In this document: positions 1 through 64,000 of the stretch, one piece after another
Position numbering within the stretch: position 1 is the first letter of the stretch
How the letters are laid out: each line of letters opens with the position of its first letter
Source: Hyphomonadaceae bacterium
GTDB taxonomy: Bacteria; Pseudomonadota; Alphaproteobacteria; Caulobacterales; Aquidulcibacteraceae
Direction of reading: 5' to 3'
NCBI GenBank assembly: GCA_019753105.1
Contig: JAIELJ010000002.1
Location: 62,001-126,000, forward strand
DNA: 64,000 nt
Translations under genes and position numbers: made by a program
Notes under the pieces: generated by a model
What the model was told of the DNA's origin: nothing
What the model saw: the letters and a program-made list of their open reading frames with translations, nothing else
Database searches by the model: none

Positions 1-207
1 ATCGCGCTGATCAAGCCGCAATTCGAAGCCGGACCGAAAGCAGGCGGCAAGACGGGCGTGCTCGATGAAGAGACCGCGCGCGCCGCCGCAGCGCAAACGA
101 TCGCTGCGCTCGAAGGCGTTGAAGGTTTTCGCAAAGTCGCGGTCGCGGATTCGCCGATCAGAGGCGGAGACGGAAACTTGGAGCTTCTGCTCCACATGCG
201 CCGCTAA
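1..207 (+). CDS. TlyA-family rRNA methyltransferase, C-terminal fragment
   Basis: This frame is open from the first base to TAA at 205-207 and gives the last 68 residues of a protein whose start lies outside the window. The segment begins with ALIKPQFEAG followed by a Gly/Lys stretch, which matches the conserved catalytic-region motif near the end of TlyA/FtsJ-like 2'-O-ribose rRNA methyltransferases (also annotated as haemolysin A). Members of this family have an N-terminal S4 RNA-binding domain, which would lie upstream and is not visible. A perfect hairpin follows the stop codon. The family call is fairly sure; the exact rRNA target is not readable from this fragment. Confidence 0.7.
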   Translation: MALIKPQFEAGPKAGGKTGVLDEETARAAAAQTIAALEGVEGFRKVAVADSPIRGGDGNLELLLHMRR

Positions 208-213
208 AAGAAA

Positions 214-237
214 CGCCCCGGTGTTTCCACCGGGGCG
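214..237 (+). terminator. Hairpin terminator between convergent genes
   Basis: A perfect 10-bp stem (CGCCCCGGTG / CACCGGGGCG) closes on a TTTC loop, 6 bases after the tlyA-like stop. No long U-run follows on either strand. Its place between two convergent genes suggests it ends both transcripts. Confidence 0.65.
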
Positions 238-262
238 AAGTCACTGCGTACGTAGGGAGAAC

Positions 263-766
263 TTAGTCGGCGGGATACCAGCGGCCATCGTCGCCACGGC
301 AGAGTAGCGCTTCTTCGCTGTACTCGCGGCCACGGCGATCACGGGTGATGATCTCGCCCATGCGGCAGTCGCGGTCGTCGCGGGAGTAGCCGCTCTGGCG
401 ATAGTCGCCGTTGTAATAATCATCGTTGTCCGGCTGGCCGTAATAGGGATCGTACGAACCCTGCGGGACGCGGTCGCATGCGGCCGTCGAGCGGCCAATG
501 CCGGCGCCAGCTGCGGCGCCTACGACTGCGCCAAGGGCAGCGCCTTCGCCACGAACGCCGCGATCGGCGACTTCACGGCCAAGCAGCGCACCGGCCAAGC
601 CGCCGATGATCGCGCCGCCGACAGTGCGGTTCTGGCGCGATTGTGCGCATTGACGTTGCAGTTCGACGTGCTCGTCATGGTAGGACGGATAAGATTGAGC
701 GGACGCTGGCTGGACGAACGCCATCATGGCGAACGCGGAAGCGGCGAACAAAGCTTGACCTCGCAT
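263..766 (-). CDS. Exported glycine-zipper protein
   Basis: The 167-residue protein starts with a signal peptide ending near the AxA-like PASAQ (about residue 24). Residues 49-92 are rich in Gly and Ala with GxxxG spacing (for example GGAIIGGLAGALLG), the pattern of glycine-zipper 2TM domains found in small outer-membrane or periplasmic proteins such as the 17-kDa surface antigen family. The C-terminal half is polar, rich in Asp, Tyr and Arg, and holds two Cys that could pair. It probably sits in or at the outer membrane. It faces the tlyA-like gene across a shared hairpin. The precise role is unknown. Confidence 0.75.
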   Translation of the reverse strand: MRGQALFAASAFAMMAFVQPASAQSYPSYHDEHVELQRQCAQSRQNRTVGGAIIGGLAGALLGREVADRGVRGEGAALGAVVGAAAGAGIGRSTAACDRVPQGSYDPYYGQPDNDDYYNGDYRQSGYSRDDRDCRMGEIITRDRRGREYSEEALLCRGDDGRWYPAD

Positions 767-819
767 AACGGGCTCCTGTTTGACGAGGCGGATATAGCCA
801 GAGGCAAGCTGAACGGCGC

Positions 820-2139
820 ATGAAGCGAATGAACCGCCTCTCCAGAGGCCGCCCGGGCAACGCTCGAGGGGCTAAATCCGGTGCTGTTTCAGCATCGGAA
901 GAGCGGATTCTCGCCATCGAGGCGATGGGCGCGCGCGGCGATTCAACTGCCAAGGGCGATGACGGCCCGATCTATGCGCCATTCGCGCTACCGGGCGAAC
1001 AAGTGCGGGCCCGCGTGTCGGGCGGCCGGGCTGAAGTCGTTGAGGTGTTAACTGCAAGTCCTGAGCGGCAGGCGCCGGTTTGCCGCCATTTCGGCCGCTG
1101 CGGCGGCTGTCAGCTGCAGCATTGGCAGGACGGCCCGTACCTCGCTTGGAAGCGCGCGCAGGTCGTCTCGGCGCTGGAGCGTGTGAGCCTTGGCGGCGCT
1201 GTCGTGGATGAGACTGTGCCTGCGTGGGGCGAAGGGCGCCGTCGCGCGGCGTTTCACGCGGCGCGCGTTGGCGGCCAAGTGCGCATCGGCTTTATCGAAC
1301 GCGGCGGCGCCAAGCTCACGCCGATCGCACAATGCCCAGTGCTTGCGCCGGCACTCGAAGCGATGGCGCTGAAGCTTGCGCCGCTGGCCGATCAAGTTCT
1401 GCCGCAACGCGGCGAGATCACGCTGCACTGTTTGCTGACCGATAGTGGCGTCGATGTTTCCGTCAAAGGCGGCGGCCGTCCGCAAGCGTTGCATCGCGCG
1501 GCGTTAGAGACGCTGAGCGTGATGGTGCACGAGTTGGGCCTCACGCGCCTTTCAATGGATGGTGATGTCGTTATCGCCCGCGACATGCCGCGCCTGCGCA
1601 TGGGCCGCGCCATCGTGGCGCCGCCGCCGGGCGCGTTTTTGCAGCCAACGGCGCTGGGCGAGGAAACGCTCGCGAGACTCGCCATAGACGCCATCGCCGG
1701 CGCCGATCGCGTCATCGATCTCTTCTCCGGCATCGGCACATTCTCGTTGCGCGCAGCGGAGTTTGCCGAGGTGCTCGCGGCTGAGGGCGACGAAGACATG
1801 CTGATCGCCCTTAAGGCGGCGGCCGATGGCGCGGGCGGGGCGCTTAAGAAGGTGGAAACGCTGCGACGCGATCTTCTGCGCACGCCGCTTTCGAGTCTTG
1901 AGATGAAAAAATTCGACGCCGCCATCATCGATCCGCCGCGCTCCGGCGCGCGCCTGCAAGCCGAGCAGATCGCACGCTCGCCGATCCGCAAGCTCGCTTA
2001 CGTCTCGTGCGATCCGATGAGCTTTGCGCGTGACGTGAAAGTGCTGGTCGAGCACGGCTTCTCACTCACACGCACCACGCCAGTCGATCAATTCCGCTGG
2101 AGCCCGCACGTCGAGATCGTCGGAGCGCTGTCGCGATGA
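820..2139 (+). CDS. Class I SAM-dependent RNA (uracil-5-)-methyltransferase
   Basis: This 439-residue protein belongs to the TrmA/RlmC/RlmD family, which makes 5-methyluridine in RNA. An N-terminal TRAM-like domain spans about residues 25-80. Cys88, Cys94, Cys97 and Cys172 fit the four ligands of the family's 4Fe-4S cluster. The SAM-binding region contains DLFSGIGTFS, followed by the IDPPRSG motif, and the catalytic Cys is Cys397 in YVSCDP. The ATG at 829 is an alternative start. Its stop overlaps the next start by 4 bp, so the two are probably translated together. Which rRNA uridine it modifies cannot be told from the sequence. Confidence 0.9.
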   Translation: MKRMNRLSRGRPGNARGAKSGAVSASEERILAIEAMGARGDSTAKGDDGPIYAPFALPGEQVRARVSGGRAEVVEVLTASPERQAPVCRHFGRCGGCQLQHWQDGPYLAWKRAQVVSALERVSLGGAVVDETVPAWGEGRRRAAFHAARVGGQVRIGFIERGGAKLTPIAQCPVLAPALEAMALKLAPLADQVLPQRGEITLHCLLTDSGVDVSVKGGGRPQALHRAALETLSVMVHELGLTRLSMDGDVVIARDMPRLRMGRAIVAPPPGAFLQPTALGEETLARLAIDAIAGADRVIDLFSGIGTFSLRAAEFAEVLAAEGDEDMLIALKAAADGAGGALKKVETLRRDLLRTPLSSLEMKKFDAAIIDPPRSGARLQAEQIARSPIRKLAYVSCDPMSFARDVKVLVEHGFSLTRTTPVDQFRWSPHVEIVGALSR

Positions 2140-2693
2140 GCAAAACCACGCTCCTCGATTATCGCAATTCGCGCCGCAAGCGCGATCCGGAAGCGGATGC
2201 AGCCCCCCTCGAAGACGGCTATTGGCGGCGCAAGACGCTGACGCAAATGAATGAGCGCGAATGGGAAGCGCTCTGCGATCGGTGCAGCAAGTGCTGCGTG
2301 ATCAGCATCGAGGATACCGATACCAACATCCTCCATCTCACCGACGTCTCGTGCAAACTGTTCGACACCAAATCCTGCGGCTGCAGTGACTACGAAAACC
2401 GCAAACAATACGTGCCCGATTGCGTGAAGCTAACGCCAAAGAATGTACCCAAGCTCGATTGGCTGCCGCAAACCTGCGCCTACCGGCTCGTGAGCGAAGG
2501 CCAGGACTTGTTCTGGTGGCACCCCTTGGTTTCCGGCGATCCCGAAAGTGTGCACATCGCCAACGCTTCCGCGCGTAACAGGACGCGTCCGGAAGGTCGG
2601 CTGAAGATGGCCGGTTTGATCAAACGCATCACCGCATGGCCCGCCCCGCTGGAAAAACCGCCGAAAGGCCGTCGGAAGCGCAAGAAGCGCTAG
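2136..2693 (+). CDS. YcgN/UPF0260-family cysteine-cluster protein
   Basis: A 185-residue cytoplasmic protein of the YkgJ/YcgN zinc- or iron-chelating family. Seven Cys lie in the first half (47, 50, 53, 54, 73, 81, 83), in the family's CxxCxxCC arrangement followed by a second Cys group. The C-terminus is highly basic (GRRKRKKR), which could contact nucleic acid. The start ATG overlaps the TGA of the upstream RNA methyltransferase as ATGA. The upstream gene is also a metal-cluster protein, so a shared role in metal handling or RNA modification is possible but only inferred. Confidence 0.85.
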   Translation: MSKTTLLDYRNSRRKRDPEADAAPLEDGYWRRKTLTQMNEREWEALCDRCSKCCVISIEDTDTNILHLTDVSCKLFDTKSCGCSDYENRKQYVPDCVKLTPKNVPKLDWLPQTCAYRLVSEGQDLFWWHPLVSGDPESVHIANASARNRTRPEGRLKMAGLIKRITAWPAPLEKPPKGRRKRKKR

Positions 2694-2746
2694 GCGTAGC
2701 CCGGCATGCGACTAGGCTATCAGCGGCAACCTCTAGGAGCCCGCTG

Positions 2747-3616
2747 ATGACCACGCCCCCGCAAGCGCCGAGCTTTGATGCGGTCAAGTACAAGCAAACG
2801 ACGCGAGAGCAATGGCAGAGCGCCGCGCACGCTTGGAATGAGTGGGGCGCGTCTCTACGCGCCTGGCTGGGGCCGGTGACTGAACTCATGTTCGACATGG
2901 CCGAGATCGGCCCCGGTGATCGTGTGCTGGACGTTGCCGCCGGCGCGGGCGATCAGACCGTGCTCGCAGCCGCGCGTGTGGGTTCCGACGGCTATGTGCT
3001 CGCGACGGACATCTCGCCGGACATTCTCGAGTTCGCTGCGGCTAACGCGCGTGAACGGGGGTTCGATACGATCGAGACAAAGGTACTCGACGGCGAAAAT
3101 CTCGACGTACCGCCGGGCTCGTTCGACGCCGTGATCTCACGGGTCGGTCTGATCTATTTTCCGGATCAGCAGAAGGCGCTTGCTGAGATGAAACGCGCGT
3201 TGAAGCCAGGCGGACGCATCGCTGCCATCGTCTACAGCACGCCAGACAACAACCGCTTCTTCTCGCTGCCAGTTGGCGTAATCCGCCGCCGCGCCAACTT
3301 GCCGCCGCCGCTGCCGGGGCAACCTGGCCCTTTCAGCTTGGGCGCCGCCGGCGTGCTTGAAGCCGCGTTTCGTGACGCGGGCTTTAGGGACGTCCGATCG
3401 CAAACCGTGCCCGCGCCGCTGCGCATGAAATCGGCGGCCGATTGCGTGCGGTTCGAGAAGGAATCATTTGGCGCGCTGCATCAGATGCTCGCCGGTCTTG
3501 ATGAAGCCGGGCAAGAGGCTGCTTGGGTAGAGATTGAGCAAGCACTCTCGGCGTTCGAGGGCGACGCGGGCTTTGAAGGGCCGTGCGAAATGATCGTTGC
3601 GGTCGGCGCTAAGTAG
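2747..3616 (+). CDS. Class I SAM-dependent methyltransferase
   Basis: This 289-residue soluble enzyme has a methyltransferase fold with SAM motif I VLDVAAGAGDQT at residues 60-71 and a motif-IV-like region FDAVISRVGLIYF with a following helix LAEMKRALKPGGRI, as in the UbiE/COQ5-like Methyltransf_11 group. I chose ATG 2747 because TAGGAG sits 8 bases upstream; the open frame extends 111 bp further but that part overlaps the ycgN coding end. The substrate is not evident. A second, different methyltransferase follows on the same strand. Confidence 0.82.
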   Translation: MTTPPQAPSFDAVKYKQTTREQWQSAAHAWNEWGASLRAWLGPVTELMFDMAEIGPGDRVLDVAAGAGDQTVLAAARVGSDGYVLATDISPDILEFAAANARERGFDTIETKVLDGENLDVPPGSFDAVISRVGLIYFPDQQKALAEMKRALKPGGRIAAIVYSTPDNNRFFSLPVGVIRRRANLPPPLPGQPGPFSLGAAGVLEAAFRDAGFRDVRSQTVPAPLRMKSAADCVRFEKESFGALHQMLAGLDEAGQEAAWVEIEQALSAFEGDAGFEGPCEMIVAVGAK

Positions 3617-3672
3617 CGCTGCGACGCTTGGCGCGGCTGGAGCTGTGGCCCGTCTGAGACTACATTGCTCCC

Positions 3673-4728
3673 ATGTCCGTGATGCGCGATCTTGGCCGAG
3701 CCCGATACGCTGCTGCGCAAGGCGCGCGCGTGGCCTGGTATATGAGCCAGTATTTGTTGGCGCGGCGGGTTTCGGCGCCCTTCAACAGGCCGGGCGAACC
3801 GCGTTTCGAGCCGCAAGCGGCGCCAGGCGATTCCGAGCGCATCCGCGGTGCGTTTCTCGATCTTTTCGCCAAAGATCGCGCCAATATCGAAGCTGGGCTC
3901 TATCCTGCGCCCAACGATATTCGTCTCGACCGCTCCATCACGGCGCTGCGCAACTCCGCGAATTTTTTCCGCGATTTGCCGAACGTCGATCAGCGGCGCT
4001 TAGCGCGTGACGGCGTCGAAGTGCGCGAGCAGGCCAAGGGCGAAGCGCGTTACCCGACCTATTATTTGCAGAACTTCCACTACCAAAGCGGCGGCTGGCT
4101 CTCCGAAGAGAGCGCCAAGCTCTACGATACGCAGGTCGAAATCCTGTTCGGCGGCGCAGCCGACGCGATGCGCCGGATCGCACTAGGCTCGCTGTCGCGC
4201 GCCATTCGCGGCACGGATCAGCGTAAGGTCAAGTATCTCGATATCGCCAGCGGCACTGGGCGTTTCTTGAAGCAGGTGCTGCAAGCCTATCCGCGCATAC
4301 CGGCGAGCGGCCTCGATCTCTCGCCCGCCTATTGCGAGGAGGCGCGTCAGCGTTTGAAGGCTTGGTCGCAAGCCGAGATCGTAACGGGCGCGATCGAGCA
4401 AGCGCCGTTCGAGGATGGCGCGTTCGATGCGGCGACATGCGTCTATCTCTTTCACGAACTGCCGCCGCGCGTTCGCCGCGACGCGGCGCGCGAGATTGCC
4501 CGCATTGTGAAACCTGGCGGTACATTTGTGCTCGCCGATTCACTACAAACCGGCGACGCGACCGATCTCGATCAAATGTTGGAATACTTCCCAGTCGGCT
4601 TCCACGAGCCGTATTTCAGCTCATACCTGAAGGAAGATTTCGCGGCTTTGTTCGGCGAGCACGGGTTCGAGGTGGAGGACACCGAACTGGCCTTCCTCAC
4701 AAAGGTGACGCGCTTCCGCCGTCGCTAA
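3673..4728 (+). CDS. Class I SAM-dependent methyltransferase with N-terminal extension
   Basis: A 351-residue protein. The first 180 residues are basic and unlike known domains; the C-terminal part is a Methyltransf_25/11 domain with motif I YLDIASGTGRFL at 188-199, acidic loop FDAATCVYLFHELP and the post-motif ARIVKPGGTFVLADS. Such long-N-terminus methyltransferases are common in alphaproteobacteria, and their substrates are mostly unknown. Its last 32 bp overlap the end of the convergent gene at 4697-5209. It follows the preceding methyltransferase after 56 bp. Confidence 0.8.
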   Translation: MSVMRDLGRARYAAAQGARVAWYMSQYLLARRVSAPFNRPGEPRFEPQAAPGDSERIRGAFLDLFAKDRANIEAGLYPAPNDIRLDRSITALRNSANFFRDLPNVDQRRLARDGVEVREQAKGEARYPTYYLQNFHYQSGGWLSEESAKLYDTQVEILFGGAADAMRRIALGSLSRAIRGTDQRKVKYLDIASGTGRFLKQVLQAYPRIPASGLDLSPAYCEEARQRLKAWSQAEIVTGAIEQAPFEDGAFDAATCVYLFHELPPRVRRDAAREIARIVKPGGTFVLADSLQTGDATDLDQMLEYFPVGFHEPYFSSYLKEDFAALFGEHGFEVEDTELAFLTKVTRFRRR

Positions 4729-5209
4729 GGGTGTCTTCCCCTTTCGCGTCGTCGGCCACTTCATCGCTTGAATACACAAAGTCATCCGCGCTTGGCGCGG
4801 CGCCATCATAGACGGCGTCGCCGAAATCTTGCTCGCGATGTTCTGAGGTCTGTTCGTAGAGCGCATCGATATCGCGCGTGATGTCTTCATACGAACGCTC
4901 GGCGCTTGCGGTTGGTGTTCGTCCGTTTGCGCCGCCGTCCAAGTCTTCGATAGCGTAGTCCGGCGCGGAGATCTCGTCCGGCACGTACGAAGTCGGCGTG
5001 ATCTGGACGGTTTCGGGCGGCGCCCAATTGCTCTCCACTACGCGCACATAAGCCGGCTCCTGGGGCATCTCCGCGCTGGCGCTTTGCGGCAGCAATGGCG
5101 CGAACCCATCGGTGAGGAGGAGATAGACCGCGGCCATGGCTGAAAGGCCGATAGCGGTGAAGACGCCAATGGCAACGTGGCGTTCTCGGACTGGGGTTGG
5201 ATCGAACAT
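4697..5209 (-). CDS. Single-TM acidic protein, probable general-stress gene
   Basis: The 170-residue protein begins MFDPTPVRER, has one hydrophobic segment (about residues 12-32), then a long acidic region rich in Asp, Glu and Ser without recognisable domains. I chose ATG 5209 because AAGG lies 7 bases before it and an EcfG-type promoter lies just upstream; a longer open frame to 5290 would run through that promoter. The TM segment and the LLPQSASAEM stretch after it resemble the segment LIQSAQASSM in the protein at 5499-6128, so the two may be paralogues. Its end overlaps the convergent methyltransferase. Function unknown. Confidence 0.65.
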   Translation of the reverse strand: MFDPTPVRERHVAIGVFTAIGLSAMAAVYLLLTDGFAPLLPQSASAEMPQEPAYVRVVESNWAPPETVQITPTSYVPDEISAPDYAIEDLDGGANGRTPTASAERSYEDITRDIDALYEQTSEHREQDFGDAVYDGAAPSADDFVYSSDEVADDAKGEDTLSDGGSASPL

Positions 5210-5234
5210 AGCGGACCTTGAGCTGCTGGTGCTC

Positions 5235-5259
5235 AACGAGCTTGCTCTTCGGGTGTTCC
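5235..5259 (-). promoter_or_regulatory. EcfG/SigT-type promoter, minus strand
   Basis: On the minus strand the sequence reads GGAAC (5259-5255), 16 bases, then CGTT (5238-5235). This is the exact consensus of alphaproteobacterial general-stress sigma factors (EcfG/SigT). Transcription would begin about 20 bases before the ATG at 5209. Confidence 0.72.
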
Positions 5260-5268
5260 CGAGCTGCC

Positions 5269-5293
5269 GGAACGAGTTGCAGGCGGGCACGTT
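5269..5293 (+). promoter_or_regulatory. EcfG/SigT-type promoter, plus strand
   Basis: GGAAC at 5269-5273, 16 bases, then CGTT at 5290-5293. The -35 boxes of this and the minus-strand promoter are 9 bases apart, back to back. The expected start site is only about 5 bases before ATG 5305, and no Shine-Dalgarno is present there, so the downstream gene may be read from a leaderless mRNA. Confidence 0.7.
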
Positions 5294-5304
5294 ACAGTCT
5301 GGTC

Positions 5305-5502
5305 ATGGCCACCGACGATCTTACGCCGCTGCGAACGCGCGCCTACCAACTCGCCGATACAGGCCGTTTCGCCGATTGGGACAGCATAGCCGCTGCACTT
5401 ATGGACGAGGGCGCTATTCCAGTGATCGTCCGCCGGGCAGGCGATGATGCGCTGTTCAAGATCATGCTCGCCAACCGCATCAAGGCGGCGGACGGGGCTT
5501 AA
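5305..5502 (+). CDS. Small conserved-looking protein, 65 residues, probable stress gene
   Basis: This short soluble protein (MATDDLTPLRTRAYQLAD and onward) has no domain I recognise and is predicted to be mostly helical. ATG 5305 is preferred because a GGAAC-N16-CGTT promoter ends 12 bases upstream. Its last 4 bp overlap the convergent gene at 5499-6128. Codon use fits a real gene. Being divergently paired with 4697-5209 under matching stress promoters, it is likely part of the general stress response; that is inference. Confidence 0.6.
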   Translation: MATDDLTPLRTRAYQLADTGRFADWDSIAAALMDEGAIPVIVRRAGDDALFKIMLANRIKAADGA

Positions 5503-6128
5503 GCGGCACCGTCGGCCTTTATGGGCGTATCGACGCCTTCACGCGCGACCGGCGCTGCCTTCAATGGCTCCGCCGCATCGAGCAGCTCTGCAACCGGCGC
5601 GGCATCGCGCGGCGGCGCTGCGGTGGTCAGGGCGACTTGGCGGAGGTGCGAGTTCCGCTCCGGCTCAATCGTAGGTGCGGGAACATCAGCTTCGGCGAGC
5701 TGCACAGCCTCGCCATCCGCTGTTGAGGCCGAAGCGATGAGATCAACGCGCGGCGCGCCCATCGATGAGGCTTGGGCCGACTGGATCAGTTCCGGCCCGC
5801 CGGTGACGATCATATCGACGCTCAGCACGGCAAAACCGAAGATCAGCGCGAACACGGTGACGGCATGGACACGGTCGCGGCCCTTCGGGCTCAGCAAAAC
5901 GTTTTCCACCGTCAGCAGCGTTCCGATCGCCGCGCGCTTGGACTGACGGCCAGTCCACCGCAAGGCTGGCGCAACGCGCTGCTTTACGCCGGTCCAGCCT
6001 GCTGAACCGGTGGTGCGTGCGCGATCGATGACAGGCGACACGCGCGCGATCACAGGCGCCAAGCGCGCGACGGCAGCGCGCGCTTGGGTAGAAACGGATT
6101 GGCTGAGAGCCGTCAATTGCTCGCGCAT
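5499..6128 (-). CDS. Single-TM Ala-rich protein
   Basis: A 209-residue protein with a basic N-terminal 85 residues, one TM segment (about 88-110, AVTVFALIFGFAVLSVDMIV) and an Ala/Pro/Asp-rich C-terminal tail. The membrane segment and the following SAQASS stretch look like the protein encoded at 4697-5209. No catalytic motif is seen. No EcfG motif was found upstream of this gene. An envelope-associated or signalling role is possible but not shown. Confidence 0.6.
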   Translation of the reverse strand: MREQLTALSQSVSTQARAAVARLAPVIARVSPVIDRARTTGSAGWTGVKQRVAPALRWTGRQSKRAAIGTLLTVENVLLSPKGRDRVHAVTVFALIFGFAVLSVDMIVTGGPELIQSAQASSMGAPRVDLIASASTADGEAVQLAEADVPAPTIEPERNSHLRQVALTTAAPPRDAAPVAELLDAAEPLKAAPVAREGVDTPIKADGAA

Positions 6129-6241
6129 GGCGCGTTCCCCACGAATTTACTCAGCGATTTTTACGCCTCGTTCGCGAGCGCGCCAAGAGGCGTTCTGGCC
6201 GGCGGCCATGAAATATTTTCGGAAGAACGGCGCTAAGCGCG

Positions 6242-7333
6242 CTAGCGCCCTGTTTGGCCGCGGTGGCGCAGCATCGCGTCCGCGAGCACGCAGGCCATCA
6301 TCGCTTCCGCCACGGGCGCTGCGCGGATGCCGACGCAGGGGTCGTGACGGCCCTTGGTGCTGATCTCGGCGTTCTGGCCGTCGCGTGTGACGGTCTGGCG
6401 CGGCGTCAGGATCGAGGAGGTCGGCTTGATCGCCAGCCGGGCCACGATTGGCTGGCCGGTTGAGATGCCGCCCAGGATGCCGCCCGCGGCGTTAGAGAGA
6501 AACACCGGCGTGCCGTCATTGCCGGCCCGCATCTCGTCGGCGTTCTCAACGCCGGTGAGCGAAGCCGCCGCAAAGCCCGCGCCGATCTCGACACCCTTCA
6601 CCGCATTGATGCTCATCAGCGCGCCGGCGATCTCGGCGTCGAGCTTGCCATAGATCGGCGCGCCCCAACCGGCGGGAACGCCGGTCGCTTCGACTTCCAC
6701 GATGGCGCCGAGCGAGTTGCCGTCGTTGCGCGTCTCGTCGAGTAGCGCTTCCCAGAGCTTTGCCGTGTCTGCGTCGGGGCACCAGAACGGATTGTTCTCC
6801 GTCTCGTCCCAATTCCATTTGGCTCGATCGATCGCAACTTTGCCGATCTGCACGACGGCCGCCCGGATCGTGACATCAACCAGCAGCCGCCGCGCAACCG
6901 CACCAGCCGCGACGCGCGCCGCAGTCTCGCGCGCCGATGAACGGCCGCCGCCGCGATAATCGCGCAGGCCGTATTTAGCGTCGTAGGTGTAATCGGCGTG
7001 GCCGGGGCGATAGAGATCGCGGATCTCGTCGTAATCCTTGCTGCGCTGATCGGTGTTTTCGATCATCAGCGAGATCGGCGCGCCGGTGGTGACTTGGCCT
7101 TCGGTGCGATCGTCGGAGAAGACGCCGGAGAGGATTTTCACTTCGTCATCTTCGCGCCGCTGCGTCACGAAGCGGCTCGTGCCGGGTTTGCGCTTGTTCA
7201 GCCAAAACTGGATGTCAGCCGCCGAGAGCGGCAGTCCAGGCGGGCAGCCGTCAACGACACAGCCAAGCGCCGGCCCATGGCTTTCGCCCCAGGTGGTGAC
7301 GCGGAAAAGGTGGCCGAACGTGTTGTGGGACAT
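6242..7333 (-). CDS. aroC: Chorismate synthase
   Basis: The 363-residue enzyme converts 5-enolpyruvylshikimate-3-phosphate to chorismate with reduced FMN, the last shikimate step. It starts [20 protein letters not shown], which is the family signature, and contains the later signatures [12 protein letters not shown] with [15 protein letters not shown], and the C-terminal [19 protein letters not shown]. The length is typical. It is divergent from pdxH with 50 bp between the starts. The 113 bp downstream of its stop hold nothing recognisable. Confidence 0.97.
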
Positions 7334-7383
7334 AGGCGCAAGAACGCTTATATCGAACCGATTGGTAAAGGGAGTACGATTCC

Positions 7384-8049
7384 TTGTCTGGCGACGATCT
7401 CATCCCGCCTTCGCCCAAATATGATCCGGACGCCGCGCCGCCGCCGGATGACGCGGCGCTGTTTGCGGAGAACGAACCGTTTCAGCTGTTCGAGCGCTGG
7501 TTCAAGGAGGCCAAGGAGAAGGAGCCACGCGATCCCAACGCGATGGCTCTCTCCACCGTGGATGCGCAGGGCTTTCCAGACGTGCGCATGGTGTTGCTGA
7601 AAGCCGCCGACCGCCAAGGCTTCGTTTTCTACACCAATGCCGAGAGCGCCAAAGGGCGGCAGCTTGAGGCCAATGCGCGCGCGGCGATCGTGCTCTATTG
7701 GAAGAGCCTGAACCGTCAGATCCGCGTGCGCGGCATCATCGAGCAGGTGAGCGATGCGGAGGCCGATGCTTATTTCCAAAGCCGCGACCGTGGCGCGCGT
7801 CTCGGCGCATGGGCCAGCGAACAATCGCGGCCCTTGCCGGATCGGCTGGCTCTCGAGAAACGCATCGCCGAGTTCGCGTTGAAATATGGCGTCGGCGAAG
7901 TTCCGCGTCCCACTCATTGGCGCGGCTATCGGTTGAAGCCGCTCGCGATCGAGTTCTGGCGCGATCGCCCGTTCCGCCTGCACGACCGGCTCGTGTTCAC
8001 CCGCGATGAACCGGGGGCGGAATGGTCGAAGGCGCGCCTCTACCCTTAA
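7384..8049 (+). CDS. pdxH: Pyridoxamine 5'-phosphate oxidase
   Basis: This 221-residue FMN enzyme makes pyridoxal 5'-phosphate. The family pattern is clear: [46 protein letters not shown], and the C-terminal half with [12 protein letters not shown] and the terminal RLYP. The start is TTG at 7384, with GGAG 9 bases upstream; no in-frame ATG lies in the right place. The gene is divergent from aroC. Confidence 0.96.
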
Positions 8050-8098
8050 CGCTTGTTTCAGCCCGACTCGCGAAAGCCTAAGCGTGAGGAGAGGGCTT

Positions 8099-8449
8099 GT
8101 GCGCGTTATCGACATCGCCGTTGCCGCTTTGGCGCTGCGTACGTCCGCGACGCGCCCGCAGCAGCATCAGCGCCGCCTCGTTCCAGCCGTCGACGAACCA
8201 GACGCGGCGTTGCTCGACCGGAACGCGCTGTCGCACCAGCGCACGGCGCTTGTTGTGTCGCTCTGGCCTCCGGCCCGCCAATGTGTGGTGCCTACCGTCT
8301 ATGCCGAGTTCGCCGCGCCGGCGCTCTTCGGCCGGGCGCTCAGCGTGACGTGGCCGGCGCGGCCCCCCGAGGACGCACGCGCCTTGCAGGCGAAATTGAA
8401 AGCGGCCTTTACGCGCGCGGCAGGCGGGCCTCAGGAGGACGCTGCCTGA
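8099..8449 (+). CDS. Hypothetical protein, 116 residues
   Basis: I chose GTG 8099 because AGGAG lies 7 bases upstream, 50 bp after pdxH. The frame has the strong G/C third-position bias of its neighbours. The protein contains VVSLWPPARQCVVPTVYAEF and an Arg/Ala-rich C-terminus that could form a helix. I recognise no family. An antisense open frame covers the same DNA, and real coding status rests on codon bias and the ribosome site only. Confidence 0.5.
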   Translation: MRVIDIAVAALALRTSATRPQQHQRRLVPAVDEPDAALLDRNALSHQRTALVVSLWPPARQCVVPTVYAEFAAPALFGRALSVTWPARPPEDARALQAKLKAAFTRAAGGPQEDAA

Positions 8450-8530
8450 TCCATCCATGCTGACGCGGCATTTGCCGCGCCGCACAATCTCAGCTTTATT
8501 GCTCGCCAACGAAATAACGGGAGGCGCGCG

Positions 8531-10189
8531 ATGCTTGGACTCATGCAGGATTGGCCATTGACGGTCGATCGGATCCTCGACCACGCCAATGTCAATTTTC
8601 CGCAGCGTGAAGTGGTCACGCGCAATGTTGAGACCGGTCAGCTCACGCGCTCGAACTACGGTACGATCTGGCGCAACGCCAAGCGCGTCACCAATGCGTT
8701 GAAGGCGCGCGGCATCAAGCTGGGCGATCGCGTCGCCACCTTGGCCTGGAACACCGATAAGCACTTAGAGGCCTGGTACGGCACGATGTGTATGGGCGCG
8801 GTGCTGCACACCGTGAACCCTCGGCTCTTCCCCGAGCAGATCGCCTGGATCATCAATCACGCCGAGGACAGGGTCCTCTTCCTCGACACGACCTTCGTCC
8901 CGATCATCGAAAAGATCGCGCCGTTGCTGAAGACGGTCGAGGCCTACGTCATCCTCACCGATCGCGCGCATATGCCGGCGTCGTTCTCGGTGCCTTATCT
9001 TTCGTACGAAGAGTTCATCGAAGGCCAATCCGAGGAAGCAGCTTGGGGCGGCTTCGACGAGAACACCGCCTGCGGGCTTTGCTACACGTCGGGCACGACG
9101 GGCGATCCCAAGGGCGTGCTCTACTCGCATCGTTCGAACGTGCTGCACAGCATGGCGGCGAACTCGGTCGATTGCTTCGGCGCGGGGGCGAATGATGTCG
9201 TGCTGCCGGTCGTGCCGATGTTCCACGCCAATGCCTGGGCGATCGCGTTCGTGGCGCCGATGGTGGGCGCCAAGCTCGTCATGCCGGGCGGCAAGCTCGA
9301 TGGCGCGAGCGTCTATGAATTGCTCGACGGCGAGAAGGTGACATTTACGGCAGCGGTGCCGACTGTCTGGCAAATGCTGTTGGGCTATCTGCGCGAGAAC
9401 AATTTGAAGCCTGGCCCGCTGAAGCGCGTCGCGATCGGTGGTTCAGCTATTCCGGAAACTGTACTGCGCGCGTTTGAGGAAGATTACGGCGTCGAGGTCA
9501 TCCACGCTTGGGGCATGACCGAGATGAGCCCGATCGGCACCATCGGCAAATTGCTGCCCGAGCATTATGCTGGCGATCACGAGTTCCGCATTCGCACCAA
9601 GATGAAGCAAGGTCGCTCGCTGTTCACGACGGAGATGAAGATCGTCGACGACGAGGGCGTCGAGAAGCCGCATGACGGCAAGGCCTTTGGCCGATTGCTG
9701 GTGCGAGGGCCCGCTGTGGCGCGCGCCTATTTTAAGAATGCCGGCGCACGCAACGATAAGGGCGAGTGCCTCGAGAAATGCGGCTTCTTCGATACGGGCG
9801 ATGTCGCCACGCTCGACGAACTCGGCGTCATGCAGATCACCGACCGCGCCAAGGATGTCATCAAATCCGGCGGCGAGTGGATCAGCTCGATCGATATCGA
9901 GAATATCGCGATGGGCGCTGACGGCGTCGCCAATGCGGCCGTCATCGGCGTGGCGCATCCGAAATGGGATGAGCGTCCGCTGCTCATCATTCAAGCGAAG
10001 CCGGGCGCTTCGCCGACGAAGGAAAGCGTGCTCGCTTATCTCGAAGGCAAGATCGCCAAGTGGTGGACGCCGGACGACGTCGCGTTCGTCGAAGCCATCC
10101 CGCTTGGCGCGACGGGCAAGATCAACAAGCTGGCGCTCCGGGAGATGTTCAAGGAGTACCGGCTGCCAAGCACGCAGGCGGCGGAATAG
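8531..10189 (+). CDS. AMP-forming acyl-CoA synthetase
   Basis: A 552-residue member of the ANL superfamily that activates a carboxylic acid with ATP and CoA. The AMP-binding P-loop [12 protein letters not shown] is at 185-196, the second motif [10 protein letters not shown] near 325, the adenylate hinge [13 protein letters not shown] and the C-terminal catalytic lysine region [10 protein letters not shown] are all present. Overall pattern is closest to medium/long-chain fatty-acyl-CoA ligases and DmdB-type 3-methylmercaptopropionyl-CoA ligases; substrate cannot be settled. A ribosome site GGGAGG lies just before ATG 8531. A strong terminator follows about 100 bp downstream. Confidence 0.92.
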
Positions 10190-10292
10190 GCAGGGAACCA
10201 AGTGCGGCGGCGGTTGTTTATTGCTCCAAACGACGGCTCGTAAGGCACTATCCCTCGGCCCTTACCCTTGCGGACCTCCGTCAATCGCAGTG

Positions 10293-10322
10293 AGCGGCCC
10301 GGGCCTCGCCTGGGCCGCTTTT
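10293..10322 (+). terminator. Rho-independent terminator
   Basis: An 11-bp stem (AGCGGCCCGGG with GGGCCGCT side, one G-U pair) with loop CCTCG and TTTT immediately after. It fits the end of the acyl-CoA synthetase transcript. Confidence 0.8.
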
Positions 10323-10402
10323 GCATAAGTCCCTCTATTCCCAAGGCCATAGCGCTTCAGGCTGAATCCACATCGCTGAAAACCGCACGCATCCTTGCGC
10401 GG

Positions 10403-10633
10403 ATGCGGTTCAGAATTGAATTCCTGCGCGAGGCGACAGAAGCCCACTCCGTGTGCCACGCACGCTCGGTACGCGCGCGTGAGCTTGAGGTCGCGCACTT
10501 CCAGGCGCAGGCTTGGGCGAAAGACGCGAAGGCCAAGTTTGGGGCCGAAGGCTTTCAGATCCGCTGGATGGAAGACCGCGGGCGTATCGTGTTCGTCGAA
10601 AGTTTCGACGGCCCGCCGCCGTCGCTGCACTAG
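10403..10633 (+). CDS. Hypothetical protein, 76 residues
   Basis: A short soluble protein starting MRFRIEFLREATEAHS. It has helical, charged character and ends FVESFDGPPPSLH. ATG 10403 is preferred; the open frame extends upstream into the terminator. Its stop overlaps the end of the convergent metallo-hydrolase by 4 bp, a common arrangement here for genuine genes. No family recognised. Confidence 0.5.
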   Translation: MRFRIEFLREATEAHSVCHARSVRARELEVAHFQAQAWAKDAKAKFGAEGFQIRWMEDRGRIVFVESFDGPPPSLH

Positions 10634-11535
10634 TCTTTCAGCGCATATACGCTGTCGACGCACGGGCGGCCCATCGTCTCGACGCGGCCCAATTCAACCA
10701 GTCGCACCATGTGCGCCAGCACGCTGTGACACGCTGCCGGATGCAGGCGCTTATCGACGTCGGCGTAGATGACCGAGACCATATCCTTGATCGAAGTTTT
10801 GCCGGCTTGCATCTGTTCGATGATCGCCGCCTCGCGACCCAAGCGATGATCGATGAAGGCCTGCACGAACGGGCGCACATCGGTGACGGGCGGGCCGTGC
10901 GTGGGCCAGAGCGTCGAGAAGTTGCGGTCGCGGACTTTTTCGAGGCTCGCGAGATAATCCGTCATGTCGCCATCAGGCGGGCCGATGATCGTGGTTGACC
11001 AGCCCATGATGTGATCGCCGGGGAAGAGCGCGTTCTCTTCGATCAGCGCATAAGCCATGTGGTTGTTGGTGTGACCGGGCGTGAAAACGGCTTCGATGGT
11101 CCAACCCGGACCGGTGAAGCGATCACCGTCTTTCACGTCTTCATCTGGGTTGAAGCCATGATCGTCAGACGCCTCCAACCGGAGCTCATCGCAATCGCTC
11201 GGCTCTGGCGGGATTTTGCTTGAATAGACTTTCGCGCCAGTGCGCTCCGCCAGCGGGTGTGCGGCGGGGCTGTGATCCATGTGGCGGTGGGTCACCAGAA
11301 TGTGCGTCACGCGCTCACCTTCGACGGCGCGCAGGATCGCTTCGATGTGCTCGATGTTGTCTGGCCCCGGATCGATGATCGCGACGTCGCCGCGGCCAAC
11401 AATGTAGACGCCCGTGCCCTTGAACGTGAATGGCCCAGGATTATTGGCGACGAGCCTGCGGATCAGCGGGCTTACTTGCTGCGCTTGCTCATAGACAAAG
11501 TCCATCTCGCGCACGAACGGGATTGCGTAGGCCAT
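10630..11535 (-). CDS. MBL-fold metallo-hydrolase (LACTB2-like)
   Basis: The 301-residue enzyme has the metallo-beta-lactamase signature THRHMDH at 82-88, a later His in FTPGHTNNHM, the Asp in FPGDHIMG and a final HGPP His. The C-terminal region after about residue 210 looks like the helical LACTB2/winged domain (FIDHRLGREAAIIEQM), as in LACTB2-type ribonuclease or hydrolase proteins. It probably acts in the cytoplasm; the substrate is unknown. Its start is 15 bp from the end of the next gene upstream, so both may share one transcript. Confidence 0.85.
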   Translation of the reverse strand: MAYAIPFVREMDFVYEQAQQVSPLIRRLVANNPGPFTFKGTGVYIVGRGDVAIIDPGPDNIEHIEAILRAVEGERVTHILVTHRHMDHSPAAHPLAERTGAKVYSSKIPPEPSDCDELRLEASDDHGFNPDEDVKDGDRFTGPGWTIEAVFTPGHTNNHMAYALIEENALFPGDHIMGWSTTIIGPPDGDMTDYLASLEKVRDRNFSTLWPTHGPPVTDVRPFVQAFIDHRLGREAAIIEQMQAGKTSIKDMVSVIYADVDKRLHPAACHSVLAHMVRLVELGRVETMGRPCVDSVYALKD

Positions 11536-11550
11536 TGGCGCCTTATGTGT

Positions 11551-12510
11551 TTAAGCGGTTTCGCCGCGGACAAATGCGCGGAAGGCTTTGGCCAAACGGC
11601 GGGTCGCCACGATCTTATCGGCCAAGTTCAGACCGATGGGCGGGCCCATGTCGGTCTTGTTGGCGTCGACGATAAAGAGTTCGCCGCTCGTTCGATCACG
11701 CAACACGTCTACGCCGCCCCATTCCAAGCCGATCTCGCGCGTGAAGGCGGAGATTTGCGCCAGCTCGTCGGCGGAGAAAACCTCTTCCGGCGTGCGTAGC
11801 AACACTTCGGTATTCGTATTGAGGAAGCGCTTGGTTACTTGGCGGCGCTTGATAAACACAGCCACCGGCTTGCCGCCGACGGTGCTGGTGCGCAGGTCCT
11901 CGACCAGATCGAGATCGGAGGCCATGCGGTTGTCGATCACGCGCTGATAAACGCGGCCCGGTAAGGGCGTTGTCGGGCACTGCACGATACGGCCATCGTG
12001 GGCGGCGTTAATCTCGGACTTTTCGACCGCCGGGCCGACATACGTGCGCGGATCAACTGCGAGCGGGCGCCCGAAGGCTGCAGCGGAAGCGCGTGAGACG
12101 TTCGTCTTTGAGACATCGCGCGCATTGAAGTTAACGAGCTTGGCGCCTGCGCGAACGCGCGCCGGCGGCTCGTTGGGGCTGTAAGTCGCGTCCTCGAAGT
12201 GCATCACGACGTCAGCGGCGGCGACGTCCTTGGTGTACTTCGCGCCCGCGGCCCGCGAGACCGCCCAGATCAAATACCAGGGCCGTGCGCGCTCGGGCGA
12301 GAAGGTGATGGTGAAGTGCGGCGTGATCGGTTCGATGCTTTGTGCGGAGAAGAAGTAGGCGAACCACGCATAGACCTGCTTCAGCACCGATGGTGAATAG
12401 GGCACCCGCGCGCCAGTCTTGCGGACTGTCAGTCCGGTCAGGCCGAACTCGAAGTCCTTTAGCCACATACGGCCGGACGTCTGAAACACGCGAGGCGTTG
12501 CGTCGGTCAT
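11551..12510 (-). CDS. ATP-grasp-like protein of unknown substrate
   Basis: A 319-residue soluble protein. The C-terminal third has EIGLEWGGVDVLRDRTSGELFIVDANKTDMGPP, which resembles the ATP-grasp end (acidic metal ligand followed by an Asp-Ala-Asn triad), and the middle holds VAVFIKRRQVTKRF. The N-terminal part (AARVPYS to ARPWYLIW) is not familiar. RimK/ATP-grasp ligases typically add amino acids or form peptide-like bonds. This call rests on a short motif and could be wrong. It precedes the metallo-hydrolase by 15 bp on the same strand. Confidence 0.5.
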   Translation of the reverse strand: MTDATPRVFQTSGRMWLKDFEFGLTGLTVRKTGARVPYSPSVLKQVYAWFAYFFSAQSIEPITPHFTITFSPERARPWYLIWAVSRAAGAKYTKDVAAADVVMHFEDATYSPNEPPARVRAGAKLVNFNARDVSKTNVSRASAAAFGRPLAVDPRTYVGPAVEKSEINAAHDGRIVQCPTTPLPGRVYQRVIDNRMASDLDLVEDLRTSTVGGKPVAVFIKRRQVTKRFLNTNTEVLLRTPEEVFSADELAQISAFTREIGLEWGGVDVLRDRTSGELFIVDANKTDMGPPIGLNLADKIVATRRLAKAFRAFVRGETA

Positions 12511-12549
12511 GTGGCTCAGACCGGCCCGAAGTTTGCGAGCGGCGCGCGC

Positions 12550-12669
12550 ATGGGCGCCGTCTTCGATATCTTCATGTTCGCGTTGGATCGCGTCCGCACG
12601 GTGCTGCTCGCCTTGTCCCTAATCGTAATGCTTAAGACCGTTTGGATCCTGCTCACGCCTGTCGGCTAG
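12550..12669 (+). CDS. Possible 39-residue membrane protein
   Basis: ATG 12550 to TAG 12669 encodes one hydrophobic helix (TVLLALSLIVMLKTVWILL) after a short amphipathic start (MGAVFDIFMFALDRVR). Its end overlaps the end of the convergent gene by 4 bp, as in several other gene pairs in this window. The ribosome site is weak. It fills the gap between two genes, but coding status is unproven. Confidence 0.4.
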   Translation: MGAVFDIFMFALDRVRTVLLALSLIVMLKTVWILLTPVG

Positions 12670-13100
12670 GATTTCGGCGCTAACGTGTCCAACGCTCCCT
12701 TGGCCCCCGACAGATCGTACCCTGCCCGGGACGCCAAGGCGATTATTTCCTCAGGCGAACGGTCCCCGGATAGGGCCTGCGCCAGCGCCCAGGCCATTAT
12801 CGACCGCTTACCCGTCCGGCAATAGGCCAACACAGGGCCATTCGTCTCATCCAGAAGCACCGCCGTCTCGGCAACCACGCCGGGCGGGGTCTGACCTGTG
12901 TAAGGTAGAGACTTATACGTCAGGCCGGCCGTTTCGGTTGCGGACTTGATTTCGGCCTCGGTCGGTTGACCGGGGTCTTCGCCTTCGGGCCGGTTGCAGA
13001 CGAGGACTTTATAGCCCTCAGCCGCGGCGCGAGCGATGTCAGCAATCTCTAGCTGTCCAGCGACAGCGAACTCAGGCGTAACGCGATGGAACTCGGTCAT
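12666..13100 (-). CDS. TIGR01244/DUF442 (Blh-like) phosphatase-type protein
   Basis: This 144-residue protein matches the beta-lactamase-hydrolase-like DUF442 family, distant to dual-specificity protein phosphatases and often called a sulfur transferase. The P-loop is CRTGKRS with Cys94, and the N-terminal VTPEFAVAGQLEIADI plus CNRPEGEDPGQP are family hallmarks. Members are often linked to sulfide or glutathione-persulfide handling. There is no such partner next to it here. Confidence 0.85.
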   Translation of the reverse strand: MTEFHRVTPEFAVAGQLEIADIARAAAEGYKVLVCNRPEGEDPGQPTEAEIKSATETAGLTYKSLPYTGQTPPGVVAETAVLLDETNGPVLAYCRTGKRSIMAWALAQALSGDRSPEEIIALASRAGYDLSGAKGALDTLAPKS

Positions 13101-13183
13101 GTGATGCCTACGTTGACAGAGCTTTCCGAGGAAGCAAGGTTCGCGGCGCTTCGTTTGCCGCTTCGGGCGCCACGGAAATCGGA

Positions 13184-14131
13184 ATGCTAGCTCTAACCGT
13201 TCGGCGTTTGCTCGTCGCTATCCCAACACTGCTCGCGATCGTTGCAGCAGCATTCTTGCTGATGAAGGCCGCACCTGGCGGGCCGTTCACGCTTGAGCGC
13301 CAGCTGCCGCCTGAAATCGAGCAGCGCATGCAGGCGAAATTCGGGCTCGATCTGCCCGTTGGTCAGCAGCTCGCACGTTACCTCTTTGGCTCTGAAGAGG
13401 GCGGTGGTCTGATCCGCGGGGATTTTGGCCCGTCGATGACCTACAAAGACAAGAACGTCATCGAGATCATCGCCGAAGGGGCGCCGACGAGTGCGCTGCT
13501 CGGCCTCGGCGCCATGGCGCTGGCTTTGCTGGTCGGCGGCGGTCTCGGTGTGATGGCTGCGTTGCGGCAAAACAGGTTCCAAGATTACGCCGTTATGGCG
13601 CTGGCGATCGCGGGGGTGTGCTTGCCGCCCCTTGTGGTTGGCCCGGTGATGCAACTCTTCTTCGGCGTGCAGCTCGAATGGTTTCCGAGCCAGGGCCTTT
13701 TCCGCGATGAATTCGCGCTGCCTTATCTCGTACTCCCCATCGTGACGCTTTCGCTGCCGCTGATCGCCATCGTCTCGCGTTTGATGCGCGCCTCGATGAT
13801 CGAAGCGATGCGCTCAAACGCTATCCGCACCGCCCGCGCCAAGGGATTGCCGGAAGCGGCGGTGATTTGGCGTCACGCGCTGCCGATCGCGATTTTGCCG
13901 GTCGTTTCCTATGTCGGGCCAGCGCTTGCGGGCGTGATGGCCGGCTCCTTCGTCATCGAGACGGTTTATCAGCTACCCGGCATCGGCAAGCAATTCGTCT
14001 ATGCCGCCCAACAGCGTGACTACACGCTCGTGATGGGCGTGGTGCTGATCTACTCATTCCTCATCATCCTTATGAACCTCGCCGCGGACATCATGTACCG
14101 CGTGCTCGACCCGCGGACGCGCACGGCATGA
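13184..14131 (+). CDS. Oligopeptide ABC transporter permease (OppB-type)
   Basis: The 315-residue inner-membrane protein has the OppB/DppB layout: an N-terminal TM helix, a periplasmic region (about 30-95, rich in polar residues with QRMQAKFGLDLPVGQQLARY), then five TM helices. The EAA loop is seen in RTARAKGLPEAAVIWRHALPIAILPVV. It pairs with the OppC-type permease whose ATG overlaps its TGA. It opens the three-gene importer operon. Confidence 0.92.
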   Translation: MLALTVRRLLVAIPTLLAIVAAAFLLMKAAPGGPFTLERQLPPEIEQRMQAKFGLDLPVGQQLARYLFGSEEGGGLIRGDFGPSMTYKDKNVIEIIAEGAPTSALLGLGAMALALLVGGGLGVMAALRQNRFQDYAVMALAIAGVCLPPLVVGPVMQLFFGVQLEWFPSQGLFRDEFALPYLVLPIVTLSLPLIAIVSRLMRASMIEAMRSNAIRTARAKGLPEAAVIWRHALPIAILPVVSYVGPALAGVMAGSFVIETVYQLPGIGKQFVYAAQQRDYTLVMGVVLIYSFLIILMNLAADIMYRVLDPRTRTA

Positions 14132-15036
14132 GCGATATTCTTCTAGACGACGTGCCGGTGCAGACCGGCGTCAAAGGCCGCTCGCTCTGGGAAGACGCGC
14201 GCCGGCGCTTGATGCGCAATCCGGCGGCTGTCGTCAGTCTTTATGTCGTCGCCATCCTGGCTCTGATCGCGATCTTTGGGCCGATGCTCTGGGTCCACAA
14301 GATCGATGACATCTTCCGCGACAGCGTCAGCATCGCGCCGACGACGGCCAACTGGCACCTGCTCGGCACTGATACCGAAGGCCGCGACATGGTCGCGCGC
14401 TTGATCTTCGGCCTCCGTATCTCGCTGCTCGTCGGCCTTGTGGCCACGTTCGTCGCGCTCACCATCGGCGTGACGTATGGAGCAATCGCCGGCTTTTTCG
14501 GTGGCGTCATCGATGATGCGATGATGCGCTTGGTTGATGTGCTTTATGCCATTCCGTTCGTTTTCTTCGTCATCGTCCTGATGACCGTGGTGGATACGCC
14601 CGATCCTGCGGTGAAACTCATGTGGATCTTCGCAGCGATCGGCGCAGTTGAGTGGCTTACCATGGCGCGCATCGTACGCGGCCAGACCATCTCGTTGCGC
14701 AGGAAAGAGTTCGTCGAAGCGGCGCGCGCCGCAGGCGCAAAGCCAATCGAGATTGTCTTCCGCCACATCGTTCCGAACGTGTTGGGCCCTGTCGTCGTGT
14801 TCGCCACGCTCAACATCCCGGTCATCATCCTGGCCGAGAGCTTCCTGTCGTTCATTGGCCTCGGCGTGCAAGAACCTATGGCGTCGCTCGGCAGCCTCAT
14901 CTCGGCCGGCGCGCGCCAGATGATCCAGGCGCCGTGGATGCTGATATCGCCCGCCGTCACCATGCTGGTCACGCTTCTGGCGCTTAACTTCCTGGGCGAT
15001 GGCCTGCGCGACGCCCTCGATCCGAAGGAGCGATAA
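14128..15036 (+). CDS. Oligopeptide ABC transporter permease (OppC-type)
   Basis: This 302-residue membrane protein has the OppC N-terminal extension (SLWEDARRRLMRNPAAV), six TM helices and the EAA loop EAARAAGAKPIEIVFRHIVPNVLGP. The typical ending FLGDGLRDALDPKER is present. It overlaps oppB by 4 bp and the binding-protein gene starts 2 bases after it. No gene for the matching ATPases (OppD, OppF) is in the window, so they must be supplied from elsewhere. Confidence 0.92.
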   Translation: MSDILLDDVPVQTGVKGRSLWEDARRRLMRNPAAVVSLYVVAILALIAIFGPMLWVHKIDDIFRDSVSIAPTTANWHLLGTDTEGRDMVARLIFGLRISLLVGLVATFVALTIGVTYGAIAGFFGGVIDDAMMRLVDVLYAIPFVFFVIVLMTVVDTPDPAVKLMWIFAAIGAVEWLTMARIVRGQTISLRRKEFVEAARAAGAKPIEIVFRHIVPNVLGPVVVFATLNIPVIILAESFLSFIGLGVQEPMASLGSLISAGARQMIQAPWMLISPAVTMLVTLLALNFLGDGLRDALDPKER

Positions 15037-15038
15037 AA

Positions 15039-16682
15039 ATGGCTCTCATCACTGATCGCCGCAGCCTGCTGACAGGCGCCGCTGGCCTCGGCGCCGCAGC
15101 CTCTCTCGGCGCTTGCGCCAACGCCCGCGTTGTCGGCTTCGACAAGTCACGCAAGTCGATCGACATCGCCAACTCGTCAGAGCCGCTCTCGCTCGATCCC
15201 CACAAAGCCACAGGGTCGTGGGAGAACAACATTATCGGCAACATGTTCATCGGCCTCACCACCGAGAACAGCCGCTCCGAACCCGCGCCCGGCATGGCCG
15301 AGCGCTGGGAGGTGAGCGAAGACCTGCTGACCTGGACGTTCTTCCTGCGCCGCGATGCGATCTGGTCCGATGGCGAGCCGTGCGACGCGCATGACTTCGT
15401 CTTCGCGATGCAGCGTATCCTGAAGCCCGAGACGCTTTCGCAATATGCGTCGTTTCTCTATCCGCTGAAGAACGCCGAACTGATCAACAATCCGCCCGAA
15501 GGCACGCAAGCGCTCCCAGCAGAGGAATTGGGCGTCACCGCGATTGATGATTTCACGCTTGAGATTCAGCTTGAGCACCCGGCGCCTTATCTGCCGCAGC
15601 TCTTGAAGCACTACACCGCTTATCCGATCCCGAAGCACATCTATGAGCGCGTCGGCGACGATTGGATCAAGCCTGAAAACATTGTCGTCAACGGGCCGTT
15701 CAAGCTTGTGCGTTGGTGGTCGAACTACATCATCCACCTTGAGAAGAACCCGCAATTCTATGACGCGGCGAACGTCGTCATGGAGCACCTCTATTTCTAT
15801 CCGCAGAACGACGTTCAGGCCGCCGCGCGCCGCGTGCTGAGCGGTGAAGCAGGGTGGGCGACGCGCTTTCCGTCGAACCAGGTTGAAGTGCTGCGGCGTG
15901 ACTTGCCGGGCTATGTGCGGGTGTCGCCTTATCTCACGGTGAACTATTTCTCGTTCAACATGACGCGCGCGCCGTTCAACGACATCCGCGTGCGTCAAGC
16001 CATGTCGATGGCTTACGATCGCGATTTTGTCGCCAACCAGATTTATCGCACTGGCGAGCAACCGGCCTACAAGTTCATTCCGCCGGGCGTTTACAATTAC
16101 GCCTCGACCGCGCGTTACCCCTGGTCGGAGCAGCCGCTCGCGGAGCGCAAGCGCGAAGCGGAGCGCTTGCTGCGCGAAGCGGGTTACGGCCCGAACAATC
16201 CGTTGCGCTTTGCCTTCTCTCACCGAAACACGAGCGACAATCCGCGCGTGGCGGTGGTGGCGCAGAATGATTGGAATTCGATCGCGCCATGGGTGACGGT
16301 CGAACTGCGCGGCGTCGAAAACCAAGTCCACTACGCCAATCTCCGCGCCAAGAACTTTGACGCTGGCGATGGCGGCTGGATTGGCGACTACAACGACGCC
16401 AAGAACTTTCTCTATCTCTTCGAGAGCCGCACCGGCGCGCAAAATTATCCGAGCTACAACAACCCGGTCTATGACCAACTCGTGCGCGATTCAGACACCG
16501 AGCGCGACGACCAGCGTCGCGCGCAATTGATGCTTCAAGCTGAGGAGCTATTGCTCAGCGAAGCGCCGATTTGCTGCAGCGTGTTCATCAACTCGACGAA
16601 TCTCGTCCACCCGGATCTCACCGGCTACGAGGACAATATCGAAGACATCCACCGCGCGCGGTGGTTTGGGATCAGGGCTTAA
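15039..16682 (+). CDS. Oligopeptide ABC transporter substrate-binding lipoprotein (OppA-type)
   Basis: The 547-residue protein has an N-terminus (DRRSLLTGAAGLGAAASLGAC) that combines a twin-Arg pattern with a lipobox LGAC, so it is probably a lipid-anchored periplasmic protein. The SBP_bac_5 signature is present: ANSSEPLSLDPHKATG, GLTTENSRSEPAPGMAERW, and DFVFAMQRIL. It should deliver peptides to the permeases just upstream. It lies 2 bp after OppC. Oligopeptidase B is encoded convergently next door. Confidence 0.93.
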   Translation: MALITDRRSLLTGAAGLGAAASLGACANARVVGFDKSRKSIDIANSSEPLSLDPHKATGSWENNIIGNMFIGLTTENSRSEPAPGMAERWEVSEDLLTWTFFLRRDAIWSDGEPCDAHDFVFAMQRILKPETLSQYASFLYPLKNAELINNPPEGTQALPAEELGVTAIDDFTLEIQLEHPAPYLPQLLKHYTAYPIPKHIYERVGDDWIKPENIVVNGPFKLVRWWSNYIIHLEKNPQFYDAANVVMEHLYFYPQNDVQAAARRVLSGEAGWATRFPSNQVEVLRRDLPGYVRVSPYLTVNYFSFNMTRAPFNDIRVRQAMSMAYDRDFVANQIYRTGEQPAYKFIPPGVYNYASTARYPWSEQPLAERKREAERLLREAGYGPNNPLRFAFSHRNTSDNPRVAVVAQNDWNSIAPWVTVELRGVENQVHYANLRAKNFDAGDGGWIGDYNDAKNFLYLFESRTGAQNYPSYNNPVYDQLVRDSDTERDDQRRAQLMLQAEELLLSEAPICCSVFINSTNLVHPDLTGYEDNIEDIHRARWFGIRA

Positions 16683-16696
16683 AGGAGCGCGGTCCT

Positions 16697-18790
16697 TTAG
16701 AACGGCCCGCCTGCTTCTTCCGCACCGATCGCTTTGACCGCGAACGCGTAGTCGTGCGCGAGTTCACGCAAGAACTCGAAGCGGCCCGCCGAGCCCGCAT
16801 GGCCTGCGCCCATGTTCATTTTCATCAGGATCGGTCGTCCGCTCGTCGTGTACGGGCGCAGCTTCGCCACCCACTTCGCCGGCTCCCAGTAGGTGACGCG
16901 CGGATCGGTGAGGCCGCCAGTGGAGAGGATGGCGGGATAAGCCTTCGCGTCGACGTTCGTGTAGGGGCAGTAGGAGGCGATGTAGTCGTAGGCTTCCTCG
17001 TCCTCGATCGGATTACCCCATTCGGGCCATTCCGGCGGCGTCAGCGGCAGCGTTGTGTCGCTCATCGTGTTCAGCACATCGACGAACGGCACGCCGCCGA
17101 TAACACCGGCCCACAGATCAGGACGCATGTTCGCAATCGCGCCCATCAGCATGCCGCCGGCGGAGCGGCCTTCAGCGACGATGCGGCCAGCGCGTCCGTA
17201 ACCGCGCGAGATCAGCTCTTCGGCGCAAGCGATGAAGTCGGTGAAGCTGTTCTTCTTCGTGAAGCGCTTGGCGTCTTGATACCAGGAGAAGCCCATATCG
17301 GCGCCGCCGCGCACGTGCGCGATGGCGTAGACCCAGCCGCGATCGACGATGCTGAAACGCCGGATCGAGAAGTCGGCGTCAAGATTGATGCCGTAGGAGC
17401 CGTAGCCATAGAGATAAAGCGGCGCCGAGCCATCAAGCGGCGTGCCGCGCTTCATCAGCACGGTGATTGGCACGCGCTTGCCGTCGCTTGCCGTCGCGAA
17501 GAAACGGCGCGCTTCATAATCGGCCGGGTTGTGGCCTGACGGAATTTCCTGGGTTTTGCGCAGCGTCTGCGTGCGCGCGCCCATGTCGTAATCGAACCAC
17601 TGCATCGGCGTGGTGGGTGACTCGTAGATGTAGCGCTGGGTGGCGGTGTCGTACTCGTAGCCGCCGACAAGTTCGATGTTGAAGGCCTCTTCCGCCAGCG
17701 CGATCGCGTGCTCTTGGCCGCCGCGATGGCGGATCACGATACGCGGCAACGCGTTCTCGCGCTCCGCGCGGACGAGATAATCCTGCTTTGCCGAAAGCCC
17801 TGTAATGTAGCGCCCTTCCTGATGCGGCACGAACTCGCGCCAGTGCTCTCGTTCGGTGCGGCCCGGTTCGGCGGTCATGACCTTGAAGTCCACCGCGCCG
17901 TCGGCGTTGGTGAGAATGTAGAAGCGGCCGTCCCAGTGTGTGACCGAGTAGAGCACCTCGTCCTCACGCGGTGCGAACACCACAGGCGTTGCCGTGGGCG
18001 TTTCGCGCGGAATGAGGAGTGTTTCGGACGATGTATGGTTGCCGGCGTGAATCACGACGAACGCGCCGCTGTCGCTCTGATCGACGCCAATAAAGAAGCC
18101 ATCGTCCGGCTCGTCATAGACAAGCACGTCTTCGCCGCTGAGCAAGTCGCGGCGATAGACTTTCGCCGGGCGGCCATTGTCGTCGCGGAAAATCCAGAAG
18201 AGATGCTGTGCGTCCGGCGACCAGCAGAAATCGCCGGTGCAGTTTGTCACCGGGCTCGCGAGCGTTTCGCCGGAAGCCAAATCCTTGACGTAAACCGTGT
18301 AAATCTCCGAGCCTTGCTCATCGACGGCGTAGGCATAGTAGGCATGATCAGGTGAATGCTCGGCCGAGATCACGCGATAGAACGTCTTGTCCTGCGCTTG
18401 TGCGTCGACATCGATCAGCACTTGCTCGGGGCCTTCTGACCCGCGCGGACGGCGCACATATTTCGGATGCTGCGCACCAGTTTCGAAGCGGCGATAATAT
18501 TCCCACGGACCATCCGGTGACGGCACTGAGCTGTCGTCTTCCTTCGTACGGCCGCGCATCTCTTGATAGATGCGCTCCTGCAACTCCGCCGTCGGCGCCA
18601 TAACGCTTTCGCGATACGCGTTCTCTTCGTCGAGATAGGCGCGGATCTCCGGCTTCAGCACGGAGGGATCGCGCATCACCGCCTGCCAATTATCGTCCTT
18701 TAGCCACGCGTAATTGTCGACACGCACACGGCCCAATTGCGCGATGCGCTTCGGCTCGATGCGGGCGACGGGCGGCGTTGCGTTGGTCAT
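16697..18790 (-). CDS. ptrB: Oligopeptidase B-type S9 peptidase
   Basis: A 697-residue serine peptidase with an N-terminal beta-propeller (about 70-420) and a C-terminal alpha/beta hydrolase domain. The motif YGYGSYGINLDADF precedes the catalytic segment; the nucleophile lies in AEGRSAGGML near residue 543, and the catalytic His in GAGHAGSAGR near 661. The family cleaves short peptides after Arg or Lys in the cytoplasm. It ends 14 bp from the end of the peptide importer, so import and breakdown of peptides may be connected; that is inference. Confidence 0.93.
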   Translation of the reverse strand: MTNATPPVARIEPKRIAQLGRVRVDNYAWLKDDNWQAVMRDPSVLKPEIRAYLDEENAYRESVMAPTAELQERIYQEMRGRTKEDDSSVPSPDGPWEYYRRFETGAQHPKYVRRPRGSEGPEQVLIDVDAQAQDKTFYRVISAEHSPDHAYYAYAVDEQGSEIYTVYVKDLASGETLASPVTNCTGDFCWSPDAQHLFWIFRDDNGRPAKVYRRDLLSGEDVLVYDEPDDGFFIGVDQSDSGAFVVIHAGNHTSSETLLIPRETPTATPVVFAPREDEVLYSVTHWDGRFYILTNADGAVDFKVMTAEPGRTEREHWREFVPHQEGRYITGLSAKQDYLVRAERENALPRIVIRHRGGQEHAIALAEEAFNIELVGGYEYDTATQRYIYESPTTPMQWFDYDMGARTQTLRKTQEIPSGHNPADYEARRFFATASDGKRVPITVLMKRGTPLDGSAPLYLYGYGSYGINLDADFSIRRFSIVDRGWVYAIAHVRGGADMGFSWYQDAKRFTKKNSFTDFIACAEELISRGYGRAGRIVAEGRSAGGMLMGAIANMRPDLWAGVIGGVPFVDVLNTMSDTTLPLTPPEWPEWGNPIEDEEAYDYIASYCPYTNVDAKAYPAILSTGGLTDPRVTYWEPAKWVAKLRPYTTSGRPILMKMNMGAGHAGSAGRFEFLRELAHDYAFAVKAIGAEEAGGPF

Positions 18791-18837
18791 GTTTGCATCC
18801 GGTGAGGCGCAGGATAGATGGCGGGTGGTGTTGTCGC

Positions 18838-19671
18838 CTAGCTGAGCCGCAGCAGCAGTGCTGTCGCGTCATCGCTGGCCTTGAAACGCGGATGCTTGGC
18901 CCCGCCCGCGTCAGCCGCCTCAATAGCGCGCAGCTCGCGGCCGAGTTCTTGAAGGCCCCGCTCCGTCACGGCGCGTACGAGCCCTGCCTGATCATAAGCG
19001 CCGTACTGGTCGGCGAGGACCGCAAAGCCGTCTGTCATCAGCAAAATCTGTGCGGGACGCGGGAGTTCGAACGCCCAAGCGCGCGCGTGATCTGCGCACG
19101 CAGGGTCAATGCCAAACGTCCACGGCGCGCCTGGCTTGTTTAGGGCTGCGCGATTGCGGCGGAGCATATCGATGGTCGAAGTGCGCTCAAGCAGCGGCTT
19201 GTCAGCGTCGGTCTGCTTTGATGCCGCATCAGCCTCCGCATCGCGGCCGCCGATCACGCCGCCCGCCGCATGCACCGCACCGCCGGCATCAAGCGCGAAA
19301 ACACGGCTGTCGCCAAGGTCGAGGCCGCGAACGCCTTCTGGCGTTTCCTCGATCATCAACAGCGACGAGATCGGCGACTGCCATTTCTCGAACGCCGCGC
19401 CTTTGCTCAGTAACGAGAACGCCGCCGCAGCTTGTGTGCTCGCATCGCGAATGACTTCGCGCATATCCGCGCCAAGGTCAGCGGCGTGGAGGCGCTGATT
19501 GGCGAAGTGCGCGATCCAGCTGGCGTCCGTCGCCCAGCCGGTCAGCGGCGCGCCATGCATGTCGGTGGCGCCGTCGAGCACCCAAGCGCGGGCGCCGGCA
19601 AAGCCATACGCATCGTCGTTCTGCTTCTTGCGATCGCCCGCGAGCGAGATCGCTTCGATGAAGGTGAGCAC
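18838..19671 (-). CDS. PP2C-like serine/threonine phosphatase
   Basis: A 277-residue protein with PP2C-family features: DRKKQNDDAYGF at the front (metal-binding Asp and Glu positions), WVLDGATD (equivalent to VxDGxG), GLDLGDSRVFAL and the late MTDGF. The family normally dephosphorylates Ser/Thr. Start is GTG 19671, which follows the MaoC stop by one base. Some metal positions should be confirmed by alignment. No kinase gene is near. A role in a two-way signalling with the neighbouring MaoC is unsupported. Confidence 0.72.
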   Translation of the reverse strand: MLTFIEAISLAGDRKKQNDDAYGFAGARAWVLDGATDMHGAPLTGWATDASWIAHFANQRLHAADLGADMREVIRDASTQAAAAFSLLSKGAAFEKWQSPISSLLMIEETPEGVRGLDLGDSRVFALDAGGAVHAAGGVIGGRDAEADAASKQTDADKPLLERTSTIDMLRRNRAALNKPGAPWTFGIDPACADHARAWAFELPRPAQILLMTDGFAVLADQYGAYDQAGLVRAVTERGLQELGRELRAIEAADAGGAKHPRFKASDDATALLLRLS

Positions 19672-19672
19672 G

Positions 19673-20128
19673 TCAGGTCGGATAAATCAGCGACACGACC
19701 TCGGCCACGCACGCGGGCCGCTCTTCGCCATCGATCTCGATGGTGAATTCGTTGATCACCTGGAAGCCGCCGCCGCGCGGTTCGCACGAGAGCATCTTGG
19801 CGCGCATGCGGATCTTGGCGCCGACGCGCACCATGTTGGTGAAGCGCACTTTGTTGGAGCCGTAATTGATGCCGCGGCTGACGCCTGTGTAGCTGATGAT
19901 GTTCTTGGCCAGGAACGGGATCAGCGAGGCGACGAGATAGCCGTGCGCGATCGGCCCGCCGATTTCCTTGGTGGCGCGCTCGACGTCGACATGGATCCAC
20001 TGATGGTCGCCAGTGGCGTCAGCGAAACGATTGACCCGGTCCTGGGTGATTTCCAGCCAATCGGAGACGCCGAGTTCGGTCCCGACCAGGGTCTGGATGT
20101 CTGAAAGCGGTACTTCGCGCATGGCCAT
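19673..20128 (-). CDS. MaoC-family dehydratase
   Basis: This 151-residue protein has a hot-dog fold hydratase signature: [22 protein letters not shown] with the catalytic Asp and His, then [24 protein letters not shown]. The family hydrates (R)-specific enoyl-CoA substrates. Start ATG 20128 has GGAG 8 bases upstream; ATG 20122 is an alternative. It is followed by the PP2C-like gene with a one-base gap. A longer antisense frame upstream of 20128 is a shadow of purL. Confidence 0.85.
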
Positions 20129-20278
20129 GGGGAGGGCTCCAAATTCGTTGCCATGTGCGTAAGCCGCAGGGCGCGGGTTGTCGAGTTGCCGCCACGTTCC
20201 GCGCAGGGGCAGGAGCCCTGCGAAGGTGCGCCCCGTGGCCCAATTGCCCGCCCCGGCGACACACGCTATCTGCCGCCC

Positions 20279-22510
<2,232 letters not shown>

Positions 22511-22541
22511 GCGCATCCGCCCCGCGGGCGGGGAGGATTGC

Positions 22542-23927
22542 ATGCCGCAGTACGACTACGATCTCTTCGTCATCGGCGCCGGCTCAGGCGGCGTGCGCGC
22601 AGCGCGGCTGGCGGGCCGGGCCGGCGCTAAAGTCGCCATCGCAGAGCAGGTGCAGATCGGCGGTACATGCGTGTTGCGTGGCTGCGTGCCGAAGAAGCTT
22701 TTCGTCTATGCGAGCGAGTTTTCACAGCATTTTCGCGACGCCAAGGGTTTCGGCTGGACAGTCGATTGGGCGCGCTTCGACTGGCCGACATTGCGCGACG
22801 CGGTACAGAACGAGGTCAACCGGCTCTCGGGACTCTACGAAACCAATCTCGCCGCCACTGGCGTGGAGATGATCGATGATCGCGTTGTCGTGGTCGATCC
22901 GCACACTGTGCGACTGACGCGCGAGGGCCGTTCTGTCACCGCTGAACGTATTCTCGTGGCGACGGGCGGGCACACGACGCGGCCAACGAGCATCAAAGGC
23001 CAAGACCTTGGCATCACGTCGACCGAAGCGTTCGTGCTCGAAGAACTGCCGTCGAGCATCGTCATCGCAGGCGGCGGCTACATCGCCGTCGAGTTTGCGA
23101 CAATCTTCTCAGGGCTCGGCGTCGACACCACCATCGTCTATCGCGGCGAGCGCATCTTGCGTGGTTTTGACCATGAGGTGCGGGCGCACGTTCAGGCTGA
23201 TTTGCAGCGCACCGGCGTGAAAATCGTCTGCGGCTCAACTATTGAAGAAGTGACGTCGCTCAGCGAAGGCCGCAAATTGGTCACGCTCTCTAACTCGATG
23301 AAGCTTGAAACCGACCACGTCATGTGGGCGATCGGGCGAGAGCCGAACACGGCCAATATGGGTTTGGAAGCGGCAGGCGTGCGCCTGACAGAGCGCGGCG
23401 CGATCGCGGTCGATGAATATTCGCGCTCAAGCGTGCCATCGATCTGGGCGATTGGCGACGTGACGGATCGCGTGAACCTAACGCCGGTCGCGATCCGCGA
23501 GGCGGTGGCGTTCATCGAGACGGAGTTTCACGGCCGGCCAACGGCCTTCGATCACGCCGATATTGCGAGCGCGGTCTTCTCGCGCCCGCCTGTTGGTTCA
23601 GTGGGCCTTACGGAAGAACAAGCGCGCGCCAAGGGACATAAGCTCAAAGTCTTCCGCACCAACTTCCGTCCGATGAAGCACGTCATTGCGCACAATGATC
23701 AGCGCGTGCTGATGAAGATGATCGTCGACGCAAAGACAGATCTGGTTCTCGGCGTGCACATCGCCGGCGTGGATTCGCCCGAGCAAATCCAGCTCGCGGC
23801 AATCGCCGTGAAAGCCGGGCTCACGAAGGCGCAATGGGATTTGACCTGCGCCGTTCATCCCACCGGGGCTGAAGAGCTTGTCCTCATGGGTGAGCCGGTC
23901 AGTCACGACAACGAAGCGCCCGCTTGA
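22542..23927 (+). CDS. gor: Glutathione-disulfide reductase
   Basis: The 461-residue flavoenzyme reduces GSSG with NADPH. It has the FAD motif VIGAGSGGVRAARLAGR, the redox pair Cys43/Cys48 in GGTCVLRGCVPKKLF, an NAD(P)-binding motif AGGGYIAVEFA and the C-terminal His-Pro-Thr in CAVHPTGAEELVLM. It is short of a His/Glu variant warning: all key positions are intact. It starts 31 bp after purL, with GGGGAGG before ATG, and a small GC hairpin (22517-22531) sits just before the ribosome site. A perfect hairpin follows the gene. Confidence 0.95.
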   Translation: MPQYDYDLFVIGAGSGGVRAARLAGRAGAKVAIAEQVQIGGTCVLRGCVPKKLFVYASEFSQHFRDAKGFGWTVDWARFDWPTLRDAVQNEVNRLSGLYETNLAATGVEMIDDRVVVVDPHTVRLTREGRSVTAERILVATGGHTTRPTSIKGQDLGITSTEAFVLEELPSSIVIAGGGYIAVEFATIFSGLGVDTTIVYRGERILRGFDHEVRAHVQADLQRTGVKIVCGSTIEEVTSLSEGRKLVTLSNSMKLETDHVMWAIGREPNTANMGLEAAGVRLTERGAIAVDEYSRSSVPSIWAIGDVTDRVNLTPVAIREAVAFIETEFHGRPTAFDHADIASAVFSRPPVGSVGLTEEQARAKGHKLKVFRTNFRPMKHVIAHNDQRVLMKMIVDAKTDLVLGVHIAGVDSPEQIQLAAIAVKAGLTKAQWDLTCAVHPTGAEELVLMGEPVSHDNEAPA

Positions 23928-23935
23928 TCGCAAAA

Positions 23936-23957
23936 CACCCGCTCCGAAGAGCGGGTG
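23936..23957 (+). terminator. Hairpin terminator after gor
   Basis: A perfect 9-bp stem CACCCGCTC/GAGCGGGTG with a CGAA loop lies 9 bases after the gor stop and 29 bases from the end of the convergent gene. A short U-run (CTTC) follows, so it may serve both strands. Confidence 0.65.
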
Positions 23958-23985
23958 CTTCACATTCCTGAGGAGCGGGCAGGCG

Positions 23986-24561
23986 TTAATCGCGGCGTCC
24001 GCCGTCTAGGCCGCTGCGGTCGCCGCGCCGGCCATCGCGGTGGTCGTCATCGCGGTCGTCGCGTTGGTCGCGGAAGTCGCGTTGGTCGCGGAAGTCGCGT
24101 TGGTCGCGGAAGTCGCGCTCATCGCGATGATTCCAGCGGCGATCGTCCTGATCGAACCGGCCGAAGCGGCCATAGGTGCGATCAAAATCGCGCGCTTCAC
24201 GCCAAGCCCAGCCGCGCATCTGCACGTGTGGCGCAAAGATTCGGTCGATCGGGCGGCGGTTGCGATTATCGAACACGAAGGCCACGCAGCCGTTGCGGTT
24301 GCAGCGATCCGTGTAGGCATACGTCATACCGGGCCGGAAATTGTAGGGCCGATCGAGCAAGCGGTAGAACATGCGGTCGCCGCGGCTGAACGTGAACGTC
24401 CGCCCATCGTTTCGGATGGTGATCGTTGCGCGAACGCGATCGAAGTCGCGCTCGTAGCGGGGTCCGTCACGATCCCCGCGCCGGTAATCTTGCGCTGCGG
24501 CCGCACCTGCGGTCGTCAGCGTAAGCGCCGCCAGGGCGGCTGCGAACAGCTTGGTTTTCAT
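23986..24561 (-). CDS. Exported Arg/Asp-rich protein with tandem repeats
   Basis: A 191-residue protein with a signal peptide (MKTKLFAAALAALTLTTAGAAAAQ). The middle half holds TFTFSRGDRMFYRLL and RPGMTYAYTDRCNRNGCVAFVF with two Cys that may pair. The C-terminal tail is almost all Asp, Arg, Gln and Phe, with six-residue repeats DFRDQR (about residues 150-167), matching 18-bp DNA repeats. It resembles RcnB-like periplasmic proteins in composition only. Function unknown. The tail's length may vary between strains by repeat gain or loss. Confidence 0.68.
   Translation of the reverse strand: MKTKLFAAALAALTLTTAGAAAAQDYRRGDRDGPRYERDFDRVRATITIRNDGRTFTFSRGDRMFYRLLDRPYNFRPGMTYAYTDRCNRNGCVAFVFDNRNRRPIDRIFAPHVQMRGWAWREARDFDRTYGRFGRFDQDDRRWNHRDERDFRDQRDFRDQRDFRDQRDDRDDDHRDGRRGDRSGLDGGRRD
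24061..24114. repeat. 18-bp tandem repeat, three copies
   Basis: Three copies of gcgttggtcgcggaagtc lie head to tail and encode DFRDQR repeats on the minus strand in the exported Arg/Asp-rich protein. Copies are identical, so recent expansion is likely. Confidence 0.9.
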
Positions 24562-24774
24562 AGTACTTCAGCTCCCGTGACCGCCTGAGCGGTCATGTGT
24601 CTCAAATGTCCTCGAGACACACATTGGCGCCGGTGCGCTGAATGCTGACTGAGTTCGTCGTTCGTTTTGCAGTGAGCAACACTGCCGCGCGCGCTTGACC
24701 CTCATTTACCGGAAACTAACCCTCCCGGGCCGAGCTTTCCCGGCTCGAAGCAGTCTTGAGAAGAAGGGGGCAGG
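24562..24774. promoter_or_regulatory. Intergenic region with two stem-loops
   Basis: The 213-bp gap between divergent genes holds a 7-bp stem TGACCGC-CTGA-GCGGTCA (24578-24595) and an inverted repeat TGTGTCTC-N10-GAGACACA (24596-24621), side by side before the exported protein gene, in its 5' leader. They could be an operator or RNA structure. No certain promoter was found for the ParA-like gene. Confidence 0.4.
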
Positions 24775-25647
24775 ATGCCCGCGCGTTTGATTTCGGTGAT
24801 CAACATGAAGGGCGGCGTCGGTAAATCGACGACGACGGTTTCGCTTGCCGAAACGCTCGCCCACCACCAGCGCCGCCGTGTTCTGATCATTGACCTCGAT
24901 CCGCAGACTAACGCGTCGATCATGGCGGCGGGGCCTGACAAGTGGAACAGCTTGCGCGAGGCCGAGCGCACGCTCGATTTCTTCTTCGAGAGCTATGTCG
25001 TTCAGCAAAAGCCAAAGCCGTTTAAGTCGCTGATTGAAGCGAAGGTCAGCGATCTGAAGGGCAAGCCGGATGTCGCGCTCTGCGCCGCCGCGCCAGAGTT
25101 TCGCATCGTCGAACGCGATATGATCGAGACGTTCGTGAAGCGTGGCTTCCACATCGATCAAATTCAGAAGTGGATCTGCGAGCGCTTCGCCAACGGTCTG
25201 AAGACCGTGATGAACGATTACGATTACATCTTGATCGATTGCCCGCCTGGCATCTCGCTGTTCGCCGAAGCGGCTTTGATCGCGGCCGATGCGATCCTGG
25301 TGCCGACGATCCCGGACTACGTTTCGCGCCTCGGCCTCATCACCTTCCGCAAGCGCGCGCTGCGCCTCATCAACGAGCGCCGTGGCGGGGCTTCGCAGCT
25401 CATGGTGCTGGCGACCAAGTATGACGAGACGTTCTCGCTGCACCGCTCGGAAGCGCAATTGCTGAAGGACAATCTCGGCGATGCGATGTTCGATGTGCGC
25501 ATTCCGCAGCACGTCGATATCGCCAAAGCCGCCGAATGGTCGGAAACGCCGCGTACGTTCGAACAAAAGTACGGCGCGATGGCGGGTACGGTGAAAAAGT
25601 TGGGTGAGGAATTCCAAGGCAAAGTGGAGCTCGCGCCCGCCTTATGA
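24775..25647 (+). CDS. ParA/MinD-type ATPase
   Basis: The 290-residue protein has the deviant Walker A motif KGGVGKSTT at residues 12-20, the Walker A' region LIIDLDPQTNAS, and Walker B-like YILIDCPPGI. It belongs to the ParA group of positioning ATPases that move DNA or protein cargo. The 4-bp overlap with the next gene suggests the partner is encoded there. No parB or parS is visible, so it is likely an orphan ParA that positions something other than the chromosome, but the cargo is unknown. Confidence 0.9.
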   Translation: MPARLISVINMKGGVGKSTTTVSLAETLAHHQRRRVLIIDLDPQTNASIMAAGPDKWNSLREAERTLDFFFESYVVQQKPKPFKSLIEAKVSDLKGKPDVALCAAAPEFRIVERDMIETFVKRGFHIDQIQKWICERFANGLKTVMNDYDYILIDCPPGISLFAEAALIAADAILVPTIPDYVSRLGLITFRKRALRLINERRGGASQLMVLATKYDETFSLHRSEAQLLKDNLGDAMFDVRIPQHVDIAKAAEWSETPRTFEQKYGAMAGTVKKLGEEFQGKVELAPAL

Positions 25648-26153
25648 GCCTGAACAAGTCGCTCGACCGTCTGTTCGATGAAATTCGCCGCGAGGCGAAG
25701 CGCAATCCTGACTTCGCCGATCGGCTCGACGCCGTCTTCCGCGCGCACAGCTCACGCCGCGATGTCGCCGATGAGGTGATTGAGGATGTCGTGATCGACG
25801 GCACGGTTTCCTCCCCCGCAAGCGGGGGAGATGCGAACGAAGTGAGCGGAGGCGGAAAGTCCGCCAAACGCCGCGCCGCTCCCCCTCAATCGGCTGCGCC
25901 GACAGCTCCCCCGCAAGCGGGGGAGCAAAAGACGAGCATCAATCCCGCTGGGCTCTTCAAGAAAGAAGGTGAAGCCGCGCTCGTATCTGCACTCGCGGAT
26001 CAGGATTTGATCTCGCTTCGCGCGCTGGTCGCCGAGCACAATCTCGATCCCAGCGGCGTCACGCCGTCGCTCACGCGCGACGAACTCGCGGCACACATTG
26101 TTGCGCAAGCCAAGAAGCGGGCCGAGCGCGATGAGAAGATGTTCGATTATTGA
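25644..26153 (+). CDS. Unknown partner of the ParA-like ATPase
   Basis: A 169-residue protein, read from ATG overlapping the ParA stop. The N-terminal 55 residues (MSLNKSLDRLFDEIRREAKRN) form a helical, charged region; residues 96-169 are a second helical part ending EKMFDY. Between them (about residues 56-95) lies a Ser/Gly/Pro-rich insert that coincides with two identical palindromic DNA elements. The insert keeps the frame, so the gene stays intact. Because it is translationally coupled, it may be the ParA cargo adaptor or an ATPase stimulator; this is inference. I know of no family. Confidence 0.72.
   Translation: MSLNKSLDRLFDEIRREAKRNPDFADRLDAVFRAHSSRRDVADEVIEDVVIDGTVSSPASGGDANEVSGGGKSAKRRAAPPQSAAPTAPPQAGEQKTSINPAGLFKKEGEAALVSALADQDLISLRALVAEHNLDPSGVTPSLTRDELAAHIVAQAKKRAERDEKMFDY
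25811..25926. repeat. Palindromic repeat pair inside a coding gene
   Basis: Two copies of CTCCCCCGCAAGCGGGGGAG lie at 25811-25830 and 25906-25925, the second in a 22-base palindrome-like context (25905-25926). Between them are GCGAACGAAGTGAGCGGAG and CAATCGGCTGCGCCGACAGC, which look like parts of the same intergenic-type repeat element. The unit sits in frame in the ParA partner. The stems are 9 bp with a 2-base centre. Confidence 0.8.
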
Positions 26154-27142
26154 CGCAAGAGCGCATCCCGCATTAGCGGATTGATCGCGCCAGCGTCCGC
26201 GTCCCAAATCGGAAACGCGCCGGCGAAATCCCAGACGCACCAGGCCATGTTCGACGCATCACACGCTTCACGCACAGCGCGCGTCCAAGCTGCGCGCTGC
26301 TGGATCGGCACGGCGCGGTTGGCGCCGAACTCGCCTAGTTGCATCGCGTAGCCATGTCGCGCGCCCCAGTCCGCCGCTCGCTCGATGTGCGCACGCATTG
26401 CAGCGCGATCCGCACTCGTGCCCCAGTCGCGCCCAAAGCGCGGCGGATCGGCGCTGAGCCATTCGGCGTTTTCGTGCGTGAACGCATAGGGCTCATAATA
26501 GTGAACGCTGACGGCGATATTCTCGGCCTCGGGCGGACGCCAATCTCGCAGCGCGTCGATGTTCTGCCAATTGCCCGGGCCGATAACGATGAGCCGATCG
26601 CGATCGCGTTCGCGGATTACGTCAACGACTTCGCGCTGTAGGTCAGTGAGCCGCGACCCGCGCCAATGATTGCCGTTCGGTTCGTTGAACGGTTCAAGAA
26701 TGAGCCCCGCAGGCGCGCCGCGATAATGCTGTGCGATGATCGCCCACATGCCGAGGAATCGCGCGCGTTGGCGCTCCGGCTCGCTGATCAAGCGCTCATA
26801 ATGGTGCATGTCGAGTTGCACCACGAGGCCCAAGCCCAAAGCGTGTTCGACGATCTCGTCGATCCGGCGCCAGAAATCGCCACCGAACGCGTAAGGCGGG
26901 CTTGAGCCTGCGTGTGCGTCGAACCGAACCGGCAGGCGTACGCCATCGAAGCCAGCGTCGCGGATGGCGTCGAGATGCGGCAGTTCGATCCGGTAACCCC
27001 AATCGCCTTCGTTCGGCGCTTCGAGCGCATTGCCCAGATTGACGCCGCGTCGCATCGGGAACGGGGCGGGCGTGGCTTGGCTCTCGGCGGGGGCGCAGGC
27101 GGCCAGGGCGGCTGCGCCCGCAATGATCTCACGGCGATTCAT
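26147..27142 (-). CDS. Glycoside hydrolase family 5 (cellulase-like)
   Basis: A 331-residue enzyme with an N-terminal MNRREIIAGAAALAACAPA that combines twin-Arg and lipobox-like features, so it is probably an exported lipoprotein. The GH5 barrel is clear: RRGVNLGNALE, RLPVRF, LILEPFNEPNG with acid/base Glu154, VSVHYYEPYAF, and nucleophile Glu271 in LGEFGANR. It hydrolyses beta-1,4- or beta-1,3-linked glycans; the exact substrate is not readable. It overlaps the end of the convergent ParA partner by 7 bp. Confidence 0.9.
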   Translation of the reverse strand: MNRREIIAGAAALAACAPAESQATPAPFPMRRGVNLGNALEAPNEGDWGYRIELPHLDAIRDAGFDGVRLPVRFDAHAGSSPPYAFGGDFWRRIDEIVEHALGLGLVVQLDMHHYERLISEPERQRARFLGMWAIIAQHYRGAPAGLILEPFNEPNGNHWRGSRLTDLQREVVDVIRERDRDRLIVIGPGNWQNIDALRDWRPPEAENIAVSVHYYEPYAFTHENAEWLSADPPRFGRDWGTSADRAAMRAHIERAADWGARHGYAMQLGEFGANRAVPIQQRAAWTRAVREACDASNMAWCVWDFAGAFPIWDADAGAINPLMRDALLRQ

Positions 27143-27195
27143 GGGTGGAGCTTACCCCGGTGACGAGGCGGCGAAACCCCGCTAACACCGCGCTC

Positions 27196-29196
27196 ATGTT
27201 CGATAAAATCCTGATCGCCAATCGCGGCGAAGTCGCCGTCCGCATTATTCGCACCGCCCGCCGGCTGGGCATCAAGACGGCGATCGTCTTTTCGGAAGCC
27301 GATCGCGACAGCCTCGCCGTGGACATGGCCGACGAGGGCGTCTTCATCGGCCCCGCGCCTGCTGCGCAGAGCTACCTCGTCATCGACAAGATCGTCGACG
27401 CCGCCAAGCAAACAGGTTCGCAAGCCATTCACCCAGGCTTCGGCTTCCTCTCCGAAAAAGCCGAATTTGCCGATCGCTTGCTCGCCGAGAAGATCACCTT
27501 CATCGGCCCCAACCCGCACGCCATCCGCGCCATGGGCGACAAGATCGAGTCGAAGAAGGCAGCGCAAGAAGCGGGCGTTTCGTGCGTGCCGGGTTTCATC
27601 GGTGAGATCGAAGGCGTCGAGCACGCCGTGCAGATCTCCGAGGAGATCGGCTACCCGGTGATGATCAAAGCGAGCGCCGGCGGTGGCGGCAAAGGCATCC
27701 GCGTCGCGTTCAACAAGAAGGATGTGCTCGAAGGCTTCCCGGCCGTGCGCGCCGAAGCCAAGGGCGCGTTCGGCGACGACCGCATCTTCATCGAAAAGTT
27801 CGTCACCGCCCCGCGTCACATCGAAATCCAAGTGATGGGTGATAAGCACGGAAACGTCGTGCATCTGTTCGAGCGCGAGTGCTCGATCCAGCGTCGCAAC
27901 CAGAAAGTCATCGAAGAAGCGCCGTCGCCGCTGCTCGATGAGAAAACGCGCATGGCGATGGGCGAGCAGGCCTGCGCGCTGGCGCGTGCGGTGAATTACG
28001 ATAGCGCCGGCACGGTGGAGTTCGTCGCCTCTGGCGCCGATAAGAGCTTCTACTTTCTTGAAATGAACACGCGTCTTCAGGTCGAACACCCGGTCTCGGA
28101 GATGATCACCGGGCTTGATCTGGTCGAGCAGATGATCCGCGTAGCTGCGGGCGAAAAGCTCGCGTTCAAGCAGAAGGACCTGAAGATCAAAGGCTGGGCG
28201 ATCGAGAGCCGTATTTATGCGGAAGACCCGTATCGCAACTTCCTGCCGTCGATCGGCCGTCTGAAGAACTATCAGGCGCCGGCCGAGGGCAAGACCGGCG
28301 ACATCACGCTGCGCAACGAAACCGGCGTCCGCGAGGGCGACGAGATTTCGATGTTCTACGATCCGATGATCGCCAAACTCATCACCCACGCGCCAACGCG
28401 CATCGCCGCCATCGATGCGCAAGCGGCCGCACTCGACAATTTCCTCATCGACGGCATCGCCGACAACATTCCGTTCTTGGGCGCGGTGATGGAGGAAAAG
28501 GATTTCCGCAAGGGCGATTTCACTACCGCCTACATCAAGGATCACTTCCCTGATGGCTTTGAAGGCGTGCCGCCGACGGACAGGCAGGAGAAACTTCTCA
28601 TCGCCACCGCCGCCATCGCGCGCTCTTTCACAGCGCGCCGCGCGCGAGAGATCAGCGGCCAACTCAATGGCGGTTCGAAGGGGTGGCAACGCGAGTGGAC
28701 TGTCATCCTCGACAAGGTTCACCACGAAACCAGCGTCGATCTCGATGATGCAGGCGCGACCGTGCTGATCGACGGCAAGAAGCATCGCATCGACACAGCG
28801 ACGCGCCCGGGCGCGCGCATCATCAGCGGCAAGTTCGAAGGTCAGCCCTTCTCGGTGAAAATCAAAACCGCGCCCGGCGGTTACACGCTGCGCCATCGCG
28901 GCGTCACCGTGCTCGCACTCGTGGCGACGCCGCGCGGCGCGGAGCTCTTCAAGAAAATCCCTGAAAAGCAAAAGGCCGACACGTCAAAGCTCGTCGTCTC
29001 GCCGATGCCAGGCTTGATCGTCTCCATCGACGTCAAAGTCGGTCAGGACGTGAAGGCGGGCGAGGGCGTCGCCGTCGTCGAAGCCATGAAGATGCAAAAC
29101 ATCATCCGCGCTGAACGCGATGGCGTGATCGCAAAAGTGCACGTTGCCGCAGGCGCGAGCGTCGCGGCGGATGAGGTTATGATTGAGCTGGCTTAG
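27196..29196 (+). CDS. pccA: Propionyl-CoA carboxylase alpha subunit
   Basis: The 666-residue protein carries the biotin carboxylase domain (LIANRGEVAVRI, GGGGKGIRV, EMNTRLQVEHPVSEMITGLDLVEQM), a middle linker domain and a C-terminal biotinyl domain with the carrier lysine in VVEAMKMQN (Lys632). The length and the linker fit PccA more than AccC or McCA. It supplies propionyl-CoA carboxylation towards methylmalonyl-CoA; the beta subunit is not in the window. ATG 27196 is preferred over the longer frame because the family starts at MFDKILIANRG. Confidence 0.94.
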   Translation: MFDKILIANRGEVAVRIIRTARRLGIKTAIVFSEADRDSLAVDMADEGVFIGPAPAAQSYLVIDKIVDAAKQTGSQAIHPGFGFLSEKAEFADRLLAEKITFIGPNPHAIRAMGDKIESKKAAQEAGVSCVPGFIGEIEGVEHAVQISEEIGYPVMIKASAGGGGKGIRVAFNKKDVLEGFPAVRAEAKGAFGDDRIFIEKFVTAPRHIEIQVMGDKHGNVVHLFERECSIQRRNQKVIEEAPSPLLDEKTRMAMGEQACALARAVNYDSAGTVEFVASGADKSFYFLEMNTRLQVEHPVSEMITGLDLVEQMIRVAAGEKLAFKQKDLKIKGWAIESRIYAEDPYRNFLPSIGRLKNYQAPAEGKTGDITLRNETGVREGDEISMFYDPMIAKLITHAPTRIAAIDAQAAALDNFLIDGIADNIPFLGAVMEEKDFRKGDFTTAYIKDHFPDGFEGVPPTDRQEKLLIATAAIARSFTARRAREISGQLNGGSKGWQREWTVILDKVHHETSVDLDDAGATVLIDGKKHRIDTATRPGARIISGKFEGQPFSVKIKTAPGGYTLRHRGVTVLALVATPRGAELFKKIPEKQKADTSKLVVSPMPGLIVSIDVKVGQDVKAGEGVAVVEAMKMQNIIRAERDGVIAKVHVAAGASVAADEVMIELA

Positions 29197-30455
29197 GCTT
29201 GCGCCACAGCGTCGTCGTCCAGGATCGGCATCTCCACTGTGAATCGCGCGCCCGAAGGCGTGTTCTTCTCAACGATGAGGCGCCCGCCGAGTTGGCGCAC
29301 AAAGCCGGTGATCAGTCTGAAGCCGAGACTTTTCCGCGGCTGGTCTAGGTCGAATCCCTCGGGGAGTCCGACGCCTTGATCGGAGACCTCGACTTCAAGG
29401 TTTTTGCCTCGCTTACGGGCGGAGACGGTGATGACGCCTTCGCCACCGGGATAAGCGTACTTGGCGGCGTTGGTCACGAGTTCGTTGATCAACAAGCCCA
29501 AGGGCACCGCATGGTCCGCGGATAGAACAAGCGGCTCCGCAGTGCAGGTTATGACCAGAGCAGGCGTCGTCTCGTTCATTTTCTTGCAGAGCTCGCCGAC
29601 AAAATCGCCGAGCTCGATGAAGCTGATAGCGTCGCCGCGCCACAAATGGTCGTGGACTTGCGCGATCGTTTCCACGCGCGAGCTCGCATCGGCAAGGGCG
29701 TTTGCGATGTCTTCCGAGTGCGTGCTTCGAGCCTGTACGCGGAGCAAACTCACAACAGCCATCAGACTATTCTTGACCCGATGGCTCATCTCGCGCGTCA
29801 GCAGCGCCTGGTACTCGATGGCGTTTGCCAGCTTCGCGTCGGCTTGTTGACGCTCGATCGCAATGCCGAGGAGCCCGGCAAACACTGCGAGGAAATCTGC
29901 GTCTGTGCGATCGAACTGTCCTGGATCCGGGCTGTCTACTTCCAGTACGCCGTAAGGGTGTGCGACTTCGTTCCCGCGCTCGATCAGCACATTGATGGCG
30001 CGCTTGATGCCGTGATCGGCCAGCAACCGCGGTGTGCGAAAGCGGGCGTCCTCGTGCAGGTGGTTCGAGATTACAGATTGGCCGGTGTGATAGGCGTAGC
30101 CAGCGGGGGATTCCAAATCGGCGCCCAACGCGGCGACGTCGATCGTGCCCGGCGCCCAACCAACTCCAGCGCGCACCTCAAGAGTGTTTTCTTCCGGCGT
30201 ATATTCAAGAACTTTGGCGTAAGGCGCCTCAAGGCCCTGCGCGCACAATTCGGCTGCGCGTTGAAGAATTTGATCGAGGTCGCGCGACTGCATCGCGAAG
30301 CGGCCGAATTCGCCGAGCAACGCTTGCTGGCGCAAGCGGTATGGGAGTTCGTCGCGCGTCTGGGCGTTCTCCACGCGCGGCGTTATCTCCATTTCGGGCG
30401 CCGCGTCGGCAGATTTCGGAGCGTTGTCGTCGGGCGCTTCTGGTGCGTCAGGCAT
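29193..30455 (-). CDS. Soluble GAF-HisKA_2 sensor histidine kinase
   Basis: This 420-residue kinase has a GAF-type sensory domain (about 55-205), a HisKA_2 phosphoacceptor region with His225 in REMSHRVKNSLMAV, and an HATPase domain (NELVTNAAKYAYP, DQGVGLPEGF, GFRLITGF). There is no TM helix, so it senses something in the cytoplasm. It is an orphan: no response regulator is adjacent. HisKA_2 kinases in alphaproteobacteria often feed general-stress or light-linked pathways. An incomplete GGAAC motif lies upstream but the -10 does not match. Confidence 0.88.
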   Translation of the reverse strand: MPDAPEAPDDNAPKSADAAPEMEITPRVENAQTRDELPYRLRQQALLGEFGRFAMQSRDLDQILQRAAELCAQGLEAPYAKVLEYTPEENTLEVRAGVGWAPGTIDVAALGADLESPAGYAYHTGQSVISNHLHEDARFRTPRLLADHGIKRAINVLIERGNEVAHPYGVLEVDSPDPGQFDRTDADFLAVFAGLLGIAIERQQADAKLANAIEYQALLTREMSHRVKNSLMAVVSLLRVQARSTHSEDIANALADASSRVETIAQVHDHLWRGDAISFIELGDFVGELCKKMNETTPALVITCTAEPLVLSADHAVPLGLLINELVTNAAKYAYPGGEGVITVSARKRGKNLEVEVSDQGVGLPEGFDLDQPRKSLGFRLITGFVRQLGGRLIVEKNTPSGARFTVEMPILDDDAVAQA

Positions 30456-30613
30456 GTGTCGGCAGATCCATCCCGTCGCGGTGATTTAGAAGGGGCGCGC
30501 TCCTAGGTGGTCCAATCTGAGCGAAAACGGAATTCTTTTCTCAGAAATTTCTCATGCGATCGCGCGGCGCCAAAGTTCCCTCCCATCTCAACGGTGGGCG
30601 GTGCTTAAAGGGC

Positions 30614-31063
30614 TCATCGCCGCTTCGCCTTCATTACCGCCGCATCCAGCGCCGACAAAAACCGCGAGCGATCGGCCTGCGAGAACGGCTTTGGCCCGCC
30701 GCCGCCTTCGCCCATGGAGCGCAGGTGCTCCATGATCTCGCGCGTCGCCAGTGCTGCGCCGATCGAGCTTTCGGTGAACGCTTTGCCCGTTGCGCCAAGC
30801 GCTGCGCCGCCAGCTTTCAGCGTGCGGCTGGCGAGCGGAATGTCGTTGGTGACGACGATATCGCCCGGTTGCACGCGCGCGGCGATCCAATCGTCGGCGA
30901 CGTCGGGGCCGGCATCGACCACGGTCAGCGTCACGTCCGGCGGTACGCGCATGAAGCTGTTCGACACCACCTGCACCGGACAACCCGTTCGCCGGGCGAC
31001 GCGATAAATCTCTTCCTTCACGGGGCAGGCGTCTGCATCGACGAAGATTGTGGGCGCGCTCAC
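30614..31063 (-). CDS. DUF188 (YaiI/YqxD) family protein
   Basis: The 149-residue protein starts at GTG 31063 with SAPTIFVDADACPVKEEIYRVA and contains DVADDWIAARVQPGDIVVTNDIPLA and SRT, the family hallmarks of a PIN-like fold. Members are widespread and unassigned; a nuclease role is suggested by the fold. It lies 43 bp downstream of the pectinacetylesterase-like gene. Confidence 0.9.
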   Translation of the reverse strand: MSAPTIFVDADACPVKEEIYRVARRTGCPVQVVSNSFMRVPPDVTLTVVDAGPDVADDWIAARVQPGDIVVTNDIPLASRTLKAGGAALGATGKAFTESSIGAALATREIMEHLRSMGEGGGGPKPFSQADRSRFLSALDAAVMKAKRR

Positions 31064-31106
31064 GGGCAGATCAAAGCGCTCAAATGGGCGCGCGGGTCAA
31101 GCGCAC

Positions 31107-32261
31107 TCAAAACCCGCAGCGTTGCGGCGGCGGCTGGCAATCGACGCAGGCGCGGTTTTCCGGGCGCTCGCCGCGGATCAATGCCGCGAACCAATCGACA
31201 AACGTCTCGCCGCCACTGGTCTCGGTAAAGAAGCGCTGCGACCGCAGGATCGTGTGGGTATCGCCGGCCGCGACATAGGAGCGGAAGTTCGGCGCAGCTT
31301 GGCGTGCGGTAAGATCGCGCGTCATCTTTTCGCGCCATGCGGTGCAAGCGTCGTCGACACCCATCAGCGCATAGAAGCCGGCCTGTGTGCGATCATTGGC
31401 CGTGGTGAACTGAGCAAAAATGTCGTTGGGGTAAAGCGCCGCCAATCGTGCGACGGCCATATCGTCCGCCGGGGCGGCGCCATCGTTGCCGCGGAGCACG
31501 CGCGCTGCACGCGCTCCCCAGCGGTCATCGCGCAGCTCAGCGAATTCGGGTGTCGTCACGCCCTGGCCTGCGTCGCCCAGCATGATCGCGCGTGCACGCG
31601 GAAAGGCGTCGCGGATGCGAACATAATGGCCAACCGCGCCATAAGCGCCGGCGCTTGAACCCGTTACGAGCAGGTTTTGCGGCTGGCCCATATTGGCGCG
31701 CGCCCAGGCGAGCACGACGCGAAAGTTATCGGCGCCGCGATGGCGGATCTCGAATTGCTCGCCGCTATCGACGTCGCGATAAGCGGTGGTGTTGGAGCCG
31801 AGGTGGACGTCGCCGGTGCAGTAAGGAACGTAGATGAAGCTCCAGTCGCGGACTGGATTGCGCTCGTCGTTCACGAGGAACATACCACCAAAGCGGCTCG
31901 GATCGTCGCCGGGGAGGATCTCGGCTTTATAGAAGCCGTCATCGGGACGGCCCGTCGCAAGCCACGGCACCGAGCAGGTGAGATCGTCCCAGCATGCGCC
32001 GCCGCCATCGAAGAAGATGACAAGCCCGTTGCCAGTGCCCCGCCGCGCCCAGAACGCGTAAGCTGGGTTTGAGCCCGGCGCATCGGAGCACGTCGCGCTG
32101 ATGCGCTGGAAACCGCTCATGATCGGTTCCGGTTCGACGCGCGTCCATTCGCCGACAGCCAACGTCGGTGCGCGTGTTTGAGCTTCCGCTTCCGGCGTTA
32201 GCGCCGGTGACGCGCACGCGCCGAGTAACACTGCGAAACAAGCGGCTGCAAAACGGTTCAC
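31107..32261 (-). CDS. Pectinacetylesterase-like exported lipoprotein hydrolase
   Basis: A 384-residue protein with signal peptide and lipobox ending LLGAC (Cys16). The body resembles the pectinacetylesterase/Notum-like family: LVIFFDGGGACWDD (oxyanion region), VPYCTGDVHLGS, and the nucleophile in TGSSAGAYGA (Ser203 by the GxSxG pattern), with His near the C-terminus in AGDTHTIL. I chose GTG 32261 because GGGGGAG is 6 bases upstream; the longer ATG frame would extend through a signal-less region. It may be a polysaccharide deacetylase or a general esterase. Confidence 0.75.
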   Translation of the reverse strand: MNRFAAACFAVLLGACASPALTPEAEAQTRAPTLAVGEWTRVEPEPIMSGFQRISATCSDAPGSNPAYAFWARRGTGNGLVIFFDGGGACWDDLTCSVPWLATGRPDDGFYKAEILPGDDPSRFGGMFLVNDERNPVRDWSFIYVPYCTGDVHLGSNTTAYRDVDSGEQFEIRHRGADNFRVVLAWARANMGQPQNLLVTGSSAGAYGAVGHYVRIRDAFPRARAIMLGDAGQGVTTPEFAELRDDRWGARAARVLRGNDGAAPADDMAVARLAALYPNDIFAQFTTANDRTQAGFYALMGVDDACTAWREKMTRDLTARQAAPNFRSYVAAGDTHTILRSQRFFTETSGGETFVDWFAALIRGERPENRACVDCQPPPQRCGF

Positions 32262-32325
32262 GAAAGCTCCCCCGGGGTCCGAGGGCTTCAGTCTAGAACA
32301 CAATGCGGCGCCTTTCAGACACGCC

Positions 32326-32355
32326 GAAGGCCACGCTCGGTAAAGCGCGGCCTTC
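32326..32355 (-). terminator. Possible terminator between DUF6249 gene and esterase gene
   Basis: A composite stem GAAGGCC/GGCCTTC encloses a shorter CGCT/AGCG stem. It lies 24 bp after the stop of the DUF6249-like gene and ahead of the esterase start. There is no clear U-run on either strand, so the call is weak. Confidence 0.4.
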
Positions 32356-32378
32356 TTCATTCAAACTCTGGTGAAGCG

Positions 32379-32780
32379 TCAGGCGGCGGTGCGCTTGCGC
32401 GTTGTGTAGTCGACGATCGCCAGGAGGAGGAAAGCGATGCCGACCGTGCCCAGAATGACGGCCGGGACAGCCATGCCGCGAATGACGTCGCCATCGTGCT
32501 CGTAGCCCTCAATCACGTAGCCGGCGGCGAGGAAACCGATCGCCAGGGCGATCAGGATGACGCCGTTGCCGAGGCTTTTGCGGGCGCGGTTGCCTTCGTC
32601 GAGCATGTTCTGGGTGAGTTGCGCGACCAATTCCGGATCAACGTTCTGGCCGCGGGCCATCGCTTGCGAAATGAGTTCGTGGGCTGAGCGCTTGGTACGC
32701 TCCTTGACCAAGGTCGGGATAAGGATCACCGCCGCCAAAAAGCTAAAAAACACAAATGGGACAAAGGTATCGGCTTCCAT
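32379..32780 (-). CDS. DUF6249-like two-TM protein
   Basis: A 133-residue membrane protein with TM helices near residues 6-24 (FVPFVFFSFLAAVILIP), 75-95 and 105-125, and a coiled middle (SAHELISQAMARGQNVDPELVAQLTQNM). That middle segment matches DUF6249-type proteins. Start ATG 32780 was chosen because GGAG lies 6 bases upstream; ATG 32792 is an alternative. It may be an envelope-stress or regulatory membrane protein; function unknown. Confidence 0.65.
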   Translation of the reverse strand: MEADTFVPFVFFSFLAAVILIPTLVKERTKRSAHELISQAMARGQNVDPELVAQLTQNMLDEGNRARKSLGNGVILIALAIGFLAAGYVIEGYEHDGDVIRGMAVPAVILGTVGIAFLLLAIVDYTTRKRTAA

Positions 32781-32870
32781 CGTACGCTCCATGCCGGGCT
32801 GTTTCCGCCCTATTGCTGACACAGATGCGCGTGGATGGCGTTTTGGACGCACGCCGCCGTCAGATTACGT

Positions 32871-34202
32871 TCAAGCTGGCCCGCCATCGACCCAGAGCGT
32901 GAAGGCGGAGCCCTTGCCCGGCGTGCTTTCAACGCTGACGCCGCCGCCCATAAGCTGAGCCAAACGGCGCACCAAGGTGAGGCCCAGCCCCGTGCCTTCG
33001 AAGCGGCGGTCTGCATCGCCATCAGCTTGCTCGAACGGATCGAATATCCGCGCCTGCTGCGCGGGCCCGATGCCGATGCCGGTGTCAGCGACGGTGAAAG
33101 CGAGGCGCACGCGCCCGTCCGCCGATGAGCGTGCGCCGCTGATGTGGATGGCGCCGTTCTTTGTGAACTTCGCAGCGTTGGAGACGAGGTGCATCAGACA
33201 TTGATGCACGCGCCGCAGATCGATCTCGGCCTGTCCTAATGGGCCGCTTTCGATAGTCAGTGTGTTGCCGTTGAGCGCCGCGAGCGGGGGCGCCGCTTCG
33301 CGCAATTGCGCCAGTACGGCATCAGCATCGACTTGCTCGCGCTCCAGTTCGATGGCGCCGGATTCGAGCCTGGAGAGATCGAGGATGACATCAATAACCC
33401 CGAGCAATTGCCGAGCCGATGCGCGAATCTTGTCGGCGTCGTCGGCGATCGGACCTTTGCCGGATTCTTCCCCGATCAGTTCAGCATAGCCGATGACGGC
33501 ATTGAGCGGCGTGCGCAATTCGTGGCTCATAGTGGCCAGGAAGCGCGACTTCGCGGTGTTGGCCTCTTCGGCGGCTGCCCGCGCAGTGGTTTGCTTTGCA
33601 ATCGCCCCCAGCAGCACCCGCCGGTCGAGACCAAACATGCCGGCGGCGAGGACGAGCATGAGCAACGTCGCCATCGCAAACAGCGCTTCGATGCTGAAGC
33701 CATCCGTCGTGAACGGGGCGATGATTGCGCAAATGACGAGCGGCGTAAGGCAAGCGGCTGTCAGCACGCGATTGGGCGTAAAATAGACGAAGACGTGGTT
33801 GGCCGAGCCGCAGATCCAGGCCGTTGCGAGCACCATGCCGACAGGCTCGCCGCTGGCCCACGTGATCACCGGATAAATGCTGAAGGCTGTCCCGCCCACG
33901 CAATGGATAACAGCGAGCCATGCGATCGCTCGCTCGCGCGGCGCGCCGATGGCGAGCTTGTCCTCCAGGAAGATGCGAATGCCCAACTCCCACGCCGCCA
34001 GGAACCCAAACCAAGCCAGCGCCCAGAGCGGCGGCACAGCGACCAGCGAAAGTACTGCCATCACGCCGGCAAAGCCGACGCGGGCCCATGTTGCTTTGCG
34101 GACGTTGGTGATGACGTCATCGACGCTCAGCAGGCGCGCGCCCATTGTGGGCAAGTCGCGCCAGAGCGGCGGAATGGCGGGTGAATAGGCAGAATCAGTC
34201 AT
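32871..34202 (-). CDS. Membrane histidine kinase (HisKA class)
   Basis: A 443-residue kinase with six TM helices in residues 40-195 and no periplasmic sensor of note, then a phosphoacceptor His227 in SHELRTPLNAVIGY and an HATPase domain (HLVSNAAKFT, DTGIGIGP, FEGTGLGLTLV). No response regulator is adjacent. Membrane-integrated sensing is likely. It shares no close overlap with its neighbours, and the gap of 90 bp to the next gene holds nothing clear. Confidence 0.88.
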   Translation of the reverse strand: MTDSAYSPAIPPLWRDLPTMGARLLSVDDVITNVRKATWARVGFAGVMAVLSLVAVPPLWALAWFGFLAAWELGIRIFLEDKLAIGAPRERAIAWLAVIHCVGGTAFSIYPVITWASGEPVGMVLATAWICGSANHVFVYFTPNRVLTAACLTPLVICAIIAPFTTDGFSIEALFAMATLLMLVLAAGMFGLDRRVLLGAIAKQTTARAAAEEANTAKSRFLATMSHELRTPLNAVIGYAELIGEESGKGPIADDADKIRASARQLLGVIDVILDLSRLESGAIELEREQVDADAVLAQLREAAPPLAALNGNTLTIESGPLGQAEIDLRRVHQCLMHLVSNAAKFTKNGAIHISGARSSADGRVRLAFTVADTGIGIGPAQQARIFDPFEQADGDADRRFEGTGLGLTLVRRLAQLMGGGVSVESTPGKGSAFTLWVDGGPA

Positions 34203-34281
34203 GGCGAAAACGTATCGCCAAGCTGTTTCACGCCGTTAATCGCGAGCTGTCATTGATCGCAGAGGAGGCGGGCGTTGCAAA

Positions 34282-34419
34282 TCAGGCGCGCACCGCAATG
34301 CGGTCAGCTGGCGGGCGCTGCGCTTGAGATGGCGCGGTGCGCGGGAGCGAAACGCCGTAGCGCGCAAACCAGTCCTCGGCGCTCAAGCGCTTGGCGGTTT
34401 TGTCGGCTGGCGTTTTCAT
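34282..34419 (-). CDS. Small protein, 45 residues
   Basis: ATG 34419 with GGAG 6 bases upstream reads MKTPADKTAKRLSAEDWFARYGVS and then a Pro/Arg-rich end (QRPPADRIAVRA). An in-frame ATG at 34422 is only 3 bases from GGAG, so the first is preferred. Codon use has the normal bias. It is too short for standard callers. It could be an unannotated small soluble protein; function unknown. Confidence 0.5.
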   Translation of the reverse strand: MKTPADKTAKRLSAEDWFARYGVSLPRTAPSQAQRPPADRIAVRA

Positions 34420-34512
34420 CATCGTCTCCGGCTGCGTACGAGGTGAGATGATCTGCGCATTCGCTTTGGATGCAACTCCGACGCGCGGCTTATGCCGTGC
34501 GTTGTGCAGTGA

Positions 34513-35190
34513 TTATGGCGGCGATGCGTTTTCCGTTGCGCCGAACACACGCTCGAACGATGCGCGCAATGCGGCGTCTGCGTCGTTCATGGTTACAGGA
34601 AGTCCAAGGTCGACGAGGCTGGTGACGCCGAATTGCGGCGCGCTAATACCGCAAGGTGTAATGCCGGAGAAATGTTCGAGGTCCGGTTCGACATTGAAGG
34701 CGATGCCATGAAAGCTCACCCACTTGCGCAAGCGGACGCCGATCGCTGCGATCTTATCTTCGCGCGCCCAGCCAGGTCCCTTGCGCTCAACCCACACGCC
34801 AACGCGGCCGTCGCGGATCTCGCCTTTGACGTTGAAGTCTCCGAGCGCGCCGATGATCCAGCGTTCGAGATCGGCAACAAAGCGGGTCACATCGCGGCCG
34901 CGCTCGCGCAGATCGAGCATCACGTACGCCACACGTTGGCCGGGGCCGTGATACGTGAATTGGCCGCCGCGCCCGGTTTGAAACACTGGAAACCGGTCTG
35001 GCACGAGCAAGTCGCTTGGCTTTGCGCTCACGCCCGCGGTGTAGAGCGGGGGATGTTCTAGGAGCCAAACGAGTTCGCCCGCTTCGCCAGCCGCGATCGC
35101 GGCAGCGCGCGCTTCCATCGCGGCGACCGCCGGCTCGTATTCAGTGAGCCCTGGTGAGATCGCCCAACCGATGCGCTTTGCTTCGTTCAC
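34513..35190 (-). CDS. lipB: Octanoyltransferase
   Basis: The 225-residue enzyme transfers octanoate from ACP to lipoyl-dependent proteins. It has [22 protein letters not shown], the lysine in [11 protein letters not shown] (Lys146) and the catalytic Cys180 in FSGITPCGI. Start is GTG 35190. No lipA is adjacent. Confidence 0.95.
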
Positions 35191-35243
35191 CGCCCCGCAA
35201 CCCTTTCAGGTTCGACTAGAGCAGAATCAGATGGGGTCGTCGC

Positions 35244-35501
35244 GTGTCTCAGAAAACCCAAGTGCATCATGTGCAGGTCGAACTAGCGGTTGTGCTCGGG
35301 CGCTGTCACATGCCGATGCAGCAGCTTTTGCGTATGGGTCGCGGCGCGGTTATTCCGCTCGATACCAAGGAAACCGACGAACTTTGGATCCTGGCCAACG
35401 GCCATCCGATCGCCCGCGGGGAGATAACCATTCAGGGTGATCGCCTCTGCATTACGGTGACCGAGCCTGCAGACGTTCACGAATTCAACGCTGCGGCATA
35501 A
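35244..35501 (+). CDS. Orphan FliN/SpoA-domain protein
   Basis: An 85-residue protein that is almost entirely one SpoA (surface presentation) domain: VQVELAVVLGRCHMPMQQLLRMGRGAVIPLD and LANGHPIARGEITIQGDRLCITVTE match the FliN C-terminal domain of the flagellar switch. The start is GTG 35244. It lacks the FliN N-terminal region and has no flagellar neighbour. It may be a switch component encoded away from its cluster, or a stand-alone chemotaxis or secretion partner. Confidence 0.8.
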   Translation: MSQKTQVHHVQVELAVVLGRCHMPMQQLLRMGRGAVIPLDTKETDELWILANGHPIARGEITIQGDRLCITVTEPADVHEFNAAA

Positions 35502-35633
35502 AATTTCACGTCCACCCCGATTTTCGGGCTGGACGAAAGATTATCCGTCTGTTCATGTTCGGCTCAGGCGCGGGACGCCATCGTCATCGTGCGCGTCAGA
35601 GCCCGACGCGCGCAAAACCGGGGAATACAACTC

Positions 35634-36116
35634 ATGTCGCCACTCGCTCGTATCGTCGCCGCTGGCGCGGCGCTGGCTGCTGTCGCAACGGCCGGCATCG
35701 CAACGGCGCAAGATTTCAACGCCCAGCCGAACTACGGCACCATCAATCTGAACGCTGGCTTCATGCCGGACCCGCAGGTCGTGAACTTGCAGTCGGGCGG
35801 CGATATCGACGCTCAGCGGGCGATCAGCTCCTCCTGCCGCGGCTTCATTACCAATGCGCCGGACGTTCGCTTGAACTATCAGGCCGGCGGCTATCCGCTC
35901 ATCCTTTCGGTCGCCTCGGGCGCTGACACGACCCTCGTGGTCAACGCGCCGGACGGCACCTGGTATTGTGACGACGATAGCGGCGTGAACGGCCTCAACC
36001 CGATGGTCCGTTTCAATACCCCGCAAAGCGGCCGCTACGAGATCTGGGTGGGCACCTACGGCAACGCTTCGCTGCAGCCGGCTCAGCTCAACATCTCTGA
36101 GGTTGGCAGCCAATAA
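35634..36116 (+). CDS. Exported protein with PPC-like domain
   Basis: A 160-residue protein with a signal peptide ending near ATAQD (residue 26). The mature part carries GFITNAPDVRLNYQAGGYPLILSV and NPMVRFNTPQSGRYEIWVGTYG, which resembles the pre-peptidase C-terminal (PPC) beta-sandwich that helps secreted enzymes. It has no catalytic partner here. GGGGAA lies upstream of ATG 35634. A perfect terminator follows. Confidence 0.75.
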   Translation: MSPLARIVAAGAALAAVATAGIATAQDFNAQPNYGTINLNAGFMPDPQVVNLQSGGDIDAQRAISSSCRGFITNAPDVRLNYQAGGYPLILSVASGADTTLVVNAPDGTWYCDDDSGVNGLNPMVRFNTPQSGRYEIWVGTYGNASLQPAQLNISEVGSQ

Positions 36117-36156
36117 GCGGCCCCCGGGCGGCTCGCTGCCCAGGATATGAAAACCC

Positions 36157-36183
36157 AAGGCCCGGAGCGTCGCTCCGGGCCTT
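36157..36183 (+). terminator. Strong hairpin terminator
   Basis: A 12-bp stem AAGGCCCGGAGC/GCTCCGGGCCTT with a 3-base loop (GTC), followed by GTTCGTT. It ends the PPC-like gene transcript. Confidence 0.75.
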
Positions 36184-36254
36184 GTTCGTTGGAAGCGGGT
36201 CTGCTAACCCCGCGCCCTCATTCTACCGAAGCGGGCTCACACCCCTTCAGACAT

Positions 36255-36339
36255 GCGCTCGTGGCGGAATTGGTAGACGCACTGCCTTGAGGTGGCAGCG
36301 AGTAACATCGTGGAGGTTCGAGTCCTCTCGAGCGCACCA
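36255..36339 (+). tRNA. tRNA-Leu (anticodon GAG)
   Basis: The 85-nt tRNA has acceptor stem GCGCTCG/CGAGCGC, anticodon stem CTGCC/GGCAG with loop TTGAGGT (anticodon GAG), a long variable arm as expected for leucine, T-loop GGTTCGAGTCC and encoded CCA. It decodes CUC/CUU. Its 3' end abuts a cluster of palindromes and a GIY-YIG gene. Confidence 0.97.
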
Positions 36340-36346
36340 TCCTACG

Positions 36347-36430
36347 CTCGCGAAGCGAGAGTAAGGATGCCCTCCGAAGCCTTGGCGTAGGAGGGCTGCG
36401 CCCGCCACACGCGAGCTTCGGATGGCGGGC
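36347..36430. repeat. Cluster of three palindromic repeats
   Basis: Three stem-loops directly follow the tRNA: CTCGC-GAA-GCGAG (36347-36359), GCCCTCC...GGAGGGC (36369-36396) and GCCCGCCA...TGGCGGGC (36400-36430). Arms of the second contain an inner GCC-TT-GGC stem. They look like parts of an alphaproteobacterial intergenic repeat family. Confidence 0.75.
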
Positions 36431-36456
36431 CGCGCTCCAAGGCGTAAGACTTAGCC

Positions 36457-36699
36457 ATGTTCTATGTTTACCTGCTCATAAGCGAAGCACGCCCGGATCA
36501 GCGCTATACTGGGTTCACGACCGACGTGCAGGCGAGGCTGAAGGCGCACAACAAGGGCGACTCTCCACACACCTCAAAATACCGACCTTGGCGGCTCGTT
36601 TCGTATTTTGCCTTCGACACTGAAAAGAAGGCGCTCGAATTCGAACGTTATCTCAAGTCGGGCTCAGGCAAGGCGTTCGCCAACAAGCGCTTGTGGTGA
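36457..36699 (+). CDS. GIY-YIG nuclease, UPF0213-like
   Basis: An 80-residue stand-alone GIY-YIG domain: FYVYLLISEARPDQRYTGFTTDVQARLKAHNKG shows YVYLL for GIY and YTGFT for YIG, and the downstream Arg and Glu (ALEFERYLKSGSGKAF) catalytic positions are kept. The family is small and its cleavage target unknown. It follows palindromes and a tRNA gene, which suggests a mobile or repeat-linked unit. No Shine-Dalgarno of note. Confidence 0.88.
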   Translation: MFYVYLLISEARPDQRYTGFTTDVQARLKAHNKGDSPHTSKYRPWRLVSYFAFDTEKKALEFERYLKSGSGKAFANKRLW

Positions 36700-36787
36700 C
36701 GTTGTCAAACATGTCGTAACCGTCGCGCGTCCGCATTGGTGCGCAGGAGGCGAGAGCACCCATAGCGCTCGGTTCGCGGAGTAAGGT

Positions 36788-38095
36788 TCATCTGAGCCCC
36801 TCCCGCGATGATGCGTAGGTCGCGCTCAGTTCGCGGTAGTATTTCGAATTGAACGCCGCGATCGTCACGACAACGCCGAGTAGCCCGGCGACTGTAAAGA
36901 CGAGCGCGATGCCGCGTTCGGGACCAACGCCGTACCAATCTCCAATCGCCTCCGCGCCAGCGCCCGTCGTCATGAACGGGATAAACACAAACTGGGTCAG
37001 CGGCGCGATCAAGAATGCAGTGAGCGGTGATGCGGTCTGCTCCACGGATTGCGCAAATCCAAAGACGCGGCCTTGGCGCTCAAACGGCACGACCTTCTGC
37101 AGCGACGTATGCTCAGCCGCCTCCGCATAGGGGCCGAGAAAGAGCCAGATGAAACAGCCCGCGGCCAGCAGCGGGATCGACGATTGCACCGTAAAGATCG
37201 CAGCGACCGCCCAGACCACCAGGTTCACCAGCAAAAGAGTGCGCTGCGGATTTTTGCCGAGGCCGGTTTTCGCGATGAGCAAGCCGCTCAAGATGAAGGC
37301 CGTCGAGACGAAGGCCCACAACAACCCCCAGTGCTCCACCGGCATCAGCGATAATCCGTAGGCGTCCATCAGCGCCATGAACACGCCGCCGAGCAAGTTG
37401 TTGAGCGCCGCAAAAAGAATCAGCGCGAAGAGCCCGGGAATGCCTGCCACGACCTTGATCGTGCCACGCAAGTCCACGCGATTAGGACCGTCCGTTGCGC
37501 TCGTGGGCAGGGTCTCCTCGAGCTTGACGCTCAAAAGATGCGCGATCGCCAACAGCGAGAACAGCATTGCGAAGGCCAGCGTGCCCTCCATGCCGCCCCA
37601 CGCCACAAGAAAACCACTGACCGCCGACGTCGTCAGAAAGCCAATTCCCGTGACCATCCCGACCAAGCCGTTGGCTTTGTCGCGCCGATCGGCGGGGATC
37701 AGCATGGTAACGATCGTTGGGAGCGCGATGGTGCGGAGGTTGCCCGCGATCACCCCCAGCATGACGATGAAGATGAACAGCCAGAGCGGCCAATCCGCGA
37801 CGTTTGCAAGCGTCTGCTCTGGCGTGATCAGGCAGATCGCTAGGGCTGTGGCGTAGAAAGCGAGTGATGCGCAGCTTGAGCCGATCATCACGCGTTTCTT
37901 GCGATGGTGATCGACCAAGCTGCCGAACCAAATGCCGAGCGCGCCGGTCAACACCAGATAAATCCCGGCGATCAGTCCCGTCGCGAACACAGACTGCGTT
38001 TCGAGAAACACCCAGAATGTTACGGCGAACCACACCGTAAAGTTCGTGATGCTGGCGACGAGCGTATTGGCGAGGAGGGCGTGGAACGTGGTCAT
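36788..38095 (-). CDS. MFS transporter
   Basis: A 435-residue inner-membrane protein with 12 predicted TM helices. It has the MFS loop GSLVDHHRKKRVM after TM2 (RxGxRR-like) and ends in short cytoplasmic tails. Substrate is unknown; it could be a drug or metabolite exporter. It is 12 bp from the end of the neighbouring DoxX gene, on the same strand. Confidence 0.88.
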   Translation of the reverse strand: MTTFHALLANTLVASITNFTVWFAVTFWVFLETQSVFATGLIAGIYLVLTGALGIWFGSLVDHHRKKRVMIGSSCASLAFYATALAICLITPEQTLANVADWPLWLFIFIVMLGVIAGNLRTIALPTIVTMLIPADRRDKANGLVGMVTGIGFLTTSAVSGFLVAWGGMEGTLAFAMLFSLLAIAHLLSVKLEETLPTSATDGPNRVDLRGTIKVVAGIPGLFALILFAALNNLLGGVFMALMDAYGLSLMPVEHWGLLWAFVSTAFILSGLLIAKTGLGKNPQRTLLLVNLVVWAVAAIFTVQSSIPLLAAGCFIWLFLGPYAEAAEHTSLQKVVPFERQGRVFGFAQSVEQTASPLTAFLIAPLTQFVFIPFMTTGAGAEAIGDWYGVGPERGIALVFTVAGLLGVVVTIAAFNSKYYRELSATYASSREGLR

Positions 38096-38107
38096 ATCCG
38101 CGTGCGA

Positions 38108-38497
38108 CTAGCTGCGCCGCCATGGAAACATACCGCGCAATTTTTCATCGCGCAGCCACAAGCCGCCCCACATGAAGAGCGCGAGATACACGCCGAAGAG
38201 CGTGTGACTGAAGAGGGGGCTGTCGGCGCGGATGTGGGTGGCCATTGCGCCTCCGAAGAGCGCCATGAACAGCGCGCCGCCGAGCACGCTGGTGCGCGGA
38301 TAGACATAGAGCAGCACCAGAACCAGTTCGACGATCCCGATCCAGAACGCATGCCCCGGCGGCCAGCCGAGGCCTGTCAGCGTCTCCTCCGCGATCGGCA
38401 TGCCCATCAGTTTCGGCGCAACCGACGCGCCTAGCATGAACAGCACGAACAGCGCACTTAAAGCGCGGCCAGTCCAAACGAGCGGTGTAGCTTTCAT
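38108..38497 (-). CDS. DoxX-like membrane protein
   Basis: A 129-residue protein with four TM helices, including ALSALFVLFMLGASVAPKL and HAFWIGIVELVLVLLYVYP, matching the DoxX family. ATG 38497 has AGGAG 6 bases upstream. The family is linked to redox or quinone functions but is not well defined. It precedes the MFS transporter gene by 12 bp, so they are probably co-transcribed. Confidence 0.8.
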   Translation of the reverse strand: MKATPLVWTGRALSALFVLFMLGASVAPKLMGMPIAEETLTGLGWPPGHAFWIGIVELVLVLLYVYPRTSVLGGALFMALFGGAMATHIRADSPLFSHTLFGVYLALFMWGGLWLRDEKLRGMFPWRRS

Positions 38498-38981
38498 GAT
38501 CGTCTCCTTGGTCACCCGAGGACGACCCCAGAACCGACGATCCTACACCGCCGCCTGAAAAACTAGCCGATCTTCAACCGCACGAACGCCATCGCGCCCT
38601 CTTGGTCGCCGCCATGCGCGGACGCGATTTTCCGTCGCGGCTTTATGCGATCCTCTGCGTTATCCGCGATCTGGAGAAACACGTCGCGTGCGCGTTGCGC
38701 CGGCTGCGCTGCGGCCTGACGCGCCTGCGCATCCTCGATCCGATCGCCTGCGCCGAGCCGTGCCGTGCGCAATGCGCGCCAGATGTGGCGTTGGCCGATT
38801 CCCGCTGACCGCGCTCATCCCAATTATGCGATCACCCCACGGCGTTTCTCGAGGCGAGAAATGCCGCCGATGGCGCATTTTCGATGTCGTTTGCGTGCGC
38901 CAAGGGGTTGACGTTCGCCGCGACGCGGCGTTTGGAGAGGGTACGAACCCATCACCATTCACAACAGCGAAGCCCCCGCCG
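38498..38981. other. 484-bp region upstream of mgtE with one strong hairpin
   Basis: No convincing gene is seen. Two overlapping short open frames (plus 38614-38808, minus 38563-38772 from a TTG) are both weak. A perfect 11-bp stem with one G-U pair, GGCGTTTCTCG-AGG-CGAGAAATGCC, lies at 38841-38865, 116 bases before the mgtE start, and a TTGACG box starts at 38908. The hairpin may be a leader structure or terminator. It does not resemble the Mg2+ M-box. Confidence 0.45.
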
Positions 38982-40370
38982 ATGAACGACGAGACCGATA
39001 CGGCGGCAGAGCAAACGCGTGCCGTCCCTTCCGAAGATGCGGGCTTCATCGTTCGCATCATTGCGTCCGCTGGCGATCACGATTGGCCAGCGCTGCGCCG
39101 CCAGTTGGCCGATCTCGATCCCGCCGATTTGGCCGACGTGATGGAACACGTGCCGCTTGAGACGGCGCGTACCATAGCCCGCATGGTCGGCCGACACTTG
39201 CCGGTCGAGTTCCTCGCGGAACTCGATTGGGAGCGGCGCGAGGAAATCCTGCCCGAACTGCCGTCCGATTATGTCGGCCGCGCGCTTGGCGAACTCGATA
39301 CCGATGACGCCGCGGCGGTCGCCGCCGACATTGACGAAGAACAACTCGGCGAAGTCCTCGCCGCCGCCGACGAAGACACGCGTCTGGCCGTCGAAGAAGC
39401 GCTCTCGTTCGAAGAAGAGACGGCCGGCCGTCTCATGCAGCGCGAATACGTCGCCGCGCACGAGGGCGACACCGTCGGCGGCGTGATCGACCGCATGCGC
39501 GATCAGGCCGACGAATTGCCGGACGAGTTCTTCGAGATCTACATCGTAGACGCCGCCATGCGTCCGATTGGCGCCGTGCGCGTATCGAGCCTCATCCGGG
39601 CCCGGCGCGAGACGCCGTTGCGCGACATCATGCGCGCACCGCTCATTCTGATCCGCCCAGAGATGGACCAGGAAGAGATGGCCCAGACGTTCCAGAAATA
39701 TCACATGGCGTCGGCGCCCGTTGTCGATGGTGCGGGCCGTATCACCGGGATGGTGACGGTTGACGATATCGTCGATGTTATCAGCGAAGAGAGCGAGGAA
39801 GACTTGCTCAAGCTCGCCGGCGTCAGCGAGGCCGCGCAAACCGATAGCGTCGCCAAGTCTGTGCGCTCGCGCGCGCCGTGGCTCTTCGTCAATCTTGGCA
39901 CCGCGATCGTCGCGTCGACGGTGATCAGCGCCTTTCAGACATCAATTACTGAACTCGTTGCGCTCGCCGTTCTGATGCCAATCGTCGCCTCGATGGGGGG
40001 TAACGCCGGCACTCAGGCGCTCGCGGTCGCCGTCCGCGCCATTGCCGCGCGCGATCTCACTGAGAGCAGTGCGCCGCGCTACATCTTGCGCGAAGCGATG
40101 ACGGCCATTTCCAACGGCTTGATCTTCGCCGTTCTGCTTGCCGGCGTTGTGATGCTCTGGTTTCACAACGTCTTGCTCGCCGTCTCGATCGCCTGCGCGG
40201 TGCTGATCACTTTCGCTTGCGCGGGGCTGGCCGGCATTCTTGTGCCGCTCACGCTGCGCCGCGCCGGCGCGGACCCTGCAGTTTCGTCTTCCGTGTTCGT
40301 GACCTTCGTGACCGATATCGTGGGCTTCCTAGCCTTCCTCGGTTTGGCGACGCTTATCCTTCTCCGCTGA
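38982..40370 (+). CDS. mgtE: MgtE-type magnesium transporter
   Basis: The 462-residue protein has the cytoplasmic MgtE N domain (residues 30-140, rich in acidic positions), a CBS pair (about 140-260, with MRAPLILIRPE and FQKYHMASAPVVDGAGRITGMVTVDDIVD), and five TM helices in the C-terminal half. The N and CBS domains sense Mg2+ and gate the channel in the known family. ATG 38982 fits the family start better than the longer open frame. A strong terminator follows. Confidence 0.94.
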   Translation: MNDETDTAAEQTRAVPSEDAGFIVRIIASAGDHDWPALRRQLADLDPADLADVMEHVPLETARTIARMVGRHLPVEFLAELDWERREEILPELPSDYVGRALGELDTDDAAAVAADIDEEQLGEVLAAADEDTRLAVEEALSFEEETAGRLMQREYVAAHEGDTVGGVIDRMRDQADELPDEFFEIYIVDAAMRPIGAVRVSSLIRARRETPLRDIMRAPLILIRPEMDQEEMAQTFQKYHMASAPVVDGAGRITGMVTVDDIVDVISEESEEDLLKLAGVSEAAQTDSVAKSVRSRAPWLFVNLGTAIVASTVISAFQTSITELVALAVLMPIVASMGGNAGTQALAVAVRAIAARDLTESSAPRYILREAMTAISNGLIFAVLLAGVVMLWFHNVLLAVSIACAVLITFACAGLAGILVPLTLRRAGADPAVSSSVFVTFVTDIVGFLAFLGLATLILLR

Positions 40371-40382
40371 GCGCGCAAACAA

Positions 40383-40410
40383 AAAGGCCAGCCGGTGGCG
40401 GCTGGCCTTT
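40383..40410 (+). terminator. Rho-independent terminator after mgtE
   Basis: An 11-bp stem AAAGGCCAGCC/GGCTGGCCTTT with a 6-base loop lies 12 bases after the mgtE stop and 23 bases from the end of the convergent M56 gene. The A- and T-ends can serve both directions. Confidence 0.85.
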
Positions 40411-40432
40411 CGCAACACTTGCGTCTCACGCG

Positions 40433-42091
40433 TTAGTCGTGGGCGGCGCCGCGCAGAGCTTGTTCAGCGGCTTCCAGCGCCTGGATTTCGTCCGCATCGC
40501 CACGGCGACGCGCATCGCTGAGTTCTCGCGCGATCTCGCTATGCGCTTCACGCAGGGCATCGCGGGCATAGGCGCGCTCTTGCGGGCCGAGTTGCGCAAG
40601 CTCGCGCTCCATCTCGGCCATTGCAATACGCATCTCCGCCATAACCTCTGCCCGGATCTGAGCGGCTTCCGCGCGCGCTTCGCGTTCCTCTTGCAGCGCT
40701 TCCAAATGCATTTCGCGGGCTTCACGTTCGGCCTCGCGCTGGTCGTCACCGCGAGCGTGCTGAGCGGCGCGCGCTGCTTCGCGAGCTTCCTGAGCCGCCT
40801 CGCGCGCCTCGGCTGCACGTTCGCGTGCTTCGGCGCGCGCTTCGTTTGAAGCCTCGCGGGCTTCACGGATGTGCTCGCGGGCCTCGGCCAATTCGCGACG
40901 CACTTCAGCGCGCTCTTCCGGAGAGAGGTCTTCGTAGCGGACGGTACGGCCATCGCGCATGACGTGGACGCCGCGGCCTTCGAGTTCATGATCCTCTGGG
41001 AGTGCTTCCAATGCTGAGAGTGCGCTGAGTGACTCAAGTGAAGCCAGCGTCTCTAGTGACCCCAGCGATTCAAGCGAAGCGAGAGCGTGCAGCGCGTCCA
41101 GCGACTCCAGATCGGCAGTCGCCTCTGCGTCGGCGTCAGCCAGCATGACAGTCGCTGGCGCTTCTTGCGATGATGCGATGGTGGTGACGACGCGCGTTGG
41201 CTGCGCCGCCCAAGCGGCGGCTGCGACGCCGGCGGTGATGGCGATTACGGCTACGCCGCCAATCAACGTTTGCGTACGTGAGGGCAGATTGCGTTTCAGC
41301 ATGGAGATGCGCTCCTTCAGGGCATTGAGGTCTGACGGGGGCCAGCTGCAGCCGATGGGTACGGCGGCTGCGATATGTGTCTTGAGGATGGCTTCGGCGT
41401 AGCGCCGACGCAGGCCATCGCTTTGCGCGAGGACGGTGGCGTCGCAGGCAAGTTCTTGGTCGATGCGCAGGGCGCGCGCGCCGATGTGCACAAACGGGTT
41501 GAACCAGTTCACGCACTGCAGCAGCACAACCAGCGCGTTGATCCAAGGATCGCCTTGCGCCAAGTGTGCGCGCTCGTGCGCGAGCACGATCCGTCGCTCC
41601 TCAGCGTCGAAACGCTGTTCGAAATCCGCCGGCGTTACGATGATCGGACGCAAGACGCCGATAACGGCAGGACCGTGTTCGCAACTTTCAGCGGCGCGGA
41701 CATGACGGCCAAGATCGTCGCGTTTGCTGAGCCTCCCCAGCGCCATCGTAAAGCGTGCCTGGCGCATAGCGAGCACGACGACGCTGACGATGGCGCCGGC
41801 GATCCATGCCCAAAGCAGATAGGGCGGCTGCGTTGCGGCGGCTTCGGCCGATGTCACGATACCGGGCGAACCGAGATCGGCGGTTGCGGTAATGGGCTCA
41901 AGCACAACATGTTCAACGCGCGCCGGTGCGAAGCACATCGCAGTTGCTGCAAGCGGCAGAAGCCAAAGCGCGTACCCGATGCGGGCGCCGAAGCGCTTTC
42001 GCACGATCGGCCGAAGCACCATGACAAGCGCGATGCCCGCCGCAAGCGCCACGTTCGCGCGCAGAAGAAGTTCAATCCACTCAGAAGCCAT
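40433..42091 (-). CDS. M56 (BlaR1-like) membrane metalloprotease with coiled-coil tail
   Basis: A 552-residue protein with four TM helices (about 7-30, 40-58, 92-110, 275-297). The zinc site is HERAH (172-176) with the third ligand likely Glu213 in DQELACD. After TM4 the extracytoplasmic part lacks a penicillin-binding domain; instead there is a stretch (328-364) with Leu at every third position, and a long Glu/Ala/Arg coiled-coil (about 390-545). It probably senses an envelope signal and cleaves the BlaI repressor. ATG 42091 has GGAGG 6 bases upstream. It overlaps a 36-residue ORF by 11 bp. Confidence 0.85.
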   Translation of the reverse strand: MASEWIELLLRANVALAAGIALVMVLRPIVRKRFGARIGYALWLLPLAATAMCFAPARVEHVVLEPITATADLGSPGIVTSAEAAATQPPYLLWAWIAGAIVSVVVLAMRQARFTMALGRLSKRDDLGRHVRAAESCEHGPAVIGVLRPIIVTPADFEQRFDAEERRIVLAHERAHLAQGDPWINALVVLLQCVNWFNPFVHIGARALRIDQELACDATVLAQSDGLRRRYAEAILKTHIAAAVPIGCSWPPSDLNALKERISMLKRNLPSRTQTLIGGVAVIAITAGVAAAAWAAQPTRVVTTIASSQEAPATVMLADADAEATADLESLDALHALASLESLGSLETLASLESLSALSALEALPEDHELEGRGVHVMRDGRTVRYEDLSPEERAEVRRELAEAREHIREAREASNEARAEARERAAEAREAAQEAREAARAAQHARGDDQREAEREAREMHLEALQEEREARAEAAQIRAEVMAEMRIAMAEMERELAQLGPQERAYARDALREAHSEIARELSDARRRGDADEIQALEAAEQALRGAAHD

Positions 42092-42191
42092 CGTCGACCT
42101 CCGCCGCCAGGAAGTGAGCGAACACCAGACCAAGCGCTGCTGCGGCGATGATCATGGGTTCATTGAAGAGCGCGAACGCCTCACTGAGCAT
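42081..42191 (-). CDS. 36-residue membrane ORF between blaI and the M56 gene
   Basis: ATG 42191 to TGA 42081 encodes MLSEAFALFNEPMIIAAAAL and then LVFAHFLAAEVDDGF, a single hydrophobic helix with charged ends. It overlaps the end of blaI by 11 bp and the start of the M56 gene by 11 bp, so it exactly bridges them and would be translated together. No separate Shine-Dalgarno is needed. Small membrane peptides of this kind can control membrane proteases, but nothing shows that here. Confidence 0.55.
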   Translation of the reverse strand: MLSEAFALFNEPMIIAAAALGLVFAHFLAAEVDDGF

Positions 42192-42552
42192 CGTCTTCGA
42201 GCTCCGCGATCAGGCGCTTCAAGTCGGCGATGTCGTCGGCGCTGAGCTGCTTGGTCTCGGCGAAGTGCGAGACGAGCGGCGCCAGCTTGCCATCGAAGAG
42301 GCGATCGACCAGCCCGCGGCTTTCGGTCTGCACATAATCGGCGCGATCGATGGCGGGCGAATAGAGGTAGCGGCGGCCTTCGCGCTCGGCTGAGATGGCC
42401 CCTTTGGTCAGTAATCGGTTAATGAGCGTCCGCACCGTTTTGTCCGCCCAGTTCTGGTCTGGGCCGACGGCGGCGACGATGTCTTCAGCGCTCTGGGGGC
42501 TCTGCCGCCAGAGAGCTTCCATAACGAGACTTTCGGCTGCGCTGATCCGCAT
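42181..42552 (-). CDS. BlaI/MecI/CopY-family repressor
   Basis: A 123-residue winged-helix repressor. The N-terminal part (MRISAAESLVMEALWRQSPQSAEDIVAAVG) and DQNWADKTVRTLINRLLTKGAISAEREGRRYLYSP match the family DNA-binding domain; the C-terminal part makes dimers. ATG 42552 is preferred because the palindromic operator abuts it. A second ATG 21 bases upstream lies inside the operator. It should be inactivated by cleavage from the M56 protease encoded downstream. Confidence 0.92.
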   Translation of the reverse strand: MRISAAESLVMEALWRQSPQSAEDIVAAVGPDQNWADKTVRTLINRLLTKGAISAEREGRRYLYSPAIDRADYVQTESRGLVDRLFDGKLAPLVSHFAETKQLSADDIADLKRLIAELEDDAQ

Positions 42553-42553
42553 G

Positions 42554-42590
42554 ATTACACCTGTAATATGCAAAGGATTACGCTTGTAAG
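42554..42590 (-). promoter_or_regulatory. Probable BlaI operator pair
   Basis: Site 1 is ATTACACCTGTAAT (42554-42567), a perfect 6-2-6 palindrome. Site 2 is centred 23 bp away at 42577-42590, with TTAC-GCTT-GTAA. TTACA-N2-TGTAA is the usual BlaI/MecI pattern. Site 1 covers the expected start of transcription and site 2 the -10. Confidence 0.7.
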
Positions 42591-42602
42591 CGTCGAAGTC
42601 AA
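42575..42602 (-). promoter_or_regulatory. Candidate sigma-70-like promoter of blaI
   Basis: On the minus strand TTGACT (42602-42597), 16 bases, then TAATCC (42580-42575). The -35 is good and the -10 matches only partly. The operator sites overlap its -10 and start, so BlaI would block it. Confidence 0.5.
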
Positions 42603-42753
42603 CCGGCGCGGCGACGAATGGCGTTCATCGCTAACAGCCGTTCACCCAACCGGGGCGCGGTTGGCGCCGCACTTGCCTGAAAGGGGAAAGCCGCGAGGCC
42701 GGGCGTTTCAAACCCGGACGGGCGGCAGAAGTTTAAGCCCCGAAAGGCAGCCC

Positions 42754-43827
42754 ATGACGTACTCGATTTCCGCCGAAGGCCTCGCGCTCATCCAGCGCCA
42801 CGAAGGCTTCCGCGCCGAACCCGCGCAATTGCCGGATGGCAATTGGGTGGTGGGCTATAGTCACGTACGGGTTGGCCAAGCCGGTGAGGCGCTGTCGCAA
42901 GAAGAAGCAGCGCAGCTGCTGGCGATCGATATTGCGCCGACTGAGCGCCTCGTGAGCGCGCGCGTTACGGCCCCCCTCAGCCAAGCGCAATTCGATGCAC
43001 TCGTCTCCTTCGCTTTCTCTGTAGGCGCGGAAGCGTTTGAGCAAAGCCAAGTGCTGCGCCGCGTGAATGCCGGTGACTTTATCGCTGCTGCGTGCGCGAT
43101 GGATGCGTGGCGTAAGTCTGACGTCGGCGGCGAGCTTGAAGTCGTTGACGCGCTTGTCGGCCGCCGAGCGGCTGAGAAGGCGTTGTTCATGAAGGACATC
43201 GAAGTGGACGCCGCGCCGTCTGTGTTCGTTCGCGCGAAGCTCGATCATGCCGCCTCGATCCTTGGCGCGCCCATTAAGTTTGCAGCGGCGCCTGCTGTCG
43301 GTTCGGTTCCGGTTGCACAACCGGTGCAGGATCTGGCCGCGCGTCTGACTGAAATTTTGAAGTCCGAGCCGCAAACTGAAGCCTTGTTGCTGACGCAAGT
43401 CGTGCCGCCGGAGAGCACTGAAGACGAGGGCGAGATCGTCACTGCGCACGCAAAGCCTGTGGCGCGTTCGCTTGATACGATCCGGGAAGCCACGCGCCGC
43501 GCCCATGCTGACGCAATGGCGAGCGAAACCGCCAAGCCACGCTTTCCTTCTTTCAACTTCATGCCATCCACGGCCAAGCCGAACATCGACCGCCACCTTG
43601 GCAAAGTGCGCCGCAACGCCTTTCGCCTGCCGGAGCTGGATTTTGAGAGCGTTGGCCTGATCGCACTCTTTCTTTTCGGTGTGGCGCTTGTCGCGCTCGG
43701 CGGTTCGCTTCTGTTCGCCGGAACGGGCGATACGATCGAACTGATCGCTGGCGGCGCGGTTGCCACTCCGGGTGCGGCAGCTGTGCTGATGGCCATCGCC
43801 GGCTTTCGCCGTCCGAACGCCGCGTAA
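42754..43827 (+). CDS. GH24-type lysozyme with a C-terminal TM region
   Basis: The 357-residue protein starts with a muramidase domain of the phage-lysozyme GH24 group (SAEGLALIQRHEGFR with the catalytic Glu17, and FDALVSFAFSVGAEAF). The domain spans about 1-145. The middle is disordered and rich in Ala, Glu and Pro. Two TM helices lie in the last 60 residues (about 300-345), so the enzyme is anchored, probably facing the periplasm. There is no signal peptide, so its topology is unclear. It may shape or turn over peptidoglycan. The 150-bp leader is structured, without a known riboswitch. Confidence 0.82.
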   Translation: MTYSISAEGLALIQRHEGFRAEPAQLPDGNWVVGYSHVRVGQAGEALSQEEAAQLLAIDIAPTERLVSARVTAPLSQAQFDALVSFAFSVGAEAFEQSQVLRRVNAGDFIAAACAMDAWRKSDVGGELEVVDALVGRRAAEKALFMKDIEVDAAPSVFVRAKLDHAASILGAPIKFAAAPAVGSVPVAQPVQDLAARLTEILKSEPQTEALLLTQVVPPESTEDEGEIVTAHAKPVARSLDTIREATRRAHADAMASETAKPRFPSFNFMPSTAKPNIDRHLGKVRRNAFRLPELDFESVGLIALFLFGVALVALGGSLLFAGTGDTIELIAGGAVATPGAAAVLMAIAGFRRPNAA

Positions 43828-43853
43828 GCTTTTTCTTTATGCTGGTGAGCCTT

Positions 43854-43887
43854 GAGGGGCGGGAGCAATCCCGTCCCTCATTTTTTT
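43854..43887 (+). terminator. Strong terminator after the lysozyme gene
   Basis: A stem GAGGGGCGGGA/TCCCGTCCCTC (11 bp with one G-U) with loop GCAA, then A and seven T. It lies 26 bases after the stop. Confidence 0.92.
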
Positions 43888-43935
43888 GGGAACGGCGCGT
43901 GGTCTGCGTGATTTATCCTCACGCAGGAGTGTCAC

Positions 43936-44244
43936 ATGCCCGCCAAATCCAAAGCACAGCAAAAAGCAGCAGGCGCTGCGCTCGCCGCCAAACGTGGCGA
44001 CGCCAAGCCGTCGGCGCTCAAAGGCGCGTCGCGACAGATGTACAAATCGATGAGTGAAAAGCAGCTCGACGAGTTCGCCTCGACCAAGCGGAAGGGAAAG
44101 CCCGACTATGTCGAGGATAGCCCCATCCCAGCGCAGAAGGCCGCGCGGAAGAAGGCCGCCAAGAAGGCGGCGAAGACCCGCGCTAAGAACGCCGCCAAGA
44201 AGACCGTGACGAAGAAGGTCGCCAAGAAACGCGCGTCGCGCTGA
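43936..44244 (+). CDS. DUF3008-family protein with histone H1-like tail
   Basis: The 102-residue protein matches DUF3008 in its first 60 residues (MPAKSKAQQKAAGAALAAKRGDA, SMSEKQLDEFASTKRKGKP). The C-terminal 40 residues are Lys/Ala-rich (KAARKKAAKKAAK and KKTVTKKVAKKRASR), like bacterial H1-like DNA-binding tails. It may bind DNA or RNA. GGAAC lies upstream at 43889-43893, but the -10 there is GATT not CGTT, so EcfG control is not claimed. Confidence 0.82.
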   Translation: MPAKSKAQQKAAGAALAAKRGDAKPSALKGASRQMYKSMSEKQLDEFASTKRKGKPDYVEDSPIPAQKAARKKAAKKAAKTRAKNAAKKTVTKKVAKKRASR

Positions 44245-44324
44245 AACGACCGAAGGGCCGCACCGGTTCACGGCACGACCCTTCCATTGTCAGTTCACGC
44301 TTTAGCGGGACTGAAAAAACAGGC

Positions 44325-44396
44325 TTACACCGAGGAGCGTTCGCTCAAGGTGACCTCTGCCTGCAATCTTGCCCCTAGCGAGTGACAATGAGACAT
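44325..44396 (-). CDS. 23-residue leader-type ORF with a 16S-complementary ribosome site
   Basis: ATG 44396 to TAA 44325 reads MSHCHSLGARLQAEV and then TLSERSSV. The ribosome site AAAGGAGGTGATCC directly precedes it with ideal spacing (6 bases from GGAGG to ATG). A candidate promoter lies about 50 bases upstream, a hairpin spans the last codons and a T6 run follows at 44319-44314 on the minus strand. It has the look of a complete tiny transcription unit. Expression is not proven. Confidence 0.45.
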   Translation of the reverse strand: MSHCHSLGARLQAEVTLSERSSV

Positions 44397-44410
44397 GGAT
44401 CACCTCCTTT
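44396..44410 (-). promoter_or_regulatory. Extended Shine-Dalgarno, full anti-16S match
   Basis: The plus strand here reads TGGATCACCTCCTTT, identical to the 3' end of 16S rRNA. The minus strand AAAGGAGGTGATCC can pair with the whole anti-SD tail. Either it is an unusually strong ribosome site on the minus strand, or a plus-strand RNA would carry an anti-SD copy. Confidence 0.7.
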
Positions 44411-44447
44411 TCTACTAAGCCGACGCCGATCGCCGGTGATGGGGAAG

Positions 44448-44475
44448 AAGATAGGGGCAGAACGCGCAAGCGCAA
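44448..44475 (-). promoter_or_regulatory. Candidate promoter for the 23-codon unit
   Basis: On the minus strand TTGCGC (44475-44470), 16 bases, TATCTT (44453-44448). Four of six bases match each box in the usual consensus. The start of transcription would fall about 45 bases before the ATG. Confidence 0.5.
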
Positions 44476-44541
44476 GCGTCATGGTTAGAACGCTCTGCTT
44501 CTGGCGTATCATACGCTCAACGCTGACACAGGGAGGCGAAA

Positions 44542-45009
44542 ATGCGGCGGTTGTTGTTAGCCTTGATCCTGGCGTGGGCGCCATTGAGCCCGGCTCTGGC
44601 GGATGTCGATGAGATCGATGCCTCGCCGCTGCTTCACTGCGTTGAGGCTGCCGACCATCAAGCGGAGGCGCTGCGCGCCTGTCAGGGCGTGATAACGCAG
44701 CCGTGTTTCGACGCGCCGTTCGGCGAGACCACGTCCGGCATGGTGATGTGCCTAAGCGCCGAGGGCGACGGATGGGCGCGTATCATGGATGAATCGCTCG
44801 CGCGCCTTGCCGCTGGGAATGTCGAGCTCGCGCCTGCGCTCGCCGAAACGCAAGCGGCTTGGAGCGTGTACCGCGAAGAAGAATGCAGCTATCGCGTCCA
44901 GCGCTGGGGTATGGGCTCCGGCGCACAGGTGGAGTTCGCCTCCTGCCAAGCTCAGCTCACCGCTGACCGCGCCATCACACTCCTGCGCTACGAACCTACC
45001 GCTGACTAA
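44542..45009 (+). CDS. LprI/DUF1311-type exported protein
   Basis: The 155-residue protein has a signal peptide (RLLLALILAWAPLSPALA) and a DUF1311-like helical body with Cys pairs (LHCVEAA, RACQGVI, EECSYRV). Members include the mycobacterial lysozyme inhibitor LprI. It lies 700 bp from a lysozyme gene, so an inhibitory role towards it is an attractive guess. GGGAGG lies upstream of ATG 44542. Its end overlaps the convergent lipoprotein by 4 bp. Confidence 0.75.
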   Translation: MRRLLLALILAWAPLSPALADVDEIDASPLLHCVEAADHQAEALRACQGVITQPCFDAPFGETTSGMVMCLSAEGDGWARIMDESLARLAAGNVELAPALAETQAAWSVYREEECSYRVQRWGMGSGAQVEFASCQAQLTADRAITLLRYEPTAD

Positions 45010-45590
45010 AGCCGCTCGGGCGTCAGCGAGCCAAGCAATGTCGCCGTCGTGCCGGCAAGTGCTACGCATGCATTGCTCTCGCCGCCATCAGGATAGCAAA
45101 AGAGCGCGCTCTGATTGCCACGCGCCGCTTCGTATGTTTGACGCGTCACGCCCTCTGCAGGCTGGAAGTTTGGCGGACGATCAGCGCGCGCTGGCCAAGC
45201 GGGGAGCCAATCGGCGCTTTGCTGCTCGGCTGTGTTCTGCGTCCATGCATCGAGTTCTTCTCGTAGGCGCGATTGGTCGCTGTTCGGTGCGAACGCCAGG
45301 CTTACTTGTGATGTCGGATAGGGGCGTTCGAACAACACCGCGCCTTCGCTTGTCGTGATGCGGATCGTGGCGGTGACTGCGCCGCAGTTTGCGCCGCTCG
45401 CTTCCGCCTCGATCACATAATACTGGCTGCCCACCGCTGACCAATCGCGTGAAGCTTCCGCAAAGCACCCGGCGGGCGCAGCCCCGATTGGCGCCGTCGC
45501 GGATACGTCTTGAGTCGGCGTTTCTTCAGCAGGCGGCGTGCACGCAGCAATCGCCAACACAGAAGCAGCCAGGCTCAAGCGTTTGATCAT
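45006..45590 (-). CDS. Putative lipoprotein, copy 3 of a tandem trio
   Basis: A 194-residue protein with signal peptide and lipobox ending LAIAAC (Cys17). It shares with the next two genes a Cys-containing N-terminal beta-rich segment and a C-terminal pattern (SALFCYPDGGESNACVAL). ATG 45590 overlaps the TGA of the upstream copy as ATGA. It has no known domain. It likely sits in the outer membrane or periplasm. Confidence 0.72.
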   Translation of the reverse strand: MIKRLSLAASVLAIAACTPPAEETPTQDVSATAPIGAAPAGCFAEASRDWSAVGSQYYVIEAEASGANCGAVTATIRITTSEGAVLFERPYPTSQVSLAFAPNSDQSRLREELDAWTQNTAEQQSADWLPAWPARADRPPNFQPAEGVTRQTYEAARGNQSALFCYPDGGESNACVALAGTTATLLGSLTPERL

Positions 45591-46099
45591 TCCGGTGTCT
45601 CCTCGGCGATGCGGTCAAACAGGTGGCCCGCGGCGCCCGCCGCTGGTTCCCAAAACACGCACGCCTCACGTGATGTTCCTGAATAATGGCACAACATCGG
45701 CAGTTCGCGGGCGCGGATGTCGTTATAGGTGAGTTGATCGAGCGTCGTTTGGCCGACCTCGAGTTCGGACCATGCCGGCGTTGATGCTGTCGTCAGCACG
45801 GCGGGCTCGGCCCATCGTTCGAGGAAGCTCTGCAAATGCTCGTCCGGCTCGGCCGCGAACACATCGCCGAAGCCACGCTGCAGCGGCGTCGTCCATGCGT
45901 AGATGAGATCGCCGGCTTCATCGCGGATGGTGTAGAGCGCGATGGCTTGGTGACAGTTCGGTCCTTGCGTTTCGGCGCGCAAGGCTACGGTCGCGCCAGC
46001 AAACTCCAGTTCGCGCGTGACATTGACGTTGCAATCTGTAGCCCGCGGCGTGCAAGCCGCTGCGAGCGCGAACAGGGCGAGGAGTGCAACGAGCCTCAC
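45587..46099 (-). CDS. Putative lipoprotein, copy 2 of a tandem trio
   Basis: A 170-residue protein with lipobox LAAAC (Cys16). It shares the pattern LPMLCHYSGTSREACVFW with the neighbouring copies, and a Cys at the front (RATDCNVNV). Start overlaps the stop of copy 1 by 4 bp and its stop overlaps copy 3 by 4 bp, so all three are likely translated as one block. Function unknown. Confidence 0.72.
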   Translation of the reverse strand: MRLVALLALFALAAACTPRATDCNVNVTRELEFAGATVALRAETQGPNCHQAIALYTIRDEAGDLIYAWTTPLQRGFGDVFAAEPDEHLQSFLERWAEPAVLTTASTPAWSELEVGQTTLDQLTYNDIRARELPMLCHYSGTSREACVFWEPAAGAAGHLFDRIAEETPE

Positions 46100-46656
46100 G
46101 GTCCGTACGCAACGATCATGGTTGGTGCGTTGGTGGCGGGATCAACCACCAAGCATTGCGTCGCTTCCGCCGCCGCCGCGTAGCAGATCATGCGCAGATC
46201 GCGCGCGCGCAGCATCTCATAAATTTCGCGTTCGAATGGCGTATCGTAGGCGAAGGTGGCAGCGCTTTCCGTGAGTGTCGGAACACCCTCGCGCCATTCA
46301 GGCAGAGTGTTGGAGGTGGTCACGGTTACGTTAGCCCAACCGGCAAGAAACGTGTCCATCTGCTCTTCGGTTACCGGCGGCGCATCCTCAGGCGGCAAAC
46401 CGCCGGCGGTGAGATCGTAATAGGTTGATGCGAACGTCCAGAGCGGATCGCCGGCGGCGTTGCGCGCTGTGAACGTCACCACCGCTTGCGCGCAGGAGGG
46501 GCCATCAGAGCGTGTCGTGATCGTGTCGGGCGCGCTTTCGCTGGTCCACGTCAGCTCATGCGCCGCTTCACGCGCACAACCCTCGCCAGCCGTCACTGTC
46601 TCGCGCGCGCCGCACGCTGCTAGCGCCAGCGCGGCCACTAATATGAAAATTCGCAT
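46096..46656 (-). CDS. Putative lipoprotein, copy 1 of a tandem trio
   Basis: A 186-residue protein with a signal peptide ending ALALAAC (Cys15). It shows the trio's C-terminal pattern LRMICYAAAAEATQCLVV. I start at ATG 46656 (MRIFILVAALALAAC); a longer frame to 46782 lacks a signal peptide and overlaps the patatin gene. It lies 52 bp from the stop of the patatin-like gene, on the same strand. Confidence 0.7.
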   Translation of the reverse strand: MRIFILVAALALAACGARETVTAGEGCAREAAHELTWTSESAPDTITTRSDGPSCAQAVVTFTARNAAGDPLWTFASTYYDLTAGGLPPEDAPPVTEEQMDTFLAGWANVTVTTSNTLPEWREGVPTLTESAATFAYDTPFEREIYEMLRARDLRMICYAAAAEATQCLVVDPATNAPTMIVAYGP

Positions 46657-46708
46657 CTCGACCCCTGAGTCGGGGGCGAAGATAGCGGCGCAAGCGCGTG
46701 GCGCCAGC

Positions 46709-48499
46709 CTAATCGGCGCTTTCAAGTGCAGTGCCGGTGAGATCTGCGATCGCATCTCTCTCGGGCGCGTTGAACAAACCATGCGGACGCTGCAACGCAG
46801 CGACGGCGGATTCGTAGCCTGCCGTCACAGCTTCGTCGAAACGCTTCCAATCGCGCATGTCGATGTCCGGCATTTCCGGTGCGATCAGCAGATCGGCGCC
46901 TGAGCGTCCTTCCCAGGGGTCAACGGCGAGTGTCGCGGCGCGCATCAGCAATGATGCGATCGGCGGCGCTGCTTGGAACCCGTGCGCGGCGACCCAGCCG
47001 AAAAAGCCTGGCGGATCGCGAAAGTCTTCCAGATCGATGCCGTCACGCCGTGCGACATCGACGCCGATGATCGGGCCGCGATGCATATCTTTCAGCACAT
47101 CGACGGGAAAGTTTTTCAGCACCGCGCCATCGACGAGCAATTCGTGATCGCCTTCGACGACGGGCGGTAGAATGCCCGGCAGCGAGATTGAGGCGCGCAG
47201 CGCCCGGCGCAGCAAGCCTGCGCGATGTACGCGAACGGCGCCTGCGACGAGATTGGTCGATACCGCAAAGAAGGGCATTTCGAGATCTTCGATCAGTGTC
47301 TCGCCGAAGTGCTCGTGCAGCCGATCATCGACGCGCTTGCCGCGGACAAAACCGACAACCGGAAGCATGTAATCGCCAAGCGGATTGCTCTCGACGAACG
47401 CCTTACGAATGCGCGTCTCGATTTCGTTGTCGTCCCAGCCCATCGCGGCGCAAGCAGCGACGACTGCGCCCATCGAGGTGCCGCCGATGACATCGAACGG
47501 CAGGCCCGCTTCGCGTAAAGCCCGGATAACGCCGATATGCGCATAAGCGCGCGCGCCGCCGCCGGAAAGCACTAATCCAACAGATCTGCGCGCGATAACG
47601 CGTGCGAGCCGTGCGGCGTCATCATCTTCAAGACCGCGCCAGTGGAAGAGGCGCGATGCCTCACAGGCTGTGCGCCATTCATCGGTCGTCGCGGCTTTGC
47701 GATCCATGCCGTGGTGTAACAAAACGACATCGACCAACCGGAACTGCCGCGCCGGAGATGGTTCTTCCGGCGGCAAAAGCGGCGTCGAGGGCCGCGCGTC
47801 CGCGCGTGCGAAATACCAGATGCGATCAGCCTGGCGGATGCAGGTGCGAAACCACGGCGTGTCCGCGATCGGCGTCAGCAAGAAGACCGCGTCATTCTTG
47901 GCTTCGAGCGCATCGAACCATGCGCTGTTCATGCCGTCACTCAGCGCAGGCGCGTCTTCGTCCGTGATGATTGTCGCCCGCGCGCCAAGCCGCTTCAAAG
48001 CTGCTTGCAGGGTGCGCGCGCGCAGTTTGAGATCAATCGTCGGCGACGTCGAGATGAAAGCATAGATTTTCGGATCGGCGCGGGGGCTGGGTTTGTTGCC
48101 GGCGCGTGCACGTGTCAGCATCAAGCGCGCGATGTGCTCCATCATCGCCGGATGCGCATGCACCAGCATTTCGAATGCCGCCGGTGAAAGTCGCAGGATT
48201 TCGCTGTCGCGGATTGCGTAGACGCTCGCGCTGTGCGGTTCGCGTGCGATCATCGCCATTTCGCCGACGGGTTCGCCAGGCCGGATGTAACCGAGCAATT
48301 GGTGGCCGCCGCGATCAACAGGCCGGAATGCGGCGAGCGACCCGCTGACGAGGAAATAGACGCCCTCCGGCGGCTCACCGGCGCTGAGAAGGGACCACCC
48401 GGCGGGCAGCGAAAACCATTCCGACACCGCGTCCATCGCGAGCAGGAGGTCGCGCGGCGCGGAGTCGAGAAACGGAAAGTCGGCGAGGCTGGGCTTCAT
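46709..48499 (-). CDS. NTE-type patatin phospholipase with cyclic-nucleotide-binding domain
   Basis: The 596-residue protein has an N-terminal cNMP-binding domain (about 15-125, GVYFLVSGSLAAFRP and RPGEPVGEMAMIAREPHSASVYA), and a C-terminal patatin domain with GLVLSGGGARAYAHIGVI, the nucleophile in GGTSMGAV (about residue 341) and DGAVLKNFP (catalytic Asp about 460). The family comprises lysophospholipases of the NTE/RssA type, possibly controlled by a cyclic nucleotide. The middle holds no recognised fold. It could shape membrane lipids. Confidence 0.9.
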   Translation of the reverse strand: MKPSLADFPFLDSAPRDLLLAMDAVSEWFSLPAGWSLLSAGEPPEGVYFLVSGSLAAFRPVDRGGHQLLGYIRPGEPVGEMAMIAREPHSASVYAIRDSEILRLSPAAFEMLVHAHPAMMEHIARLMLTRARAGNKPSPRADPKIYAFISTSPTIDLKLRARTLQAALKRLGARATIITDEDAPALSDGMNSAWFDALEAKNDAVFLLTPIADTPWFRTCIRQADRIWYFARADARPSTPLLPPEEPSPARQFRLVDVVLLHHGMDRKAATTDEWRTACEASRLFHWRGLEDDDAARLARVIARRSVGLVLSGGGARAYAHIGVIRALREAGLPFDVIGGTSMGAVVAACAAMGWDDNEIETRIRKAFVESNPLGDYMLPVVGFVRGKRVDDRLHEHFGETLIEDLEMPFFAVSTNLVAGAVRVHRAGLLRRALRASISLPGILPPVVEGDHELLVDGAVLKNFPVDVLKDMHRGPIIGVDVARRDGIDLEDFRDPPGFFGWVAAHGFQAAPPIASLLMRAATLAVDPWEGRSGADLLIAPEMPDIDMRDWKRFDEAVTAGYESAVAALQRPHGLFNAPERDAIADLTGTALESAD

Positions 48500-48603
48500 T
48501 AAAGAACCTGTAAGCTCTCAGGATAGAGCGGCTTCGTTAAGGCGCAATGTCCACAGCCGCTTGTGGCATTCCCCTGATGACGCCCCATGCTAAGACGGCG
48601 TTC

Positions 48604-49728
48604 ATGACTGTATTCATCTCGCACGCGCCCGCTGACCGAAACGCCGCCGAAGCGCTGGAGAGAGTGATCGAGCGCCGCGGGCAGTTCGCTGAGCTCGACG
48701 ACGGCCAAACCGCCCAGCGCCCTGTCCAGGGCGGCGACGTTCTTGTGCTTTTAGTGTCGCAAGCGCTGACTTTCGCGACAGCGCGACTGCGCTTGGAGCA
48801 GCGTGCGCTCGACGCTTGGAGCGATGGGCGCTTGATCATCGTGAAGCTCGATCATGGCATCGCGCCCGTGGGCTTGCGTGACCTGCCTGCCATTGACGCA
48901 AGCTTCGAGGCGCAGCGCGAGTTCAAGTGGATGGAGGTTGCTGACGCCATCCGTGAGAAACTCCGCGCGCCCGCCGGGCGTGCTGGTAGCGAGACAAGCC
49001 AGCCGCCGAGCCCGAAGAAAGAAAGTGGCTCCATCCTCGGTGCGATTGTCTTGCCGTTGCTTGCGCTGCCCGGCTTGCTGGCGCTTGCCGCGACGATCTC
49101 GATTTGGCTCGTCAATCGCATCGGACCGACGCCTGGCGGCTGGCCGGAACTTCGCGCCGGCATCGATGGATTTGGCACGCGTTATGGCTTGCCGAGCGGT
49201 ATCACGGAGTGGCTTTTCCTGCTTTCGATCGTAGCGACGTTTGCAGTCTTCGCTTTGCTCGCGAGCCGCCTCGTCAAACGGTTCGTAAAGCGCGCGCCCA
49301 AGGCGGAGGCGCCACGCGCTGAAAAGCCAATCGCCGTGGGCGACGCCGTGTTCGTGTCTTACGCCCGCGCCAACCAAGGCGTGGTGCTCCCGGTGATTGA
49401 AGCGGCGAAGCAACTCGGAAAGCGCTTCTGGCTCGATCAGCAAGGGATTGTTGCAGGCGATGGCTGGGCTGGCGAAATTGTGCGCGCGATCAAAGCGTCG
49501 CCGCGCGTTGTCGTTATGTGTTCACAGGCGGCGTTCGAAAGCGATCATGTGAAGCGCGAGATTTATTTGGCCGACCGCTATCAAAAGCGGCTCGTGCCTG
49601 TGCTTATTGAACAGGCGGAGCCGCCTGAGGATTTTGAGTATTTCTTTGCGGGCGTGCAGATGCTCAAACTGTTCGAGACGCCCGAAGCCGAGCGCCCGCA
49701 AGCGCTCGCGCAAGCTCTAGGAAGCTAA
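48604..49728 (+). CDS. TIR-TM-TIR membrane protein
   Basis: A 374-residue protein. The first TIR-like domain (1-120) begins MTVFISHAPADRNAAEALE; two TM helices lie at about 143-171 and 201-222; the second TIR domain (247-355) begins DAVFVSYARANQGV and contains WLDQQGIVAGDGW, MCSQAAFESDHVKREI and KRLVPVLIE. The residue in the position of the NADase Glu (SARM1 E642) seems to be Ala in the second domain, by eye. The first is degenerate. It could be a scaffold or sensor. ATG 48604 was preferred over 48577 and 48547 because it starts at the domain. The next gene begins 2 bp after its stop. Confidence 0.75.
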   Translation: MTVFISHAPADRNAAEALERVIERRGQFAELDDGQTAQRPVQGGDVLVLLVSQALTFATARLRLEQRALDAWSDGRLIIVKLDHGIAPVGLRDLPAIDASFEAQREFKWMEVADAIREKLRAPAGRAGSETSQPPSPKKESGSILGAIVLPLLALPGLLALAATISIWLVNRIGPTPGGWPELRAGIDGFGTRYGLPSGITEWLFLLSIVATFAVFALLASRLVKRFVKRAPKAEAPRAEKPIAVGDAVFVSYARANQGVVLPVIEAAKQLGKRFWLDQQGIVAGDGWAGEIVRAIKASPRVVVMCSQAAFESDHVKREIYLADRYQKRLVPVLIEQAEPPEDFEYFFAGVQMLKLFETPEAERPQALAQALGS

Positions 49729-49730
49729 AT

Positions 49731-50579
49731 ATGACCCTCGCCCCCGATCCCGTCCTGCTCGAAGTGTCGCTTGAAGGGATCGCGGTCATCACGCTGAATC
49801 GTCCCGAAAAGCGCAATGCGTTCGACGAACTCATGATTGCCAATCTGGCGGAGCATTTCGAGACGCTCAAAGGCGCCGAGCATGTCCGTGCCGTTTTCAT
49901 TCGCGGAGCGGGCGAGACATTCTGCGCCGGGGCCGACATCGACTGGATGCGCCGCGGCGGCGAACGCACGCAGGGCGACAACGAAGAGGATGCGCTGGCG
50001 CTCGCCCGCATGCTGAAGCACTTGCATGACCTGCCACAGCTTACCGTCGCGCTCGTGCACGGCGCAGCCATGGGAGGCGGAGCAGGGTTGGTGGCCGCAT
50101 GCGATGTCGCGGTGGCGGTGAAGGACGCGAAGTTCCGCTTCAGCGAAGTTCGATTGGGGCTCACGCCTGCAACGATCTCGCCCTACGTGGTCGAGGCGAT
50201 CGGGCCGCGTATGGCGCGCGCCCTGTTTGCGACAGCTGAAGGCTTTGATGGCGAGTACGCCGAAAAGATCGGCCTCGTCCAATACAGCGTCGCCGCTGAA
50301 GCGGACTTGAAGACGATGATGGAGCATTTGTCCGATTTGGCGCTGGCTGCGGCGCCTGGGGCCGTGGCGGATTCGAAGGCGCTCATTCGCCACCTCACCG
50401 ACGACGTCACGCGCTTGCGGAACCAAGTTTTGCCTGCGCAATTGGCGCCCGGACACGTCATCGACGACGAGTTGCTCCGAGAAACAGCGCACAGGATTGC
50501 CAAGCGCCGCGCTTCGACGGAAGGTCGTGACGGGCTCGCCGCGTTTCTTGAGAAGCGCAAACCGGAGTGGAATTCGTGA
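49731..50579 (+). CDS. Enoyl-CoA hydratase/isomerase, methylglutaconyl-CoA hydratase-like
   Basis: A 282-residue crotonase. It has ITLNRPEKRNAFDELM, FCAGADIDWMRR (oxyanion and the LiuC/AtuE-type tryptophan motif), HGAAMGGGAGLVAACDVAVA and SEVRLGLTPATISPYV. The W-M-R pattern favours methylglutaconyl-CoA or isohexenylglutaconyl-CoA hydratases, which serve leucine or terpene breakdown. Other genes of that pathway are not next to it. It lies 2 bp after the TIR gene and its stop overlaps the next start. Confidence 0.85.
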   Translation: MTLAPDPVLLEVSLEGIAVITLNRPEKRNAFDELMIANLAEHFETLKGAEHVRAVFIRGAGETFCAGADIDWMRRGGERTQGDNEEDALALARMLKHLHDLPQLTVALVHGAAMGGGAGLVAACDVAVAVKDAKFRFSEVRLGLTPATISPYVVEAIGPRMARALFATAEGFDGEYAEKIGLVQYSVAAEADLKTMMEHLSDLALAAAPGAVADSKALIRHLTDDVTRLRNQVLPAQLAPGHVIDDELLRETAHRIAKRRASTEGRDGLAAFLEKRKPEWNS

Positions 50580-50956
50580 GACTGAAGCGCGGTCTGAGCG
50601 GGCTCTGGGCTTTCCTCTACCGCTCTAAGATCGTGCGTGCGCCGATGCCGTTCTGGCGGGTGGTTGTCGAAGCGCGGCTCGACCGGCGCGCCAAAAACTG
50701 GCCGAAGCGCCACGAGTCCGCGGTCGTCGCGGTTTATGTCTGGGCCCGGACCATCGAGGAGGCCGAGGGCCTGGCTACCCTAGCCCTGGAGGGCGAAGGC
50801 ATGATGGCGGTAACGGCGGACGCCATGAAAGCGCCCCCGGCTGCCGCGGCGCGCCGCGAGCCGATGGCGGTCGCACGCTCCTCATACGGCTTCATCAATG
50901 CCCCCGAAGACGAAACCCGGGCCGGCGGCGCCTCCCGGCGCGACGCGCGGGCTTGA
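50576..50956 (+). CDS. Hypothetical protein, 126 residues
   Basis: GTG 50576 overlaps the TGA of the crotonase gene as GTGA, the usual coupling in this window. The protein is basic in its first half (RLKRGLSGLWAFLYRSK and RRAKNWPKRH) and has an Ala/Arg-rich C-terminus. VVAVYVWARTIEEAEGLATLALEGEGM resembles a beta-alpha unit. No family recognised. Its position in the run suggests a shared function. Confidence 0.65.
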   Translation: MRLKRGLSGLWAFLYRSKIVRAPMPFWRVVVEARLDRRAKNWPKRHESAVVAVYVWARTIEEAEGLATLALEGEGMMAVTADAMKAPPAAAARREPMAVARSSYGFINAPEDETRAGGASRRDARA

Positions 50957-50989
50957 TCGGGAACCCGCCACGCGGGAGAATCCCAACCC

Positions 50990-52321
50990 ATGAGCGGTGA
51001 AATTGAAGCAGCAGGCGCGCTGGCCACGGCAGGTGCAGTCGCTGGCGTGATCGAGGGCCGGGAAGGCCAGGGGCCAGCCGAGGGGCCGTGCCTCAATTGC
51101 GGCGCGCAACTCACAGGTCCGTTCTGCGCGCAGTGCGGCCAGAACGGTCGCCCGCTTCGCAAGCTCACCCAACTTGGCGGCGAGTTCCTGCACAGCCTCT
51201 TCCACTTCGACACCAAGGCGTGGCGCACGCTGCCGATGGTGCTCTTCCGCCCCGGCACGCTGACGCGCGATTACATCTACGGCAAACGCGCGCGCTACAT
51301 CTCGCCGCTGGCGACGTTTCTGCTCTGCGTGTTTGCGCTCTTCTTCGTGTTCTCGTGGGTCGGCGGCGCTGAGTTCGGCAACGGCTTCGGCGACGCGATG
51401 GAAATTACGCAGGAAGATTTGGACGAGGCCCGCGCCGATCTTGCCGAAGCGCGCGCAGAATTGGAACAAGCGCGGGCCAATCCCGATCCGAACGAGCCTG
51501 AGGGCCTTGCTGTTGGTCTTGCCGAAGGCGCCGTGGCGCGTGCGGAAGCCGCCGTTGCGCGTCTTGAGGCTCAGCTTGAGGCGCAGCGCGACGTCGTAGA
51601 GTCAGAAGCTGCTGATCCGAGCGCTCCCGCTTCTGCGCCGACGACGCCCGACGCCGCTGCGCCCGACGCCGCTGCGCCCAACACCGCTGCGCCCAACACC
51701 GCTGCGCCCGACGCCGCCGCGCCCGACGCAGATGCACCACCCGCGGAGAACTCCGTGAGCACCACAGTCGGCATTTCCGTCGGAGAAGATACACAGATCG
51801 ACGGCGCAAACGGTCGTTGGCAGGACCAAATGAGTGCAGCCGTCGAAAGCGGCGAACTGAACGTCAATACGGGCAATCCGTATCTGGACGAGCGCATGGA
51901 GCAGAGCCTGCGCAACCCCGATCTCGCGCTCTATCGCGTACAGGAAGCAGCCTCGAAATTCTCGTTCCTGTTGGCGCCGTTGTCGCTCCCGTTTATCGCG
52001 TTGCTCTTCCTATGGAAGCGGGGCGTCACCTTCTATGATCACGTCGTTTATGCGCTCTATGCGCTCTCTTTTGCCTGCGTGATCTTCATGGCCCTGATGC
52101 TTGGCGCAGCGGCAATAGGTGGCAACGCGGCCTTCATGATCTTTTTCTCCAACGCGCTGCTTTTGGTCGCGTTGCCGGTTCATACCTTCTTCCAGCTCAA
52201 GGGCGCGTATGCGCTTGGCTGGTTCTCGGCGCTTTGGCGCACGTTCTTCATGATGACGTTTGCCGTCATCATCGCCTCGGTTTTCTTTCTCCTGGTGCTC
52301 GTTCTGGGGCTTGTCGGTTGA
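50990..52321 (+). CDS. DUF3667 membrane protein with zinc ribbon
   Basis: A 443-residue protein. The N-terminal zinc ribbon has CLNC and CAQC (Cys34, 37, 46, 49), then the DUF3667 signature (FLHSLFHFDTKAWRTLPMVLFRPG). A TM helix lies near 107-123; the middle is a coiled segment and a Pro/Ala/Asp low-complexity stretch (about 217-250); further TM helices lie in 320-440. The low-complexity part comes from 15-bp DNA repeats. The function of DUF3667 is unknown. It ends with TTGA overlapping the next gene. Confidence 0.85.
   Translation: MSGEIEAAGALATAGAVAGVIEGREGQGPAEGPCLNCGAQLTGPFCAQCGQNGRPLRKLTQLGGEFLHSLFHFDTKAWRTLPMVLFRPGTLTRDYIYGKRARYISPLATFLLCVFALFFVFSWVGGAEFGNGFGDAMEITQEDLDEARADLAEARAELEQARANPDPNEPEGLAVGLAEGAVARAEAAVARLEAQLEAQRDVVESEAADPSAPASAPTTPDAAAPDAAAPNTAAPNTAAPDAAAPDADAPPAENSVSTTVGISVGEDTQIDGANGRWQDQMSAAVESGELNVNTGNPYLDERMEQSLRNPDLALYRVQEAASKFSFLLAPLSLPFIALLFLWKRGVTFYDHVVYALYALSFACVIFMALMLGAAAIGGNAAFMIFFSNALLLVALPVHTFFQLKGAYALGWFSALWRTFFMMTFAVIIASVFFLLVLVLGLVG
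51646..51735. repeat. 15-bp tandem repeat, six copies
   Basis: Six head-to-tail copies of about gcccgacgccgctgc encode PDAAA/PNTAA pentapeptides in the DUF3667 protein. Two pairs of neighbours are identical, and copies differ by one to three bases. Confidence 0.88.
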
Positions 52322-52710
52322 ACGAGTGGATTATTACAGCCGCGTCGGCCGGCGTCGTGGCCTTCATGGTCGCCGTTGCCTTCGCGCTGGGCTTCCGCGC
52401 CCGCGCGGCACTTGACGACGCATCGCTCGCGGCCCTGGCCACCTATGAGGGCGACGCGGTGGACGCAGCGGTGATTGCCCCCAACAAGCGCGCGGCTTTC
52501 GCCCGCTTGCGTAGCGGCAAGTTGATGATCGCGCGCGTCATGGGCGCGGATGTCTCCACCCGTGTCGCCCCGGCATCGACCGCGCGCGTGAAGCTCAAGC
52601 GCGGCAAGCTCAGCGTAGCGTTTGCCGATATTGGCTATCCGCCGCTACATTTGAAACTTGGCGAAGCGCCGCCCTGGATCGCCGCGCTCGCCCAAGGAGA
52701 AGCCGCGTGA
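52318..52710 (+). CDS. Hypothetical membrane protein, 130 residues
   Basis: TTG 52318 overlaps the TGA of the DUF3667 gene as TTGA. One TM helix (about 6-27, TAASAGVVAFMVAVAFALGF) precedes a basic C-terminal domain with LRSGKLMIARVMGADVSTRVAPAS. No family recognised. The next gene begins with GTG overlapping its TGA. Confidence 0.68.
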   Translation: MNEWIITAASAGVVAFMVAVAFALGFRARAALDDASLAALATYEGDAVDAAVIAPNKRAAFARLRSGKLMIARVMGADVSTRVAPASTARVKLKRGKLSVAFADIGYPPLHLKLGEAPPWIAALAQGEAA

Positions 52711-53651
52711 CCACGACTGCGCCCGCCAATCCAGCCCTTTACGCGCCGTTCGATGTCGGCCTGATCATAACGTTCGCAGTGCCCGCCTTCGTGTTGCTGA
52801 TCATTCTGGAAATGATCGTCACCAAAGTTTCCAAGAAGGGGCGCTACGAGGTCATCGATAGCGCCACCTCACTTTCCATGGGTCTCGGTAATCGCGTGTT
52901 CGGCATTCTGTTCGGCGCGTTTGCGGTCGGCGCGTACTTTCTCGTCTACGAGTATCGCCTGTTCGATCTCGGCTGGACGCTGCCAGTTCTCGTCGCCTGT
53001 TTCTTTGCGGAAGACCTTGCCTATTACTGGTTTCACCGCGTCGCGCATGAACGGCGCTGGTTCTGGGCCAGCCACATCGTTCATCACTCGTCACAGCACT
53101 ACAATCTCACGACGGCGCTCCGCCAAACTTGGACCGGCACGCTGGGCTTGAGTTTCATTTTCTGGCTACCGCTCGTTTATATCGGCTTTCCGCCGCTGAT
53201 GGTGCTGATGTTCTCGGCGTTTAGCCTCATCTATCAATTCTGGATTCACACCGAACTGATTGATCGCATGGGCCCGCTGGAGTGGGTGTTGAACACGCCA
53301 TCGCACCACCGCGTCCATCACGCCATCAATCCCGTGTACCTCGACGCGAATTACGCCGGCGTGCTGATCATCTGGGATCGCCTGTTCGGCACCTTCATCC
53401 CTGAAGATAAGAAAGAGCCGCTGCGCTACGGCATCGTCAGCCAGCTCGGCACATTCAATCCGTTCCGCGTGGCGTTTCACGAATGGATCGGCATGTTCCG
53501 CGACGTACGCAACGCCAAGAGCTTTCGCGAAGTGCTCGGCTACACATTCGGCCCGCCTGGCTGGAGTCCCGATGGCTCGCGCAAGACATCCGCGTCGCTG
53601 AAGGCGGAGTGGGCTGCGCGCCACCAGGCCGCCGCCACGCCGGCGGAGTGA
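52707..53651 (+). CDS. Sterol desaturase/fatty-acid hydroxylase superfamily
   Basis: The 314-residue membrane protein has the three His boxes of the family: HRVAHE, HHSSQHYN and a later HHRVHH. It has TM helices at about 20-42 and 68-90, and more in the middle. Such enzymes hydroxylate or desaturate lipids using a di-iron centre. The start GTG 52707 overlaps the upstream stop. It sits in the TIR-led run, next to a DUF3667 protein. Confidence 0.9.
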   Translation: MTTTAPANPALYAPFDVGLIITFAVPAFVLLIILEMIVTKVSKKGRYEVIDSATSLSMGLGNRVFGILFGAFAVGAYFLVYEYRLFDLGWTLPVLVACFFAEDLAYYWFHRVAHERRWFWASHIVHHSSQHYNLTTALRQTWTGTLGLSFIFWLPLVYIGFPPLMVLMFSAFSLIYQFWIHTELIDRMGPLEWVLNTPSHHRVHHAINPVYLDANYAGVLIIWDRLFGTFIPEDKKEPLRYGIVSQLGTFNPFRVAFHEWIGMFRDVRNAKSFREVLGYTFGPPGWSPDGSRKTSASLKAEWAARHQAAATPAE

Positions 53652-53652
53652 G

Positions 53653-54300
53653 ATGTACGCCCCCGCGCATTTCGCGACGGATGATCCAGACGCGCTCATC
53701 GCCCGCCTCGCGCGCCGGTGGGCCGGTGTGCTCATCACGATCGGCGATGATGGTGCGCCTGTCGGCACGCACATGCCGATTTTGTGGGACGCAGAAAATC
53801 GCATCGCCACTGGCCATCTCGCCCGCGCCAATCCGCAGTGGATGCAAGGCGCGGGGCAGGGGCTGATCGTGCTCAGCGGCCCCGAGGCCTATGTCACGCC
53901 AACTTGGTATCCCTCGAAGGCTGAGCACGGAAAGGCCGTGCCGACTTGGAACTATGAGGCCGTGCACATAACCGGTCGCGTCGAGTGGATCGACGGCGGC
54001 GAGCGGTTGGAGGCCATTGTGCGTGATCTGTCGTCGTTCTTCGAGCGCGAGCGCCCGGCGCCTTGGGCCATGGAAGACGCGCCACGCGGCTACATCGATG
54101 CGCTGCTGCGCGGCATCGTCGGCGTCGAACTACGCGCTGAGCGCATCGAAGCCAAACGCAAGCTTTCGCAGAACAAGAGCGCCGCTGACTTCAATGGCGT
54201 TGCTGCAGGGCTTGCGGCGACGGATGATCCGCTCGCGCAGGAGGTGGCTGCGCTGATGCACGGTACGCGCGCTGTTGGCGACGAGCCGGGCGGAAATTGA
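53653..54300 (+). CDS. PaiB-like FMN-binding protein
   Basis: The 215-residue protein matches the PaiB family (FMN-binding negative transcriptional regulator): MYAPAHFATDDPDALIARLA and VTPTWYPSKAEHGKAVPTWNYEAVH are hallmarks. The family has a flavin-reductase-like split barrel fold and its regulatory role is uncertain. It begins 1 bp after the hydroxylase stop and closes the run of seven genes. Confidence 0.9.
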   Translation: MYAPAHFATDDPDALIARLARRWAGVLITIGDDGAPVGTHMPILWDAENRIATGHLARANPQWMQGAGQGLIVLSGPEAYVTPTWYPSKAEHGKAVPTWNYEAVHITGRVEWIDGGERLEAIVRDLSSFFERERPAPWAMEDAPRGYIDALLRGIVGVELRAERIEAKRKLSQNKSAADFNGVAAGLAATDDPLAQEVAALMHGTRAVGDEPGGN

Positions 54301-54573
54301 CTAACGACCGCCTGTCTCAGCCCTGTGGTTCATCGAAACTATGAATACATCTCGCGCAAGGCGTGCGGTTGCTCCTGCGACGCACGGAATCATGACAATC
54401 GGCAATATGGTCAGGAACGGCGCCCCCGCGAACGGTGCAATGACGGCCAGACCGAGGCTCGCCAGAAAAACAAAGTCGCCGACGCGACCGTACAGACGCG
54501 TTCGCTGATCCCAGACGCCCAACTTCGGATCACTCTGAATAAGCCGATCGGCCGCTGCGGTCAGTTTGGTCAT
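54301..54573 (-). CDS. Two-TM protein, 90 residues
   Basis: A small protein with two TM helices (about 30-45 and 50-65). Its stop directly abuts the stop of the PaiB-like gene. It starts MTKLTAAADRLIQSDPKLGV. No family recognised. It could be a real membrane protein. Confidence 0.6.
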   Translation of the reverse strand: MTKLTAAADRLIQSDPKLGVWDQRTRLYGRVGDFVFLASLGLAVIAPFAGAPFLTILPIVMIPCVAGATARLARDVFIVSMNHRAETGGR

Positions 54574-54635
54574 CGAGTTAGTGGTGTTGCTGCTGGTGGC
54601 ACGGACATCCGCAGGCCATAGTCGCGTAGACTCAC

Positions 54636-55067
54636 ATGACCGTCCACATCCTCAAACTCTGTGTCGGCGCCGATAGCGTTGAAGATCTCGCCGAGTGGCA
54701 GATCGAGCAGCTGAAGCGCGCCAGACGAGCCAAGCAGCGGCTCAATCCGGTGTGCGGCACGCGCATGTGGCCGAAGCGCGTGGACGACGTCCTCGCGGGC
54801 GGTTCGTTGTATTGGGTGATCAAGGGCGTCGTTACTGTGCGCCAGCGGATCGTCGCGATCGATGACGTGACCGACAATCACGGCCAACGTTGCGGGCTCT
54901 ATCTCGATCCAGAATTGGTGCGCACCTCGCCGCAACCGCGCCGCGCCTTTCAAGGTTGGCGCTATCTCGACCCAAAAGATGCGCCGGCCGATCTCGGCGA
55001 TCTCAAAGGCGGCGCCGATCTGCCGGAGGAGTTGCGCCGCCAGCTTGTAGAGTTGGGCGCTTGGTAG
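54636..55067 (+). CDS. DUF1489-family protein
   Basis: The 143-residue protein has the DUF1489 pattern typical of alphaproteobacteria: MTVHILKLCVGADSVEDLAEWQ, RMWPKRVDDVLAGGSLYWVIKG and AFQGWRYL. It is soluble. The family is of unknown function but well conserved, so this is a reliable gene. Confidence 0.9.
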   Translation: MTVHILKLCVGADSVEDLAEWQIEQLKRARRAKQRLNPVCGTRMWPKRVDDVLAGGSLYWVIKGVVTVRQRIVAIDDVTDNHGQRCGLYLDPELVRTSPQPRRAFQGWRYLDPKDAPADLGDLKGGADLPEELRRQLVELGAW

Positions 55068-55123
55068 ATTGACTCCTCGCTCATCCCTCGGTTGTCTGGG
55101 AACAATCTTGCCGGGGGTTGCAC

Positions 55124-55726
55124 ATGACGACAACGAGACGAGCGATTTTGGCGCCTATGGTGTTGGGCGTCGCAGCGTGCGCGACAGCAAACTTTCAGAC
55201 AAACACCAAGATTGAGACGTCCGCCAGGCTGCCGGGCGCCGGTGTCTTCATCTACTCGTTTCTCGACCTGCGCGATCAAGATTTCGGCGCCGCTATGGTG
55301 CAGCAGGTCAATGCACAGCTGGTCGTGCAGTTGAATGCACGGGGCGTCACCACCGATATCATCACGTTCAGGGAATCCAGTCGCGGGCGTGCGACGTCCG
55401 TGACTGGCACGGTGAGTATCCCGGTCGACAACATTATTCGCGACAACCTCGCGCGTGAGCAGGTGCTGGGCGCGGACTACAGACTCATCATCGTGCCGAG
55501 CGACATCACCATTTACGGCGCCAATCACAGCTATCGTCTGATTTGGGATCTGATCGATGTGCGCACTGGCGAGATCGTTTGGTCGGCAAACATGAACGGC
55601 AATCGGACCGTTTGGTGGAACCAGAACGAGGACGCAGAGGGCCGCGCGGAGACCTTCGTCAGCGGTCTGATCGCCGAAATGACCTCAAGCGGCCTGTTCG
55701 CGGGCGAACGCGGGTTGGAAGCTTAG
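55124..55726 (+). CDS. Probable lipoprotein, 200 residues
   Basis: ATG 55124 reads MTTTRRAILAPMVLGVAAC, a signal peptide with a lipobox-like LGVAAC at Cys19. The mature part (GVFIYSFLDLRDQDFGAAM and YRLIIVPSDITIYGANHSYRLIWDLIDV) shows alternating hydrophobic strands. No family recognised. It may be a periplasmic envelope protein. Confidence 0.72.
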   Translation: MTTTRRAILAPMVLGVAACATANFQTNTKIETSARLPGAGVFIYSFLDLRDQDFGAAMVQQVNAQLVVQLNARGVTTDIITFRESSRGRATSVTGTVSIPVDNIIRDNLAREQVLGADYRLIIVPSDITIYGANHSYRLIWDLIDVRTGEIVWSANMNGNRTVWWNQNEDAEGRAETFVSGLIAEMTSSGLFAGERGLEA

Positions 55727-55730
55727 GGCG

Positions 55731-56894
55731 TTAGCCGAGCGCCTTCTTCACGGCAGCGCAGAACGGCGCGATGTCTTCCGCATCGTGGTAAAGCCCGAGC
55801 CCGATCCGCAGCACATCATCGCGCGCGTCCGTTATGATGTTGGCTTCCATCAGCCGCGTTTTCCACTCAACCGCCTTTGCGTGGCGCAAAGCCACAAAGC
55901 GCGCATTCGGCCCGCTCGCGTTCGGGCGAAGCAATTGCGCCTGGCGTAACACGCCCGCATCACCAGCTTCGATCGCCGCCTCCAGCGTCTCGCGTAGAGC
56001 GGCAACGCGCGCCGTTACGTCCGCGGTCGTAACGCCCTCGCGTTTGAGCGCCGCGTAAACAGCGTTGAAGCGATAAAGCCCGGTCGGATCGTACGTCGCG
56101 CCCAGGAAGCGCGAGCCGTCGCGGCCGTAGGCGACTTCGCCTTGCTTGCCTTCCATCGCGCCGAAATCCGCAAACCAGCCGGTGAAAGCAGGGCGCGGCG
56201 CGTAGCCAGGCGGCGCGTGAATAAAGCCCGCGCCTTCGCCGGCCATCGCGTACTTGTAGCCGCCACCGAGCAGAAACACGCGATCCGCCACCCGCGAGAA
56301 ATCGCACGGCATGGCCATGAACGAGTGATAGAGATCAAGCACGATCCACGTGCCCTCCGGTGACGCGTAAGACGCGAGTTCTTCGACGTGGTCGAACCGC
56401 AAGCCGCTGCGGAACATCACGTGCGATAGAAAGGCGATGTCCGGCGCTTTCTCGCGCATCGCCGCCAAGAAGCGCTCGCCAAACTTATCGAACGGTTCGC
56501 ACGGCACGACGCGACGGGTCACATAGCCGTCTTCTTCCCAGCGCGCGCTTTGCCGGCGGAAAGAGTGAAACTCCCCGTCGCTCGTCAGCACCTCGATCGG
56601 TCCTGTGCGCGCCGAAAAGAGTCGCATCAGAAATTCATGTGTGTTCGGCGAAAAGCCGATCGTTGAGGGATCGGGAAAGCCCAACTCGCCCGCGACATTC
56701 GCCTGCGCTTCTGGGGTCACCTCGCCGAAGACTTTGCCCCATTTTTTGTCCGCGAGAACCGCAGCATCGTCCCACGCCGCCATGTGGCCATCATACGAAG
56801 CATCCGGCCACAAATGGTGCGAGTGCGCGGCAAAGTGCAAACGACCGGGCGCTGCTGCAAGCGCGCGCGAGAACAGGTGCTTGTAGCTTTTCAC
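55731..56894 (-). CDS. kynU: Kynureninase-like PLP enzyme
   Basis: The 387-residue fold-type I PLP protein has LGGGYKYAMAGEGAGF with the probable PLP lysine near residue 214, and the DLYHSF stretch with the PLP-pairing Asp upstream. It sits directly behind kynA, so a kynureninase role (kynurenine to anthranilate) is expected. Compared with standard KynU it is slightly short. I start it at GTG 56894, which overlaps the kynA stop as GTGA; a longer frame to 56915 also exists. Confidence 0.8.
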   Translation of the reverse strand: MKSYKHLFSRALAAAPGRLHFAAHSHHLWPDASYDGHMAAWDDAAVLADKKWGKVFGEVTPEAQANVAGELGFPDPSTIGFSPNTHEFLMRLFSARTGPIEVLTSDGEFHSFRRQSARWEEDGYVTRRVVPCEPFDKFGERFLAAMREKAPDIAFLSHVMFRSGLRFDHVEELASYASPEGTWIVLDLYHSFMAMPCDFSRVADRVFLLGGGYKYAMAGEGAGFIHAPPGYAPRPAFTGWFADFGAMEGKQGEVAYGRDGSRFLGATYDPTGLYRFNAVYAALKREGVTTADVTARVAALRETLEAAIEAGDAGVLRQAQLLRPNASGPNARFVALRHAKAVEWKTRLMEANIITDARDDVLRIGLGLYHDAEDIAPFCAAVKKALG

Positions 56895-57679
56895 AGCTTC
56901 GTCCTTACCGACCACAATTCAGGAAACGCGCGCCGCGCCAGCGTCCTTTGCAAATAGCCTACACCTTCGGTGCCGCCCGTGCCGCGCTTCATGCCGATAA
57001 TGCGCTCGACGGTCAGCACATGCTTGTAGCGCCATGTCAGCAGCGCATCGTCGAGATCGATGAGCTTTTCCGCGAGCTGGTAGAGGCCCCAGTATTTTGC
57101 CGTGTCGCGATAGACCGCAAGCCATGCCGCTTCGACCTGATCATTCGGTTGATACGCAACACCGCCACGGCGATACGCGCTCTCCGGAATATCGAAGCCA
57201 GCCTTGGCCAGTTGTTCGATCGCATCGTCGTATAAGCTCGGCTCGCCCAACGCCGCATCGAGCGCTGCGCGATCGCCGCTGCCATCTTCGTGGTAACGCA
57301 GAAACGCCGCGTCCTTCATGCCGAGCTTATATTCCAGCACGCGAAACTGCGCCGACTGAAAACCAGAGCTTGAACCCAGCAACGCGCGGAAGCTCAGATA
57401 ATCCGCCGGCGTCATCGTTGCCAGAATATCCCAAGCTTGCGTCATCACAGCTTGGATGCGCGAGACGCGCGCGAGATGTTTGTAAGCCGGGGAGAGGTCG
57501 CCCGCGCGCACCTCGCGTTGTGCGGCGCCAATCTCGTGGATGGCCTGCTTCATCCACAGTTCCATGGTCTGGTGCAGGATGACGAACAGCAATTCGTCGT
57601 GCTGCTCGGTTTGCGGCTGCTGGGCGGCCAGCAACTGCTCAAGCTTCAAATAACCGCCATATGTCACGCTTTCGCTCAT
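56891..57679 (-). CDS. kynA: Tryptophan 2,3-dioxygenase
   Basis: The 262-residue haem enzyme opens the indole ring of tryptophan to N-formylkynurenine. Signatures are clear: TYGGYLKLEQLLAAQQPQ, HDELLFVILHQTMELWMKQ, SGFQSAQFRVLEY, and WRYKHVLTVERIIGMKRGTGG. It is followed by kynU with a 4-bp overlap. The formamidase kynB is not in this window. Confidence 0.94.
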   Translation of the reverse strand: MSESVTYGGYLKLEQLLAAQQPQTEQHDELLFVILHQTMELWMKQAIHEIGAAQREVRAGDLSPAYKHLARVSRIQAVMTQAWDILATMTPADYLSFRALLGSSSGFQSAQFRVLEYKLGMKDAAFLRYHEDGSGDRAALDAALGEPSLYDDAIEQLAKAGFDIPESAYRRGGVAYQPNDQVEAAWLAVYRDTAKYWGLYQLAEKLIDLDDALLTWRYKHVLTVERIIGMKRGTGGTEGVGYLQRTLARRAFPELWSVRTKL

Positions 57680-57856
57680 CGCGGGCGTTCCTCACATCGA
57701 ATCACGCGCTTAGAGCATGTCGCCCCCGCCTGGAAAAGCCGCGTTTCCCCTTTGTGCGCGCGAGCAATCCGGATTTGGGGTTTGGGAACGGGCCGCGGTT
57801 TGCTAGGGATCAGCGCTCTAATCAGAGGGCAAGAACGCCTTTAGGAGGTTATGGCC

Positions 57857-58921
57857 ATGGGTGGCGCCGTACGGATCATTCTAATTGTGTTGGCAGTCGT
57901 CGTGATTGCGGCCGGAGCAGGGTATTTCCTGACGCCGCCAATCGCGAGCCGCAGCCAAACGCTGACTGTCGAAGCGCCGGCCTCAACCGTGCTCGCGCGC
58001 CTCGCGAGCACGCCAGTCGGCTCAACCGTTTCTGAGGGCATCACAGTTGCCGAAGCCGCCAGTGTCGAAGGCGACACCGTCACTGTTCCGGTTACCTACG
58101 CTGATCAATCCACCGGCCGCGCCATCTATACGGTGACGTCGGAGGGCGAAGGCTCGCGCGTTCAAGTGAAGCTTGAACAAGACCTGGGCGCCAACCCGCT
58201 CGATCGTTTTGCCGTGCTCACCGGCGGCGACGTTGCGCCGTTGATCGAGCCAGCCTCGGCTGCAGTCAGCGCCGATCTTGGCGCGCTGCCAAATGCGAGC
58301 TTCGAAGGCCTGCAATACTCGATCGTCGACATCGCCTCGCGCCCGTTCTTCTTCGTGCAGAATTGCTCGGACGCTTCCGCTGAATCGATCACCTCGATCA
58401 TCAGCCAAGCCGTCGTCGCGATCCCGCCGGTGATGAACCAAAATCGCCTGACGCCGAACGGCCCGCTTATGGCGGTCGAGCCGCGCGTCGTGTCTGGTCA
58501 ATATTGCTACCAAGTCGGCTATCCGTTCACCGGCCGCGCCCCGCGCGCTCTGCTGATCGGTCAAGTCGGTCAAACGCCGAGCGGCCAAGCGCTGCGCATC
58601 GTTTACACCGGCTCCGAAGAAGACGTGCTCGACGAAGTCTATAACCGCATGGACGCATTGCTCGCCGCCGCGCACCTCGACAATCCGGCGACGACCGAAG
58701 ACGATTGGACCACCTACGAGGTCTATAACGATGACCCGACGCAAGCCGGTGGCTCGCGCAATCGCGAAATCTATTACGTCGTGCAAGGCGATGTCTCGGC
58801 TCTGACGCGCATCGCGCCGCCAAGCGAAGCGGTCGCCGTGCCGGAAGCTGCGCCTGCTGCACCAGCAGCAGAAACGCCAGCCACCGCCACCGAACCAGAA
58901 GCCGCGCCCGCAACGCCATAA
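57857..58921 (+). CDS. SRPBCC/GyrI-like effector-binding membrane protein
   Basis: A 354-residue protein with one TM helix (about 4-24) and an extracytoplasmic part. The first half (LTVEAPASTVLARLAS and on) resembles an SRPBCC/START domain; the second half (LIGQVGQTPSGQALRIVYTGSEEDVLDEVYNRMDAL) resembles a GyrI-like effector-binding domain. It ends in a Pro/Ala/Glu tail. I chose ATG 57857, which is 8 bases after AGGAGG; ATG 57851 is only 2 bases away. A perfect terminator follows. Confidence 0.72.
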   Translation: MGGAVRIILIVLAVVVIAAGAGYFLTPPIASRSQTLTVEAPASTVLARLASTPVGSTVSEGITVAEAASVEGDTVTVPVTYADQSTGRAIYTVTSEGEGSRVQVKLEQDLGANPLDRFAVLTGGDVAPLIEPASAAVSADLGALPNASFEGLQYSIVDIASRPFFFVQNCSDASAESITSIISQAVVAIPPVMNQNRLTPNGPLMAVEPRVVSGQYCYQVGYPFTGRAPRALLIGQVGQTPSGQALRIVYTGSEEDVLDEVYNRMDALLAAAHLDNPATTEDDWTTYEVYNDDPTQAGGSRNREIYYVVQGDVSALTRIAPPSEAVAVPEAAPAAPAAETPATATEPEAAPATP

Positions 58922-58948
58922 GCAACGCGGACAGAGCAAAACGATTGA

Positions 58949-58977
58949 GGGCCGCAGCGAGAGCTGCGGCCCTTTTT
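58949..58977 (+). terminator. Strong rho-independent terminator
   Basis: A perfect 10-bp stem GGGCCGCAGC/GCTGCGGCCC with loop GAGA, then five T. It is 27 bases after the stop of the effector-binding gene. Confidence 0.95.
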
Positions 58978-59623
58978 GTTTATGCTCCGAAAGACCGCCC
59001 CGGAATGACGGAGCTAGGTGTGCGAAGAAAGGTCGAAAAAAATCTATCCCACACCCCCGCCACCACCCGTATCATCCCTCCATCGCTCCGCTTGGAGAGC
59101 AGTCGGCAGCCCTGTTCGAACGACGCGCGAGCGATGTGATTGAGCGTGGAAGGATGATGGTCTTCCACTCGGCGCGCGAAAGCGCGAACGCCGATGCGGG
59201 TAGGGCCCGTGCCGGCGGAGTGGGGGTGAGGCGCGTGCGCCAGGGATCTGCTGGTTGAACCAATGCCGGTTTACAGCGCGCGCAACGACGCCATCATCTT
59301 TGAAGCCCGCGGGGTGACAACCGCACGGGAGTACGACCGGAACGCGATGTGCTCGAACGCATCGTCCCGCACGCTGTCGGCGATCCTGCCAGGGGAGTGA
59401 AACACCTCCCTGTGCGGAGCCGGCGTCTCAGCAATCACGGGACGCGGATCGACCGCGTCTTTCCGCGCTGTGTAAACAGCGCATTTCGGCGCGACCGATC
59501 CGCGTCCCGCTCTCCGCTCTCGCGTAAGCGAGAGCGTCCGCCGAACCCCGGATTTGATCCGGGGAAGGTGGACAGCCCGCTTTTTCCGCGCTCCCGCGCA
59601 CCAAGGATAACGCACGCCGGTGC
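58978..59623. other. 646-bp non-coding stretch with repeat-like structure
   Basis: No convincing gene is present; short frames on the minus strand (for example 58980-59168) lack a ribosome site and known domain. The left part (59040-59240) has arms resembling CCCACACCCCCGCC and GGCGGAGTGGGGG, suggesting an inserted element. The right part (59438-59564) is a cluster of stem-loops. Together it looks like a mosaic of intergenic repeats. Confidence 0.65.
59438..59564. repeat. Cluster of four stem-loops
   Basis: A 14-bp perfect inverted repeat CGGGACGCGGATCG/CGATCCGCGTCCCG (59438-59451, 59496-59509) encloses an inner hairpin GCGCTGT-GTAA-ACAGCGC (59465-59482). Then GCTCTCGC-GTAA-GCGAGAGC (59516-59535) and CCCCGGAT-TTG-ATCCGGGG (59546-59564). 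Confidence 0.85.
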
Positions 59624-60475
59624 TTACAGAGCCATATTGTCGATCAGCCGCGTCTTCTCGATCCACGCCGCTGCCAGAATGCGCGCTGGCTTCGACACAT
59701 CGCCGACGATCGCCAGCGTGTCCGCATCGCGGATCGCCACATAATCGACGCTCGAAAATCCCGCCGCCATCAAATGCCGCTGTGCTTCCGCTTCAGCATC
59801 GCCAATTGGCGCGCCGTGATGCACGGCCTTGATCGCCTCGTGCAAAACCAGATTGAGGCGTGCCGCGATGCGTCGCTGATCGACGTTGAGATAGGCGTTG
59901 CGCGAAGACATCGCCAAGCCATCATGCTCGCGCACCGTGGCACAGCCGACGATCTCGATCGGCATGTCGAGATCGCTCGCCAAGCGCTTGATCACGAGCA
60001 ATTGCTGATAATCCTTCTCGCCGAAGAACGCCGCATCCGGCAGGCATTGCAGCAGAAGCTTCGTCACGACTGTCGCGACACCGCCAAAGAAATGCGGTCG
60101 CATCTCGCCTTCGAGTGGCGTCGACACATCGGTGACGATGACGTTGGTGGCGAAGCCTTCGGGGTACATCACCGACCGTTCCGGCGCGAACAAGAGATCG
60201 CAACCAGCGCTCGCCAGCATCGCCGAATCTCCCGCCTCGTCGCGCGGGTAACGCTCAAAATCCTCATGCGGCGCGAACTGGCGTGGGTTCACGAAAAGGC
60301 TGGCGACGACACGATCGCAGCGCTCTTTCGCCGTGCGCACCAGCGAGAGGTGGCCTTCGTGCAGCGCACCCATCGTCGGCACGAGGCCGACACTCAAGCC
60401 AGCTCTCCGCCAGGCGTTAACGGCGCTGCGCAGGTCTGGGACGTCGCGCGCGACAGGGAGAGAAGAGGCGCTCAT
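59624..60475 (-). CDS. panC: Pantothenate synthetase
   Basis: The 283-residue enzyme joins pantoate and beta-alanine with ATP. It has VGLVPTMGALHEGHLSLVRTAK (HxGH at 39-42), NPRQFAPHEDFERYPRD, FFGEKDYQQLLVIKRLA and MSSRNAYL. The length is typical. It is divergent from mipZ, with a CtrA-type box between them. Confidence 0.97.
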   Translation of the reverse strand: MSASSLPVARDVPDLRSAVNAWRRAGLSVGLVPTMGALHEGHLSLVRTAKERCDRVVASLFVNPRQFAPHEDFERYPRDEAGDSAMLASAGCDLLFAPERSVMYPEGFATNVIVTDVSTPLEGEMRPHFFGGVATVVTKLLLQCLPDAAFFGEKDYQQLLVIKRLASDLDMPIEIVGCATVREHDGLAMSSRNAYLNVDQRRIAARLNLVLHEAIKAVHHGAPIGDAEAEAQRHLMAAGFSSVDYVAIRDADTLAIVGDVSKPARILAAAWIEKTRLIDNMAL

Positions 60476-60515
60476 TGCTTTCGCATCCTTCGCGCGCGGT
60501 TCCGCGTCAAGCCGC

Positions 60516-60530
60516 TTAAGGCGGCCTTAA
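60516..60530. promoter_or_regulatory. CtrA-type box TTAA-N7-TTAA
   Basis: TTAA-GGCGGCC-TTAA matches the full CtrA consensus and is a perfect inverted repeat about its centre. It lies 40 bp before the panC start and 85 bp before the mipZ start, between the divergent genes. Confidence 0.7.
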
Positions 60531-60615
60531 CCTCGATGGACGAGGCTTTAAGCATGCATTTCAGCGTTGCGTCTCTTCGGCAGACTGCAGCGCCCGTTCT
60601 CCTGGGCGGGCGCTG

Positions 60616-61485
60616 ATGAGCGTCGCTTATGCCCCGACCTCGGCTTACGCGCCGCGCATGGCGCACGTGATTGTCGTCGGAAACCAGAAGGGCGGCGCCG
60701 GTAAATCGACGGTGGCGATGCATATCATTGTCGCGCTCATGCGCATGGGCCGCCGGACCGGCGTTATTGACCTCGACGTTCGCCAGCGATCGCTTACCCG
60801 GTACATCGAGAACCGTTCTCGCTGGATCTCGGCCCGCAGCGCCCAGCTGCCCAGCCCGCAGATTTTGGAGCTTCACGAAAGCCATGAGCGCTCGCTCGAT
60901 GCGGCCGAGGCTGCCGAGGAGAGCGAGTTCCACGCGGCGCTGCGCCGGCTCTCGGAAACTTGCGATTTCATCGTGATCGACTCACCCGGCGGGGATTCAT
61001 TTCTGGCCCGCACCGCCCACGCCTGGGCGGACACGCTGGTGACGCCGCTCAACGACAGCTTCGTCGATTTCGACCTGCTGGGCGATATCGACGCCAATTG
61101 CCCGGAGATCGTGCGCCCCTCGATCTATAGCGAGATGGTCTGGGAGAGCCGCAAGAAGAAAGCTCTGGCGATCAAAACGCCCATCGATTGGGTGGTCCTG
61201 CGCAACCGCACGTCAGCAAGCCGGATTGAGGCCAAGAACAAGCAGCGGGTCGGAGAAGCGCTGAAGACGCTCTCCAGCCGTATTGGCTTTCGGCTCGCGC
61301 CCGGTCTTTCCGAGCGGGTCATCTATCGGGAGCTATTTCCGCAGGGGCTGACAATGTTGGACCTGGACAGCGATGCAGCGAAGGGCGAGATGCGCATGGG
61401 TCACCTGGCCGCCCGCCAGGAGCTGCGGGACCTCTTCATCGCCCTAAAATTGCCAGGGCTGGAGGGCGAGCCGCTCAAGTTCTGA
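60616..61485 (+). CDS. mipZ: Division-plane positioning ATPase MipZ
   Basis: The 289-residue ParA-like protein has the deviant Walker A motif VVGNQKGGAGKST (residues 21-32) and LIDLDVRQRSLTRY-like and DFIVIDSPGGDSFLARTAHA segments. It also shares NDSFVDFDLLGDID, SIYSEMVWESRKKKAL and VIYRELFPQGLTMLDL, features of Caulobacter MipZ. MipZ forms a gradient from the poles that keeps FtsZ at mid-cell. An internal ATG at 60658 is an alternative start. A J-domain gene follows after 6 bp, as in Caulobacter. Confidence 0.93.
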   Translation: MSVAYAPTSAYAPRMAHVIVVGNQKGGAGKSTVAMHIIVALMRMGRRTGVIDLDVRQRSLTRYIENRSRWISARSAQLPSPQILELHESHERSLDAAEAAEESEFHAALRRLSETCDFIVIDSPGGDSFLARTAHAWADTLVTPLNDSFVDFDLLGDIDANCPEIVRPSIYSEMVWESRKKKALAIKTPIDWVVLRNRTSASRIEAKNKQRVGEALKTLSSRIGFRLAPGLSERVIYRELFPQGLTMLDLDSDAAKGEMRMGHLAARQELRDLFIALKLPGLEGEPLKF

Positions 61486-61491
61486 GGTTTC

Positions 61492-61932
61492 GTGCTTCCG
61501 GCTCTGCTGGCGCTGACGGCGCTCTTTCTTGTTTTGTTTATCGGGCGCGTCGGGATGGCGCGCCGTAAGCAAGTGCTGCGGCGCTGGCCCGCGCTCGTGT
61601 TAGCAGGTGCAGCATTCGCGCTCGCAATGCGGGGGCAGATCTGGCCTGCAATCGTCTGCGGCGCGTTGGCGGCGATGGTCTGGTTCGTCTGGCCCGCGTT
61701 CGAGCAGCGGATGCGTGCAAACCAGGTGCAGCAACCACGCGACGATCCCGAAGATTCTGCAGCACGTGCCCTTTTGGGCGTCACTCCGACCGCGACAGCT
61801 GCTGAAATTCGCGCCGCCTATCGTACCAAGATCGCACGCGTGCACCCGGACCGCGGCGGCAAACACGCCGATGCCGCGCGCCTTACGGCTGCGCGGGATC
61901 GGTTGCTGAGGAAGCTGATCCAGCGTCCCTAG
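61492..61932 (+). CDS. Membrane-anchored J-domain protein
   Basis: A 146-residue protein with TM helices near residues 3-18 and 33-70, and a C-terminal J domain (about 90-140) with the HPD motif at 118-120 (IARVHPDRGG). The helix II region (AAEIRAAYRTKIARV) is clear. It likely recruits DnaK to the membrane. GTG 61492 is preceded by GAGG. Its end overlaps the carboxypeptidase gene by 4 bp. Confidence 0.85.
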   Translation: MLPALLALTALFLVLFIGRVGMARRKQVLRRWPALVLAGAAFALAMRGQIWPAIVCGALAAMVWFVWPAFEQRMRANQVQQPRDDPEDSAARALLGVTPTATAAEIRAAYRTKIARVHPDRGGKHADAARLTAARDRLLRKLIQRP

Positions 61933-62978
61933 TCGAGTTCTTCGGTGGACCCGTCTTCGTCCTGGTCGCCTTGGCTGACCGCGCCGAGCGGTGCGCGCAC
62001 GGGCGAAAGCGTCTCGACCACCGTGCCCATGCCATAAGACGAGGGCGGCAGCGGCGTCGGGGAGGCGCTGGTCAGCGCGAGCGCGCTGGGGGCGAGGCCG
62101 ACATCGAGGCGGCGCATAGGCAGGCCGGCGAACTGAGCGGCGTTAGGATCCTGACGGCGGGCGTACTCTTGGTAGGCGCCTTCGACCAGGTAAGCGACTT
62201 GGGCGTCGCGCGCGGCGGCGGTTTCGCCGCCAAGGACGACCACGATCACACGGCGGCCGTTGCGTTCCGCCATGGTGGCGAGGTTAAAGCCAGAGGCGCG
62301 GGTGTAGCCCGTCTTGATGCCGTCCACGCCTTCGACTTGGCCAAGGAGACGGTTGTGGCCACGGATAGCGCGGCCGCGCCACGTGAAGTTCTGGACCTGA
62401 AAGCGATGATAATGCTCAGGATAATCGTTCCAAAGCGCTTGGCTGAGAAGCGCCATATCGCGTGCGGTGGTGCGGTGACGGTTATCTGGCAGGCCGCTGG
62501 CGTTAGCGAAGCGGGTCTCGGTCATGCCAAGTTCGCGGGCGCGGGTGGTCATGGCCGCAGCGAAACGTGCTTCGGTGCCGCCGAGGCGTTCGGCGACCAC
62601 GGTGGCCACATCATTGGCAGACTGGACGATCAGAGCGCTGATCGCCTGCTCAACGGTGATGGTGTCATTGCGGCGCAGGCCGAGCCGGGAAGGTGGCTGG
62701 CGCGAGGCGTTGCGTGAGGCGGTCAGGCGCGTATCCATGGTGAGGTCGCCCCGTTCGATTGCCTCGAACAGCATGTAGAGCGTCATCATCTTGGTCAGCG
62801 AAGCGGGGTAGCGGCCGGCGTCCGCCTGGTCTTCGAGCAGCACCTCATTGGTGCGCGCGTCCATGACGATCGCAGCGTAACGCTCCTGAGCGGCGGCCGG
62901 AGCGGCTGCACCAACGGCCATCATCGCGAGCGCGGCGCCGACGATGAGAGTCCGAATTTTAAATCCCGCTGATCTCAT
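61929..62978 (-). CDS. D-alanyl-D-alanine carboxypeptidase
   Basis: A 349-residue penicillin-binding protein of the S11 family with a signal peptide (MRSAGFKIRTLIVGAALAMMA to AAAQ). Catalytic motifs are S60-x-x-K63 (ASLTKMMT), S120-A-N122 (VQSANDV) and KTG at 222-224 (GIKTGYTRASG). It trims pentapeptide stems in the periplasm. ATG 62978 is preferred to a TTG at 63008. There is no typical C-terminal amphipathic anchor. Confidence 0.93.
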   Translation of the reverse strand: MRSAGFKIRTLIVGAALAMMAVGAAAPAAAQERYAAIVMDARTNEVLLEDQADAGRYPASLTKMMTLYMLFEAIERGDLTMDTRLTASRNASRQPPSRLGLRRNDTITVEQAISALIVQSANDVATVVAERLGGTEARFAAAMTTRARELGMTETRFANASGLPDNRHRTTARDMALLSQALWNDYPEHYHRFQVQNFTWRGRAIRGHNRLLGQVEGVDGIKTGYTRASGFNLATMAERNGRRVIVVVLGGETAAARDAQVAYLVEGAYQEYARRQDPNAAQFAGLPMRRLDVGLAPSALALTSASPTPLPPSSYGMGTVVETLSPVRAPLGAVSQGDQDEDGSTEELD

Positions 62979-63205
62979 CGAAGTCCAATCCCGCACAAAC
63001 ACGGACAATTTCAGGCAAAACGCGTGCCGTGTGCAGCTTACAGATTCATCATCCCGGGTTAAGCGACTATGGAGCCGGTCCGGTTAATGGCGATCCGAAG
63101 AGCGTTACCCGCGATTCACCGCATATTTCAGGATGTGGAGAACATGGTTAATTGGACATGAACGCAAGGCGTATCCGCTGCGTCAACCTGTCATCAGATC
63201 TCCAT

Positions 63206-63218
63206 GTTGCACTGCAAC
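63206..63218. promoter_or_regulatory. Palindrome upstream of the phasin gene (possible PhaR site)
   Basis: GTTGCA-C-TGCAAC is a perfect 6-1-6 palindrome 9 bases before the -35 box. PhaR, the polyhydroxyalkanoate regulator, binds TGC-rich repeats near phasin genes, so it may act here. The rest of the 355-bp gap (62979-63333) shows no gene. Confidence 0.5.
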
Positions 63219-63226
63219 AAAAGTGG

Positions 63227-63255
63227 TTGACTTCGCAGGTGCAGCATAACATATA
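63227..63255 (+). promoter_or_regulatory. Promoter of the phasin gene
   Basis: TTGACT (63227-63232), 17 bases, CATATA (63250-63255). This is a good sigma-70-type pattern. The mRNA leader would be about 70 nt. Confidence 0.6.
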
Positions 63256-63333
63256 GGGTCTCAGATTCGCGCCCCCCGGGTGCAGTCAGGAAGAGAACGC
63301 GGGCCGAACGGCCCCCAAAAAGGAGACCGACCC

Positions 63334-63798
63334 ATGGCAACCGCACCGAAGACCGCCGCCCGCGCCACGAAGACCGCGACGGAAGCTTTTGAGCAAGTCA
63401 CCGCTGGCGCCAGCGAAGCCGCCCGTGAAAACATCGACCGCAGCCTGGCTGCGATGTCGGAAGCTTCGTCCTTCGGCAAGCAGAACATCGAAGCCTGGCT
63501 GGCTTCGGCTGCCGTCGCTCAGAAGGGCTTTGAGGCCATCTCGGCGCGCACCGTAGCGTTCCAAAAGGAAGCGCTTGAGAAGCACGTCGCCGCCACCAAG
63601 GCGCTGATGACCTCGAAGAGCGTCCAGGAATTCGTCGAGAAGCAAAACGACTACGCGAAGACCTCGTTCGAGGCTTATGTCGCGGAACTCACGTCGGTTT
63701 CTGACCTCGTCCAAGGCGTCGCTAAGGAAGCGATCGCGCCGATCAACGATCGCGTGAACGCCGTTGGCCAGCTGATCCAGACGAACGTCGCTCGCTAA
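63334..63798 (+). CDS. Phasin
   Basis: The 154-residue protein is an alpha-helical phasin-type protein (TIGR01841/Phasin_2): FEQVTAGASEAARENIDRSL, FGKQNIEAWLASAAVAQKGFEAISART, ALEKHVAATKALM, YAKTSFEAYVAELTS. Phasins coat polyhydroxyalkanoate granules. AGGAG lies 8 bases before ATG 63334. A strong terminator follows 39 bases after the stop. Confidence 0.9.
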   Translation: MATAPKTAARATKTATEAFEQVTAGASEAARENIDRSLAAMSEASSFGKQNIEAWLASAAVAQKGFEAISARTVAFQKEALEKHVAATKALMTSKSVQEFVEKQNDYAKTSFEAYVAELTSVSDLVQGVAKEAIAPINDRVNAVGQLIQTNVAR

Positions 63799-63837
63799 CA
63801 TCCAGCTTCGGGCGATTGCCCGAGGGGCTGAAAATTG

Positions 63838-63869
63838 AACGGGCCTGGCTCTCGCGAGCCGGGCCCGTT
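63838..63869 (+). terminator. Strong rho-independent terminator after phasin
   Basis: A 14-bp stem AACGGGCC-U/G-GGCTC with loop TCGC, then TTTCATTTT. One G-U pair only. A small stem TCGGGC/GCCCGA-type (around 63808-63822) lies just before it. Confidence 0.92.
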
Positions 63870-64000
63870 TCATTTTGTGCGCGTGTGCATAGCCGCATTG
63901 GGTTGTAAGAGGCTGAGCGCAAGCCCTTTCCAGGCGCGGATTCCTCCATAAATTGTTCAGCAAGTGAGCGAAGGCTCATGGGTGGACGACTCGGTCCAGG
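63870..64000. other. Window end, no gene supported
   Basis: The last 131 bp contain no convincing complete gene. A GTG at 63965 and ATG at 63979 in two frames could each start a gene that continues outside. Neither shows a good ribosome site, so none is called. Confidence 0.5.

Follow-up and report, generated by a model that had tools for sequence, protein, structure and literature searches.

The insert in the gene directly downstream of a ParA-like ATPase gene in the window (the whole stretch of 64,000 nt that was analysed) is very probably one copy of a non-autonomous palindromic mobile element, selfish DNA that is tolerated in the encoded protein as a disordered linker. Relatives of this copy are dispersed among genomes, occur both in and outside coding frames, are present in frame in conserved proteins of some related bacteria and are found in several states of decay.

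The host gene (25644-26153, + strand) was identified as an open frame with homologue matches and encodes 169 aa. Its start overlaps by 4 bases the end of a ParA/MinD-like ATPase gene (24775-25647, + strand; Pfam AAA_31, E-value: 6e-31). Describing the 169-aa product as a "ParA partner" is a statement of position; the protein has no match above the curated Pfam cut-off and zero matches in NCBIfam, and a Foldseek search with its AlphaFold2 model returned nothing at an E-value of 0.001 or better. This model was built from three sequences (mean pLDDT 66.8, pTM 0.40) and predicts helices at residues 3-20, 24-36 and 101-166. The linker region between them (residues 37-100; 25752-25943, + strand), in which the insert lies, is predicted to have neither helix nor strand and is mostly of low confidence, with pLDDT below 50 at residues 37-79, 83-86 and 92-94. 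An open frame that also adjoins the ParA-like gene (23986-24561, minus strand) contains RDFRDQ tandem repeats.

The whole element covers approximately 119 bases of the window (25809-25927, + strand) between the conserved ends TC and CA, with limits based on the end consensus of 85 copies, matches the nhmmer profile with 78.3 bits and encodes S56 to E94, counted from the start of the host gene. The sequence-only reading of this DNA had reported two identical palindromes inside the ParA-adjacent gene, and these are exact: hairpin A (25811-25830, + strand) and hairpin A' (25906-25925, + strand) both have the sequence CTCCCCCGCAAGCGGGGGAG, each 20-nt hairpin being a 9-bp inverted repeat around AA. 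With up to three mismatches this sequence is found nowhere else in the window, and none of 100 window shuffles matched its count, so that the pair is far beyond chance for the window. Inside hairpin A lies the left hairpin-B region (25831-25855, + strand), which by-eye comparison with relatives shows to be worn in this copy and in which no left B segment was matched by the search expression. On the other side, a C-rich run and the right hairpin B' (25880-25905, + strand; stem TCGGC/GCCGA within 25890-25902) were read from the sequence, and B' is among the matched B segments. The RNA fold predicted for 25808-25928 has an energy of -68.8 kcal/mol (z = -5.13), and none of 200 shuffles was as good. 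The frame from 25644 to 26153 contains no stop across both hairpins, and the proposed in-frame translated linker was thus upheld, with 39 residues by our count in place of the 40 first given. A search of the genome that contains it (3.87 Mb, 20 contigs) for the 20-mer, allowing two mismatches, marks just the host gene and one other location, C5:100161-100287. The flanks of this second copy (C5:100158-100288) are weak in the coding test and contain stops, and it was therefore not called in-gene.

When the insert was used for DNA searches, 26 of the 30 genus genomes gave matches at an E-value of 0.01, with up to 43 in a single genome, and at 1e-6 there were matches in 100 of 299 genomes sampled from the order, representing 26 of 54 genera. 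These copy numbers are rough lower bounds, with at most 29 (genus) and 2 (order) candidates scored per genome. Half-length matches were seen in both searches. The element has the layout hairpin A, variable hairpin B, G5, core, C5, B' and A', which corresponds to two inverted half-units (hairpin A, hairpin B and G5) flanking a short core, and in the 85 copies whose ends are whole, TC precedes and CA follows the hairpins. As the whole element is close to being a palindrome, a 113-position profile made from the copies finds it on either strand. Among 155 matched hairpin B segments from 93 copies there are 102 distinct sequences, of which the pairing is kept: 144 of the segments have four or more pairs, and the mean energy is -8.2, compared to -3.5 for base shuffles. 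A scan of named genomes for two A hairpins gave at least 115 stretches at the right distance. In the 17 of these that were inspected by eye, the same layout was seen in Caulobacter (two), Hyphomonas atlantica, Alkalicaulis, Marinicaulis, Phenylobacterium and Terricaulis as well as in an uncultured alphaproteobacterium and a Phycisphaerae MAG, and was not seen in Bradyrhizobium, Luteimonas and six others. The hairpin's 16 central letters also occur in a paper on CRISPR in Klebsiella (PMC8847753).

The 169-aa protein was matched in 42 of 60 genomes of the family (E-value 0.001), although the match in G048 is over the element part only. Thirty homologues were read, 26 from the genus and four from other genera; the genus genomes left out were G034 and G035 (match in pieces), G048 (element only) and G041 (no match). 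The N- and C-terminal parts align in all 30 homologues, while the intervening linker does not. By profile, nine of the 26 genus homologues carry the element over most of its length (104 of 113 profile positions in G038), two carry its first half (G031 and G033) and 15 carry none, and it is absent from all four of the homologues read from other genera. The open frame is kept in each of the 11 carriers read, including G044, where an extra hairpin is located 3' of the element. The sequence-only reading had hung on two points, that the repeat should occur elsewhere and that homologues should not all share a similar linker; both are borne out, the first by the further location in its own genome and the matches in 26 genera, and the second by the 15 element-free genus homologues. 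As judged from these alignments, the linker predates the insert, for a variable linker is also possessed by the homologues without the element. One such linker, that of G037, looks like a decayed copy: none of 500 shuffles aligned as well with the element linker of G050 (z 5.7, or 3.9 with the other linker cut), the control values for element-free linkers being 2.7 (G051), 3.1 (G039) and -0.6 to 1.6 (others), and G037 and G050 are sisters (support 100/100). In G034 the host gene is split at contig ends (C2, C3 and C5) at the position of the element, and the repeat itself may have broken this assembly.

Copies of the element are also found inside other genes. The fetched loci contained 95 distinct copies, of which 92 were classified (three with too-short flanks were left out) using a three-periodic Markov coding test rather than annotation. 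The same open frame is present on both sides of 28 copies, and of these L063 (at the RimP-NusA junction) and L074 (weak right flank) were set aside. The remaining 26 in-gene copies, 11 in the host-gene family and 15 in other genes, are a non-random sample in that 60 loci were fetched by similarity and 11 of these are in-gene cases. The other loci are UvrC (five copies), a lipoyl-domain acyltransferase read as BCKDH-E2 (five copies) and single cases read as PDH-E2, PriA, an acyl-CoA synthetase, an Lhr-like helicase and RsmE; the names are readings of translations, and a comparison with solved chains was made for UvrC alone. At the RsmE locus (L055) the match is partial and looks like a hybrid repeat, and the frame of the Lhr-like case (L120) also starts with a peptide resembling that of a second palindrome family (type 2, see below). 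In three genomes (L042, L062 and L063, near 1503-1621), the element sits at what was read as the RimP-NusA junction, where it terminates the RimP frame and supplies the RimP C-terminus.

In UvrC, the insert position corresponds to an alignment break with chains 3c65 and 2nrt, in which 69 and 74 query residues are opposed to 3 in each chain. By one measure, this loop is 12-21 residues long in other families (22 parsed of 24 genomes) and 37-102 residues long in other genera of the same family (5 parsed of 6); these 30 genomes from outside the genus (27 parsed, 3 unparsed) were chosen from the 100 with element matches. Within the genus the loop was usable in 26 of 30 genomes, with G036, G037, G038 and G049 cut or partial. 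It is occupied by the element family in seven, by the "type 2" palindrome family in 12 (L136, L139, L140, L142, L143, L147, L148, L150, L151, L153, L154 and L158) and by neither in seven (including G000). Type 2 is translated, for example, as PLAGEGWEGGR...PPPAPAPQGGGG or SLAEK...PSPQGRGG. The E2 linker, read in 28 of the 30 genus genomes, contains the whole element in seven, a lone hairpin in G033 and nothing of the element family in 20 (including G000). The G033 locus (L172) has a single hairpin with both outer element flanks, as though the part separating two hairpins had been deleted. Other GC-rich palindromic repeats were observed by eye in the E2 linkers of L171 (G049) and L191 (G040). 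As assembled, the UvrC gene of G053 (L162) goes out of frame beyond the element.

The 26 in-gene copies are translated in different peptide frames, 15 as SPxxGG, nine as PPxxGE-like and two as PRKRG, the last two both from G052 and with a shorter hairpin arm; this set, which was also used for codon analysis, leaves out the half elements of G031 and G033 and the out-of-frame UvrC copy of G053. Outside the in-gene set there are 66 copies, and 21-52% of these, depending on the frame, are open, which is less than among their own shuffles (56-61%); the element is therefore not built to be open. In-gene copies are biased in direction, with 23 of 26 lying one way, which is above the prediction from open frames and stop codons (binomial 1.5e-4, with inherited copies counted as independent). 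The codon-position test on these copies gave no significant third-position excess (p 0.105) and thus does not show selection on the peptide.

A tree of the genus was made from conserved protein parts. The fewest presence changes on this tree are six for the host gene, seven for E2 and 13 for UvrC (three states; seven for the element family alone), with halves and the lone hairpin scored as present and the UvrC of G037, G038 and G049 left out. Gain and loss are not distinguishable in these counts, recombination could transfer whole linkers between species, some inner branches are weak and several of the genomes are fragmented. Twenty-three in-gene copies have a partner at the same site. For 17 of them the copy ranked nearest lies at another site (two of these, L006 and L118, tie with a same-site copy at two decimals), and for six, including that of G000, it lies at the same site; the test pits few same-site copies against many others. 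The copy set compared here, like that used for GANTC and open-frame counts, excludes copies that cover fewer than about 95 of the 113 profile positions and includes four gene copies added from gene loci. The UvrC and E2 copies of G053 are 89% alike, compared to 77% for the best same-site UvrC copy, and a four-C left hairpin arm is found in G052 in the host gene, UvrC and L096. Element similarity agrees with descent only in part. Genome copy number is correlated with the number of the three genes (host, E2 and UvrC) that carry the element (rho 0.73), as expected if copies in genes arise as a side effect of spread in general.

A resident Y1/RAYT transposase was considered as the mobilising enzyme and rejected on account of its inconsistent presence. 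In a search for the Y1 family, a transposase was identified in 16 of 30 genus genomes, but copy number and Y1 count are poorly correlated (rho 0.28, p 0.14) and Y1 is absent from G000 and from four of the 13 genomes with 10 or more copies (G031, G033, G052 and the incomplete G038). At the ends of the 85 whole-ended copies, there is no excess of direct repeats of 4, 5, 6, 8 or 9 bases at offsets from -4 to +2 that would indicate a target-site duplication, and no clean empty site with exact junctions was obtained. Just beyond TC and CA, at bases 3-5 outward from the hairpins, the two sides of the element are complementary in 48, 48 and 40% of these copies versus 28, 31 and 25% when shuffled (0 of 1000 shuffles for each base), perhaps reflecting a palindromic target. 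Flanks of the form AAC...GTT, without a direct repeat, were observed in 10 of the 85 copies.

An unlikely alternative to repeated insertion is that the element entered the host gene once, long ago, and was inherited with loss or recombination in some lineages. This would account for the similarity of the host-gene copies of G000, G042 and G043, which are 85-89% alike and among which the G042 same-site copy is the nearest to those of both G000 and G043. It does not fit the 17 of 23 copies with a first-ranked nearest copy elsewhere or the differing occupants of a single site in both UvrC and E2, and G042, which has the element in its host gene, belongs to a clade (100/99) in which the other four members with data for this gene lack it. 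A regulatory role, in which the element is retained as a structured RNA or intrinsic terminator and is translated only incidentally, is very improbable. Although the fold is very stable and hairpin B pairing is kept despite sequence variation, such pairing would be just as likely in a structure that serves mobility. Furthermore, an Rfam search with the repeat gave three matches only, all far below gathering scores (E-values of 0.18-0.88), and a strong terminator should harm the uvrC or lipoyl-transferase gene, yet both read through in several genomes.

The least probable of the explanations weighed here is that the insert has been taken into use and has a selected linker role, such as spacing or binding with the ParA-like ATPase. 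Retention of frame and openness in every host-gene carrier read is in keeping with such a role, but element-free linkers serve 15 of the 26 genus homologues read, different peptide frames are used and the third-position excess is not significant. The selfish-element explanation is preferred, and under it the following series of events can be proposed. Copies would insert into genes, selection would remove those that break the frame or the fold, and the surviving copies would sit in flexible linkers, where the G+C-rich element would encode a Ser/Pro/Gly/Ala/Glu-rich peptide in the frames used. Later decay, to half elements, a solo hairpin or a worn linker, would then slowly rewrite the linker, and the insert would be neutral in the protein. 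In the window protein, the insert most probably contributes nothing more than extra length to a disordered tether.

A broader proposal, which we make tentatively and would not yet call probable, is that palindromic selfish DNA is a main source of linker sequence in housekeeping proteins of this family: several unrelated repeat families would repeatedly enter the same loops, be translated at once and wear into disordered linkers, such that loops like that of UvrC would have grown several-fold by repeated rounds of insertion and decay. Rickettsia palindromic elements left it open whether selfish DNA in genes is a trait of the reduced genomes of intracellular bacteria or a general way in which new protein sequence arises. 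In the present free-living lineage, with genomes of 2-4 Mb, whole, half, lone-hairpin and worn copies are found at the same loops of testable enzymes, and element-free relatives provide natural controls alongside the carriers.

Among the top-ranking titles and abstracts of a literature search, there was no description of this element or of its in-gene copies in this lineage. Both appear to be new, and in-frame palindromic repeats as a kind are already known: they are well documented in Rickettsia and have been described from further bacteria, nucleotide-excision genes being among their sites (PMC10969869, PMC2229807, PMC5896051, PMC3733652). Bacterial MITEs (ERIC, QMITE and others) are described in two of these papers as small non-autonomous repeats that are at times fused in frame (PMC10969869, PMC5896051). 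Terminal inverted repeats are shared with MITEs; in contrast to these, the present element showed no target-site duplication in the whole-ended copies and no parent insertion sequence in the Y1 family search. The CIRs of Caulobacter are described as alphaproteobacterial repeats of approximately 110 bp with two arms and a linker that carry GANTC (PMC2229807) and are strictly intergenic (PMC10969869). Size, two arms joined by a linker and alphaproteobacterial hosts are common to both, but the present element is also found in genes. It was not assigned to the CIRs because GANTC (the CcrM site) is lacking, with one site in 93 copies versus 43 in dinucleotide shuffles and approximately 12 at the density of the window itself.

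REPINs consist of two palindromic REP units in inverted orientation. The present element similarly contains an inverted pair of short palindromes. One account describes intragenic REPs in DNA repair genes, including uvr genes, a further point in common, and a recB gene struck at about the same site in two Xanthomonas (PMC3733652). Unlike REPs and REPINs, the present element has no GTAG tag and no consistent Y1 transposase, and it is a larger composite unit with a variable hairpin B. Following the definitions in the same account, it is not a GTAG-tagged REP, as its ends are TC before and CA after, without GTAG. Nor is it a CGTC-tagged REP, for which a stem of 8-9 bp opening with two A-T pairs, a 4-5 nt loop and a CCA tail are given; compared by eye, the present stem is CTCCCCCGC/GCGGGGGAG and the tail is CA (PMC3733652).

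Rickettsia palindromic elements are described in two papers as dispersed palindromes of approximately 100-150 bp that are found both between genes and in frame in conserved genes (PMC10969869, PMC2229807). The likeness to these elements suggested by the sequence-only reading holds for the mode: the present element is likewise a dispersed palindrome of this size range with copies outside genes and in frame in unrelated protein genes. In-frame palindromes had already been reported outside Rickettsia (PMC3733652). The present element differs in being G+C-rich, in being made of two-hairpin half-units and in occurring in relatives of Caulobacter and Hyphomonas. By analogy, it would work like the Rickettsia palindromic elements, a likeness of mode that implies neither identity nor sequence kinship with them.
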